Of a stretch of 39,002 bases of DNA, positions 1 to 39,002 are shown piece by piece. The notes beneath the pieces were generated by a model. The model searched no databases. It had not been told where the DNA came from and saw only the letters and a list, made by a program, of their open reading frames with translations. Position 1 is the stretch's first letter; each line of letters opens with the position of its first letter. Source of the stretch: Candidatus Kuenenia stuttgartensis (GTDB lineage Bacteria; Planctomycetota; Planctomycetia; Planctomycetales; Planctomycetaceae); NCBI GenBank assembly GCA_945906725.1, contig CAMDRI010000034.1, positions 1 through 39,002 on the forward strand, in the 5' to 3' direction. Position numbers and translations under genes: made by a program.

Positions 1-38
1 CCCTGCAACAAAACCGCAAAACTGGGTACAAGTTCCAT

Positions 39-105
39 CGTGAGCCTCCTTGCTCGATGCCTGAGAGTGATGTCCCAAGCATTGTCGTGGAGGCTCGCGC
101 TTTTT
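39..105. terminator. Weak terminator-like inverted repeat followed by a T tract
   Basis: CGTGAGCCTCC (39-49) pairs with GGAGGCTCGCG (89-99), 10 of 11 positions, and is followed by CTTTTT. The 39-base loop is long for an intrinsic terminator, so this may simply be a dispersed inverted repeat. Confidence 0.25.
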
Positions 106-138
106 CCGTAGATCAGTTCTCAACACTCTAAAAACTGC

Positions 139-163
139 AAAAGTCGAACTCAGTTCGACTTTT
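139..163. repeat. Perfect 12-bp-arm palindrome
   Basis: AAAAGTCGAACT (139-150) is exactly complementary to AGTTCGACTTTT (152-163) around a single central C. The arms end in A4/T4, so the RNA would form a hairpin with a short U tract on either strand. It could be a bidirectional terminator or a dimeric-repressor operator. It interrupts the zinc-ribbon fragment. Confidence 0.6.
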
Positions 164-243
164 ACAATTCTGCAGCAGCCGGCGGCGTGCTCATCCTTGA
201 TCTTGAGTTCCTTGTTGCACTTCGGGCAGTTGAGGTTAATCAT

Positions 244-633
244 CTTGGGTTCAATGGGAACCTTGGGGGCTGGTGTTATGAAATTGGATTCTGTCTGGAA
301 TGGTCGTGGATTTTCTGAGTCATGGCTCCGAGGTCCAATCTGCCCAGAAAGCAAACGGCCCTTGTCGAGTCGCCTCGGCAAGGGCCTGACATGCCATTGG
401 CGCATCGGAGACCAAGAGATCCCCTGGCAGTTTGCTTCCCGGCAGAGCCTGCCTCCATTTCTCTCGGCACCGCATTTGATCCGACAAACGGACTGCAAAT
501 CAACCATTAGACATCGGGGCCATGCCTCAAAACATCCACCTCACCAGCTTTGACACCAACCTAAAAAGGCCTTGATTAACGATCCCTCCAAGGTTCCGGT
601 TGAACCGAAAATCCATCAAAGGACAACCAAACG
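244..633. other. Leader region of the glycan operon, no gene recognised
   Basis: I see no convincing coding sequence here. A GC-rich hairpin lies at 357-386: 13-bp arms with one mismatch and a TCGC loop. A TTGACA hexamer at 550-555 could be a -35 element for the operon starting at 634, but no good -10 sits at the expected distance, so I do not call a promoter. Confidence 0.4.
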
Positions 634-2307
634 ATGCAACATCTGCAGAAACACAACCGAAGAGAGTTCCTAAAGCGCTCTGGCGCAGCCCCGCTGGGTG
701 CGGCGTTGGCACTCGGAGTGATTAGCCCCCGGGGGGGATTGGCGGTTCATGCGGACGCGAGCGAATCAGCCGAGATGGCTGCCGCTCGCAAGAAGGCCCA
801 ACAGCGCCGCCGCCGGTTAATTTACAACGACGACGGCTGCGGGCCGCTCGGCAGTCCCACCGGCAATACGGCCGACGGCTTTCTGTATGGACCGCAGAGC
901 CGGATGGGTGCGTTGCGTGGTTCACAGGTCGATAGCGTTTTCATTTGCTCGGGCGCCACGCATGTGCTCACGCATCCAACAGCCGTGGCCGAATCGTATG
1001 CCGATGTCGCGCAGCGTTACGGCATCGGCGGAGAGTGGGAGGCGTACCGCGCCAACATGCGGGCGCTGGAAGGTCTGAAGACCGACGCCATCCAGCTCAC
1101 GATCGACCACTGCCGGAAGCATGAGCTGGAGGTCTGTTACTCGCATCGCATCAACGACATTCACAATACGTTTCTGGAGGTCGAGCGATCGACGTGGTTT
1201 CGTGAGCATCCGCAATTTTGGATGGGGAAGCCCGACGAAGCGGCCAAGGCTGGCGGCGCCAACTCGCCAAAGCACTGGTGGTCGGCATTGGACTTTGAAC
1301 AGCCGAACGTGCTTGATCACCTCGCTCGCATTCAGGAAGAGGTCAGCAGCAAGTACGACGTCGATGGCATGGAGATCGACTACTTCCGCTCGCCGATGTT
1401 CTTTCGTCCGAATTTGGATTATCAACCCGCCACCGCCACACAGGTCGAGATCCTTACCGGTTTCCAGCGCCGGTTGCGCAAGATTCATCTGCAAGCAGGC
1501 AACAAACGCGGTCGGCCGATCCTCACTGCCGCGCGCGTTCCCGCGACTCCCTCGGCGTGTCGGCACGTGGGAATCGACATTGAACGCTGGCTCAAGGAAG
1601 GGCTGGTCGACGTGCTGAACGTCGGTGGCGGCTACGTTCCATTTACCGAGCCGTTGGACGAGATCGTCAAGCTGGCCCACAGCGTCGGCATCCCGGTGTA
1701 CTCCACGATCAGTGCCTCGGGCATGCGCGGGCCGGACAACCGCTACAGCGCCGTCGAGGCCTGGCGCGGAGCGGCGTCGAACATGTGGCACGCCGGGGTC
1801 GATGGCATCGTGACGTTCAATATCTTCCCAGCCGTCGGCCCCGAGCCCCGTTTCGTGGATATCGGCTCGAAGGAGACGCTCGCTGGTCGAAACAAACTGT
1901 TCGTGATCGACCCGATCCGCATACTCGAAGGGGATCTCGTCCAAGGGATCACTCAAACTCAGGCATTGCCGGTCTCGATTCATGGCGACGGCAAGTCGGT
2001 CGTCGCGGTGCTTCCGATTGGCGATGATCTACCTGCGGCAGGAAAGAGAGGCACTCTCGCGAGTGCCGACTTGCGTGTTCGCCTGAGCGATCCGCAGGCG
2101 ATCGACGCGATTGAAGTCTCGCTGAACGGTGCGGTGTTGGCGGTCACAGAGCAAGAGCCCAAGACGGGTTGGTTCGTCTGCCGTCCCAAGCCGGAGCAAT
2201 ATCGTCTGGGACGAAACGCACTGGCGTTCCGGGCGACTCGTGTTGCTGCGGACAGGAAGCACGTTGCGGATGTGACTCACGTCGAAGTCCCGGTGCAATA
2301 CAACTGA
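634..2307 (+). CDS. Tat-exported glycosyl-hydrolase-like 10 (GHL10-type) protein
   Basis: This 557-residue protein begins with a Tat signal: RREFLKRSG at residues 9-17, then a hydrophobic alanine/leucine stretch. The mature part has the look of a TIM barrel of the GHL10/DUF187 glycosidase-like group. Acidic motif DGMEIDYFRSP (near residues 244-254) sits where such barrels carry catalytic carboxylates, followed by a C-terminal beta domain from about residue 420. The start is supported by AAAGGA 10 bases upstream. It is the first gene of a six-gene operon of exported carbohydrate enzymes, so it probably hydrolyses a glycan outside the cytoplasm. The substrate cannot be read from the sequence. 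Family assignment is by overall resemblance, not a search. Confidence 0.75.
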   Translation: MQHLQKHNRREFLKRSGAAPLGAALALGVISPRGGLAVHADASESAEMAAARKKAQQRRRRLIYNDDGCGPLGSPTGNTADGFLYGPQSRMGALRGSQVDSVFICSGATHVLTHPTAVAESYADVAQRYGIGGEWEAYRANMRALEGLKTDAIQLTIDHCRKHELEVCYSHRINDIHNTFLEVERSTWFREHPQFWMGKPDEAAKAGGANSPKHWWSALDFEQPNVLDHLARIQEEVSSKYDVDGMEIDYFRSPMFFRPNLDYQPATATQVEILTGFQRRLRKIHLQAGNKRGRPILTAARVPATPSACRHVGIDIERWLKEGLVDVLNVGGGYVPFTEPLDEIVKLAHSVGIPVYSTISASGMRGPDNRYSAVEAWRGAASNMWHAGVDGIVTFNIFPAVGPEPRFVDIGSKETLAGRNKLFVIDPIRILEGDLVQGITQTQALPVSIHGDGKSVVAVLPIGDDLPAAGKRGTLASADLRVRLSDPQAIDAIEVSLNGAVLAVTEQEPKTGWFVCRPKPEQYRLGRNALAFRATRVAADRKHVADVTHVEVPVQYN

Positions 2308-2356
2308 AAGGTCCGTCAAACCGGACTCTTTTTCGCTTCTGTTTGGAGCAATGAAC

Positions 2357-3730
2357 ATGCGATGCACGATCCTGCCACGAATCACTCGTCGCAGCCTCCT
2401 GGCCAGCGGTGCGGCCATAACGGCTGCGTGCGCGGTTCAGTCTCTGTCTGCGCTACGGGCGCAGGAACAAGCCGAGAAAACGCACGGCCGCTTAAAGGTC
2501 ACCGACATTGAGACCCACGAGATCACGGTGCCGTACGAGGACTGGATCGCTTACGAACTGAACCACTTCTACGGTCCCACGCGGCGCACGATCTACGTGA
2601 TTCGCACCAACAGCGAATTGATCGGTCTGGGCGAGAGCGGTTCTCGGGAGCCGGACGCGGTGCTGGCGAAATACCTCGGCTCAAATCCCTTCGACTGGGT
2701 CGGCGACGAGACCAGTCTGGGTTTGGGAATCGCCATGTACGACCTCATGGGGCAGGCGGCCGGCGTGCCGGTTTACAAATTGTTCGGCCAGAAATATCGG
2801 TCGTGGATCCCGGCGGCTGCGTGGACGGTCTCAACCCATCCCAAGCGGATGGCCAATGCTGTGCGAAAGTTTTCCGCCAGTGGCTTTACGTGGCTGAAGT
2901 ACCACTTGTCACCGTTCGAGAACGTGATCGATCAGATGGAAGCGATGCAGGCGGTCGCACCGAAAGGCTTCAAGATTCATCACGATCTGACGATGGGGGG
3001 CACCGACGATCACACCTTTGAATTGCTGGAGAAGATCTCGAAGTATCCGATTGCCGGTTGTTTTGAAGACCCGCTGCCGGAGAAGGATATCGACGGTTAC
3101 GCCGAGCTGCGTCAGAAGTGTCGGCTGCCGATCTTGTACCACCACTCTCCGTTGGGAGCCGGCTTTGAAACTCAGCGGCGAGCTGCCGACGGCTATATCC
3201 TCGGTCATGCGAAGATCGGCGATGCGATTCGCCGGGCCGGGTTGTTCGCACAGCTCGAACTTCCGTTCTCGCTGCAAAACGTCGGCGGCACGATCACGCG
3301 GGCCATGACGGTTCACATGCAGGCGGCCTTCAAGACCGCGCACCTGCACTTCAACAGTGATACGGAAACGTGGAAGGCGGATGTCGTGAAGGAGCGTCTC
3401 GAACCGGTCAACGGGCTGATCCGCGTGCCGGAACGCCCGGGACTCGGCCTGACGCTCGATCGCACCGAGCTGGAACGGCTCAAGAACCTGAAGCTCCCGG
3501 AGCAGCCAAAGTGGATCATCAAGACCAAGTACGCCAACGGCACGATGATGTACAACATCGCGGACCCACGCGATTCCCTGTTCATGGTCCGACCCGACAA
3601 GCGCCGCCTGGCGACTCTCAGCTATGACGCCCCGCTCACGACTGAATACTGGGATCCCGACGGAACACCGGCGTTCCGCGACATGTTTCAACGCCTGGAG
3701 ACAGAAGGCATGGTCCTGGAGCGGCCTTAG
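2357..3730 (+). CDS. Tat-exported mandelate racemase / muconate lactonizing (enolase superfamily) protein
   Basis: The protein starts with a Tat motif, ITRRSLLASG. I chose the ATG at 2357 because GGAG (2345-2348) is 8 bases upstream; the ATG at 2351 leaves only 2. The enolase-superfamily barrel is recognisable: WLKYH on the second strand, HHDLTMGG (Asp210) and CFEDPLP (Glu237) as first two metal ligands. Two features are unusual. The KxK acid/base motif reads K181-Y-H183. The site of the third carboxylate ligand reads ILYHHSPLG (His262-His263). Enolase-superfamily enzymes normally abstract a proton next to a carboxylate, commonly in sugar-acid dehydration. Here the chemistry may differ, and export is atypical for the superfamily. 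It lies 49 bases after the GHL10-like gene. Confidence 0.85.
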   Translation: MRCTILPRITRRSLLASGAAITAACAVQSLSALRAQEQAEKTHGRLKVTDIETHEITVPYEDWIAYELNHFYGPTRRTIYVIRTNSELIGLGESGSREPDAVLAKYLGSNPFDWVGDETSLGLGIAMYDLMGQAAGVPVYKLFGQKYRSWIPAAAWTVSTHPKRMANAVRKFSASGFTWLKYHLSPFENVIDQMEAMQAVAPKGFKIHHDLTMGGTDDHTFELLEKISKYPIAGCFEDPLPEKDIDGYAELRQKCRLPILYHHSPLGAGFETQRRAADGYILGHAKIGDAIRRAGLFAQLELPFSLQNVGGTITRAMTVHMQAAFKTAHLHFNSDTETWKADVVKERLEPVNGLIRVPERPGLGLTLDRTELERLKNLKLPEQPKWIIKTKYANGTMMYNIADPRDSLFMVRPDKRRLATLSYDAPLTTEYWDPDGTPAFRDMFQRLETEGMVLERP

Positions 3731-3766
3731 TTTGTTCCGAAGGTGTCCACCGACGCGAGGAAAATA

Positions 3767-4132
3767 ATGAGCAATTCCGACTCCGGCTCACACTACATAG
3801 ACGTTGCCAATCTTCCCTGGCAGGCCACGCGATTCCCCGGCGTGGAGATGAAGATTCTTTGGCGCGATCCCGCTGGCGAGGCATTCACTGCCATTTTTCG
3901 CACGGCTCCAGGGGCAGTGCTCCCGAAGCACAGGCACCGTGGCATCGAGCAGACGTTTGTGCTGGAAGGAAGTCTGGTGGACGAGTCCGGTGCCTGCACA
4001 GCAGGCAATTTTGTCTGGCGCGACGTCGGCTCAGTGCATTCGGCTCACTCGCCTGACGGATGTTTGGCGATCGGCGTTTTTCAAAAGGCCAATGAGTTCT
4101 TCAATGAGGAATCGAAACCATGCAAAGACTGA
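3767..4132 (+). CDS. Cupin-domain (ChrR-like) protein
   Basis: A single-domain cupin of 121 residues. LPKHRHRGIEQTFVLEGSL carries the HxH...E metal-binding pattern of cupin motif 1, and DVGSVHSAHSPDG gives the motif 2 histidine. It resembles the cupin half of ChrR-type anti-sigma factors, but no zinc-binding anti-sigma half is present. The start at 3767 is preferred over GTG 3743 because GAGG lies 6 bases upstream. Its 3' end overlaps the next gene by 13 bases, so the two are probably translationally coupled. There is no signal peptide, so it is likely the one cytoplasmic member of the operon, perhaps an isomerase or sensor for the same substrate. That role is inference. Confidence 0.8.
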   Translation: MSNSDSGSHYIDVANLPWQATRFPGVEMKILWRDPAGEAFTAIFRTAPGAVLPKHRHRGIEQTFVLEGSLVDESGACTAGNFVWRDVGSVHSAHSPDGCLAIGVFQKANEFFNEESKPCKD

Positions 4133-5100
4133 TTGTGAAGGTCGCCCTGTTTGCTTTTATGTGGATCAGCGACGGACTGCCCGCCCCGGCATCTGAGCCT
4201 GAGATCGTCTCCGTCCGCAAGATTTGGGATCGCGGCGGGCACAACGCGTTTACCGATCTGATCCGTTTCCAGGACCGCTGGTGGTGCACGTTCCGCGAGG
4301 CGAAAGACCATGGTCCGAGTCTTGGGCAAGTTCGTGTGATCGTCTCGGCCGACGGAGAAAAATGGGACTCGGCCGCGTTGCTGGAAGAACGCGAGGTCGA
4401 CCTGCGCGACCCGAAGCTGTCGATCATGCCCGACGGCCGATTGATGTTGATCATGGGAGGCAGCGTCTACCGAGGAACGCCATTCGGTACTCGCTCGCCG
4501 CGCGTCTCCTTCTCCGCCGACGGACGCCAATGGACTACACCCAGAAAAGTGCTGGCGGAGGATCATTGGTTGTGGCGCGCGACGTGGCATGAAGGCTGGG
4601 CATGGAGCGTCAGCAAGTTGGGCGAAGGAGGCGACCCGCGCCGTGGCATGTTGTACCGCAGCCGTGATGGACTCGACTGGGAGTGGATCACGGAATTCCG
4701 ACTGCCCAACAACACATGGAACGCCAGTGAGACGACCCTGCGTTTCATGCCCGACGGCGAGTTGATCGCGCTGGTCCGCCCGGAGTGGATTGGCTCCAGC
4801 CGGGCTCCGTATACGGAATGGACGTGGACGAAGTTGAAACACCGCCTGGGAGGCCCCAACTTCATTCGCCTGCCGACGGGCGAGTTGTGGGCGACCAGCC
4901 GAGGCTACGGCCAAACCGCCACGACGACACTCGCCCGCATGACCCGCGACAGCTACGACCCAGCTCTGACCCTCCCCAGCGGCGGCGACTGCAGTTACGC
5001 CGGCATGGTCTCGCACGACGACTTGCTGTGGGTCAGCTACTATTCGTCGCATGAGGGCAAGACGAGCGTCTATTTGGCAACTGTTCGTTTCAAGAACTAG
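4120..5100 (+). CDS. Secreted sialidase-like (BNR/Asp-box) beta-propeller protein
   Basis: The 326-residue protein has a short N-terminal signal peptide (hydrophobic residues 4-20, then PAPASEP). It carries at least three Asp-box motifs of the sialidase fold: VSADGEKWDS, FSADGRQWTT and RSRDGLDWEW. REAKDHGPS and DLRDPKLSIMPDG are typical of this six-bladed propeller group. Such proteins hydrolyse glycosidic bonds of sialic or other acidic sugars, but many Asp-box proteins have other or no activity, so the substrate is open. GAGGA lies 9 bases before the start, inside the end of the cupin gene. The C-terminal ATVRFKN is echoed by a vestigial sequence at 6586-6620. Confidence 0.82.
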   Translation: MQRLIVKVALFAFMWISDGLPAPASEPEIVSVRKIWDRGGHNAFTDLIRFQDRWWCTFREAKDHGPSLGQVRVIVSADGEKWDSAALLEEREVDLRDPKLSIMPDGRLMLIMGGSVYRGTPFGTRSPRVSFSADGRQWTTPRKVLAEDHWLWRATWHEGWAWSVSKLGEGGDPRRGMLYRSRDGLDWEWITEFRLPNNTWNASETTLRFMPDGELIALVRPEWIGSSRAPYTEWTWTKLKHRLGGPNFIRLPTGELWATSRGYGQTATTTLARMTRDSYDPALTLPSGGDCSYAGMVSHDDLLWVSYYSSHEGKTSVYLATVRFKN

Positions 5101-5127
5101 AGACTCGCAGGGGTGGAGGAAATCATC

Positions 5128-6585
5128 ATGAACCGATTGAGCCTGGCACTCGTTCTCATCGTCGCGGTAACCGCCCGAGCGGCGGAGCCGATCGAGATTG
5201 GAACACGCCTGGAGCCGCTGGTTGACAACTTCCTCATCGCCACCTTGCACAATGTCAAACAAACGGTTCACGAACCTATCCGCCGTGAAGTGGCGATCGT
5301 CAACGACAGTCCGTGGGAAGGGAATCTCAGCGGGTATCACGTCGTGTTTCAGGATGGCGACCGCTACCGGATGTACTACCGAGGCTGGAAGCTCGACCCC
5401 AAGAGCGGCCAGTTTTCCAGCGACCACACCTGCTACGCGGAGAGCAGTGACGGAATCCGCTGGACGAAGCCCATGTTGGAGCTTTACGAGTTCCACGGCT
5501 CCAAACAGAACAACATCGTTTGGCAGGGGGAGGGTACACATGCCTTTGCGCCGTTCAAGGATTCGAATCCGGCCTGTAAGCCCGAGCAGAAATACAAGGC
5601 GGTGGGGCCCATTATGGGAACGCCACAGAAACAGGGAGGGCTGGGGGCGTTTCAGTCGCCCGATGGGATCCATTGGTCGCCGCTGCAAGAGAAACCCGTC
5701 ATCACTAAGGGCGCATTTGATTCCTTGAACTTGGCTTTTTGGGATGCGACGCGACAGCGTTATGTGGACTTTCACCGCGACACTCGCGACGGTCGCCGCG
5801 CGATCGTGTCCTGCACATCGACCGATTTTGTCCACTGGACCGATCCCGTTTTGTTGGAATACCCCGAGGCGGCAGAGGCAGAGCTCTATACGAACGCGGT
5901 GATTCCCTATCAGCGGGCGCCGCATCTGTTCCTAGGTTTCCCGATGCGCTACGTCAGGTCGCGGACTTCGCAAACGATGGAGGGCATTCCCCCGATTGTC
6001 GGTTTCACCAATCCCGAGCCGGGCAGTTTGGGGCTTACCGACGCTGTCTTCATGACGAGTCGGGACGGTGTGAAGTTCCACCGCCGTAGCGAAGCCTTCA
6101 TCCGGCCGGGATTGGGAAGCGACTGTTGGATTTCACGAAACAACGCGCCGGCCTGGGGCATCGTCGAAACGAAGTCCGACACTGCGGAGGGCATCCCCGA
6201 ACTCTCGATCTACGCCACCGAAAGCTATTTCAACAACGCGACACGGCTGCGGAGGTTCTCGATGCGCATGGATGGGTTCGTATCGGTTCGGGCAGACAGC
6301 CAAGGGGGCGAGATGCACACTCGGCTGATTGTCTTCTCCGGAAAGTGTCTGGAAATGAATTTTTCGACCAGTGCCGCCGGCTCGATCCAGGTGGAAATTC
6401 AGGATGCCCTCGGCAAGCCAATTCCCGGCTTCACGTTGGAGGACTGCCCAGAGATCTACGGCGACAGGATCAGACAACAGGTTGGATGGAAACAGGGGAG
6501 CGACGTGAGCAAACTTGCCGGGCAGCCGGTCCGCTTGCGCTTCGTCATGAAAGACGCCGACCTGTACGCGATTCAGTTTCCGTAA
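5128..6585 (+). CDS. Secreted GH32/GH43-like beta-propeller protein
   Basis: This 485-residue protein has a signal peptide (MNRLSLALVLIVAVTARAA). I chose the ATG at 5128 because GGTGGAGGA ends 7 bases before it. Propeller-type repeats recur: YRMYYRG, SSDGIRWTKP, SPDGIHWSPL and STDFVHWTDP. These match the five-bladed GH32/GH43-like proteins common in planctomycetes, usually annotated as family 32 N-terminal or hypothetical. The C-terminal beta domain ends in VRLRFVMKDADLYAIQFP. A second, decayed copy of that end is present at 8830-9007. Catalytic acids cannot be assigned with confidence. It is fifth in operon order if the GHL10-like gene is counted as first. Confidence 0.8.
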   Translation: MNRLSLALVLIVAVTARAAEPIEIGTRLEPLVDNFLIATLHNVKQTVHEPIRREVAIVNDSPWEGNLSGYHVVFQDGDRYRMYYRGWKLDPKSGQFSSDHTCYAESSDGIRWTKPMLELYEFHGSKQNNIVWQGEGTHAFAPFKDSNPACKPEQKYKAVGPIMGTPQKQGGLGAFQSPDGIHWSPLQEKPVITKGAFDSLNLAFWDATRQRYVDFHRDTRDGRRAIVSCTSTDFVHWTDPVLLEYPEAAEAELYTNAVIPYQRAPHLFLGFPMRYVRSRTSQTMEGIPPIVGFTNPEPGSLGLTDAVFMTSRDGVKFHRRSEAFIRPGLGSDCWISRNNAPAWGIVETKSDTAEGIPELSIYATESYFNNATRLRRFSMRMDGFVSVRADSQGGEMHTRLIVFSGKCLEMNFSTSAAGSIQVEIQDALGKPIPGFTLEDCPEIYGDRIRQQVGWKQGSDVSKLAGQPVRLRFVMKDADLYAIQFP

Positions 6586-6643
6586 AGAACTCGACTGGCC
6601 CCATTCGCTTCAAAAACTAAGAAATCCATGCGGGGAGACGATC
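6586..6643 (+). other. Possible vestigial 3' end of a lost sialidase-like gene
   Basis: The plus-strand sequence ATTCGCTTCAAAAACTAA (6603-6620) encodes IRFKN followed by a stop. It matches the last codons of the gene ending at 5100 (GTTCGTTTCAAGAACTAG, VRFKN-stop) at 14 of 18 bases. Both are followed by a short leader and the next start codon. It may be all that remains of a duplicated gene deleted between the two survivors. The match is short and could be chance. Confidence 0.25.
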
Positions 6644-7819
6644 ATGATGCGACGCACATCACCGTGGCGTTTATTACTGGCTGCCTTCATGCTGTCTACG
6701 TTTTCTGGAACAGGTAGAGCGGACGAGTTTTCGGCCGTCGAGTACCAGCGGCAGACGATTTATCACTCGCCGCAAACGCCGGGTTACACCTGTTGGGTCG
6801 GAGCGTGGATCATGCCCGATGGTGACCTGATGACCTGCTTCACTCAGGCGACCGGCCCGGTCGAAGGCAGACCGAAGGCGCCCAAAGAAGTGATGGACCT
6901 GTTGAGCTGGTATCCCCAGTACGACATGACGGGGCTCGATCTGCATAACGTGCAACTCCGTTCGTCCGATGCCGGCAAGACCTGGAAGCAAGTGAGTGCC
7001 GACCCATTTAAGACCTGCATGAACGGCGTCACCGGCGAAGCGCAATCGGTCCTGCCCGATGGTACGATCATTCGCGGAGTTTTTGGCCTCTACCTTCCCT
7101 ACGACAAAGACCTCCCCAAAACCGGCTTTCTGCAACGATCGAACGACGGAACGAAGACGTGGGGCAAACCCGAAGTGCTGCTCGACCCCGAAAAAACTAC
7201 GGTCTGGCCGCGGCGAATACGAACGCTTCGCGACGGCCGGGTGCTCTTGTTGCTGGGAGTCTCGCCGCTCCCGGCCGGCAAACACACGCGCCGGGAATTC
7301 AGCAATCGCCTCGAGCCGACAATCCTGATTTCGTCCGACCAGGGGCGGACCTGGGGCAAGCCGCTGCGGGCCGCGCCCGACGATCAAATCGCAGGCTTCA
7401 CCGAGGAATTCGACGTAGCGGAACTGGCTAACGGCGACTTGTTGACCATCTATCGACGCACCGATGACGCCAAACGCTGGCAAGGAATTCTCAAAAAAGC
7501 CGACGGAACCTGGATTCCTGGCAAAGTGGGACCGATCGCACTGCCGCATAGCGGCCAGCCGGAATTATTGACGACGCTGCAAGGTCCCGTACTCCACATC
7601 GCGACCAGCGGCGCCCACTGGACGAGCGACGCGGGCCAGACCTGGAACAAGCTCAACGTCCCCGGCACGGCCTACTATCCTCGCTCGGTGCAGGCGAAGG
7701 ATGGCCGGATCTCTGTCTTCGGGCACATGGGCGGCGACAACGCCTACGGCACGGTCGATCAGTCGATCGTGATGGACTCGTTCCGACTGGTCGCGGCCGA
7801 CATCGGTGTGACCGATTGA
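6644..7819 (+). CDS. Secreted sialidase-like (BNR/Asp-box) protein
   Basis: A second exported Asp-box propeller, 391 residues, with a signal peptide (hydrophobic residues 8-20, then TGRADEFS). Four Asp boxes are visible: RSSDAGKTWKQV, RSNDGTKTWGKP, SSDQGRTWGKPL and TSDAGQTWNKL. These support a six-bladed exo-sialidase-type fold. The start is preceded by GGGGAGA about 7 bases upstream. It is the last intact gene of the operon. Its stop codon is in frame with, and immediately followed by, the decayed peptidase frame that begins the pseudogene region. Activity on sialic acid is not established; related planctomycete proteins often lie next to sulfatases or sugar-acid enzymes. Confidence 0.85.
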   Translation: MMRRTSPWRLLLAAFMLSTFSGTGRADEFSAVEYQRQTIYHSPQTPGYTCWVGAWIMPDGDLMTCFTQATGPVEGRPKAPKEVMDLLSWYPQYDMTGLDLHNVQLRSSDAGKTWKQVSADPFKTCMNGVTGEAQSVLPDGTIIRGVFGLYLPYDKDLPKTGFLQRSNDGTKTWGKPEVLLDPEKTTVWPRRIRTLRDGRVLLLLGVSPLPAGKHTRREFSNRLEPTILISSDQGRTWGKPLRAAPDDQIAGFTEEFDVAELANGDLLTIYRRTDDAKRWQGILKKADGTWIPGKVGPIALPHSGQPELLTTLQGPVLHIATSGAHWTSDAGQTWNKLNVPGTAYYPRSVQAKDGRISVFGHMGGDNAYGTVDQSIVMDSFRLVAADIGVTD

Positions 7820-8746
7820 AAGTCACTGGCGGCGGACAAACTACTCGCCGAGCGAATCCCGTTGGGCGAACCGGATGACTACAAGCCCTGCATCTCGAAT
7901 TTGCCCAGCGTCGCGACCAAGCGAGCGTTGATTGTCTGCGGCCTGAGCGGCGATGCGGCGCATCACAAGCTGTTTGCCGAAACGCTCAACAAGCTGCACG
8001 AAGGACTGACGAAACGATTGGGTTTCGGCGAGTCGGACGTGCAACTCCTGTTCCGCGACGAGTCCATCGAAGCGGACGCTGACCTCATCAAGTCCCCCGG
8101 CCGAACGAGACGCGAGGAGCTCGAAAAGAGCGTCACGAATCTGCAAGCAAAGCTGCAACCGACAGACGCGTTGTGGGTCATCGTCATCGGGCACAGTCAT
8201 TACGACGGCAAGCATTCGTGGTTGAATCTGCCGGGGCCGGACATCCAGCAACTCGAATTCGCCAAGTTGTTCTAGGGCTTTACCGCCGCGCAACAGGTGT
8301 TCGTCATCACCACACCGACGAGCCGTTACGCCATCAAGCCGCTCTAGCCCAAAGGCCGAGTCGTCATCACGGCCACCGAAATCGATTGGGAAACCAACGA
8401 GACGGAGTTCCCGCACGAGTTCGCTCGCGTCCTGTCAGCGCCCCCGAAGCGAAAGAGTTTGACCTCAACGAAGATGGCACGATCTCGCTGTTCGATCTGT
8501 ACGTCACTATCGCTCGTAATCTCGCGCAGTCGTATTCTCGAACGAGAATTGCTGGCGACCGAGCATCCGCTGCTCGACGAAAACCGGGGCGGCCGAGGCA
8601 CCGAAGAGCAAATCGACTTCCTGACCGAAGAGCAGGGTGGGCGAGCCAAAGCTAGAAAACCTTCGACTTCACCGATGAGTTCCACGCGAGATGGTCGCGC
8701 AGCCAAGTCCATCACGCTGTCATTTTTCCGAGTGGACCCAGCGTGA
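7820..8746 (+). pseudogene. Decayed C13 / caspase-like peptidase gene
   Basis: Remnants of one protein are spread over two plus-strand frames. From 7820 the frame reads LAERIPLGEPDDYKPCISN, then RALIVCGLSGDAAHHKLFAE and VIVIGHSHYDGKHSWLNLPG. The last has the His-Gly neighbourhood of caspase-like C13 folds. In-frame stops occur at 8273-8275 and 8345-8347, after which homology continues as PKGRVVITATE and NETEFPHEFARVL. A shift near 8440 (apparently one lost C in a C run) moves the reading to SAPEAKEFDLNEDG. A second near 8535 moves it back to ERELLATEHPLLDEN and TEEQGGRAKA. There is no start codon, so the 5' end is gone too. Two stops and two frameshifts make this a pseudogene with little doubt. 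Confidence 0.8.
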
Positions 8747-8829
8747 CCGACCGCGGAATGGTGTTGGTTTCGTCCGAGAATCGCGCGCCGTTGCGAAAAG
8801 TGTCAGTTGTTTTGGCTTCGGCAAGGATT

Positions 8830-9007
8830 CGTCATACTGCCGATAACGATCGACATCGGTTCGCGGAAAGAGTTGTTCGTCGATTCCATCGAGCAAAAAG
8901 CTGCGTGGAAAAATGCCACCGATACCAGCTCTCTCGCCGGCTAAGACGTGCGACTCCACTTCGTACTTCGCAACGGGGACTTGTTTTCGTTCAAATTTGC
9001 TGATTGA
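8830..9007 (+). pseudogene. C-terminal remnant of a GH32/GH43-like gene
   Basis: One frame reads DSIEQKAAWKNATDTSSLAG, an in-frame stop at 8942-8944, then DVRLHFVLRNGDLFSFKFAD and a stop at 9005-9007. It aligns with the end of the intact gene at 5128-6585 (DRIRQQVGWKQGSDVSKLAG, then VRLRFVMKDADLYAIQFP). Upstream of about 8830 I cannot follow the homology. It is therefore a truncated paralogue whose N-terminal bulk has been deleted, next to the C13-like pseudogene. Confidence 0.7.
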
Positions 9008-9033
9008 ATCCTGACAACGAACGGAGGTGCCGG

Positions 9034-10515
9034 ATGCTGGTCAGCACAACCAATTCGATGCTGGGACACGACTTGAGCCGTCGTGCCTTCGTGCGGCATG
9101 TACTAGCGGGCATCGGGGTTCTGAGTTTGCCAAATGTCTTGCGACTGCGGGCTGAAGCCGCGATCGCATCCGGAGCGCGAAAGCGTTCCCTGATTCTGCT
9201 CTGGCAAGATGGAGGGCCGAGTCACTTCGAGACGTTCGATCCAAAGCCTGAAGCGCCGGTCGAGTTTCGCGGAGAATTGGGAGCCATTCAGACAACGCTT
9301 TCAGGCGTGCAGTTCTGCGAAGTGCTGCCGCGACTGGCTCATCTCGCCCACCGGTTCAGCGTGATTCGCTCGCTGCATCAGCCCTCGTCGGATCATGTGG
9401 TTGGCTCGCACAATGTGCTCACCGGTTGGGACGGCGAGACCGAAGGTTCCAAGTCCCGGTATCCTGACCTAGCCTCGATCATCAGTCGCAAGCGAGCAGA
9501 AGAATCAGAAGGGGGCGCGCAGATCGGCGAATCAACAGACCCGCGTCTGGCGATGGGTTTGAAAAGGACCGGAACCAAGCGGGATGCCGGGACTGCTCGC
9601 CAGGAACTGCCGCGCTACGTCGACATCAGCAGCGGCCTGCATCGAGGCGGGCCGGCGTTTCTGGGGCCGATCCATGCGCCGTTCGCCGTCGCAGGTGATC
9701 CCTCGAAGCCAGATTTCGTTGTGCAGAATCTGCGAATGAAAGGCTCGCCGACGCAATTGAATGCTCGGCTGAGAATGCTTCAGGATTTGGACCGTTTTGG
9801 TCGCTCCGATCTGGGACTGACGGGCGTGGACTTCGCCGAGCAGATGCAAGCCACGGATGTCTTTCGCGGACAGGCCCTCGACCTGCTGACGGGAGCGGGA
9901 GCGGCCCGAGCCTTCGACTTGTCGCGCGAGACGGAACAGGTTCGGCAGCGTTATGGCTTGCACACCTCGGGGCAGCAGTGCTTGCTGGCGCGACGGCTGG
10001 TGGAAGCGGGCGTCAATATTGTCGCTGTTCGCTTTTGTCCGGACGGGCGCGGCGATTACGAAAAGACGATGATCGGCTGGGATGACCACGCCGTGCATGG
10101 AAACATCTTCGAGATCATGCGCCAGCGCGGGCCGCAGTTCGATCAGTCGGTGAGCGCGTTGATTGAAGATCTCTCGGACCGCGGGCTCGAAGATGAAGTG
10201 CTCGTCGTCGTTGCGGGCGAGTTCGGTCGGACGCCGCGAGTCCATGTCCACAAAGGCTGCCCTGGCCGAGAGCACTGGGGACCGGCGGGCTGTGCGTTGG
10301 TCTTCGGCGGAGGACTCAACATGGGACAGGTCGTCGGTTCGACCAACGACAAGGGGGAACAGCCGCTCGATCGGCCGTTCAAGTATCAATCTCTGTTAGC
10401 CACCATCTATCACAGCCTGGGGATCAACTTCGAACACACGTTTGTGAATAGCGCCGGGCGACCAGTCCCAATCTTGCCGCAAGGCGAAGTGATTCGGGAG
10501 CTCACGGGCGTCTGA
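9034..10515 (+). CDS. Tat-exported DUF1501 protein (orphan copy)
   Basis: A 493-residue DUF1501 protein with a Tat signal (SRRAFVRHVLAGIG). The ATG at 9034 is chosen over an upstream TTG because GGAGG ends 6 bases before it. The fold is related to alkaline phosphatase/sulfatase. Visible conserved blocks are LILLWQDGGPSHFETFDPKP near the N-terminus, QCLLARRLVEAGVNIVAVRF, GWDDHAVHGNIF, and VVAGEFGRTPRVH with GREHWGPAG near the C-terminus. Its biochemical role is not established in the literature I know. The usual planctomycete partner, a DUF1549/DUF1553 cytochrome-like protein, is missing here. Upstream lie only pseudogenes, so a partner may have been lost. Confidence 0.88.
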   Translation: MLVSTTNSMLGHDLSRRAFVRHVLAGIGVLSLPNVLRLRAEAAIASGARKRSLILLWQDGGPSHFETFDPKPEAPVEFRGELGAIQTTLSGVQFCEVLPRLAHLAHRFSVIRSLHQPSSDHVVGSHNVLTGWDGETEGSKSRYPDLASIISRKRAEESEGGAQIGESTDPRLAMGLKRTGTKRDAGTARQELPRYVDISSGLHRGGPAFLGPIHAPFAVAGDPSKPDFVVQNLRMKGSPTQLNARLRMLQDLDRFGRSDLGLTGVDFAEQMQATDVFRGQALDLLTGAGAARAFDLSRETEQVRQRYGLHTSGQQCLLARRLVEAGVNIVAVRFCPDGRGDYEKTMIGWDDHAVHGNIFEIMRQRGPQFDQSVSALIEDLSDRGLEDEVLVVVAGEFGRTPRVHVHKGCPGREHWGPAGCALVFGGGLNMGQVVGSTNDKGEQPLDRPFKYQSLLATIYHSLGINFEHTFVNSAGRPVPILPQGEVIRELTGV

Positions 10516-10594
10516 ATGATGCGTGGCTCGACGTACCTTGGTGTTGATGACGCGCACGGAGTCGATCAAACTCAGACAAACAGGAGCCAAGCCC

Positions 10595-11770
10595 ATGAAC
10601 CGCAACGTTGGTTTCCGCAGTCTTCTTTTCGTCTGTGCGTCTTTGGTTCTGAGCGGAGCAGGCTGGGCTGATGACGCGGAGGGGACATCGCCTCCGCCGC
10701 TGAAGATCCAGAAGATCTACTTCATGTTTCACCCCGTCTGCTGGCGGAATTTCGGTGCCACACCACCGCCGACGGCAGACAAGAAACTGTGGGCTGCCTG
10801 CTACAACCGGGAACTCAAGGTCAACGAAAAACAGAAACAGTTCATCAGCGACCTGAAACCTGATGAAGCGCTGGTTCTGTTCCCGATTGGGCGCAGCGGC
10901 GCGATGCGTGAGCTGGAAGACCATGCCTCTCAGGCATTGGGCCGTCGCTGCATCATCGTACGCCGGGACGGATGGGATCCACCGGCGGCGTGGGGAACAC
11001 TACCCAATGCCATCGACGAGTTTCTGAACAATCCCCAGTTGAAGGGCAAGGCTGAGTTCCTCAATCCAGTGCCTGCTGACATCCGCAAGGAGCTGGAAAC
11101 CGAATTGCGTGATGCCTGGGAGAAGCATCAACGACCCAACTGGAACATCGGCCTGCTCGAGGTGGCGTACTACAGCCGCATGTGCGCCTTGGACATTCAG
11201 CACGAGTTCAAGTCTCACAATCTGCAGTACGATCCAGCCACGGTTCGCAGCGCGGCGTTCGGGGAAGGATTCGAGCAATGCGCCATGACTTGGAAACAGA
11301 TGCTCGTTCCCTACCTCGGCTTCGCCCACCCTGCCGACAACATCTTCGAGCTGTCGGTCAGCGGCGCACCATTTCTGGTCAACGCGACGCTGGTGGAACG
11401 CCTCGAACTCAACGAGGACTTACGTCTCTATCTGTGGAAGGCTGAGGACGGCCGCCTTGTGGGAATGTACGCCCGGGCGTGGTGTCGCATGAAGGATCCG
11501 CAGTTATTCGCGCATGTTTCGCCAGCCGGCATGAAGCTCGAAGTCCGCGAGACGCATAACAAGCAACTCTGGCCAGAGCCGGATGCGCCGGTCCTGGCGT
11601 TGACGGAGAAAGACCGTCGCCTTCGCATTCCCGTCTTCAATGGCATTCGACGAGACTCTCACTGGTCCCCCGTGGTGGGGACGGCCGAAGAGCCGTGTTA
11701 CCTGATCGCCGCCGGCATCTCCTTCGAACAGTTCCGCGAACGTCTGGTCAAAGCCTCGATTCTGCCTTGA
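10595..11770 (+). CDS. Secreted protein of unknown function
   Basis: I do not recognise this 391-residue protein. It has a signal peptide (MNRNVGFRSLLFVCASLVLSG...AGWADD). The ATG at 10595 is preferred over the upstream in-frame start because AGGAG lies 8 bases before it. The mature protein is globular and tryptophan-rich, with no obvious repeats. DEALVLFPIGRSGAMRELE and GRRCIIVRRDGW look like a small alpha/beta segment, and a beta-rich second half starts near residue 230. It lies 79 bases after the DUF1501 gene. Its stop overlaps an ATG of the LRR gene as TGATG, so the two are probably co-expressed. Confidence 0.75.
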   Translation: MNRNVGFRSLLFVCASLVLSGAGWADDAEGTSPPPLKIQKIYFMFHPVCWRNFGATPPPTADKKLWAACYNRELKVNEKQKQFISDLKPDEALVLFPIGRSGAMRELEDHASQALGRRCIIVRRDGWDPPAAWGTLPNAIDEFLNNPQLKGKAEFLNPVPADIRKELETELRDAWEKHQRPNWNIGLLEVAYYSRMCALDIQHEFKSHNLQYDPATVRSAAFGEGFEQCAMTWKQMLVPYLGFAHPADNIFELSVSGAPFLVNATLVERLELNEDLRLYLWKAEDGRLVGMYARAWCRMKDPQLFAHVSPAGMKLEVRETHNKQLWPEPDAPVLALTEKDRRLRIPVFNGIRRDSHWSPVVGTAEEPCYLIAAGISFEQFRERLVKASILP

Positions 11771-11814
11771 TGAGAAGACATTTCAGAGCACCGGCTCATT
11801 GCAAGAAGATCACC

Positions 11815-13431
11815 ATGGGCCAACCCTCGACGATGCTTTCGACCGCGATGGTGTTATCGGCGCTGTTGGCCATCGGGAATGCCTGCCGTGCGTCCGATCT
11901 GAGGGCCGAGTCCGTCGCTCAACTGGATCGTCTCGGTGCCCGATTGGAACGGGACTCAGAGAACCGGATCGCGTCTGTGGATTTGTCCGCCTGTGTCGCG
12001 GCGAATGCAGGACTGGAGGAAGTTCGGCACTTGCCACATGTCTCGAAGCTGGCGCTGCCGCCGATTGTTGACGATGTCGGACTGGACTCGATTGGAAAAG
12101 TGACCAACTTGGCTCGGCTGGACCTGCGGGGCTATCGCTCGATCACCGACGCCGGTCTGGCACATGTGAATCGGTTGCCGCATCTCAGAACCTTGGCCCT
12201 TCCGCCTCAGATCAGCGATGTCGGGCTGCGGCATCTGGCTCGCATGAAAAGTCTCCGGCAACTCGAACTGTCGCATTGCCGTCAGATTACCGACGACGGC
12301 CTGACTGCGGTTGCTGAGTTGCTCGATCTGGAAGTCCTGGACCTGACCGGTTGTCATCGACTCACGGATCGTGGAATTGAACGACTCGCATCGCTGCGTG
12401 GTCTTCGCAGTCTCACGCTGAGCCGCTGCTCTGTCACCGATGCCAGCTTGGAACACCTTGCGGCGCTCAAGCAACTGCAGACTCTGCGGCTCTCGGAAAC
12501 GAGCGTTCGTGGACCTGGCTTGAAGCACTTCGCAGCGTTGCCGAACTTAGAACTGCTCGACCTCGAATTGACGCCGATCGCGGATGAGCATCTCGTCGAA
12601 CTCCGCAGACTGACAAGCCTGCGATCGCTCTCGCTGCCAGCCGGAGTGACTGCGTCTGCGCTGGTTCGTTTACAGCCGCTGGTTCAGTTACAGACTTTGA
12701 CCGCGTGCGACTCACGGCTCGACAACGCAGGGCTCGCTCATGTGGCGGCCTTCCAGAAGCTCGTTCGCCTGGACCTCAACGGGGCGTCGATTTCGGATGC
12801 CGGCCTCGCACACTTCGCCGAACTCACCAATCTGGAAGAACTGAATCTGACCGGAACCGCCGTGAGCGACGCGGGATTGTCGCACCTGAAACGACTGACC
12901 CGCTTGCGCAAGCTGTCGATCGCCGGATCGCAAATCACGTTGAGCGGAGTCGTGCGCCTCTTCACGAGCGAACAGCAACGACCGCTCACCGCCGCACTGG
13001 TAGCGCTGGACGCCGCCGCCGTTGACGACATGGGGAACGTGATTGCAATCAACGTCGCGGGAACGTCATTTGGCGACGCGGAGATGGCACAGCTTCAAGG
13101 CGTCGCGACACTCAAGGAATTGCAACTCACCGCAACAAAAGTGACCGACGCGGGGATGGCGCAGCTCAAAGGACTGACGAGCCTCGAACGACTGTTCATT
13201 GCGAAATGCTCCATCAGCGACGCCGGTTTCGCTCACGTCAAGGGTCTGCCCGAACTGCGAGTGCTCAACATCTATGGCACCCAGATCATGAGCGCAGGAC
13301 TAGAGCATTTGATGGGGCTGAAGAAGTTGAAAACCTTGTACATCACGGATCTCAAATTCAAACCGGCGGCCGTCGATCGGCTCAAGCAGCAGTTGCCCGA
13401 CTTGAAAGTCACGGATTACACGGCCGAGTGA
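11815..13431 (+). CDS. Secreted leucine-rich-repeat protein
   Basis: About sixteen repeats of the cysteine-containing/F-box LRR type are visible (pattern ITDAGLAHVxxLPxLRxLxL). They run in two blocks separated by a non-LRR segment around LFTSEQQRPLTAALVALDAA. A signal peptide is present: MGQPSTMLSTAMVLSALLA, cleaved after ACRASD or nearby. I use the ATG at 11815, with AAGAAG about 7 bases upstream. An alternative ATG at 11770 overlaps the preceding stop. Such arrays form curved binding surfaces, but the ligand is unknown. There is no membrane anchor or enzymatic domain, so the protein is probably periplasmic or secreted and acts with the unknown protein before it. Confidence 0.85.
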   Translation: MGQPSTMLSTAMVLSALLAIGNACRASDLRAESVAQLDRLGARLERDSENRIASVDLSACVAANAGLEEVRHLPHVSKLALPPIVDDVGLDSIGKVTNLARLDLRGYRSITDAGLAHVNRLPHLRTLALPPQISDVGLRHLARMKSLRQLELSHCRQITDDGLTAVAELLDLEVLDLTGCHRLTDRGIERLASLRGLRSLTLSRCSVTDASLEHLAALKQLQTLRLSETSVRGPGLKHFAALPNLELLDLELTPIADEHLVELRRLTSLRSLSLPAGVTASALVRLQPLVQLQTLTACDSRLDNAGLAHVAAFQKLVRLDLNGASISDAGLAHFAELTNLEELNLTGTAVSDAGLSHLKRLTRLRKLSIAGSQITLSGVVRLFTSEQQRPLTAALVALDAAAVDDMGNVIAINVAGTSFGDAEMAQLQGVATLKELQLTATKVTDAGMAQLKGLTSLERLFIAKCSISDAGFAHVKGLPELRVLNIYGTQIMSAGLEHLMGLKKLKTLYITDLKFKPAAVDRLKQQLPDLKVTDYTAE

Positions 13432-13498
13432 TCCAGCCACCAGCGTCGAGCACTCCGCTCTCTCGCGCCTCCGCAAGAACACTCTTGGTCGAAGCTGT

Positions 13499-14254
13499 TC
13501 AATTGTGGCGGAGTTCGGTGCGTGTTCCGCGCACGTCCATTTCGTACTCGATCTCAGCGATCGGCGGTCGGCTGAAGTGCCAGGTTGTGCCGTGCATGCT
13601 TGCGGGACCAATGCGGCCCAAGAGGATTTCCGGCAACAACGGCGTGAGCGAATGCGCCGTGTAAACATTGACGGTGCTGACCTGCGGCCAGTCCGCGCCG
13701 AGTCCTCGCAGCCGGGACTCCATCAAATCTATCACGAAGCGGGCCTTGATCGTCAGACCTGCGGGCGAGATGTCGCCGAGAGCAATGATTCCCTCACGCG
13801 ACAGAATTCCTTCCGGAAGTTCACCGGCACCGGCGACCACAAAAGTCGGCGGCGAATTGCCGCGACACCCCCGTGTGAACGAGAAGCCAGACAACACCGG
13901 CTCAGTGGGCGGGTTGATGACCGGAGCGACATTCGTCCGAGCGACCGGATTGACTCCATCGACGAAGACACCCCAGCGTTGCAGGATGGCGGCGTACTCA
14001 GCATTGAATTCGGTGAATCCATTAAAGCTGAACGGCCGAGGCGACCGCAGTTCAACCGCACAGAGTGCAGACTTCGGACGGCTTTCCGTGGCCAGGAATG
14101 CGGCGATTGTCTCGAACCCTTCGCGATAGGCGACGGGCCGCTGCAGCGTGACATGCACAATCTCGAAGCCGGGACTGGAAACGACACCGCACGAGTACGG
14201 CGCGATGCCCGGCAAGAAGCGATAGTTCCCCGAAGGATGATTGGTCAGCGGCAT
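13499..14254 (-). CDS. RidA-like (YjgF/YER057c/UK114 superfamily) protein
   Basis: This 251-residue protein has two regions that resemble RidA-like domains. The first spans about residues 40-120 (SALCAVELRSPRPFSF, AILQRWGVF). The second has WPQVSTVNVYTAHSLTPLLP and IAEIEYEMDVRG. RidA proteins hydrolyse reactive enamine/imine intermediates; two-domain relatives include other enzymes, so the reaction is open. There is no signal peptide, so it is cytoplasmic. AAGGA lies about 7 bases before the start. It is convergent with the LRR gene, with 67 bases between the stops and no clear terminator. Family placement is by motif resemblance only. Confidence 0.7.
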   Translation of the reverse strand: MPLTNHPSGNYRFLPGIAPYSCGVVSSPGFEIVHVTLQRPVAYREGFETIAAFLATESRPKSALCAVELRSPRPFSFNGFTEFNAEYAAILQRWGVFVDGVNPVARTNVAPVINPPTEPVLSGFSFTRGCRGNSPPTFVVAGAGELPEGILSREGIIALGDISPAGLTIKARFVIDLMESRLRGLGADWPQVSTVNVYTAHSLTPLLPEILLGRIGPASMHGTTWHFSRPPIAEIEYEMDVRGTRTELRHN

Positions 14255-14373
14255 TGGAAGTCCTTTCTTGCCGCCACCGTATCAAACGCCATGAGCGTTG
14301 CCAAATTATTGCTGGTCGCGCTCATCCCGCAGATCGACCAACGGCGAACGCTCGCAGATTCTCGCACTCACGG

Positions 14374-14779
14374 CTACGACGGCGATTTTGTGGGCTGTTT
14401 GGCTGCTCGGCGATCTTCTTTGAAGAACTTTACGATCAGTGCGGCGGCTTCCTCCGGGTACTTGTGCGTTCCCGGATGGATCATTGTCACAACAGGATTG
14501 CCGTCATTCGATGGATACAACGTGCGGTTCTTGTCCCACGCTGTTCCCTCGCCGCAACCGTTGAGCATTCGCAGACGCGTTTCATCGCTTGCTGCCGCGT
14601 GAACTTCACGAGTTTGTCGTTCTCGGTCGCGACGTGCGGGACCGGTTTCGGCTGGAGGTCTTCCAGTAATCGTCCATTCGCAGCGCGTTGGCTTGGCAGC
14701 CACCGAGTTACAGGCATTCTGAGCGACAAACAGCACGACGAAAATCACGATCAACCTTCGCAGGAATTCGTCCCCTGAT
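14374..14779 (-). pseudogene. Decayed polyhydroxybutyrate-depolymerase-like (LpqC-type) esterase
   Basis: Two minus-strand frames carry consecutive parts of one protein end. The first has KPVPHVATENDKLVKFTRQQ. After a one-base shift near 14580 the second has MLNGCGEGTAWDKNRTLYPS and GNPVVTMIHPGTHKYPEEAA, then LIVKFFKE. These match the C-terminus of exported PHB-depolymerase/LpqC-like alpha/beta hydrolases, including the catalytic-His region (HPGTH). In front is only a signal-peptide-like stretch, LRRLIVIFVVLFVAQNA. The whole hydrolase core with the nucleophile serine is missing. So a deletion joined the leader to the tail, and a frameshift followed. It lies directly downstream of the DUF1501 gene and was probably once in that operon. 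Confidence 0.65.
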
Positions 14780-16195
14780 TTAGGCCAGCACTTTGCGAAC
14801 GACGTGGCCATGCACGTCGGTGAGCCGGAAGTCGCGGCCGGCGAAGTGATAAGTCAGGCGTTCGTGATCCAAACCCAGCAGGTGCAAAATCGTGGCATGT
14901 AGATCGTGGACGTGGACGGGATGCTCGATGGCGTCCCAGCCGAATTCGTCAGTGGCACCGTGAGTCATGCCTCTGCGGACGCCACCGCCGGCCAGCCACA
15001 TCGAGAACCCGAACGGATGATGATCGCGGCCGTCTTTGCCTTCGGCCGTCGGCGTGCGACCGAATTCGCCTCCCCAGATCACCAGAGTCTCATCGAGCAG
15101 GCCGCGAGTTTTCAGATCCTGGAGCAAGCCCGCGATCGGTTGATCGGTGGCGAGCGCGTTGGTCTCGTGACCGGCTTTGAGACCGCTGTGTTGGTCCCAG
15201 GGCTGGAAGCCTCCCGTCGTGTGATAGAGCTGCACGAAGCGCACGCCCCGCTCGACCAAGCGCCGGGCCAAGAGACATTGCCGTCCGAACAATTCCGTCT
15301 TCGGTTGGTCGAGCCCATACAGCTTGGCGGTCGCGGGTGTCTCACCGGCAAGGTCGAATGCATCGGGAGCCTCGGTCTGCATCCGGAACGCGAGTTCGAA
15401 CGCTTCGATGCGGGCGGTGAGTCGGTCGTCGTCCGCTCGTTGCTCGCGGTGCAGTCCATTCAAGCGAGCGAGTGCGTCGAGTTCGCGTCGCTGCCGGTCA
15501 CGCGGAACTTGCAGACTGCTGAGATTGCGGAGCGGCTGCACATGGTTCGAGACGAATGTTCCTTGATACGTGGCCGGGAGAAAGCTGGAACCATATTGCC
15601 GCGATCCTTCGATGATCGGGCCAGGGCCGATGGCGACGAATCCGGGCAGGTTCTGATTCTCGGTGCCGAGTCCGTAGGTCACCCAGGCACCGAGGCTCGG
15701 ACGCGAGAAGACGCGCTCGCCGGTGTTCATCAGCAAGCAGCCGCCGGGATGATTCGGGTCGTCGGTGACCATCGAACGAATCACGCAGATGTCGTCGATG
15801 CAGGTGGCCGTTCGCGGAAAGAGTTCGCTGACCTCCAGGCCCGATTGTCCGTACTTTTGAAACTTCCACGGTGAGGCGAGCAGTTTTCGCTGCTGGCCCA
15901 GATACAGCTTCGGCGACGGCTGGCCATCGTCTTGGGTCAGTCGCGGTTTTGGATCGAACGTGTCGACTTGCGAAGGACCACCGGGCATGAAGAGGAAAAT
16001 GACTCGCTTGGCTCGCGCGGCAAAATGCGGACGCCGCGCGGCCAACGGAAAGTCAGCGGCGGATGATTCGTCGCCAAGCAGCGCGGACAAAGCCAGCGCA
16101 CCGAAGCCTGCTCCGGTACGGCTCAGCATTTCGCGACGGTTCAGGCCGTGGGGCAGGTTTTCAACCTGCCCCACGAGTTGAGTGTTAATCGACAT
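14780..16195 (-). CDS. Tat-exported DUF1501 protein, paired with the DUF1553 gene
   Basis: A 471-residue DUF1501 protein. Tat motif LNRREMLSRTGAGFG starts near residue 18. Family blocks include VIFLFMPGGPSQVDTFDPKP, CLLARRLVERGVRFVQLYH, LVIWGGEFGRTPTAEG and DHHPFGFSMWLAGGG. The start is the ATG at 16195-16193, which overlaps the end of the DUF1553 gene by 11 bases, so translation is probably coupled. The longer in-frame extension is antisense-like noise lying over the upstream gene. Residues 8-17 (VGQVENLPHG) are encoded by a 29-base perfect hairpin repeat lying between the start codon and the Tat motif. The function of DUF1501 proteins is unknown; the fold is sulfatase/phosphatase-like. Confidence 0.9.
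   Translation of the reverse strand: MSINTQLVGQVENLPHGLNRREMLSRTGAGFGALALSALLGDESSAADFPLAARRPHFAARAKRVIFLFMPGGPSQVDTFDPKPRLTQDDGQPSPKLYLGQQRKLLASPWKFQKYGQSGLEVSELFPRTATCIDDICVIRSMVTDDPNHPGGCLLMNTGERVFSRPSLGAWVTYGLGTENQNLPGFVAIGPGPIIEGSRQYGSSFLPATYQGTFVSNHVQPLRNLSSLQVPRDRQRRELDALARLNGLHREQRADDDRLTARIEAFELAFRMQTEAPDAFDLAGETPATAKLYGLDQPKTELFGRQCLLARRLVERGVRFVQLYHTTGGFQPWDQHSGLKAGHETNALATDQPIAGLLQDLKTRGLLDETLVIWGGEFGRTPTAEGKDGRDHHPFGFSMWLAGGGVRRGMTHGATDEFGWDAIEHPVHVHDLHATILHLLGLDHERLTYHFAGRDFRLTDVHGHVVRKVLA
16147..16175. repeat. Perfect hairpin repeat inside a coding sequence
   Basis: CGTGGGGCAGGTT (16147-16159) pairs perfectly with AACCTGCCCCACG (16163-16175) around a TTC loop. It is translated in frame as part of the DUF1501 leader peptide. 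The first 24 bases are identical to each arm of the intergenic repeat at 23239-23297, so this is a dispersed element and not a chance palindrome. Confidence 0.9.
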
Positions 16196-19100
16196 AGACG
16201 AACTCATTCGTGCAGAGGATGACGCGACAGTAACGAGCCCAAGCCTCTTTGACAGCGGGATCGGCGACAAGTTGTCGGCCGATGTCGAACTCCATTGGCG
16301 TCGGCGCACGGCCGAGGGCCAGTTCATACAAGCGTGCGATGCGTTCATCGTTGCCACCGGAAGGGACTTCGCGAGCAACTCGCGCCGCGAGTGCCGCCGA
16401 GACGTCGTCGAGCAATGGGTCATTGAGCAGATACAACGCTTGCGGAGCGACAATCGACGGATTCCGCCGTTCGATGATGCCGCCGCCATCGGGGCCGTCG
16501 AACACCGAATTGAAGTCGGCCGTTTTCGCACCGGTGCGCGATGTCATCAGATAGAGCGTTCGTCTCGGCACAGCGACTTCCAGAAAGCCCGGCCCGCCGG
16601 GTGTCGCATCGAGCCGGCCGGAGACCGCCAAGAGCGCATCGCGAATCGCCTCGGCTTCCAAACGGCGGCGGGGCATGCAAGCCAACCAGCGGTTTTCGGG
16701 ATCGACCGTGCGTGTGGCGTCGGACGCGAACGTGCTCTGTTGATAGACACTCGACAAGACGATTGACCGATGCAGCGCCTTGATCGACCAGCCCGATTCG
16801 ATGAAGCGGCTCGCCAGGTGATCGAGCAGTTCCGGATGACTGGGCCGCTCGCCCCGCACTCCGAAGTTCGTCGAGGTTCGGACCAGACCCTCACCGAAAT
16901 GATGCTGCCAGATGCGATTGACCATGACGCGTGCCGTCAGTCCGCCTGCGGCGGAATCGGGGCGTGTCAGCCAGTCAGCCAGTTCGCGTCGGCCGCTTCC
17001 TTCTGAGATTCTTGGTGGATTGGTACCGGCCACGACCTGAGGAAAGCCTCGCGGAACCGTCTTGCCGGGCGTCGCAAGATTGCCACGAAGAAAAACTGGA
17101 GCATCCTGAAACCCTTCGTGCTTCGTTCCCTTGGGGCCGCCGTCTTGGACAACGACCGCCTGCGGAATCACGACGGCCGGTTTCTTCTTGAGCAACTCCA
17201 ATTCGTCGCGCTGCGCCGCGAGCCGATCGCGCACATCCTGTGGGAGTAATTGTGATCGGTCTGCCGCAGCGATCCAATACGGACTGCGCGAGGAGAGCAA
17301 CTCGTTATAGAACTCAGAGACGTCATCGCCGCTCGCCACTTGCTGGTCGAGAGGCGCGAGCCACCGAGTCCGCAGTTCGGCCTCGACTCGCACGCGAGCC
17401 GCTTCGTCGAGCGGGCTTCCATAAACTCGCAGCTCGCACAAGTCGCCGCGAAATCGCTGACCGGCACCCGAACCCGGTCCCCCGATCCGCAGGGCCGCAA
17501 TCATCGGATCGGACGAGACCGAATCAATCGCCTTGGTCGTGCCGATCACCTCGCCGTTGCGGAACAGAGCAACTCCGTCGGAGCCCCAAGTCAGGCTGAT
17601 CAATTGGAAATCCGAATTGGCCGGAGCTGGTGCGACGATGTCGCCGCTGGCTCCCGCTCGACGCACGATCGCATGAAGACCGCCCGCCGCGTTGGGCATC
17701 AAACCGAGTCCATGTTGTCCCACAGCCGAGTCTTCCCAGCCGATAAGGCGTGTCCCAGCACTGACAGCCGGGTCGGGACGAAAGACGGCGAACAACGAGC
17801 CGGTGAGCGGAACCGTCCGCAGCGACTGCAACACGGCTTCGCCATCAAACCGAATCACGGGGCGCGATTGCCCGTGAATCATTTCTGTCGCCAACACCGG
17901 CCCATGCGAATCGGGAGGTGGCGCGGCATCGTCGGCGATCGCCGCACGATCCGGCCACAGCGTGACCTGGCGCGACGCGTTGGTTGCGATGTGCCGATCA
18001 TCGGCGCGGAATTGCAAAACCTCGGCCGTCGCGAGCGACCGGGCCACCGAGTCGCGTGTGGTTCGTTCGCGACGGTCCGCCGCGATCACCGACAGCTTGT
18101 TCACCAGTTCCTCCGCCAGTCGCGCGCCGGTCACAGGATCGGTCTCGGCCAACAGTGGCAACAATGCCGCCGGTGGTGGTTGCTGGTTGAGGAACTTCGC
18201 CCAGCGTTCCAACGTCGACGCATCGAGCTTGCGAGCTGCTGCGAACTCCGCCAACACCCGCGGTTTCACATGGAAGAACTCGACCGCCGCCGGCAAGTCG
18301 CGTGGTGTTGCGACAACCACTTGCCGTTCGAGCTGCGACAAGAACTCCTGATCAGTGGCGACTTGAACGAGCTGCGACAGTTCCGCCAACCGCTGCTTAT
18401 CGCGCTGTTGTTGAGTGTTGATCGCCTGAATCTCAGCTGCCGGAAGCAGCGGCACTCGGACCAGCGGCGTGTTGCCCAGCACCGGACTGGGAATGACTCG
18501 CGTGCTGAAAAATATCCCCGCCATCGCGTAGTAGTCTTCGGTCGAAATCGGATCGAATTTGTGATCGTGACAGCGAGCACACGCCAGCGTGAGTCCGAGA
18601 AACGCTCGTCCTACCACGTCGATCTCATCGTTGACGTAATCGGCGATCATCTGTTGCTTATCGACATCGCCCGGAACGAAATCGGCGATCGCCAGCATCC
18701 CGGTCGCGACGAGCGCTTCGGCATCGATCTTTGTCGTGTCGGTTGGCTGCATCAGGTCTCCGGCCAGTTGCCGCGTGACGAATTCGTTGTACGGCAGATC
18801 CCGATTGAACGAGGCGACCACCCAATCGCGATACCGCCACGCTTCACGGAAGTCGCTCTCGATCGGCAACTGAATCAGATCGCGCGCGTCGGCGTAGCGG
18901 ACCACGTCCAGCCAGTGGCGACCCCACCGCTCGCCGTATTGGGGCGAGGCCAGCAACCGATCGACCACCTTTGCGAAAGCATCGGGCGAATCGTCAGCCA
19001 TAAACTCTCGCAACTCATCGGGAGTCGGAGGCAGGCCTGTCAGATCAAAGGTGATCCTGCGGAGCAGCGAGCGCTTGTCGGCAGGTGGAGCGGCAACAAC

Positions 19101-19616
19101 TCCCACAGCATCCTGCTGTGATCGAATGAACGCATCAACGTAGTTCGTCACCCACGCACCGTCTCGAACACTTGGCGGTATCACATAACGGATTGGCTCG
19201 AAGGCCCAGTGCTTCGCGGTTTCAAACTTCGCCGTCTTCGCGGGCCAGACAGCCCCCGCTTTGATCCAAGCTACGAAGTCCGCCACTTGCTCGGGCCGCA
19301 GAGCCTTGTCTTTCTCCGGCGGCATCGCAGAGACATCTTTCTGCCTCTGGATCGCGCGGATCAGCAAACTCTCTTCCGGCTTGCCCGGCACGATCGCCGC
19401 ACCGGAGGTGCCTCCCTTGAGCAGCATCTCGTGCGAATCGATTCGCAATTCACCGGACTTCTTCGAGTCACCGTGACAGCGCAGACAGGTCTCGACGAGG
19501 ATTGGCCGAATCTTCGCCTCGAAGAAATCTTCGCGATCGTCGGCATGCACCGCGCCGTTGCTCGCTGCCAACAGGCTCCCGGCCAGTATCACGCCAAGGC
19601 AGGTTGCTCGTTGCAT
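16185..19616 (-). CDS. PSCyt1-DUF1549-LamG-DUF1553 planctomycete cytochrome-like protein
   Basis: An exported 1143-residue protein. The signal peptide ends near AVHADD. A cytochrome c-like domain follows with heme motif C44-L-R-C47-H48, then IRIDSHEMLLKGG-type and AIQRQKDVSAMPPEKD segments. Next comes DUF1549, including FDLTGLPPTPDEL, SPQYGERWGRHWLDV and a second CxxCH in CARCHDHKFDPI. About residues 560-755 form an inserted concanavalin/LamG-like domain (LFRNGEVIG, GDLCELRVYGSPLDE). DUF1553 ends the protein (MVNRIWQHHFGEGLVRT to LCTNEFVYVD). GGAG lies about 9 bases before the ATG. It is paired with the overlapping DUF1501 gene. The family probably handles redox chemistry or binding of polysaccharides, but function is unproven. 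Confidence 0.92.
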   Translation of the reverse strand: MQRATCLGVILAGSLLAASNGAVHADDREDFFEAKIRPILVETCLRCHGDSKKSGELRIDSHEMLLKGGTSGAAIVPGKPEESLLIRAIQRQKDVSAMPPEKDKALRPEQVADFVAWIKAGAVWPAKTAKFETAKHWAFEPIRYVIPPSVRDGAWVTNYVDAFIRSQQDAVGVVAAPPADKRSLLRRITFDLTGLPPTPDELREFMADDSPDAFAKVVDRLLASPQYGERWGRHWLDVVRYADARDLIQLPIESDFREAWRYRDWVVASFNRDLPYNEFVTRQLAGDLMQPTDTTKIDAEALVATGMLAIADFVPGDVDKQQMIADYVNDEIDVVGRAFLGLTLACARCHDHKFDPISTEDYYAMAGIFFSTRVIPSPVLGNTPLVRVPLLPAAEIQAINTQQQRDKQRLAELSQLVQVATDQEFLSQLERQVVVATPRDLPAAVEFFHVKPRVLAEFAAARKLDASTLERWAKFLNQQPPPAALLPLLAETDPVTGARLAEELVNKLSVIAADRRERTTRDSVARSLATAEVLQFRADDRHIATNASRQVTLWPDRAAIADDAAPPPDSHGPVLATEMIHGQSRPVIRFDGEAVLQSLRTVPLTGSLFAVFRPDPAVSAGTRLIGWEDSAVGQHGLGLMPNAAGGLHAIVRRAGASGDIVAPAPANSDFQLISLTWGSDGVALFRNGEVIGTTKAIDSVSSDPMIAALRIGGPGSGAGQRFRGDLCELRVYGSPLDEAARVRVEAELRTRWLAPLDQQVASGDDVSEFYNELLSSRSPYWIAAADRSQLLPQDVRDRLAAQRDELELLKKKPAVVIPQAVVVQDGGPKGTKHEGFQDAPVFLRGNLATPGKTVPRGFPQVVAGTNPPRISEGSGRRELADWLTRPDSAAGGLTARVMVNRIWQHHFGEGLVRTSTNFGVRGERPSHPELLDHLASRFIESGWSIKALHRSIVLSSVYQQSTFASDATRTVDPENRWLACMPRRRLEAEAIRDALLAVSGRLDATPGGPGFLEVAVPRRTLYLMTSRTGAKTADFNSVFDGPDGGGIIERRNPSIVAPQALYLLNDPLLDDVSAALAARVAREVPSGGNDERIARLYELALGRAPTPMEFDIGRQLVADPAVKEAWARYCRVILCTNEFVYVD

Positions 19617-19952
19617 GGCTGTTGCTCCAGAACCTGATCACGAATTGGTGACCGATCAGTTTCCAACCGCTCAGCGAACTGTCAACCCAACGGAGCAGTT
19701 CCCAAAGGCCAGGTTTGGCAAATGTTTTGGCGGGTGGAGAGGAACGCCAGGGTAGCCCAGCTTGCGTCAGTCCGGCATCGACCTGGAACTCGCGGATCTG
19801 CAACAGCACGAGCACAGCTGCTCGATCGGCAAACGGCTTTCCGAAACCGATCTGCGAGAAAAGGGGTGATGAATCTCTGCGAGCGCTGCGCCGACGTTGA
19901 CAGGATCTGAACCACTACATCCGCAACTGGCCGCAGAAACGGAACCGGTCGT
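19617..19952. other. Intergenic region, no gene recognised
   Basis: These 336 bases separate two minus-strand genes. They should hold the promoter of the DUF1553/DUF1501 operon and the 3' end of the ABC-F transcript. I see only a short CTGATC/GATCAG inverted pair (19634-19639 and 19654-19659) and no coding sequence, tRNA or strong terminator. Confidence 0.4.
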
Positions 19953-21737
19953 TCACTCGGACTCTTCCAGCTCGGCCTGTAACTGGCACCAGCGCTCTTC
20001 GGCCTCTTCGAGTTGCGCGGTCAGGGCGGTCACTTCGTTGTGCAGACGCAGAGATTCGGCGGCGTCGCACGTTTCCAAGAGTTGGCTGCTGGCTTTCTTC
20101 TTCAGGTCGTCAAGACGCGCGATGTTCTTCTCAATCGTGGCGATTTCTTTGCGAATCGCTCGATCATCACGGCGAGGCGCGCGAGCGGCTGTGGAACTGC
20201 GAACGGTGGTTGGGGCTTTGCTGATTCGCGTTGCCAGTTCACGTTCACCGTCATCGATCTCTTTGTTGACGGCGTAGAGGTAGGCGTCGTAGCCGCCGCC
20301 GTAGTTGGTCACATGGCCGTCGCGGACTTCGATGACGCAGGTGGCGACCCGCTTCATGAAGTGTCGGTCGTGGGTCGTGAAGATCACCGTCCCCTTGTAG
20401 TCGATCATCGCCTGCGCGAGCGCTTCGACCGTGTCGACGTCGAGATGATTGCCTGGTTCGTCGAGGACCAGCACGTTGTATTGCGACAACAGCAGCCCCG
20501 CGAGACAGACTCGCGCCCGTTCGCCTCCCGACAAAACCGAGATTCGTTTTTGAACAGCATCACCGCGGAAGAGCATTGCTCCGGCGACATTCAGAATCTT
20601 TTGTGTCGTCGTCCCGAACATCGCGTGGTATTGGAGGTACTCCAGCACCGTGTCCTTTTCGGGCAAGCTGGTGTAGACGTGCTGAGCATAAACGCCGACT
20701 TGGCAACCGAAACCCCAGCGGACTTCACCTGCGAGCGGCTTGAGTGAATCGACGACCGTTCGCAGGAACGTCGTTTTGCCTTGGCCGTTATCGCCGACGA
20801 TGACCGCTCGCGAGCCGTGATCGATTTCCACGTTGATGCCGCTGGCGACTTGGCGTTCGGGGTAGCCGATCGTCAAGTCTTTGCAGCGCATGGCCGGGCC
20901 TTGTCGTGGCTCGACAATCGGCGCGAGGATATACGCCGTCGGTTCGTCGCTGGCGATCTCGGAAAGTTCCAGTCGTTCGAGTTGCTTGGACTTGGACCGA
21001 GCCTGTGTCGCGGTACTGGCGCGGGCTTTGTTCTTCGCGATGAACGTCTCCAGATCGCGGCGCTTGGCTTGGATCGCCAAGTTCGAGCGGGCGAGGTGTT
21101 CGTTCTGTTCTTTCTGGTAGGTCAAGAAGGCGTCGATTTTTCCGGGGTACATTGTCAGCTTGCCACGAGACAGATCGAGCGTGTGGTCGCAGGTCGCGTT
21201 CAGAAACGCTCGGTCGTGCGAGACGATCAGGCAGGCCTCCTTGAAGTGCCGCAGGAAGTGTTCGAGCAAAATCTGCGTGCGCAAGTCGAGGAAGTTCGTC
21301 GGCTCGTCGAGCAGCAGCAGGTTTGGCTCGTGCAGCAACAGCGCCGCCAGTTTGACGCGCGTCTGCCAGCCACCCGACAGTCGAGAGACCGGGCCTTCGA
21401 GATAGTCCCCTTTCAACTCGAATTGGCCAGCGACTTCGCCGCACTTCCATTCGGGCTGGCCGCTGTCACGGATCAAAAACTCGTGAGCGGACTCGCCGGG
21501 CAGAAATGGATCGTGCTGCCGCAGATAGCCGATCTGCAAATTCGGATGCCGAGTCACCTCGCCGCTGTCGAGTTCCTCTTCCCCCAGCAGGATTCGGAGC
21601 AGCGTACTCTTTCCCGCCCCGTTGCGACCGATGAAGCCAACTTTGACGTCGTCGGAAAGCGTGGCTTCGGCGTTGTCCAACAGCACTTGTTCGCCGTAGC
21701 TCTTGCATGCCTTTAGAATCTGCATCAACACGGCCAT
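19953..21737 (-). CDS. ABC-F family ATPase (translation factor / resistance type)
   Basis: A 594-residue soluble protein with two ABC ATPase domains and no membrane segments, the ABC-F layout. Domain 1 has Walker A GRNGAGKST (residues 37-45), signature LSGGWQTR and Walker B LLLLDEPTNFLD. Domain 2 has GDNGQGKTT, LSGGERAR and VLVLDEPGNHLD. A charged linker lies between the domains, and a C-terminal coiled coil (IEKNIARLDDLKKKA to LEEAEERW) resembles that of Uup-type members. ABC-F proteins bind the ribosomal E site and act on stalled ribosomes or antibiotics. I place the start at the ATG 21737-21735; the much longer open frame upstream is antisense to citrate synthase. It is divergent from gltA. 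Confidence 0.92.
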   Translation of the reverse strand: MAVLMQILKACKSYGEQVLLDNAEATLSDDVKVGFIGRNGAGKSTLLRILLGEEELDSGEVTRHPNLQIGYLRQHDPFLPGESAHEFLIRDSGQPEWKCGEVAGQFELKGDYLEGPVSRLSGGWQTRVKLAALLLHEPNLLLLDEPTNFLDLRTQILLEHFLRHFKEACLIVSHDRAFLNATCDHTLDLSRGKLTMYPGKIDAFLTYQKEQNEHLARSNLAIQAKRRDLETFIAKNKARASTATQARSKSKQLERLELSEIASDEPTAYILAPIVEPRQGPAMRCKDLTIGYPERQVASGINVEIDHGSRAVIVGDNGQGKTTFLRTVVDSLKPLAGEVRWGFGCQVGVYAQHVYTSLPEKDTVLEYLQYHAMFGTTTQKILNVAGAMLFRGDAVQKRISVLSGGERARVCLAGLLLSQYNVLVLDEPGNHLDVDTVEALAQAMIDYKGTVIFTTHDRHFMKRVATCVIEVRDGHVTNYGGGYDAYLYAVNKEIDDGERELATRISKAPTTVRSSTAARAPRRDDRAIRKEIATIEKNIARLDDLKKKASSQLLETCDAAESLRLHNEVTALTAQLEEAEERWCQLQAELEESE

Positions 21738-21962
21738 CAGCCACGAATCCTCGCTAGGAATGATCGGAAAGCGGGGAACTGTAGCGAGACGACGAGCCGT
21801 TGTGGATTCGGAGTTTCCGTCGCCACAAACTGTCGGCGAATTCATCCACGGTGCAGATTGGAAAAATCGCGGCTCGGCGACCACAATGCCGGCAGTTGGA
21901 ACCGTTCCGCTCACACGCAGCGACCCCCTAGTTGACTCAAAGCGAAAGAAATCGGAAGACTC
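21738..21962. promoter_or_regulatory. Divergent intergenic region between the ABC-F gene and citrate synthase
   Basis: Both start codons face outward from these 225 bases, so promoters for both genes must lie here. I could not identify a convincing -35/-10 pair for either. A TTGACT hexamer at 21932-21937 is too close to the gltA start to be decisive. Confidence 0.4.
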
Positions 21963-23237
21963 ATGGACAACGCGAAGTTGAATTTGAACGGGAAAGAATA
22001 CGACCTGCCCGTTGTCGTCGGCAGCGAGGGGGAGGTCGGCGTCGACATCACGACTCTGCGAGCCAAGAGCGGAGCGATCACGCTGGATTCCGGATACGGG
22101 AACACCGGAGCGTGCAAAAGCTCGATTTGCTTCATCGACGGCGAAGAGGGGATCCTGCGGTATCGCGGTTACGACATTGCCGATCTGGCCGAACATGCTT
22201 CGTTTGTCGAAGTCGCGCACCTGCTGATCTTCGGCGAGTTGCCGAACAAGCAACTGCTCGGCGTTTTCCGGGAAAAGCTGACGCGGCACAGCCTGATCCA
22301 CGAGGACATGAAGAAATTCTACGAAGGCTTTCCGCCGACCGCGCACCCGATGGCGGTGCTGTCGTCGATGGTTGCCTCGCTCTCGACGTTTTATCCGAAC
22401 GTCGATCGCGACGATCCCGATCAAGACATCATCCGGCTGCTCGCCAAAACCAAGACGATCGCGGCCTATGCCTACAAGAAGTCGATCGGACAGCCGACGA
22501 TTTATCCGCAAAACGAACTGTCGTACTGCGCGAACTTTCTGCGCATGATGTTTGCGATCCCGTGCGAGGATTACAAAGTCAACGACGTCTGGGTGCGAGC
22601 GCTCAACAAGCTGCTGATCCTGCACGCCGATCACGAGCAGAATTGCAGCACCTCGACGGTTCGTATCGTCGGCAGCAGCCAGGCAAATTTGTACGCCTCG
22701 ATCTCGGCCGGCATCAGCGCGCTCTGGGGCCCGCTGCACGGCGGAGCGAATCAAAGCGTGCTGGAAATGTTGGACCAGATTCGCAACGACGGATCCGACT
22801 ACAAGAAGTACGTGGACATGGCCAAGAACAAGAACAGCGGCTTCAAGCTGATGGGCTTCGGTCATCGCGTCTACAAGAACTTCGATCCGCGGGCCATCAT
22901 CCTGAAGAAGACCTGCGACGAGGTGCTCGGACAACTCGGCATCAACGACCCGCTGCTGGACATCGCCAAGAAACTCGAAGAGGTCGCGCTGCATGACGAG
23001 TTCTTCGTCGAGCGCAAGCTGTATCCGAATGTCGATTTCTACAGCGGCATCATTTATCGCGCGATGGGGATTCCCACGAACATGTTCACGGTCATGTTCG
23101 CGATCGGACGACTGCCCGGCTGGATTGCTCACTGGCGCGAGCAAAACGCCGACACGAGCAGCCGCATCAATCGCCCCCGGCAAATCTATACCGGCGCGAC
23201 GCTGCGAGCATTTGCGCCGCTGGAGAAACGCGGCTAG
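21963..23237 (+). CDS. gltA: Citrate synthase
   Basis: A full-length 424-residue type II citrate synthase that condenses acetyl-CoA and oxaloacetate into citrate in the TCA cycle. Catalytic residues are recognisable. The first histidine is in ILHADHEQNCSTSTVRIVGS, the second in MGFGHRVYKNFDPRA, and the aspartate in YPNVDFYSGIIYRAMGIP. The N-terminal small beta domain before IDGEEGILRYRGYDIADLAE is characteristic of the hexameric bacterial form. GGAAG lies a few bases before the ATG. The gene stands alone on the plus strand and its stop is followed at once by the inverted repeat at 23239-23297. Confidence 0.97.
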   Translation: MDNAKLNLNGKEYDLPVVVGSEGEVGVDITTLRAKSGAITLDSGYGNTGACKSSICFIDGEEGILRYRGYDIADLAEHASFVEVAHLLIFGELPNKQLLGVFREKLTRHSLIHEDMKKFYEGFPPTAHPMAVLSSMVASLSTFYPNVDRDDPDQDIIRLLAKTKTIAAYAYKKSIGQPTIYPQNELSYCANFLRMMFAIPCEDYKVNDVWVRALNKLLILHADHEQNCSTSTVRIVGSSQANLYASISAGISALWGPLHGGANQSVLEMLDQIRNDGSDYKKYVDMAKNKNSGFKLMGFGHRVYKNFDPRAIILKKTCDEVLGQLGINDPLLDIAKKLEEVALHDEFFVERKLYPNVDFYSGIIYRAMGIPTNMFTVMFAIGRLPGWIAHWREQNADTSSRINRPRQIYTGATLRAFAPLEKRG

Positions 23238-23238
23238 G

Positions 23239-23297
23239 CGTGGGGCAGGTTTTCAACCTGCCGTTTCAAGGCGGGCAGGTTGAAAACCTGCCCCACG
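23239..23297. repeat. 24-bp-arm perfect inverted repeat between gltA and the MscS gene
   Basis: The arms 23239-23262 and 23274-23297 are exact reverse complements around an 11-base spacer. Each arm is itself a small hairpin (GGCAGGTT, TTC loop, AACCTGCC). The arm sequence is the same as the element embedded in the DUF1501 gene at 16147-16175. It starts two bases after the gltA stop and ends 19 bases before the MscS start, so it could act as a terminator or RNA stabiliser, but it has no T tract. Confidence 0.9.
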
Positions 23298-23316
23298 TCA
23301 GAACACGGAGGTCTTG

Positions 23317-24981
23317 ATGTGGCGACGAGAATTGGTTGGTCTCTGTTTGTGGTTGACCGCCGCATCTTCGTTCGCCGCGCAGGAGCGTGAGGCCGCTGAA
23401 CCTGCAACCACGAAGTCGGAATCTGCTCCGGAAAAACCGGAGATGCCGCCCACCAAAGCGGAACGCGAACTGGCACGCCGGCTGTTCGAACGTGACGAGG
23501 CCGAGCAAGCCGAATTGACTGCGGCCAAGTCGTTGGAGGAAGCCAACGGTCAACTCGCCGAAGCGGTCGCGGCGGATGACGACAAGGCCAAGGAGAAAGC
23601 GGAAGCCGGCGTCAAATCGGCGACCGAAGAGCTGGCCGACGCGAAAGCCGAATCAGCCTCGGCCAAGCAACTCGCGGAACAGGCCCAGGAGGCGCTCGAA
23701 CTCGCGCAGCGTGAGGAAGAGCTACGGCAACGCAATGCCGAAACGTCGTCGGAAAAGGACACGACGGTTCCATTCGATTCCGTCTTCAAGCGACTCTCGC
23801 AAGCGAAGAACGCCCGCGAGGAGGCGGATCTTGCGAAACAAATTGCCGCATCGCTCCGCAAGGAAGTCGGGTTACTGCAAGCTCAACTCAACCGGGTCCG
23901 CAAGGACAGCGATGAGGTTCAGAAAAAGCTGTCGATGCACGGCGGCTTGTCGGAGGAATTGAAAAAGAACCTGTGGTCCGAACGTCAGCAGTTCACGGAC
24001 GAAAGCCGCAAACTGTCGGATCAGATTCTCGCGACTCGTGAAGAGATGCTGATGGCCGAGGCGACCGCCAAGGCCAAGGAATCGCAGGCTCTGAACGAGG
24101 AGCGCGAACTTGGCCGCTGGTGGCAACACGTATTACGGCTGGTGATCACCTTTGCGGCCGTCCTGCTGACGATGTTGGTGCTGCGAGTGGTCGTCAATCG
24201 CCGAGTCAGTGATCCACAGCGACGTTACTACCTCAACAAAGTGCTGTCGTTGCTGACCGCGCTGGCGACCGTCGTCGCCTTTGTCTTCGTCTTCGCCGAC
24301 CAGTATCAGAACCTGTTGACGCTGCTCGGCCTATCGGTCGCCGGACTGGCGATCGCTCTGCAAGAACTTGTCGCCAGCTTCGCCGCTTGGTTCTTCATCA
24401 AGGGAGCACATGGCTATCGCAACGGTGATTGGGTGGCGATCGGCGAGCAGCATGGTGAGGTCGTGGACATCACTTTCACACACACGACGTTGCAGCAATG
24501 TTCTCCGTTGGCCGACACCACGACAATCAGCGGAAGCCTGACCGGTGGACTCGTCGTGATGATGAACAACCAGATCTTCAAACAGCCGCTGGTGAACTAC
24601 ACGCGCGGGTTTCCGTATGTCTGGTGCTCGATGTTCTACACCGTGACCTACGAAAGCGATTGGGAAAAGGCGCGCGAGCTGTTGCAGAACATCGCGCTCG
24701 ACGAGCCAGAGATCAAACAGACCGCCGCGCTCGCGCTCGCACAAATCCAGCAGATGTCTTCAGAGTTGTCGATTCAATCCGACTCGACCGATCCGGTCGT
24801 CCGGACATGGGCGGCGTCCAGCGGCATCGATCTGACGCTCCGTTTTCTGATTCACCCGCGCCACCGGCCCACGATCCAGGACCGAATCAACACTCAGATC
24901 CTGCGAGCGATCCAGAAGTCCGGAAACATCGACTTCGCCTACAACACGATTCGAAACATTCCAACACCGCCGAAAACGTGA
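23317..24981 (+). CDS. MscS-family mechanosensitive channel with long coiled-coil N-terminus
   Basis: A 554-residue protein: signal peptide (residues 1-21), then about 240 residues rich in Ala, Glu and Lys predicted as coiled coil. Two or three membrane segments follow, beginning near LRLVITFAAVLLTMLVLRVV. The pore-helix-like GLSVAGLAIALQELVASFAA leads into the MscS beta domain (GDWVAIGEQHGEVVDI, TTLQQCSPL) and a cytoplasmic alpha/beta domain. MscS channels open under membrane tension to release solutes. The long periplasmic coiled coil recalls the MscK/MscM-type large members, which have similar extended periplasmic parts. The ATG at 23317, with GGAGG 5 bases upstream, is preferred to the adjacent TTG. 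Confidence 0.85.
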   Translation: MWRRELVGLCLWLTAASSFAAQEREAAEPATTKSESAPEKPEMPPTKAERELARRLFERDEAEQAELTAAKSLEEANGQLAEAVAADDDKAKEKAEAGVKSATEELADAKAESASAKQLAEQAQEALELAQREEELRQRNAETSSEKDTTVPFDSVFKRLSQAKNAREEADLAKQIAASLRKEVGLLQAQLNRVRKDSDEVQKKLSMHGGLSEELKKNLWSERQQFTDESRKLSDQILATREEMLMAEATAKAKESQALNEERELGRWWQHVLRLVITFAAVLLTMLVLRVVVNRRVSDPQRRYYLNKVLSLLTALATVVAFVFVFADQYQNLLTLLGLSVAGLAIALQELVASFAAWFFIKGAHGYRNGDWVAIGEQHGEVVDITFTHTTLQQCSPLADTTTISGSLTGGLVVMMNNQIFKQPLVNYTRGFPYVWCSMFYTVTYESDWEKARELLQNIALDEPEIKQTAALALAQIQQMSSELSIQSDSTDPVVRTWAASSGIDLTLRFLIHPRHRPTIQDRINTQILRAIQKSGNIDFAYNTIRNIPTPPKT

Positions 24982-24988
24982 TTCTCCC

Positions 24989-25057
24989 GGTGAGCCGAAG
25001 GGCGTCAACCCCCGGACAACGACGTCGCCGTTCGGGGCTAAAGCCCTCCGGCTCGCC
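24989..25057. repeat. Imperfect 27-bp-arm inverted repeat between the MscS and SDR genes
   Basis: The left arm (24989-25015, containing GAGCCGAAGGGCGT) pairs with the right arm (25031-25057, containing AAAGCCCTCCGGCTC) at about 20 of 27 positions. It fills most of the 103-base gap. Its sequence is unrelated to the other inverted repeats in the window. Confidence 0.65.
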
Positions 25058-25084
25058 AAATTCAAGAATGAAGAGCGAATTCCC

Positions 25085-25873
25085 ATGACCACCGACTCGC
25101 TGTTTTCTGTCGCCGACAAAATCACGCTCGTTTCTGGAGGGAGTCGCGGAATCGGCAAAGCGTTGGCTGCTGGCTTCGCCGCTCGCGGAGCAAAAGTCGT
25201 CATCACCGGCCGCGAAGCCGGCACGCTGGCAGCCACAGCCGCAGAGATTGGTTCGCCGTCAAATCCGGTTGTGCCGCTCGTCTGCGATGCCGCCCAGAAA
25301 GCGGACATCGAACGCTGCGTGAAGCAAGTCGCCGATCAGTTCGGCCGCATCGACGTGCTACTGAACGTTGCTGGAGTCAACAAGCGCAAGCCCGCCGAGA
25401 CCTACACCGAAGAAGAGTTCGACTTCATCATCGACATCAATCTGCGCGGCGCGTTCTGGATGGCGGTCGAGGTCGGCAAGGTGATGCTCGCGCAGAAATC
25501 TGGCTCGCAGATTCACATCGACTCGCTCAACACGTTCTCGCCGCTGAAGAACGTGACGCCGTACGCGATGACGAAGTTCGGCATCACGGGGATGTCGCGC
25601 GGTCTCGCGACCGAATGGGGACCGCGCGGAGTCCGAGTCAACGCGCTCGCGCCGGGTTTCATCTTGACCGATCTGACTCGCAAGCTGTGGTCCGATCCGA
25701 CGATGCTCGCGTGGGGCAAAGCCAACGCACCGCTTGGCCGGCTGGGTGAGGTCGAAGACATGGTTGGTGCCGCTATCTTTCTGGCCTCCGAGGCTTCCGC
25801 ATTCATGACCGGCCAAGTCGTGCGTGTCGACGGTGGCTTCTCGGCGGGCATGGCGTGGCCGATTCCGAGCTGA
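25085..25873 (+). CDS. Short-chain dehydrogenase/reductase (SDR)
   Basis: A classical SDR of 262 residues. The nucleotide-binding motif is SGGSRGIGK (a GxxxGxG variant), followed by a beta strand ending VVITGR. NVAGVNKRK replaces the usual NAAG. The catalytic serine is in IHIDSLNTFS and the YxxxK motif is YAMTK. VRVNALAPGFILTDLT and MTGQVVRVDGGFSAG close the fold. Overall it looks most like gluconate 5-dehydrogenase or related sugar/polyol oxidoreductases, but SDR substrates cannot be assigned from sequence alone. Arg in TGRE at the end of the second strand is compatible with NADP(H). It is cytoplasmic and probably a single gene. Confidence 0.9.
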   Translation: MTTDSLFSVADKITLVSGGSRGIGKALAAGFAARGAKVVITGREAGTLAATAAEIGSPSNPVVPLVCDAAQKADIERCVKQVADQFGRIDVLLNVAGVNKRKPAETYTEEEFDFIIDINLRGAFWMAVEVGKVMLAQKSGSQIHIDSLNTFSPLKNVTPYAMTKFGITGMSRGLATEWGPRGVRVNALAPGFILTDLTRKLWSDPTMLAWGKANAPLGRLGEVEDMVGAAIFLASEASAFMTGQVVRVDGGFSAGMAWPIPS

Positions 25874-25998
25874 TGGCTTGGCAATTCGCGGTTGAGTTGA
25901 GACGCTGACTCGTGCAGAATGCTCGCGATGTCGCAGGACGCCCCCGCCCACTTGCCGACTTTCCGGCTCCCACCGAAACGCTGATCGAGGTTTCCCTC

Positions 25999-28900
25999 AT
26001 GTATGCTTTGCACTCGATGCGTCAATGGAATCTCGTGATTGCTGTGATGTTGTTGGTGAGCCAGTCGTGTCGCGGCCAGGAACTGACGTTTGAAACTCAT
26101 GTGCGGCCGATCTTGAAGGCGCACTGTTTTGACTGTCACGGCGCGGAAGAAGATCCGAAAGGAAAGCTCGATCTGCGGCTGGTGCGGCTGATGGTCAAAG
26201 GGGGTGAGTCGGGCACCGCGATTGAACTAGGCAAGCCGGATGCGAGCTTATTTTTGCGACGGATCAAAGCGGGCGAGATGCCGCCGGGGCAGGTGAAAGT
26301 CTCGGCGCGCGAGATCGAGGTGCTTGAAAAGTGGATTGCGGCTGGCGCGAAGACCGCTCGCGCCGAACCGGCCGAGATCGGCAAAGGGCTGGGAATCACC
26401 GACGAAGAACGCTCGTACTGGGCATTTCGACCGCTGAAGCGACCGGCGGTTCCGCAAACGAAGAATCCGAAACTCGAAGCGAGAAACTCTATCGATGCGT
26501 TTGTGCTCGCGAAGTTGCAGGAACGCGACCTCGCGTTCGGCCCGGAAGCGGATCAAGCGACGTTGTTCAAGCGAGCGTATTTCGATCTGCTCGGCCTGCC
26601 GCCTTCGCGCGATGAAGTCGAAGACTTTGTCAACGACACTGAACCCGACGCCTACGAGCGAGTGATTGACCGGTTGCTCGCGTCGCCGCACTACGGCGAA
26701 CGCTGGGGACGACATTGGATGGACGCAGCCGGGTACGCTGATTCGGATGGCTACTCAAATGCGGACGTCGATCGGCCGTGGGCGTACAAGTATCGGGATT
26801 GGGTGATTCGCGCGCTCAACGACGACAAACCGATCGACGAATTCATCGTCGAACAATTAGCCGGCGACGAATTCCTCAACGGCAAGTTTGCGAATTTGTC
26901 GCCGTCCGACATCGACCGGCTGACGGCGACCGGTTTCCTACGCATGGTGTCCGATGGCACCGGTGATGGCTCCGTCGATCAGGACTTGGCGAAGAATGCG
27001 GTGATGGCTGAAACGTTGAAGATGGTCAGTTCCTCGCTGCTGGGACTGACGGTCGGGTGCGCTCAGTGTCACGACCATCGCTACGATCCGATCTCGCAGG
27101 TTGACTACTACCGGATGCGGGCGATCTTCGAGCCGTCTCTGAATTGGAAGCGCTGGCAGGGTCGGCTGAAGACGCTGTATACGGACGCCGATCGGGCGGC
27201 GTCGGCGGCGATCGAGGCCGACGTTGCGAAGGTTGCCGCAGAAAAGAACACCAAACAAACCGAGTACATGGCGAAGGCTCTCGAACTGGAACTCGCCAAA
27301 CATCCCGAAGATCTGCGCGGCAAGTTGCGCGATGCCTACAACACGCCAGGCGACAAACGCTCGCCGGAGCAGCAGCAGCTTTTGAAGGAGCGGCCCAGCG
27401 TCAACATTTCTCCCGGCGTGCTGTACCAGTACCTGCCGAAAGAGGCCGACGAATTGAAAGCCTTCGACACTCGCATGGATGAGATGCGAGCCAAGAAGCT
27501 GGTCGAAGAGTTTTTGCACTGCCTCGCCGAGGAAGATGGCGAGCCACCTCCGACGCACCTTTTCCATCGTGGCGATCATCGCCAGCCGAAAGAGGTCATC
27601 AAAGCTGCGATGTTGGAGATCGCAACTCCGCCCGGTCAGCTCATTGAGTTTCCGGTCAACGATCCGTCGATCAACTCGACCGGCCGCCGATTGGCGTTTG
27701 CGAAGCATCTCGTCAGCGGCCGCGATCCGCTGTTTCCGCGAGCGCTAGCCAATCGACTTTGGATGCACCACTTCGGCCGCGGCCTCGTCGGAACGCCCGG
27801 TGATTTCGGGCAACTCGGCGAACGCCCGACGCATCCGGAGTTGCTCGATTGGCTAGCTTTGGAAGTGATGAGTGGAAGCAACACAAATGCTTCCTCTCCT
27901 CTCTCATTCAAACGCCTGCATCGCCTGCTGATGACCTCAACCGTCTACCGGCAATCGACCGCACGGCGACCGGAACTCGACCCGGTTGATCCCAGCAACT
28001 TGCTGCTAGGCCGGATGAGTGTGCGGCGGTTGGAGGCCGAGGCCATGCGAGACCGAGTGCTCGCGGCCAGTGGATCGTTGTCGAATGCGATGTTCGGAAA
28101 ACCGATCGCCATCGCCGAGGATTTCGTCGGTCAGGTCGTCGTCAACGACATGTCGCGCCGCAGCGTTTACGTTCAACAGAAGCGCAGCAAACCGGAAACG
28201 CTGATGCGCGCGTTCGATGCTCCGGTGATGGAATGCAACTGCGACAAACGCCCGGCATCGACCGTCGCGACGCAGTCACTGATGTTGATGAACAGCGAGT
28301 TTGCGTTGAAACAAGCCGGTTTGCTGGCTGCGCGCGTTCGTCTGGAAGCGGCGGCGATGTCGTCGAAGCCGCTACCATTCGAGTTTGATCCGAGCCTCTT
28401 GCCGCTGCGGCCTGGCGATCTCTGGCAGATTGGCTACGGCGAATTCGATGGCTCGACGAAGCGTACGAAATCGTTCACCAAGTTCGCGCACTGGACCGGC
28501 TCGCAATGGCAGGGAGGCCCAATCGTTCCCGATCCCGCGATTGGCTATTCGTTCCTGAATGCGGCAGGAGGTCACACTGGAAACGATCAGCAGCACGCCA
28601 CGATTCGCCGCTGGACGGCTCCGATTGGCGGAACGGTTTCGATTTCGGGTAGCCTGCATCATCTGAGCGAAAACGGCGACGGCGTTCGCAGCCGCGTTGT
28701 CTCCAGCCGCACCGGCCTCGCCGCCGAATTCATCGCCGAGCACAAAACGGTCGACGCCAACATCGCCGCGATCGAAGTCCAGCCGGGCGAAACGCTCGAC
28801 TTCATCACCGACTGTCGCGAGTCGGTCACGTCCGATTCGTTCGCCTGGTCGATCACGATCAAGCTGAAGGGGACCGACGGCAAAGAGATCGCGTGGGCCG

Positions 28901-29139
28901 CCGACAAGGGATTCCCTGGTCTGCCAACTCCACCAATGACGAATCAAATCGCGGCGGCGTGGCAGATTGCGTATCACCGACCGATTATGCCGACCGAGTT
29001 TGCCGCCGTGTGCGGATTTTTCCGGCAGCAGTTCGCGACGTTGTCTGAAACCCCGTCCATTGCCGATCCCGAATTGCAGGTGCTGATCGATCTCTGCCAA
29101 GCCTTGCTCACCTCGAATGAATTCTTGTACGTCGATTGA
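25999..29139 (+). CDS. PSCyt1-DUF1549-DUF1553 planctomycete cytochrome-like protein with inserted C-terminal beta domain
   Basis: A 1046-residue exported protein. I chose the ATG at 25999 (GAGG 8 bases upstream); the signal peptide ends near QSCRGQ. Heme motif C43-F-D-C46-H47 lies in the N-terminal cytochrome c-like domain. DUF1549 follows (FDLLGLPPSRDEVEDF, SPHYGERWGRHWMDA, and second CxxCH in CAQCHDHRYDPI). DUF1553 begins at LANRLWMHHFGRGLVG. Between VRLEAAA and QIAAAWQIAYHRP, about 200 residues form an inserted beta-sandwich-like domain (PLRPGDLWQIGYGEF through SFAWSITIKLKG). DUF1553 then resumes and ends LLTSNEFLYVD. It is followed after 10 bases by its DUF1501 partner. The layout differs from the first pair, where the extra domain lies between DUF1549 and DUF1553. 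Confidence 0.92.
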   Translation: MYALHSMRQWNLVIAVMLLVSQSCRGQELTFETHVRPILKAHCFDCHGAEEDPKGKLDLRLVRLMVKGGESGTAIELGKPDASLFLRRIKAGEMPPGQVKVSAREIEVLEKWIAAGAKTARAEPAEIGKGLGITDEERSYWAFRPLKRPAVPQTKNPKLEARNSIDAFVLAKLQERDLAFGPEADQATLFKRAYFDLLGLPPSRDEVEDFVNDTEPDAYERVIDRLLASPHYGERWGRHWMDAAGYADSDGYSNADVDRPWAYKYRDWVIRALNDDKPIDEFIVEQLAGDEFLNGKFANLSPSDIDRLTATGFLRMVSDGTGDGSVDQDLAKNAVMAETLKMVSSSLLGLTVGCAQCHDHRYDPISQVDYYRMRAIFEPSLNWKRWQGRLKTLYTDADRAASAAIEADVAKVAAEKNTKQTEYMAKALELELAKHPEDLRGKLRDAYNTPGDKRSPEQQQLLKERPSVNISPGVLYQYLPKEADELKAFDTRMDEMRAKKLVEEFLHCLAEEDGEPPPTHLFHRGDHRQPKEVIKAAMLEIATPPGQLIEFPVNDPSINSTGRRLAFAKHLVSGRDPLFPRALANRLWMHHFGRGLVGTPGDFGQLGERPTHPELLDWLALEVMSGSNTNASSPLSFKRLHRLLMTSTVYRQSTARRPELDPVDPSNLLLGRMSVRRLEAEAMRDRVLAASGSLSNAMFGKPIAIAEDFVGQVVVNDMSRRSVYVQQKRSKPETLMRAFDAPVMECNCDKRPASTVATQSLMLMNSEFALKQAGLLAARVRLEAAAMSSKPLPFEFDPSLLPLRPGDLWQIGYGEFDGSTKRTKSFTKFAHWTGSQWQGGPIVPDPAIGYSFLNAAGGHTGNDQQHATIRRWTAPIGGTVSISGSLHHLSENGDGVRSRVVSSRTGLAAEFIAEHKTVDANIAAIEVQPGETLDFITDCRESVTSDSFAWSITIKLKGTDGKEIAWAADKGFPGLPTPPMTNQIAAAWQIAYHRPIMPTEFAAVCGFFRQQFATLSETPSIADPELQVLIDLCQALLTSNEFLYVD

Positions 29140-29149
29140 GGAATTAACG

Positions 29150-30601
29150 ATGCCCGAAAACTTTGACAGTCTCCGACCCACTCGACGCGAACTGCTCGCG
29201 AAAGGGACGCTCGGCATCGGCGGCGTTGCGCTGGCTTGGTTGCTGAACCAAGAGAATCTGCTGGCCGTGCCGGCGACCGTGAAGCTCAAGCCGCAGTCGT
29301 TTGACTTGAAGCCGAAGCAGCCGCCAGGCGAAGCGAAGGCGCGGGCGATGATCTCGCTGTTCATGCACGGCGGGCCGGCGCACATGGATTTGCTCGACCC
29401 GAAGCCGGAGCTGACGAAATTCAACGGGACCGATTACCCCGGCGAGGTCATTTACAGCTTCGTCAATCGAGCCAGCAAGAAACTGCTCGGCTCGCCGTGG
29501 AACTTCGCGAAGCACGGCGACTGCGGAACCGAAGTGTCCGAATTGTTGCCTCACACGGCGCAGGTCGTCGATGACTTGTGCGTGATTCGATCGATGCACT
29601 CCGGGCACAACGGACACGAAGTCTCGATCCGGTACTGGCAACAAGGCATCCCGGCGGTTGTCGGGCGGCCGACGCTCGGAGCGTGGCTGACATACGCGCT
29701 CGGCAGCGAATCGCAGAGCTTGCCGGCGTACATGGTGCTCAGCGATCCCGGCGGGCATCCCGTGGACGGCGTGCTGAACTGGTCGAACGGTTTCATGCCG
29801 CCGCTGTTTCAAGGGACGGTACTGCGTGCACAGGAACCTCGGATTCTCAACCTCGACCCGCCGCCGCATTTGAAGGGGACGTTGCAGGCTCAGAATCTCG
29901 ACTTGCTACGAGTCTTGAATCGCCGACATCTCGAACTTCATCCGGGCGAGGCGGACCTCGAAGCTCGCATCCAGTCGTATGAGCTGGCCGCGCGGATGCA
30001 GACGGCGGCGAAGGAAGCACTCGACTTGTCGCAAGAGACCGAGGAAACGCAAAAGCTCTACGGTTTGGACAAGGACGAAACACGCGAGTACGGCACACGC
30101 TGCTTGATCGCTCGACGACTGGTGGAGCGTGGCGTGCGTTTCGTGCAGTTGTTCCTGGGCGGTCAACCTTGGGACACTCACACCGGCATCCGTACCGCGC
30201 TGCCCGCGATCTGCAAAAGGACCGATCAGCCGGCTGCCGCACTGGTCACGGATCTCAAGCGGCGCGGATTGCTCGACAGCACGATTGTCCATTGGGGCGG
30301 CGAGATCGGGCGGCTGCCAGTGACCGAAGGCGATCCCGCGACCTGCGGTCGAGACCACAACGGCCAAGGCTTTTCGACGTGGCTCGCCGGCGGAGGCATC
30401 AAGCCCGGAATGACGTTCGGCGAGACCGACGAATTCGGCCACCGCGCGGTCAAGGACATCGTCACAGCGAATGACTTCCAAGCCACGCTGCTGCATCAAT
30501 TCGGCCTGGATCATTTGAAGCTGGCCTTCATCCACAACGGGCAAGAACAAACTCTGACCGCCAAACGTGAGTGCCGAGTTGTCCGCGAAATCCTGGCGTG
30601 A
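29150..30601 (+). CDS. Tat-exported DUF1501 protein, paired with the DUF1553 gene
   Basis: This 483-residue protein carries a Tat motif (TRRELLAKGTLGIGG). The ATG at 29150 has GAGGA 7 bases upstream; an earlier in-frame ATG at 29117 overlaps the preceding gene and is less likely. Family blocks: MISLFMHGGPAHMDLLDPKP, CLIARRLVERGVRFVQLFL, VHWGGEIGRLPVTEG and GRDHNGQGFSTWLAGGG. The protein is collinear with the copy at 14780-16195 but clearly diverged from it. Its leader lacks the hairpin-encoded insert seen there. Both cassettes have the same order, DUF1553 then DUF1501, which argues for a functional pair. The enzymatic role is unknown. Confidence 0.92.
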   Translation: MPENFDSLRPTRRELLAKGTLGIGGVALAWLLNQENLLAVPATVKLKPQSFDLKPKQPPGEAKARAMISLFMHGGPAHMDLLDPKPELTKFNGTDYPGEVIYSFVNRASKKLLGSPWNFAKHGDCGTEVSELLPHTAQVVDDLCVIRSMHSGHNGHEVSIRYWQQGIPAVVGRPTLGAWLTYALGSESQSLPAYMVLSDPGGHPVDGVLNWSNGFMPPLFQGTVLRAQEPRILNLDPPPHLKGTLQAQNLDLLRVLNRRHLELHPGEADLEARIQSYELAARMQTAAKEALDLSQETEETQKLYGLDKDETREYGTRCLIARRLVERGVRFVQLFLGGQPWDTHTGIRTALPAICKRTDQPAAALVTDLKRRGLLDSTIVHWGGEIGRLPVTEGDPATCGRDHNGQGFSTWLAGGGIKPGMTFGETDEFGHRAVKDIVTANDFQATLLHQFGLDHLKLAFIHNGQEQTLTAKRECRVVREILA

Positions 30602-30648
30602 TGCGTCGTGGCCGACGCGTTTCGCGTCGGACGGATGCGAGACGCATC
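30600..30648. terminator. Two-level hairpin between convergent genes
   Basis: An outer stem GATGCGTC (30600-30607) with GACGCATC (30641-30648) encloses a perfect inner stem CCGACGCG (30612-30619) with CGCGTCGG (30623-30630) around a TTT loop. It starts at the last two bases of the DUF1501 stop codon and lies 26 bases from the end of the convergent TolC-like gene. A bidirectional terminator is plausible, but there is no T tract, so it may equally be one of the dispersed palindromes. Confidence 0.5.
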
Positions 30649-30674
30649 CACCGCGATTTCGAAAGGCCGTTCCG

Positions 30675-32747
30675 CTATTTCTTGTTCGGCTTAGCCTCTT
30701 CGGCGGCCGGGACCGGTCGCGGTGGCAACTCGACTTCGGTTTCGTACGGCACGGCGGGTTCCGGCGGCGTGCCGTTCGGAGCCGCGTATTCCTGAGCGTG
30801 CCAGTCCGGTTGAGCGACGAACTCGCTTGGTTCGGTGTCGAGATGCGGCGCGTCGTGGGCGTGAGTGCGTGCCCATGCCTGCCGCAATGAATCTCGATAC
30901 GCCTCCGGAGTCCAGTCGCTTTCGCCGAGCCAGACGTCGTCGTAGGGGAGCAACGTCCCCTTGTGATAGTGCAGTGCGACGATGGCTTTGTTGTATTCCG
31001 TCAAGCTGCGGAAGTAAGCGACTTCAGCTTCGGCCTGACTGCCGAGTGCTCGCAGCAGCACGTCGAAGGTCTTTGCGCCGGCTTCAACTTCCGCTCGGAA
31101 GAGCTGCACTCGCTGCTGAGCGGCGCGGAAGCGATTGAAGTTCGTTTGTGCCGTGGTGTACTGCACCGCGATGTTCTGGAAGTCCTGAGCGACCTCGTGG
31201 CTGATGTCGATTTCTTGCGCTAGAAGTTGATCGCGAGCCTTCGCCAGCCGTAGTTCGATATTGCGGACTTGGGCGTGCGCGGCTCGGAAGCCGAGTGGCA
31301 TTTGAAAAACGAAGCCCAGGTTCCAGCCGGGGAAATTGCCGCTCGTGATCGAACCATAGGCTGTCCTGAAAGCGGCTGGCGTAGGTCCAGTTCCATCTCC
31401 AAAAAGACCGTCGCCCAGCCCGTTGGCTTGAACGTCCGAAACGAAATCGAGTCGTGGATTTGTCAGGCTCTCCGCCGCACACAACTGCAACTCCAGACTT
31501 TTGATGTTCCACTTCTGTTTTCGCAATTCGACGCGTTGCGTCAGAGCTTCTGTGAGCGACGTCTCCCAGCTTGGATGAAATGCAGCCGTTGTCGGCTCAT
31601 CACTGGGACGCATCATGCGTCCGTCGTTGACCGACAGGCCGACAATCCGTCGCAAAGTGATCTCTGCGGAGTAAATGTTTGAAAGCGCCGTCTCAGCAAG
31701 CGAGCGGCTCTGAAAATAAAAATCTCGAGCTTGTGCCTCGTCGGAGGGCTTGAAGCCCGGTTTGCCCCCCGCTTCGAGAATGCGATGAGCCTCACGCCAC
31801 GACTGCAAAGCGCTGTTCCGATTGGTCACCGCCGTGTCGTATTCGCGATATCGAAGGTACAGCTCCCAGTACAAATCTTCGACATCCTTGAGCATCTGCA
31901 GCACGCTGGCCTCGAAGTCCGCCAGCGTGATGTCTTGGTTGATGCGTGCAATCACGACACCTTGGTTGACGCCGCTTAGTCCGCCAAAACTTTGCGAGAT
32001 CGGGCCGGCGATACGAGTGAACTCGGCTCCGGCACCAGCCCACAACGGTTGACGGTATTCCGCTCGGACATTGCCGGAGTATGCGGATGGAAAGCCTTCC
32101 GCTGGGTTGGCGTTTGAGTAATTCATCGTGTGATTCAATGCCACTGAACCACCGTAGCCGAAAGTCTTGGACAAACTGGAATCGAGAAGTCCGCTGTCGG
32201 TGTCCTGAATTAGCGACACGCTTCGAGGAAGTTTCGACTTTCCAAAAGTCATTGTCGTTTCAAAGGTCGCGTCGAAGGCCGCCAGTGCTCCGGAGATACC
32301 GCGACCACCGAACAACACGCCAGTCTCTTGAATCGCAGGATCGTATGTGGATGGAGCACGTTCGCCTGCTGTCAGAATGGTCGATGGTGCGCCGACTGCG
32401 GTTCGCGAACGAATGACGCTGTTGTTTTGAATGGCAGTTTGAATCGCTTGGCTGAGCGAGATTTCCCAAACCTCTTCCTTTTCGCGATCAAACACCGTGC
32501 GCGGACGCTTGGCGTAGGCGGCTTCCGGGGAACTTTGCGTGTCGATTGCCGGATAGTCGATCGAGGTGGCGGTGGCCTTGTAATAGTTCAGCTCTTTGTC
32601 GTCGCCGAGGTATTTCAGCTCTGGATTGGTCGCGCAACCCAACAGGGAGGTTCCCAGCACTGAGCTAACAGCCAGACGTTGCAGGATTCGGCGGCTTGCA
32701 CTGCCGAGCCGTCGAAGACGTGCCGGCTGTAATTTGGTGAATGACAT
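30675..32747 (-). CDS. TolC-family outer-membrane efflux lipoprotein
   Basis: A 690-residue protein with a lipoprotein signal (LGTSLLGC, Cys38). The ATG at 32747-32745 has AAGGTG upstream; the longer open frame beyond is non-coding. The family's repeated helical pairs are seen: AIQTAIQNNSVIRSR near residue 105, later DFEASVLQMLKDVEDLYWEL, NALQSWREAHRILEAGGK-like, and GFVFQMPLGFRAAHAQVRN. VAYFRSLTEYNKAIVALHYHKG is the classic C-terminal TolC signature. A proline-rich tail follows. At 690 residues it is longer than the usual 420-500, because of an enlarged N-terminal half and the tail. No inner-membrane pump or adaptor gene lies beside it. Confidence 0.88.
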   Translation of the reverse strand: MSFTKLQPARLRRLGSASRRILQRLAVSSVLGTSLLGCATNPELKYLGDDKELNYYKATATSIDYPAIDTQSSPEAAYAKRPRTVFDREKEEVWEISLSQAIQTAIQNNSVIRSRTAVGAPSTILTAGERAPSTYDPAIQETGVLFGGRGISGALAAFDATFETTMTFGKSKLPRSVSLIQDTDSGLLDSSLSKTFGYGGSVALNHTMNYSNANPAEGFPSAYSGNVRAEYRQPLWAGAGAEFTRIAGPISQSFGGLSGVNQGVVIARINQDITLADFEASVLQMLKDVEDLYWELYLRYREYDTAVTNRNSALQSWREAHRILEAGGKPGFKPSDEAQARDFYFQSRSLAETALSNIYSAEITLRRIVGLSVNDGRMMRPSDEPTTAAFHPSWETSLTEALTQRVELRKQKWNIKSLELQLCAAESLTNPRLDFVSDVQANGLGDGLFGDGTGPTPAAFRTAYGSITSGNFPGWNLGFVFQMPLGFRAAHAQVRNIELRLAKARDQLLAQEIDISHEVAQDFQNIAVQYTTAQTNFNRFRAAQQRVQLFRAEVEAGAKTFDVLLRALGSQAEAEVAYFRSLTEYNKAIVALHYHKGTLLPYDDVWLGESDWTPEAYRDSLRQAWARTHAHDAPHLDTEPSEFVAQPDWHAQEYAAPNGTPPEPAVPYETEVELPPRPVPAAEEAKPNKK

Positions 32748-33336
32748 GCTGGTCACCTTGTTCGAGAACGATCTCGCTGTTGGGACAACGCCAGCGCAGA
32801 CCGGCGATACGACCCTTACAAGTGGTATCGGCGACGCAATCCGCAAACTTTGGCTGGTTTGCCAGGGGGTGGAGGCGACGGATGAGGGGCGTGGGAAGTG
32901 ACCAGAAAAAACGCCGGTTGCGGCGTAATCGGCAGAAACTGCGCGACGAACCGCGCGCCCGCAAAGTTTGACAGGTTCGGCCGTAGCCGGCTCATCGGCG
33001 GATTTTGCCGCAGACGATAAGTCCTCGGTGAGGCCGCGACCGGGCCACGTCCGTCGGATACAGAACGATTCGCAAGGAACGTTGCGACCGAGACCATTAC
33101 CGCTCGTGGACCTCCGCCAACTTTGAGGAATCAACATGTCATTCGAGTCGGAGCCAATTGAGCCGGGGAACCCAGAAACCCCGTTGAACCGTTTTTCCAA
33201 TCTCCGATACCATGCCGCCCATTCTCCCCACGGTGATGACGCCGAGCGGACGGATCAGCCTGAGAAGGATGATGCCCGCTCTCGACGCCGTCGCCGCAAG
33301 AATTCCCCAGATGCCAGTCCGGCAAGGAGAGGCGAC
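32748..33336. promoter_or_regulatory. Divergent intergenic region between the TolC-like gene and flgM
   Basis: Promoters for both neighbours should lie here. There is an in-frame ATG at 33136 upstream of flgM with its own GAGGA, which would add 67 arginine- and proline-rich residues. I consider it unlikely. TTGACA (32968-32973) and GACGATAA (33013-33020, like a sigma-28 -10) were seen, but neither has a partner hexamer at the right distance. No other gene or long repeat is visible. Confidence 0.4.
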
Positions 33337-33639
33337 ATGGAAGTCCGAGGCCCTGGATTTGTTCCCAATGCGACTCCCATTCAAGGAGCCCGTCCGACAA
33401 CTGGCCCGGCGACTGCCGCCAGCAAGCCGTCGTTGGAGGTGCCACAAGATGAAGTCGAACTCTCTGCCGCTGGCCAATTGATGGGCAAGCTGACCGAGGG
33501 AACCGAAGCGTCTCAACGCGCCGAACGCTTGACTCGCATCAAGGCTGAGATCGATGCCGGCACCTACGACACCGATGCCAAGCTCGAAGCCGCGATGCTG
33601 AAAATGTTCGACAGCCACGGAATTGACTTGGAAGCGTAA
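33337..33639 (+). CDS. flgM: FlgM-like anti-sigma-28 factor
   Basis: A 100-residue protein beginning MEVRGPGFVPNATPIQGARP. The C-terminal half has the FlgM layout: DEVELSAAGQLMGKL, then AERLTRIKAEIDAGTYDTDA and a final helix to the stop. FlgM holds the flagellar sigma factor FliA inactive until the hook is complete. The start at 33337 is chosen because AAGGAGAGG ends 4 bases before it and the resulting length is typical of the family. No other flagellar gene is in the window, so the assignment rests on sequence alone. The stop is followed at once by the large nested palindrome at 33640-33787. Confidence 0.72.
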   Translation: MEVRGPGFVPNATPIQGARPTTGPATAASKPSLEVPQDEVELSAAGQLMGKLTEGTEASQRAERLTRIKAEIDAGTYDTDAKLEAAMLKMFDSHGIDLEA

Positions 33640-33787
33640 TAGTAGCAGGCACACTCCGTGTGTGTTCGCCGCGCGAGCGAATCTGCGGGCTGTGGAATGG
33701 GAAAACATCGGTATTCGATGTTGTCCCGTTCCACAGCCCGTTATCTTTTGAAGCGATCCGACGGCACACGGAGTGTGCCTGCCACTA
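33640..33787. repeat. 148-bp nested palindromic element between flgM and the Fur-family gene
   Basis: Outer arms 33640-33662 and 33765-33787 match at 22 of 23 positions (contain GCAGGCACACTCCGTGTG and its complement). Inside them a second inverted repeat, 33686-33710 with 33716-33740, matches at 23 of 25 around a 5-base loop. The outer left arm begins on the first base after the flgM stop. The element fills the gap and ends 14 bases before the Fur-family start. It has no coding capacity. The independent inner and outer stems suggest one palindromic element inserted into another, or a miniature inverted-repeat element. Confidence 0.85.
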
Positions 33788-33801
33788 CTTTGAGGTGTCT
33801 T

Positions 33802-34278
33802 GTGGGTGAATTGACTCCCAGTGAAAAGTTTCGCGAGTACCTGCTGACAAAAGGGGAGCGACTGACTCGCGAGCGAGCGATCATCATCGAAGAGGTGTTC
33901 GCTCAGCACGAACACTTTGATGCGGATGATCTGATCGCGAAAGTCGCACGCGACAAGTCTGGCCGGCGCGTCAGTCGAGCGACCGTGTATCGCGCGCTCA
34001 AATTGCTGGAAGAGGCGGGCTTGCTCCGCAAAGTCGCGCGGCCCAATGGCAGCGAAGTCTACGAGCACGATTACGGCTACCCTCAGCACGACCACCTGAT
34101 CTGTGCGAAGTGCGGCGATCTGATCGAGTTCACCAATGAAGCGATCTCCGCACTCGTGGACAAAATCTGCAACCAGCACGGTTTCATCAAGAGCGGTCAC
34201 CGACTGGAGGTCTACGGCACCTGTGCCAAGTGCAACGCTCCACCGAATCGTCGCCATCGCAAATTGGATTTGGTGTAG
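33802..34278 (+). CDS. Fur-family transcriptional regulator
   Basis: This 158-residue protein is typical in length for Fur/Zur/PerR. It has an N-terminal winged helix (GERLTRERAIIIEEVFAQHEHFDADDL, then RVSRATVYRALKLLEEAGLL). The dimerisation domain carries metal ligands: HDHLICAKCGDLIEF and the second CxxC in GTCAKCN near the C-terminus. These cysteines form the structural zinc site. Which metal is sensed cannot be decided. The start is the GTG at 33802, with GAGGTG 4 bases upstream. The longer in-frame extension would be encoded by the palindromic repeat. No target gene such as an iron or zinc transporter is adjacent. Confidence 0.92.
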   Translation: MGELTPSEKFREYLLTKGERLTRERAIIIEEVFAQHEHFDADDLIAKVARDKSGRRVSRATVYRALKLLEEAGLLRKVARPNGSEVYEHDYGYPQHDHLICAKCGDLIEFTNEAISALVDKICNQHGFIKSGHRLEVYGTCAKCNAPPNRRHRKLDLV

Positions 34279-34308
34279 TGCGGATTAGTTTTTGTGGGCG
34301 GTTTGGAA

Positions 34309-35625
34309 ATGATGTCATCGCGACTCGACCTCACCGAACCGCTCGCCGTACCCGTTTCAGTGCGTCAACGTGTCCAGCGCGACTACGAACGCTTCGCGAC
34401 GGAAGGGTGGCCGACGTCGCCCGAGCAATACTTGCTCGACGAATATGACCTCGACGTGACGGCCGAGTACGCCGGGTTGTCGCTCAAGAACCCGTGGGGC
34501 AAGGCATCCGGTCAATTGTCGATGACCGCTCGGCAAGTTGAGGAAGACGTTGCCGCCGGACTTGGCTTTGTCGTGCTCAAGACGGTGATCGCTCAGGACG
34601 AGCAGGGGGGGCAGTCGATGGCGGCGTGGGCGATCCCCGAAGCTCGCATGGTCGCGGAGCCGATCGTCGGTCAATCGGGCGAAGCGGGCTGGACGATCAC
34701 TTGGAAGGGACGCGGCTGGTGGCAGCCGTTCGAGGCGTACTTGCAGTTGATTCGTGATGCACGACGAATCGCCAGTGGCACCGGCACACGGATCGTCCCG
34801 TCGTGCAAATATCATTTGCCGTCGCCCAACGAAGCTGAGTGGCGAGTCGGCGAATATGACTTCACCACCGCGAAGATGTTGGAAGCTTGGCAGCCCGACG
34901 CGAGTCCGATGCCGCTCGAAAAAGACTTCAGTCCAACGCTGGCAGGCAGCGACCGCGCGGCAACGCAGGCGAAGATTCTCGAATGGCTGCGAGTCGTCCC
35001 GAAGCTCTTGCGTGACTCGGCGGCGCGGAGCGGACTCGGTCAGATTCGAGTCGGCATGAAGCTGTTCAATGCCTTGTTCGACGACGGCTTTCAGTTGGAG
35101 ATGCTCGACGCGATTCACGGGACGGCTGCTGATCGGCCGGATTTTTTCATCTACGCGAATCGGCTGTTCGATCCGAACCGACAGTTCGATGGCCAGCGCG
35201 GCGTCGCGTTCGGTGGACCAGACTTGAGCGATCGCAATCTGCGAGTGCTCGATCAATGGCGAGCCTTAGCCCGACGCGCTAGCGAGGGGTTGAGCGCCGC
35301 GTCCGAATCCGACCACTCGCTGGCGCGCCGTGCTGGTGGGCCGCTGCCGTGGTCGGCGACCGGGAATATCACGACCGGCCGCATGGCGGTTGAATACCTC
35401 CTGCGCGGCGCGACGAGTTTTCAACTGCACACGTTCTTCCAGCTTCCCGCCGAGCACTACGCGATGAAGATCGGCAATCGCACGCAACGGGCTCTGCACG
35501 AACTGCATTTTCATCCGCGAACCGGATTCGTGGTGTGGCTGCATCATCTGGCCAACCAGAGGGGCATTTCGGATCGACCGATCCGGCTGTTGGATGTCGC
35601 TGGCGGTTCATTGTCGGAGCGTTGA
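34309..35625 (+). CDS. Dihydroorotate-dehydrogenase-like FMN TIM-barrel protein
   Basis: A 438-residue protein with the layout of class 1 dihydroorotate dehydrogenase relatives. AGLSLKNPWGKASGQLSMTA is the substrate/FMN region near the N-terminus, followed by GLGFVVLKTVIAQ. IRVGMKLFNALFDDGF and FFIYANRLFDP form middle strands, and GNITTGRMAVEYLLRGATSFQLHTF carries the C-terminal phosphate-binding loop. A catalytic Cys/Ser is not obvious, so it may be a divergent oxidoreductase and not PyrD itself. Between VLDQWRAL and PLPWSATGN is an extra arginine/alanine-rich stretch with two LARRA units, encoded by an inverted repeat (35268-35334). The ATG at 34309 has weak GGAA upstream. Confidence 0.75.
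   Translation: MMSSRLDLTEPLAVPVSVRQRVQRDYERFATEGWPTSPEQYLLDEYDLDVTAEYAGLSLKNPWGKASGQLSMTARQVEEDVAAGLGFVVLKTVIAQDEQGGQSMAAWAIPEARMVAEPIVGQSGEAGWTITWKGRGWWQPFEAYLQLIRDARRIASGTGTRIVPSCKYHLPSPNEAEWRVGEYDFTTAKMLEAWQPDASPMPLEKDFSPTLAGSDRAATQAKILEWLRVVPKLLRDSAARSGLGQIRVGMKLFNALFDDGFQLEMLDAIHGTAADRPDFFIYANRLFDPNRQFDGQRGVAFGGPDLSDRNLRVLDQWRALARRASEGLSAASESDHSLARRAGGPLPWSATGNITTGRMAVEYLLRGATSFQLHTFFQLPAEHYAMKIGNRTQRALHELHFHPRTGFVVWLHHLANQRGISDRPIRLLDVAGGSLSER
35268..35334. repeat. In-frame inverted repeat inside the dihydroorotate-dehydrogenase-like gene
   Basis: AGCCCGACGCGCTAGCGAG (35268-35286) pairs with CTCGCTGGCGCGCCGTGCT (35316-35334) at 16 of 19 positions. It encodes LARRASEG and, 16 residues later, LARRAGG. 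The segment sits between conserved strands of the barrel, where it would form a surface loop. Confidence 0.6.
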
Positions 35626-35686
35626 ACTGGCGATAGCTTGCTGGTCGAGTTTGAGTCCGACTTCCGTATTATTTTGGGAGACAACC

Positions 35687-36745
35687 ATGAATCGTTGGCT
35701 GTGGGCGATCTGTCTGTGTTCGATCCAATTGGCGGTTGTCCGCGCGGCAGATCTGCCGAAGCCGACCGGTGAAGCGATTGTTTCGCCCGACGCGAAGCTC
35801 GAACACCTTTTCACGCGAACTGCGAAGATTGAAGGGGGGCTCACCGAGGGACCGGCCGTTGCTCCGGATGGGTCGATCTATTTTTCAGATATTCCGATGG
35901 GCAAGGACAACGGGATGATCTTGCGGTTCGATCCGAAGACGAAGAAGACGACGGTCTTTGCCGAGGACAGCCACAAATCCAACGGATTGATTTGCGATTC
36001 GGAAGGACGACTGCTGGCGGCGGAAGGCTCTGACTTCGGAGGCCGCGGCGTGGCGCGCTGGGATTTGAAGACCGGCAAGCGCACCGTGCTGGTGAATCGC
36101 TTTCAGGGGAAGCAATTCAATGCCCCGAATGATATCTGTGTCGATCGGCTCGGTCGAATTTATTTCACCGACCCAAAGTACGTCGGGGCTGAACCGCGTG
36201 AACTCGAACATCGCTCCGTGTACCGGATCGATCGCGACGGCACGGTCCTGGAGATCACACATGACGTCGGCAAGCCGAACGGGATCGCGCTCAGCCCCGA
36301 TGGCAAGACGATGTTTCTCGCCGATCACGACAACGGCACGGATCGCATCGGCTCGGACGAGAAGCCGAAACCGGGAGCGATGAAGATTTATGCCTTCCCG
36401 CTGGATGCCGACGGCAAGGTGGGCGGCGCTCGCAAGACGATCTACGACTTCGGCGATCAAGCCGGCTGCGACGGCATGACGGTCGATGAAAAAGGGAATG
36501 TCTATCTGACTGCTCGCGGCCAAAAGCGGTCGGGCGTGTTGGTCATTGATCCCAGCGGTAAAGAGGTCGCGTTCATTCCGACGGGTGCTCCGAATCAGCC
36601 GGAAGACAAAGCGGTCGGCAAGCCCAGCAACGTCGAATTTGGGATCGGTGACGAAGCGCACGTCTTGTACGTGACGATCGACACGAGCCTGTACCGCATC
36701 GCTCTAAAGGTCAAAGGCTTTCACGTGCAATTCGCGAAGAAATGA
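35687..36745 (+). CDS. Exported SMP-30/gluconolactonase-family protein
   Basis: A six-bladed-propeller lactonase-like protein of 352 residues with signal peptide MNRWLWAICLCSIQLAVVRA. The ATG at 35687 has GGGAG 6 bases upstream. Family metal-site residues can be placed: the Glu of GGLTEGPAVAPDGSIYFSD, the Asn of FNAPNDICVDRLGRIYFTD, and the Asp near LSPDGKTMFLADHD. SMP-30 enzymes hydrolyse sugar lactones to sugar acids, with a divalent cation. It would fit a role in sugar oxidation in the periplasm, but no partner dehydrogenase is adjacent. Its stop overlaps the ComF-like start as ATGA. Confidence 0.88.
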   Translation: MNRWLWAICLCSIQLAVVRAADLPKPTGEAIVSPDAKLEHLFTRTAKIEGGLTEGPAVAPDGSIYFSDIPMGKDNGMILRFDPKTKKTTVFAEDSHKSNGLICDSEGRLLAAEGSDFGGRGVARWDLKTGKRTVLVNRFQGKQFNAPNDICVDRLGRIYFTDPKYVGAEPRELEHRSVYRIDRDGTVLEITHDVGKPNGIALSPDGKTMFLADHDNGTDRIGSDEKPKPGAMKIYAFPLDADGKVGGARKTIYDFGDQAGCDGMTVDEKGNVYLTARGQKRSGVLVIDPSGKEVAFIPTGAPNQPEDKAVGKPSNVEFGIGDEAHVLYVTIDTSLYRIALKVKGFHVQFAKK

Positions 36746-37545
36746 GCGACACACTGCGGCTCATCCGTCGAAGCACTTGGCCGCTCACTCAACTGGGTCG
36801 AGCGGCCTTTCGCTTTGTCTTTCCGCCGTCGTGCCCGTTGTGCCATCGGGATGTCGACCTTGAAGAGCCGCGTGATCTGGGCCAGCGGATTGCTCCGTCG
36901 CTGTGTGATCAATGCTCGACTGGCATGCTGCCCCCACCAAGTCGACGTTGCCCGCGATGCGGACTTCCGGTCGGTCCGCACGCTCGAACCGACGACGGCT
37001 GCCCGCATTGCCGGTCGCAGAAGTTTCGCTTTCGCCGAGTCATCCGTGTGGGACTGTACGACGACCTGTTGAGGACCGCGTGCATTCGAGCGAAGGGAAC
37101 CGCACAGTCCCCGTTGGCCGCAGCTCTCGCCAATTTGGTGTGGGTGCAGGAGCGGGAGGAACTGGACGCGGAACAGATTGAGGTCGTTGTCCCGGTCCCT
37201 CGGCATTGGACTCGGCGACTGCTCCGTCCGCATCATGCGGCCGAGACGATTTCGCGCGTGCTGGCTCGGCGGCTGGGAAAGCCGCACGGACGTGGACTGC
37301 TCCACAAAATCAAATGGACGCCGGATCAAAGCGATCTGTCGGCAGCGCGTCGCAAGCTCAATTTGAAAGACGCTTTTGCCGTTCGATCGCGTCCTCGGTT
37401 GCTCGCTGGCAAGACAGTGCTGCTGGTCGATGACATCCTGACGACCGGCACCACCGCCAACGAATGCACGCGAGCGTTGCTCCGCGCAGGAGCCGCGAAG
37501 GTGATCGTGGCCGTGATCGCAGTCGTGCCGCCAAGCTCGCGCTGA
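36742..37545 (+). CDS. ComF-family phosphoribosyltransferase-like protein
   Basis: 267 residues. The N-terminal zinc-binding part has four CxxC pairs (CPLCHRD, CDQC, CPRCGLP, CPHC). The C-terminal part is a phosphoribosyltransferase fold with PRPP motif TVLLVDDILTTGTTA. VVVPVPRHWTRRLLR, then HHAAETISRVLARRLGK, is also typical of ComF/GntX. ComF takes part in DNA uptake in naturally competent bacteria, while many homologues have no known role. The start overlaps the preceding stop (ATGA), so translation is probably coupled to the lactonase gene although the functions are unrelated. Confidence 0.9.
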   Translation: MSDTLRLIRRSTWPLTQLGRAAFRFVFPPSCPLCHRDVDLEEPRDLGQRIAPSLCDQCSTGMLPPPSRRCPRCGLPVGPHARTDDGCPHCRSQKFRFRRVIRVGLYDDLLRTACIRAKGTAQSPLAAALANLVWVQEREELDAEQIEVVVPVPRHWTRRLLRPHHAAETISRVLARRLGKPHGRGLLHKIKWTPDQSDLSAARRKLNLKDAFAVRSRPRLLAGKTVLLVDDILTTGTTANECTRALLRAGAAKVIVAVIAVVPPSSR

Positions 37546-37551
37546 GTTGGT

Positions 37552-37644
37552 GTCAACGTCAGCGGAGGATGGGTACTCTTGCCCGTCCTGCCTTCAAGCC
37601 GCGAGAGGGACGTGCAGGAGTGCCCATCCTCCAGCGACGTTGAC
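37552..37644. repeat. 33-bp-arm imperfect inverted repeat downstream of the ComF-like gene
   Basis: The left arm 37552-37584 pairs with 37612-37644 at about 27 of 33 positions, including GTCAACGTC and GGAGGATGGG with their complements. It begins seven bases after the ComF-like stop. No T tract follows, so it is better described as a dispersed palindrome than as a terminator. Confidence 0.75.
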
Positions 37645-37815
37645 TCTGCCAGTTGTGCGGAATCTTTCGTCCCTGCGGCGTGACAGTTCATTGAGCGGCG
37701 ACATCCAAGCGACGGAGCATCGTGTTTACCAATTGTCTTTGACGATTCCGTTCTGGCGGCCGGTTCGCGCGCGGATTAGCGTGTCTTCGCATTCCAGCAG
37801 AACTTGCCGCTGACG
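37645..37815. other. Spacer between two palindromes, no gene recognised
   Basis: No coding sequence or RNA gene is apparent in either direction. With the two flanking repeats it makes up the 402-base gap between the ComF-like gene and the surface-protein gene. Confidence 0.4.
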
Positions 37816-37885
37816 GTAGCCACGCTTCGCCAGAACGTGGGGTGTTGCGACCCCTGCGACCCACGTTCTGGCGAAACGTGGCTAC
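37816..37885. repeat. 26-bp-arm near-perfect inverted repeat upstream of the surface-protein gene
   Basis: GTAGCCACGCTTCGCCAGAA and the following CGTGGG (37816-37841) pair with 37860-37885 at 25 of 26 positions around an 18-base loop. The sequence differs from every other inverted repeat in this window. It ends 62 bases before the start codon of the following gene. Confidence 0.88.
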
Positions 37886-37947
37886 GAAGAAGACCCAGCC
37901 CCATTCCACCACTCGGCCTTCACCGCCGAGCCGTTGGGAGTTCCCCC

Positions 37948-39002
37948 ATGAAGTCGTTCGTGAAGTTCCGCTCAAAACAATCCCGCCGCCGCCAAGCCCG
38001 CCGCTTCTCGCCGTGGCAATCCGCTCTGGAACGGCTGGAAGAGCGCGTCCTGCTGACGGACCCGACAATTTCGGCTCCCAGCCCGCAGACGACGGCGGAA
38101 GACACCGCCAAGGCGATCTCCGGCCTGTCGTTCGCCGATGACGCCGTGGACACGATCGAAGTCACCGTCACTTTGGCCGTGACCAACGGCACGCTGTTTG
38201 TCAAAGGCAATGTTTCGGGCGGCGTGACTTCGACTGACATCACGGGCAACGGAACAGCCACCGTGACGATCACGGCTCTTCAAGCGGCGTTGAATGCGAC
38301 GCTCGCGGACGCCGCCGGCCTGACCTTCACATCAACCGCCGATTTCAATGGTGGCGATACGCTGGCCATCAGCATCAATGACAATGAGAACGGCAACGCG
38401 GGCATGTCGTTGTCCGCCTCGACGAATGTCTCGCTGAATGTCACGGCCGTCAACGACGCTCCGAGCTTCACGATCGCGTCGAATCCGCCGTCGGTGAATG
38501 AGGATGCCGGTTTCCAGAGCGTCGCGAGTTTTGCGACCGCCATCGCGAAAGGTCCGGCCAACGAGTCGAGTCAAACCGTGACCAACTTCACGGTGACGTC
38601 CGTGGCCAGCACCGGCGGGCTGACGTTTGTGATCGCTCCCAGCATCGACCCGGTGTCCGGTGCGCTGACTTACCAATCCGCGGCGAATTCCAACGGCACG
38701 GCGACTTTCAATGTGACCTTAACGGACAACGGCAGCGGCACGGCGCCCAACGTCAACACGTCCGCAGTGCAGACCTTTATCATTTCCGTGGCAGCGGTGA
38801 ACGACGCTCCCAGCTTCACCAAAGGCGAGAACCAAACGGTGCTGGAAGACGCCGGAGAACAAACCGTGTCCGGCTGGGCCACAAACATCAGCGCCGGAAC
38901 GAACGAGCCAGGACAGACCGTGACGTTTACGGTCGTCGCGGATACCCTCGCCTTGTTCATCGTCCAACCGGCGATTTCCTCGGCTGGTGTGTTGACCTAC
39001 AC
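37948..39002 (+). CDS. Large cadherin/Ig-like repeat surface protein, partial at the right edge
   Basis: The frame is open from the ATG at 37948 (GGGAG 7 bases upstream) to the window end, at least 351 residues. The N-terminus is basic (KSFVKFRSKQSRRRQARRF) and followed by LERLEERVLLTDP. This LExLExRxLL motif is found at the start of many giant planctomycete exported proteins and is thought to serve in sorting. The rest is a tandem array of beta-sandwich repeats, with AVNDAPSF recurring near residues 168 and 284 (period about 116), as in bacterial cadherin-like/VCBS-type adhesins. The protein is probably far longer than what is visible. It is likely a cell-surface or secreted adhesion/structural protein. 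Confidence 0.85.
   Translation, partial: MKSFVKFRSKQSRRRQARRFSPWQSALERLEERVLLTDPTISAPSPQTTAEDTAKAISGLSFADDAVDTIEVTVTLAVTNGTLFVKGNVSGGVTSTDITGNGTATVTITALQAALNATLADAAGLTFTSTADFNGGDTLAISINDNENGNAGMSLSASTNVSLNVTAVNDAPSFTIASNPPSVNEDAGFQSVASFATAIAKGPANESSQTVTNFTVTSVASTGGLTFVIAPSIDPVSGALTYQSAANSNGTATFNVTLTDNGSGTAPNVNTSAVQTFIISVAAVNDAPSFTKGENQTVLEDAGEQTVSGWATNISAGTNEPGQTVTFTVVADTLALFIVQPAISSAGVLTY

Follow-up and report, generated by a model that had tools for sequence, protein, structure and literature searches.

The DNA analysed here is a single stretch of 39,002 nucleotides (the window). It contains three DUF1501 genes (9004-10515, 14780-16195 and 29117-30601), the second of which carries a short palindrome in its leader. 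The relevant genes and repeats are as follows.

14780..16195, minus strand: DUF1501 gene (PF07394), 471 aa, with a Tat-type NRREML motif, assigned by translation and Pfam family
16124..16141, minus strand: codons of NRREML, by translation
16145..16183, minus strand: extra stretch of 39 nt (8 nt + palindrome + 2 nt) that encodes TQLVGQVENLPHG, defined by alignment with the empty orthologues of genomes G001, G005 and G008; the ends are ambiguous by a few nt
16147..16175, no strand assigned: perfect palindrome of 29 bp, CGTGGGGCAGGTT-TTC-AACCTGCCCCACG, with a CGTG tag at both ends and a perfect half-stem of 13; the fused (single) form of the repeat
16185..19616, minus strand: DUF1549/DUF1553 gene (PF07583, PF07587, PF07635), with its TAA stop within the DUF1501 reading frame, 9 nt ahead of the palindrome
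21963..23237, plus strand: citrate synthase C-terminal domain gene (PF00285), whose stop codon adjoins the doublet at 23239-23297
23239..23297, no strand assigned: standard doublet (CGTG-hairpin, 11-nt spacer between 24-base arms, hairpin-CACG) that begins 1 nt past the stop codon

The palindrome folds into a perfectly paired stem of 13 bp with a 3-nt loop and begins 20 nt after the A of the DUF1501 ATG (16195). Minus-strand positions 16174-16145 encode VGQVENLPHG, which corresponds to residues 8-17 counted from that ATG and precedes NRREML, presumably a twin-arginine motif. Twenty-four bases of the palindrome (16147-16170) are identical to 23239-23262 and to the reverse complement of 23274-23297. 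An earlier sequence-only reading of the window had described this perfect 29-base hairpin about 20 bases past the start, its in-frame peptide and the 24 bases common to each arm of the intergenic repeat, and the coordinates and translation bear out each of these points. It had also stated that the other two DUF1501 leaders lack the insert. This agrees with our inspection of the leader and junction at 29117 and with an arm search (up to 5 mismatches) that finds only 16147 and 23239 in the window. DUF1501 paralogues are very numerous in the genome, with 127 scored matches among 211 first-look candidates; a regular-expression survey of DUF1501 recognised 32 genes only, and no rate is drawn from it.

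The palindrome belongs to a dispersed repeat family. A genome-wide search with a 21-base core (up to 2 mismatches), a check that the sequence-only reading had suggested, returns 99 places in the 5.45-Mb genome that contains the window (the own genome, G000; other genomes of the genus are labelled G001 and so on, with L-numbers for loci and C-numbers for contigs), and the reversed pattern returns none. Within the window, the 17-base centre (up to 3 mismatches) matches six times, at three places on both strands each, against 0.12 matches expected. An exact-core search of 59 genomes finds between 1 and 185 copies in 11 of the 12 genus members and no copy in any of the 47 other relatives. Copies were studied in the fetched stretches and the window (101 sequences, 1.23 Mb, selected around core hits and DUF1501 genes), using gene calls from our own hexamer caller. 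In this set, the 24-base arm (up to 5 mismatches) detects 139 arms that make up 84 elements, 55 of them inverted pairs and 29 singles, and the reversed arm detects none at the same threshold.

A doublet consists of CGTG+GGGCAGGTT-TTC-AACCTGCCC, a spacer and then the reverse complement. The spacers of pairs span 2-129 nt, the pairs measure 50-177 bp (typically 58-60 bp), and a CGTG, mostly with a T ahead of it, forms the outer end. In a second subfamily one base pair of the stem is exchanged (CAGG/CCTG to CACG/CGTG): of the 139 arms, 99 have G-C and 27 have C-G at stem pair 9-19. This swap between subfamilies indicates that the local hairpin is kept. Across the 139 arms, doubly changed stem pairs are still paired in 38 cases and unpaired in 5, and one-sided breaks number 129. 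A long hairpin that spans both arms was considered as the conserved unit and rejected because it is weaker than the local hairpins and because four pairs combine arms of different subfamilies. A cousin doublet is found in a named groundwater planctomycete (L069:9641-9697), with the same CGTGGGGCAGG end, 5 mismatches in 24 and another loop; the search that located it yielded 3 arm matches among 80 loci (878 kb). The CGTG-tagged type may thus extend beyond the genus.

Called genes fully enclose 27 of the 84 elements; another 54 are intergenic and 3 overlap a gene edge. The in-gene share is far below the 86% coding share. Coding support reaches a score of 10 or more on both flanks for 19 of the 27 in-gene copies and is weak on one flank for the other 8. 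The window copy is among these 8, and its placement in a gene is decided by the orthologues. A Pfam scan of 20 host proteins identifies gyrB, ftsK, a PBP2-like transpeptidase, cinA, gamma-glutamyltranspeptidase, a halogenase-like protein, DUF1553 and others. One frame, VGQV[FS]NLP / GQVENLPH, is used by 35 of 43 coding arms (VGQV.NLP in 18 of 22 upstream arms, GQVENLPH in 17 of 21 downstream arms). In frame and loop tests that were devised post hoc, with the data already seen, the 18/22 bias gives p 4e-6 against one in three and p 0.002 against one in two, and a loop change from TTC (Phe) to TCC (Ser) is observed in 12 of 22 upstream coding arms versus 6 of 90 intergenic arms (p 1.5e-6). The loop is changed in only 4 of 21 downstream coding arms, where the change would replace Glu with Gly. 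The TCC excess in upstream coding arms suggests selection on the peptide.

The conserved host genes differ in how they accommodate the element. In cinA, the element occupies the same place in 9 of 10 loci (G001 was missed by the motif), is decayed in G003 and represents both stem subfamilies across species. In gyrB, a related hairpin-like GQ/GH stretch is located at the same linker in six of eight full loci and is missing from G007 and G001. Alignment to solved homologues shows about 20 net extra residues for the PBP2-like copy and 6 for the halogenase copy; the gyrB and ftsK alignments to solved structures stop short of the element. The copies in CinA (L176:10591-10649) and gamma-glutamyltranspeptidase (L182:12014-12037) align without any net gain, as though they had replaced native sequence. 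This counts against simple insertion at these two sites, since simple insertion does not predict it.

Where do the intergenic copies reside? The CGTG edge lies 0-3 nt past a stop codon in 22 of 57 non-genic elements and at most 10 nt past it in 27 of 57, against 2.0% and 5.4% expected, respectively, from 709 element-free intergenic regions. Other intergenic edges end at a stop triplet in 3 of 67 cases, and intergenic CGTGGG words outside elements are within 3 nt of a stop in 0 of 93. The stops at abutting sites are 17 TGA, 9 TAG and 3 TAA (487, 226 and 150 in the genome). TGA as a target word is ruled out by the 3/67 other edges and by a stop usage that matches that of the genome. Likewise, the idea that the element supplies the stop codon is ruled out at the citrate synthase gene, where the stop is present in all nine loci read, with or without the element (G001 and G009 were missed by the motif, and G008 is partial and was not passed). 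The citrate synthase site contains doublets in the own genome, G005 and G007, a single in G006, a remnant in G003 and no element in G011. The presence of doublets and the G006 single at one site supports the collapse of a doublet to a single. By eye, other long palindromes follow the citrate synthase stop at L304, L305 and L306 (G010, G002 and G004), where the own genome, G005 and G007 have the CGTG doublet. The DUF1501 copy begins 9 nt past the DUF1553 stop, and the leader insertion is thus a variant of the stop-adjoining habit.

The history of the DUF1501 leader can be read from its orthologues. The alignment comprised the eight genus orthologues whose leader is visible; G019 (dropped by the motif), G002 (residues 151-471 only) and G003, G009 and G011 (no close orthologue) were left out. 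Three of the eight (G001, G005 and G008) have an empty leader, M[SL]I[ND]LNRREM, whose ATG overlaps the DUF1553 stop, and the own leader is 39 nt longer than these. Of seven outgroup loci, two (L062 and L067) share the short, empty leader that starts at an ATG overlapping the DUF1553 stop; the leader of L150 (G019) is longer, L066 is arranged differently, and three yielded no leader. The absence of residues 8-17 from G001, G005, G008, L062 and L067 indicates that the insert is lineage-specific, and by comparison with these empty alleles the leader palindrome is an insertion. The empty leaders and the open frame thus agree with the sequence-only reading that a palindromic element entered a signal-peptide region without breaking the frame. 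That reading had named two outcomes that would speak against it, namely VGQVENLPHG with non-palindromic codons in unrelated orthologues and a lack of other core copies; neither was found in the orthologues and genomes compared. The refilling of the site by other hairpin families and the abutment of stop codons go beyond that reading. A target-site duplication of the MITE kind is not clearly visible in the single filled/empty comparison, the ends of which are ambiguous. The gene tree groups the own genome with G006 and G008 (support 97/95), and these close relatives are therefore in three different leader states.

In four other orthologues, this DUF1553|DUF1501 junction is filled by different hairpins, in frame in G004, G006 and G007 and out of frame in G010. 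G004 and G006 share another hairpin with a 29-bp stem. The G007 hairpin is of a third kind (GTAG-tagged, 25 bp), and that of G010 is of a fourth (23 bp), with a new ATG directly ahead of AACCGTCGC that replaces the old start. A DUF1501 paralogue on own contig C221 and G005 contig C292 contains a further hairpin and its own downstream start. The hairpins of the four orthologues are themselves dispersed repeats. An 18-mer of the G004/G006 family is present in 11 of 12 genus genomes (17 copies in G004, 16 in G006), a 16-mer of the G007 family in 12 of 12 (50 in G007) and, with up to 2 mismatches, a 19-mer of the G010 family in 9 of 12 (35 in G010); each reversed control gives 0. The paralogue regions L141 (G000 contig 221) and L142 (G005 contig 292) are nearly identical, whereas other compared genes differ by 4-6% in protein, which suggests a recent transfer or a misbinned contig.

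A mobilising enzyme was sought among Y1 transposases. The own genome (92% complete) has four, none flanked by the repeat. Eleven of the 12 genus genomes contain 91 Y1 matches, and among 31 loci checked an arm pair is near one, more than 1 kb away, which we estimate to be about the level given by element density. A Y1 transposase link was rejected, as no association is found in the own-genome and genus flanks scanned. A different double hairpin lies just 3' of an own-genome Y1 transposase gene (L151:1119-1167) and is possibly a REP-transposase unit.

We propose, with a probability of roughly 0.85, that the leader palindrome is a REP/REPIN-type selfish element, a fused-single copy of which would have inserted recently at the DUF1553|DUF1501 junction of one lineage, where it would be translated as 13 extra n-region residues and persist as a near-neutral coding passenger. 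The compared sequences directly display its dispersal, the insertion relative to empty orthologues, the open frame, the repeated filling of the junction, the in-gene copies and the excess at stops. The doublet most likely moves in a REPIN-like manner through an HUH/RAYT-type transposase, and the single form would arise from it by deletion between the two arms. The fused single would have entered the junction just past the DUF1553 stop. Because this stop is inside the DUF1501 frame, a position just past it is also in the Tat leader, so that the element would be translated with the frame intact. The extra residues would be produced in the cell. The Tat n-region would be a place where an insert does no harm, and the insert is probably tolerated since the n-region and other loops are permissive. 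The element is most likely a near-neutral selfish passenger rather than a regulator.

A regulatory role is nonetheless the first alternative to be weighed. The hairpin at the DUF1553 stop may be kept for an operon function, slowing or attenuating translation or protecting the upstream RNA and thereby setting the DUF1553:DUF1501 ratio, with leader translation as a by-product. Junction stems of at least 13 bp, formed by unrelated sequences, are found in five of eight orthologues (own, G004, G006, G007 and G010) and the C221 paralogue. The corresponding counts are 69 of 399 for tandem junctions in the fetched stretches, a repeat-enriched set, and 3 of 129 for junctions no longer than 40 nt. The junction was, however, picked after being noticed and before the stem comparison, which weakens this contrast. 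The 22 of 57 non-coding elements that abut stops favour an operon function as well, and E. coli REPs at most 15 nt from a stop are reported to lower translation (PMC12306157). The 71-nt leader RNA has a predicted fold of -29.5 kcal/mol (z -4.0). The RNA hairpin may affect coupled translation, as the sequence-only reading had suggested, but the predicted folds leave the start codon outside the 13-bp hairpin. Moreover, three of the eight orthologues and two outgroup loci do without a hairpin, and the other DUF1553|DUF1501 junction of the window (29139) has no such insert. We consider an operon function unlikely.

A more general scheme, which we also consider unlikely, would cover several unrelated hairpin families of this genus. 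They would be sent to the bases that directly follow any stop, or be retained there by selection, and termination rather than a DNA word would mark the site. Where genes overlap, an intergenic element would become a coding one, DUF1501 being the example. Within certain housekeeping genes (cinA and gamma-glutamyltranspeptidase), the element would have overwritten native coding sequence at constant length and then co-evolved as hairpin and peptide.

It is quite improbable that the element is untranslated. In that case DUF1501 would begin 3' of the palindrome (at the CTG that precedes AACCGT, or at some other codon), and the hairpin would be only an intercistronic REP. G010 and the C221/C292 paralogues do start downstream, at an ATG ahead of AACCGTCGC, and many REPs at annotated N-termini may be extragenic according to Di Nocera et al. 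(PMC3733652). However, the codon at that place is CTG in the own genome and G008 and ATC in G004, and G006 and G007 have no usual start there; L067, with ATC at that place, has to use the upstream ATG. ATGTCGATT or ATGTTGATT is retained in the own genome, G008, G004, G006 and G007. Furthermore, the frame is open through the insert in the own genome, G004, G006 and G007, and three different inserts are unlikely to be in phase by chance. A GTG within the palindrome (residue 8) may also serve as the DUF1501 start. Finally, an ancestral palindrome that was lost in some species, its palindromy being kept by chance, is largely refuted and has very little probability left: deletions can be precise and elements decay or vanish at the citrate synthase site (G003, G011), but G001 and the outgroup loci are empty, and the inserts of the own genome, G004/G006, G007 and G010 are mutually unalignable, each being a dispersed repeat elsewhere.

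The insertion of a selfish hairpin as a near-neutral coding passenger, which we favour, matters beyond this locus. One gene leader offers a natural series, empty or with four or five different inserts among close relatives, in which selfish hairpins become protein and the gene remains unbroken. It also extends coding selfish hairpins beyond Rickettsia and to essential genes. Two questions become testable: whether foreign peptide is freely accepted by a Tat leader or a housekeeping loop, and why short palindromes lie directly past stop codons. REPs within ORFs and near stops are already known; the new aspects are the CGTG tag, the share of copies that lie in conserved genes in one frame, the exact abutment of stops and the filling of one leader by several families among close relatives. 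In the open-access literature, neither the repeat or peptide letters nor coding palindromes or in-frame palindromic insertions in Planctomycetes were found.

The closest known systems are REPs and REPINs. REPs are described as mostly intergenic and near the 3' ends of ORFs; some lie in ORFs, tags can provide stop codons, and roughly the same position in recB is occupied by different REPs (PMC3733652). REPINs are inverted REP doublets, and singles are their remnants (PMC3116915). Planctomycetes are named among the hosts of REPs and of one TnpA class (PMC3733652, PMC6006769). The present family resembles these descriptions in that its short palindromes are numerous and largely arranged as inverted pairs with outward tags and spacers of variable length, in that singles derive from doublets, and in its mostly intergenic location near gene 3' ends. 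It differs in that the tag is CGTG, not GTAG or CGTC, that no linked RAYT was found in the own genome or at the 31 genus Y1 loci, that about a third of the copies examined are in genes and that edges are often 0-3 nt from a stop.

Other systems share single properties with the element. In E. coli, one tool places 446 of 4,072 REPs within 15 nt of a stop (PMC12306157); hairpins right after stops are thus common to both, but 22 of 57 elements here are within 0-3 nt. In Nematomorpha mitochondria, perfect inverted repeats are likewise translated, with arms that encode conserved protein parts (PMC6649704), whereas the arms here are a dispersed repeat. Rickettsia palindromic elements are described as in-frame and intergenic, 105-146 bp long, located in 19 genes in the first report, with at least one active product (PMC2229807), and some end in CGTC (PMC3733652). 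The likeness to these elements that the sequence-only reading had drawn holds for behaviour, since both kinds of palindromic repeat occur intergenically as well as in frame within conserved protein genes (27 of 84 in genes here), and fails for tag and length: as described, the Rickettsia elements are set apart from the CGTG-tagged singles of 24-29 bp and pairs of 50-177 bp that populate this free-living planctomycete lineage.
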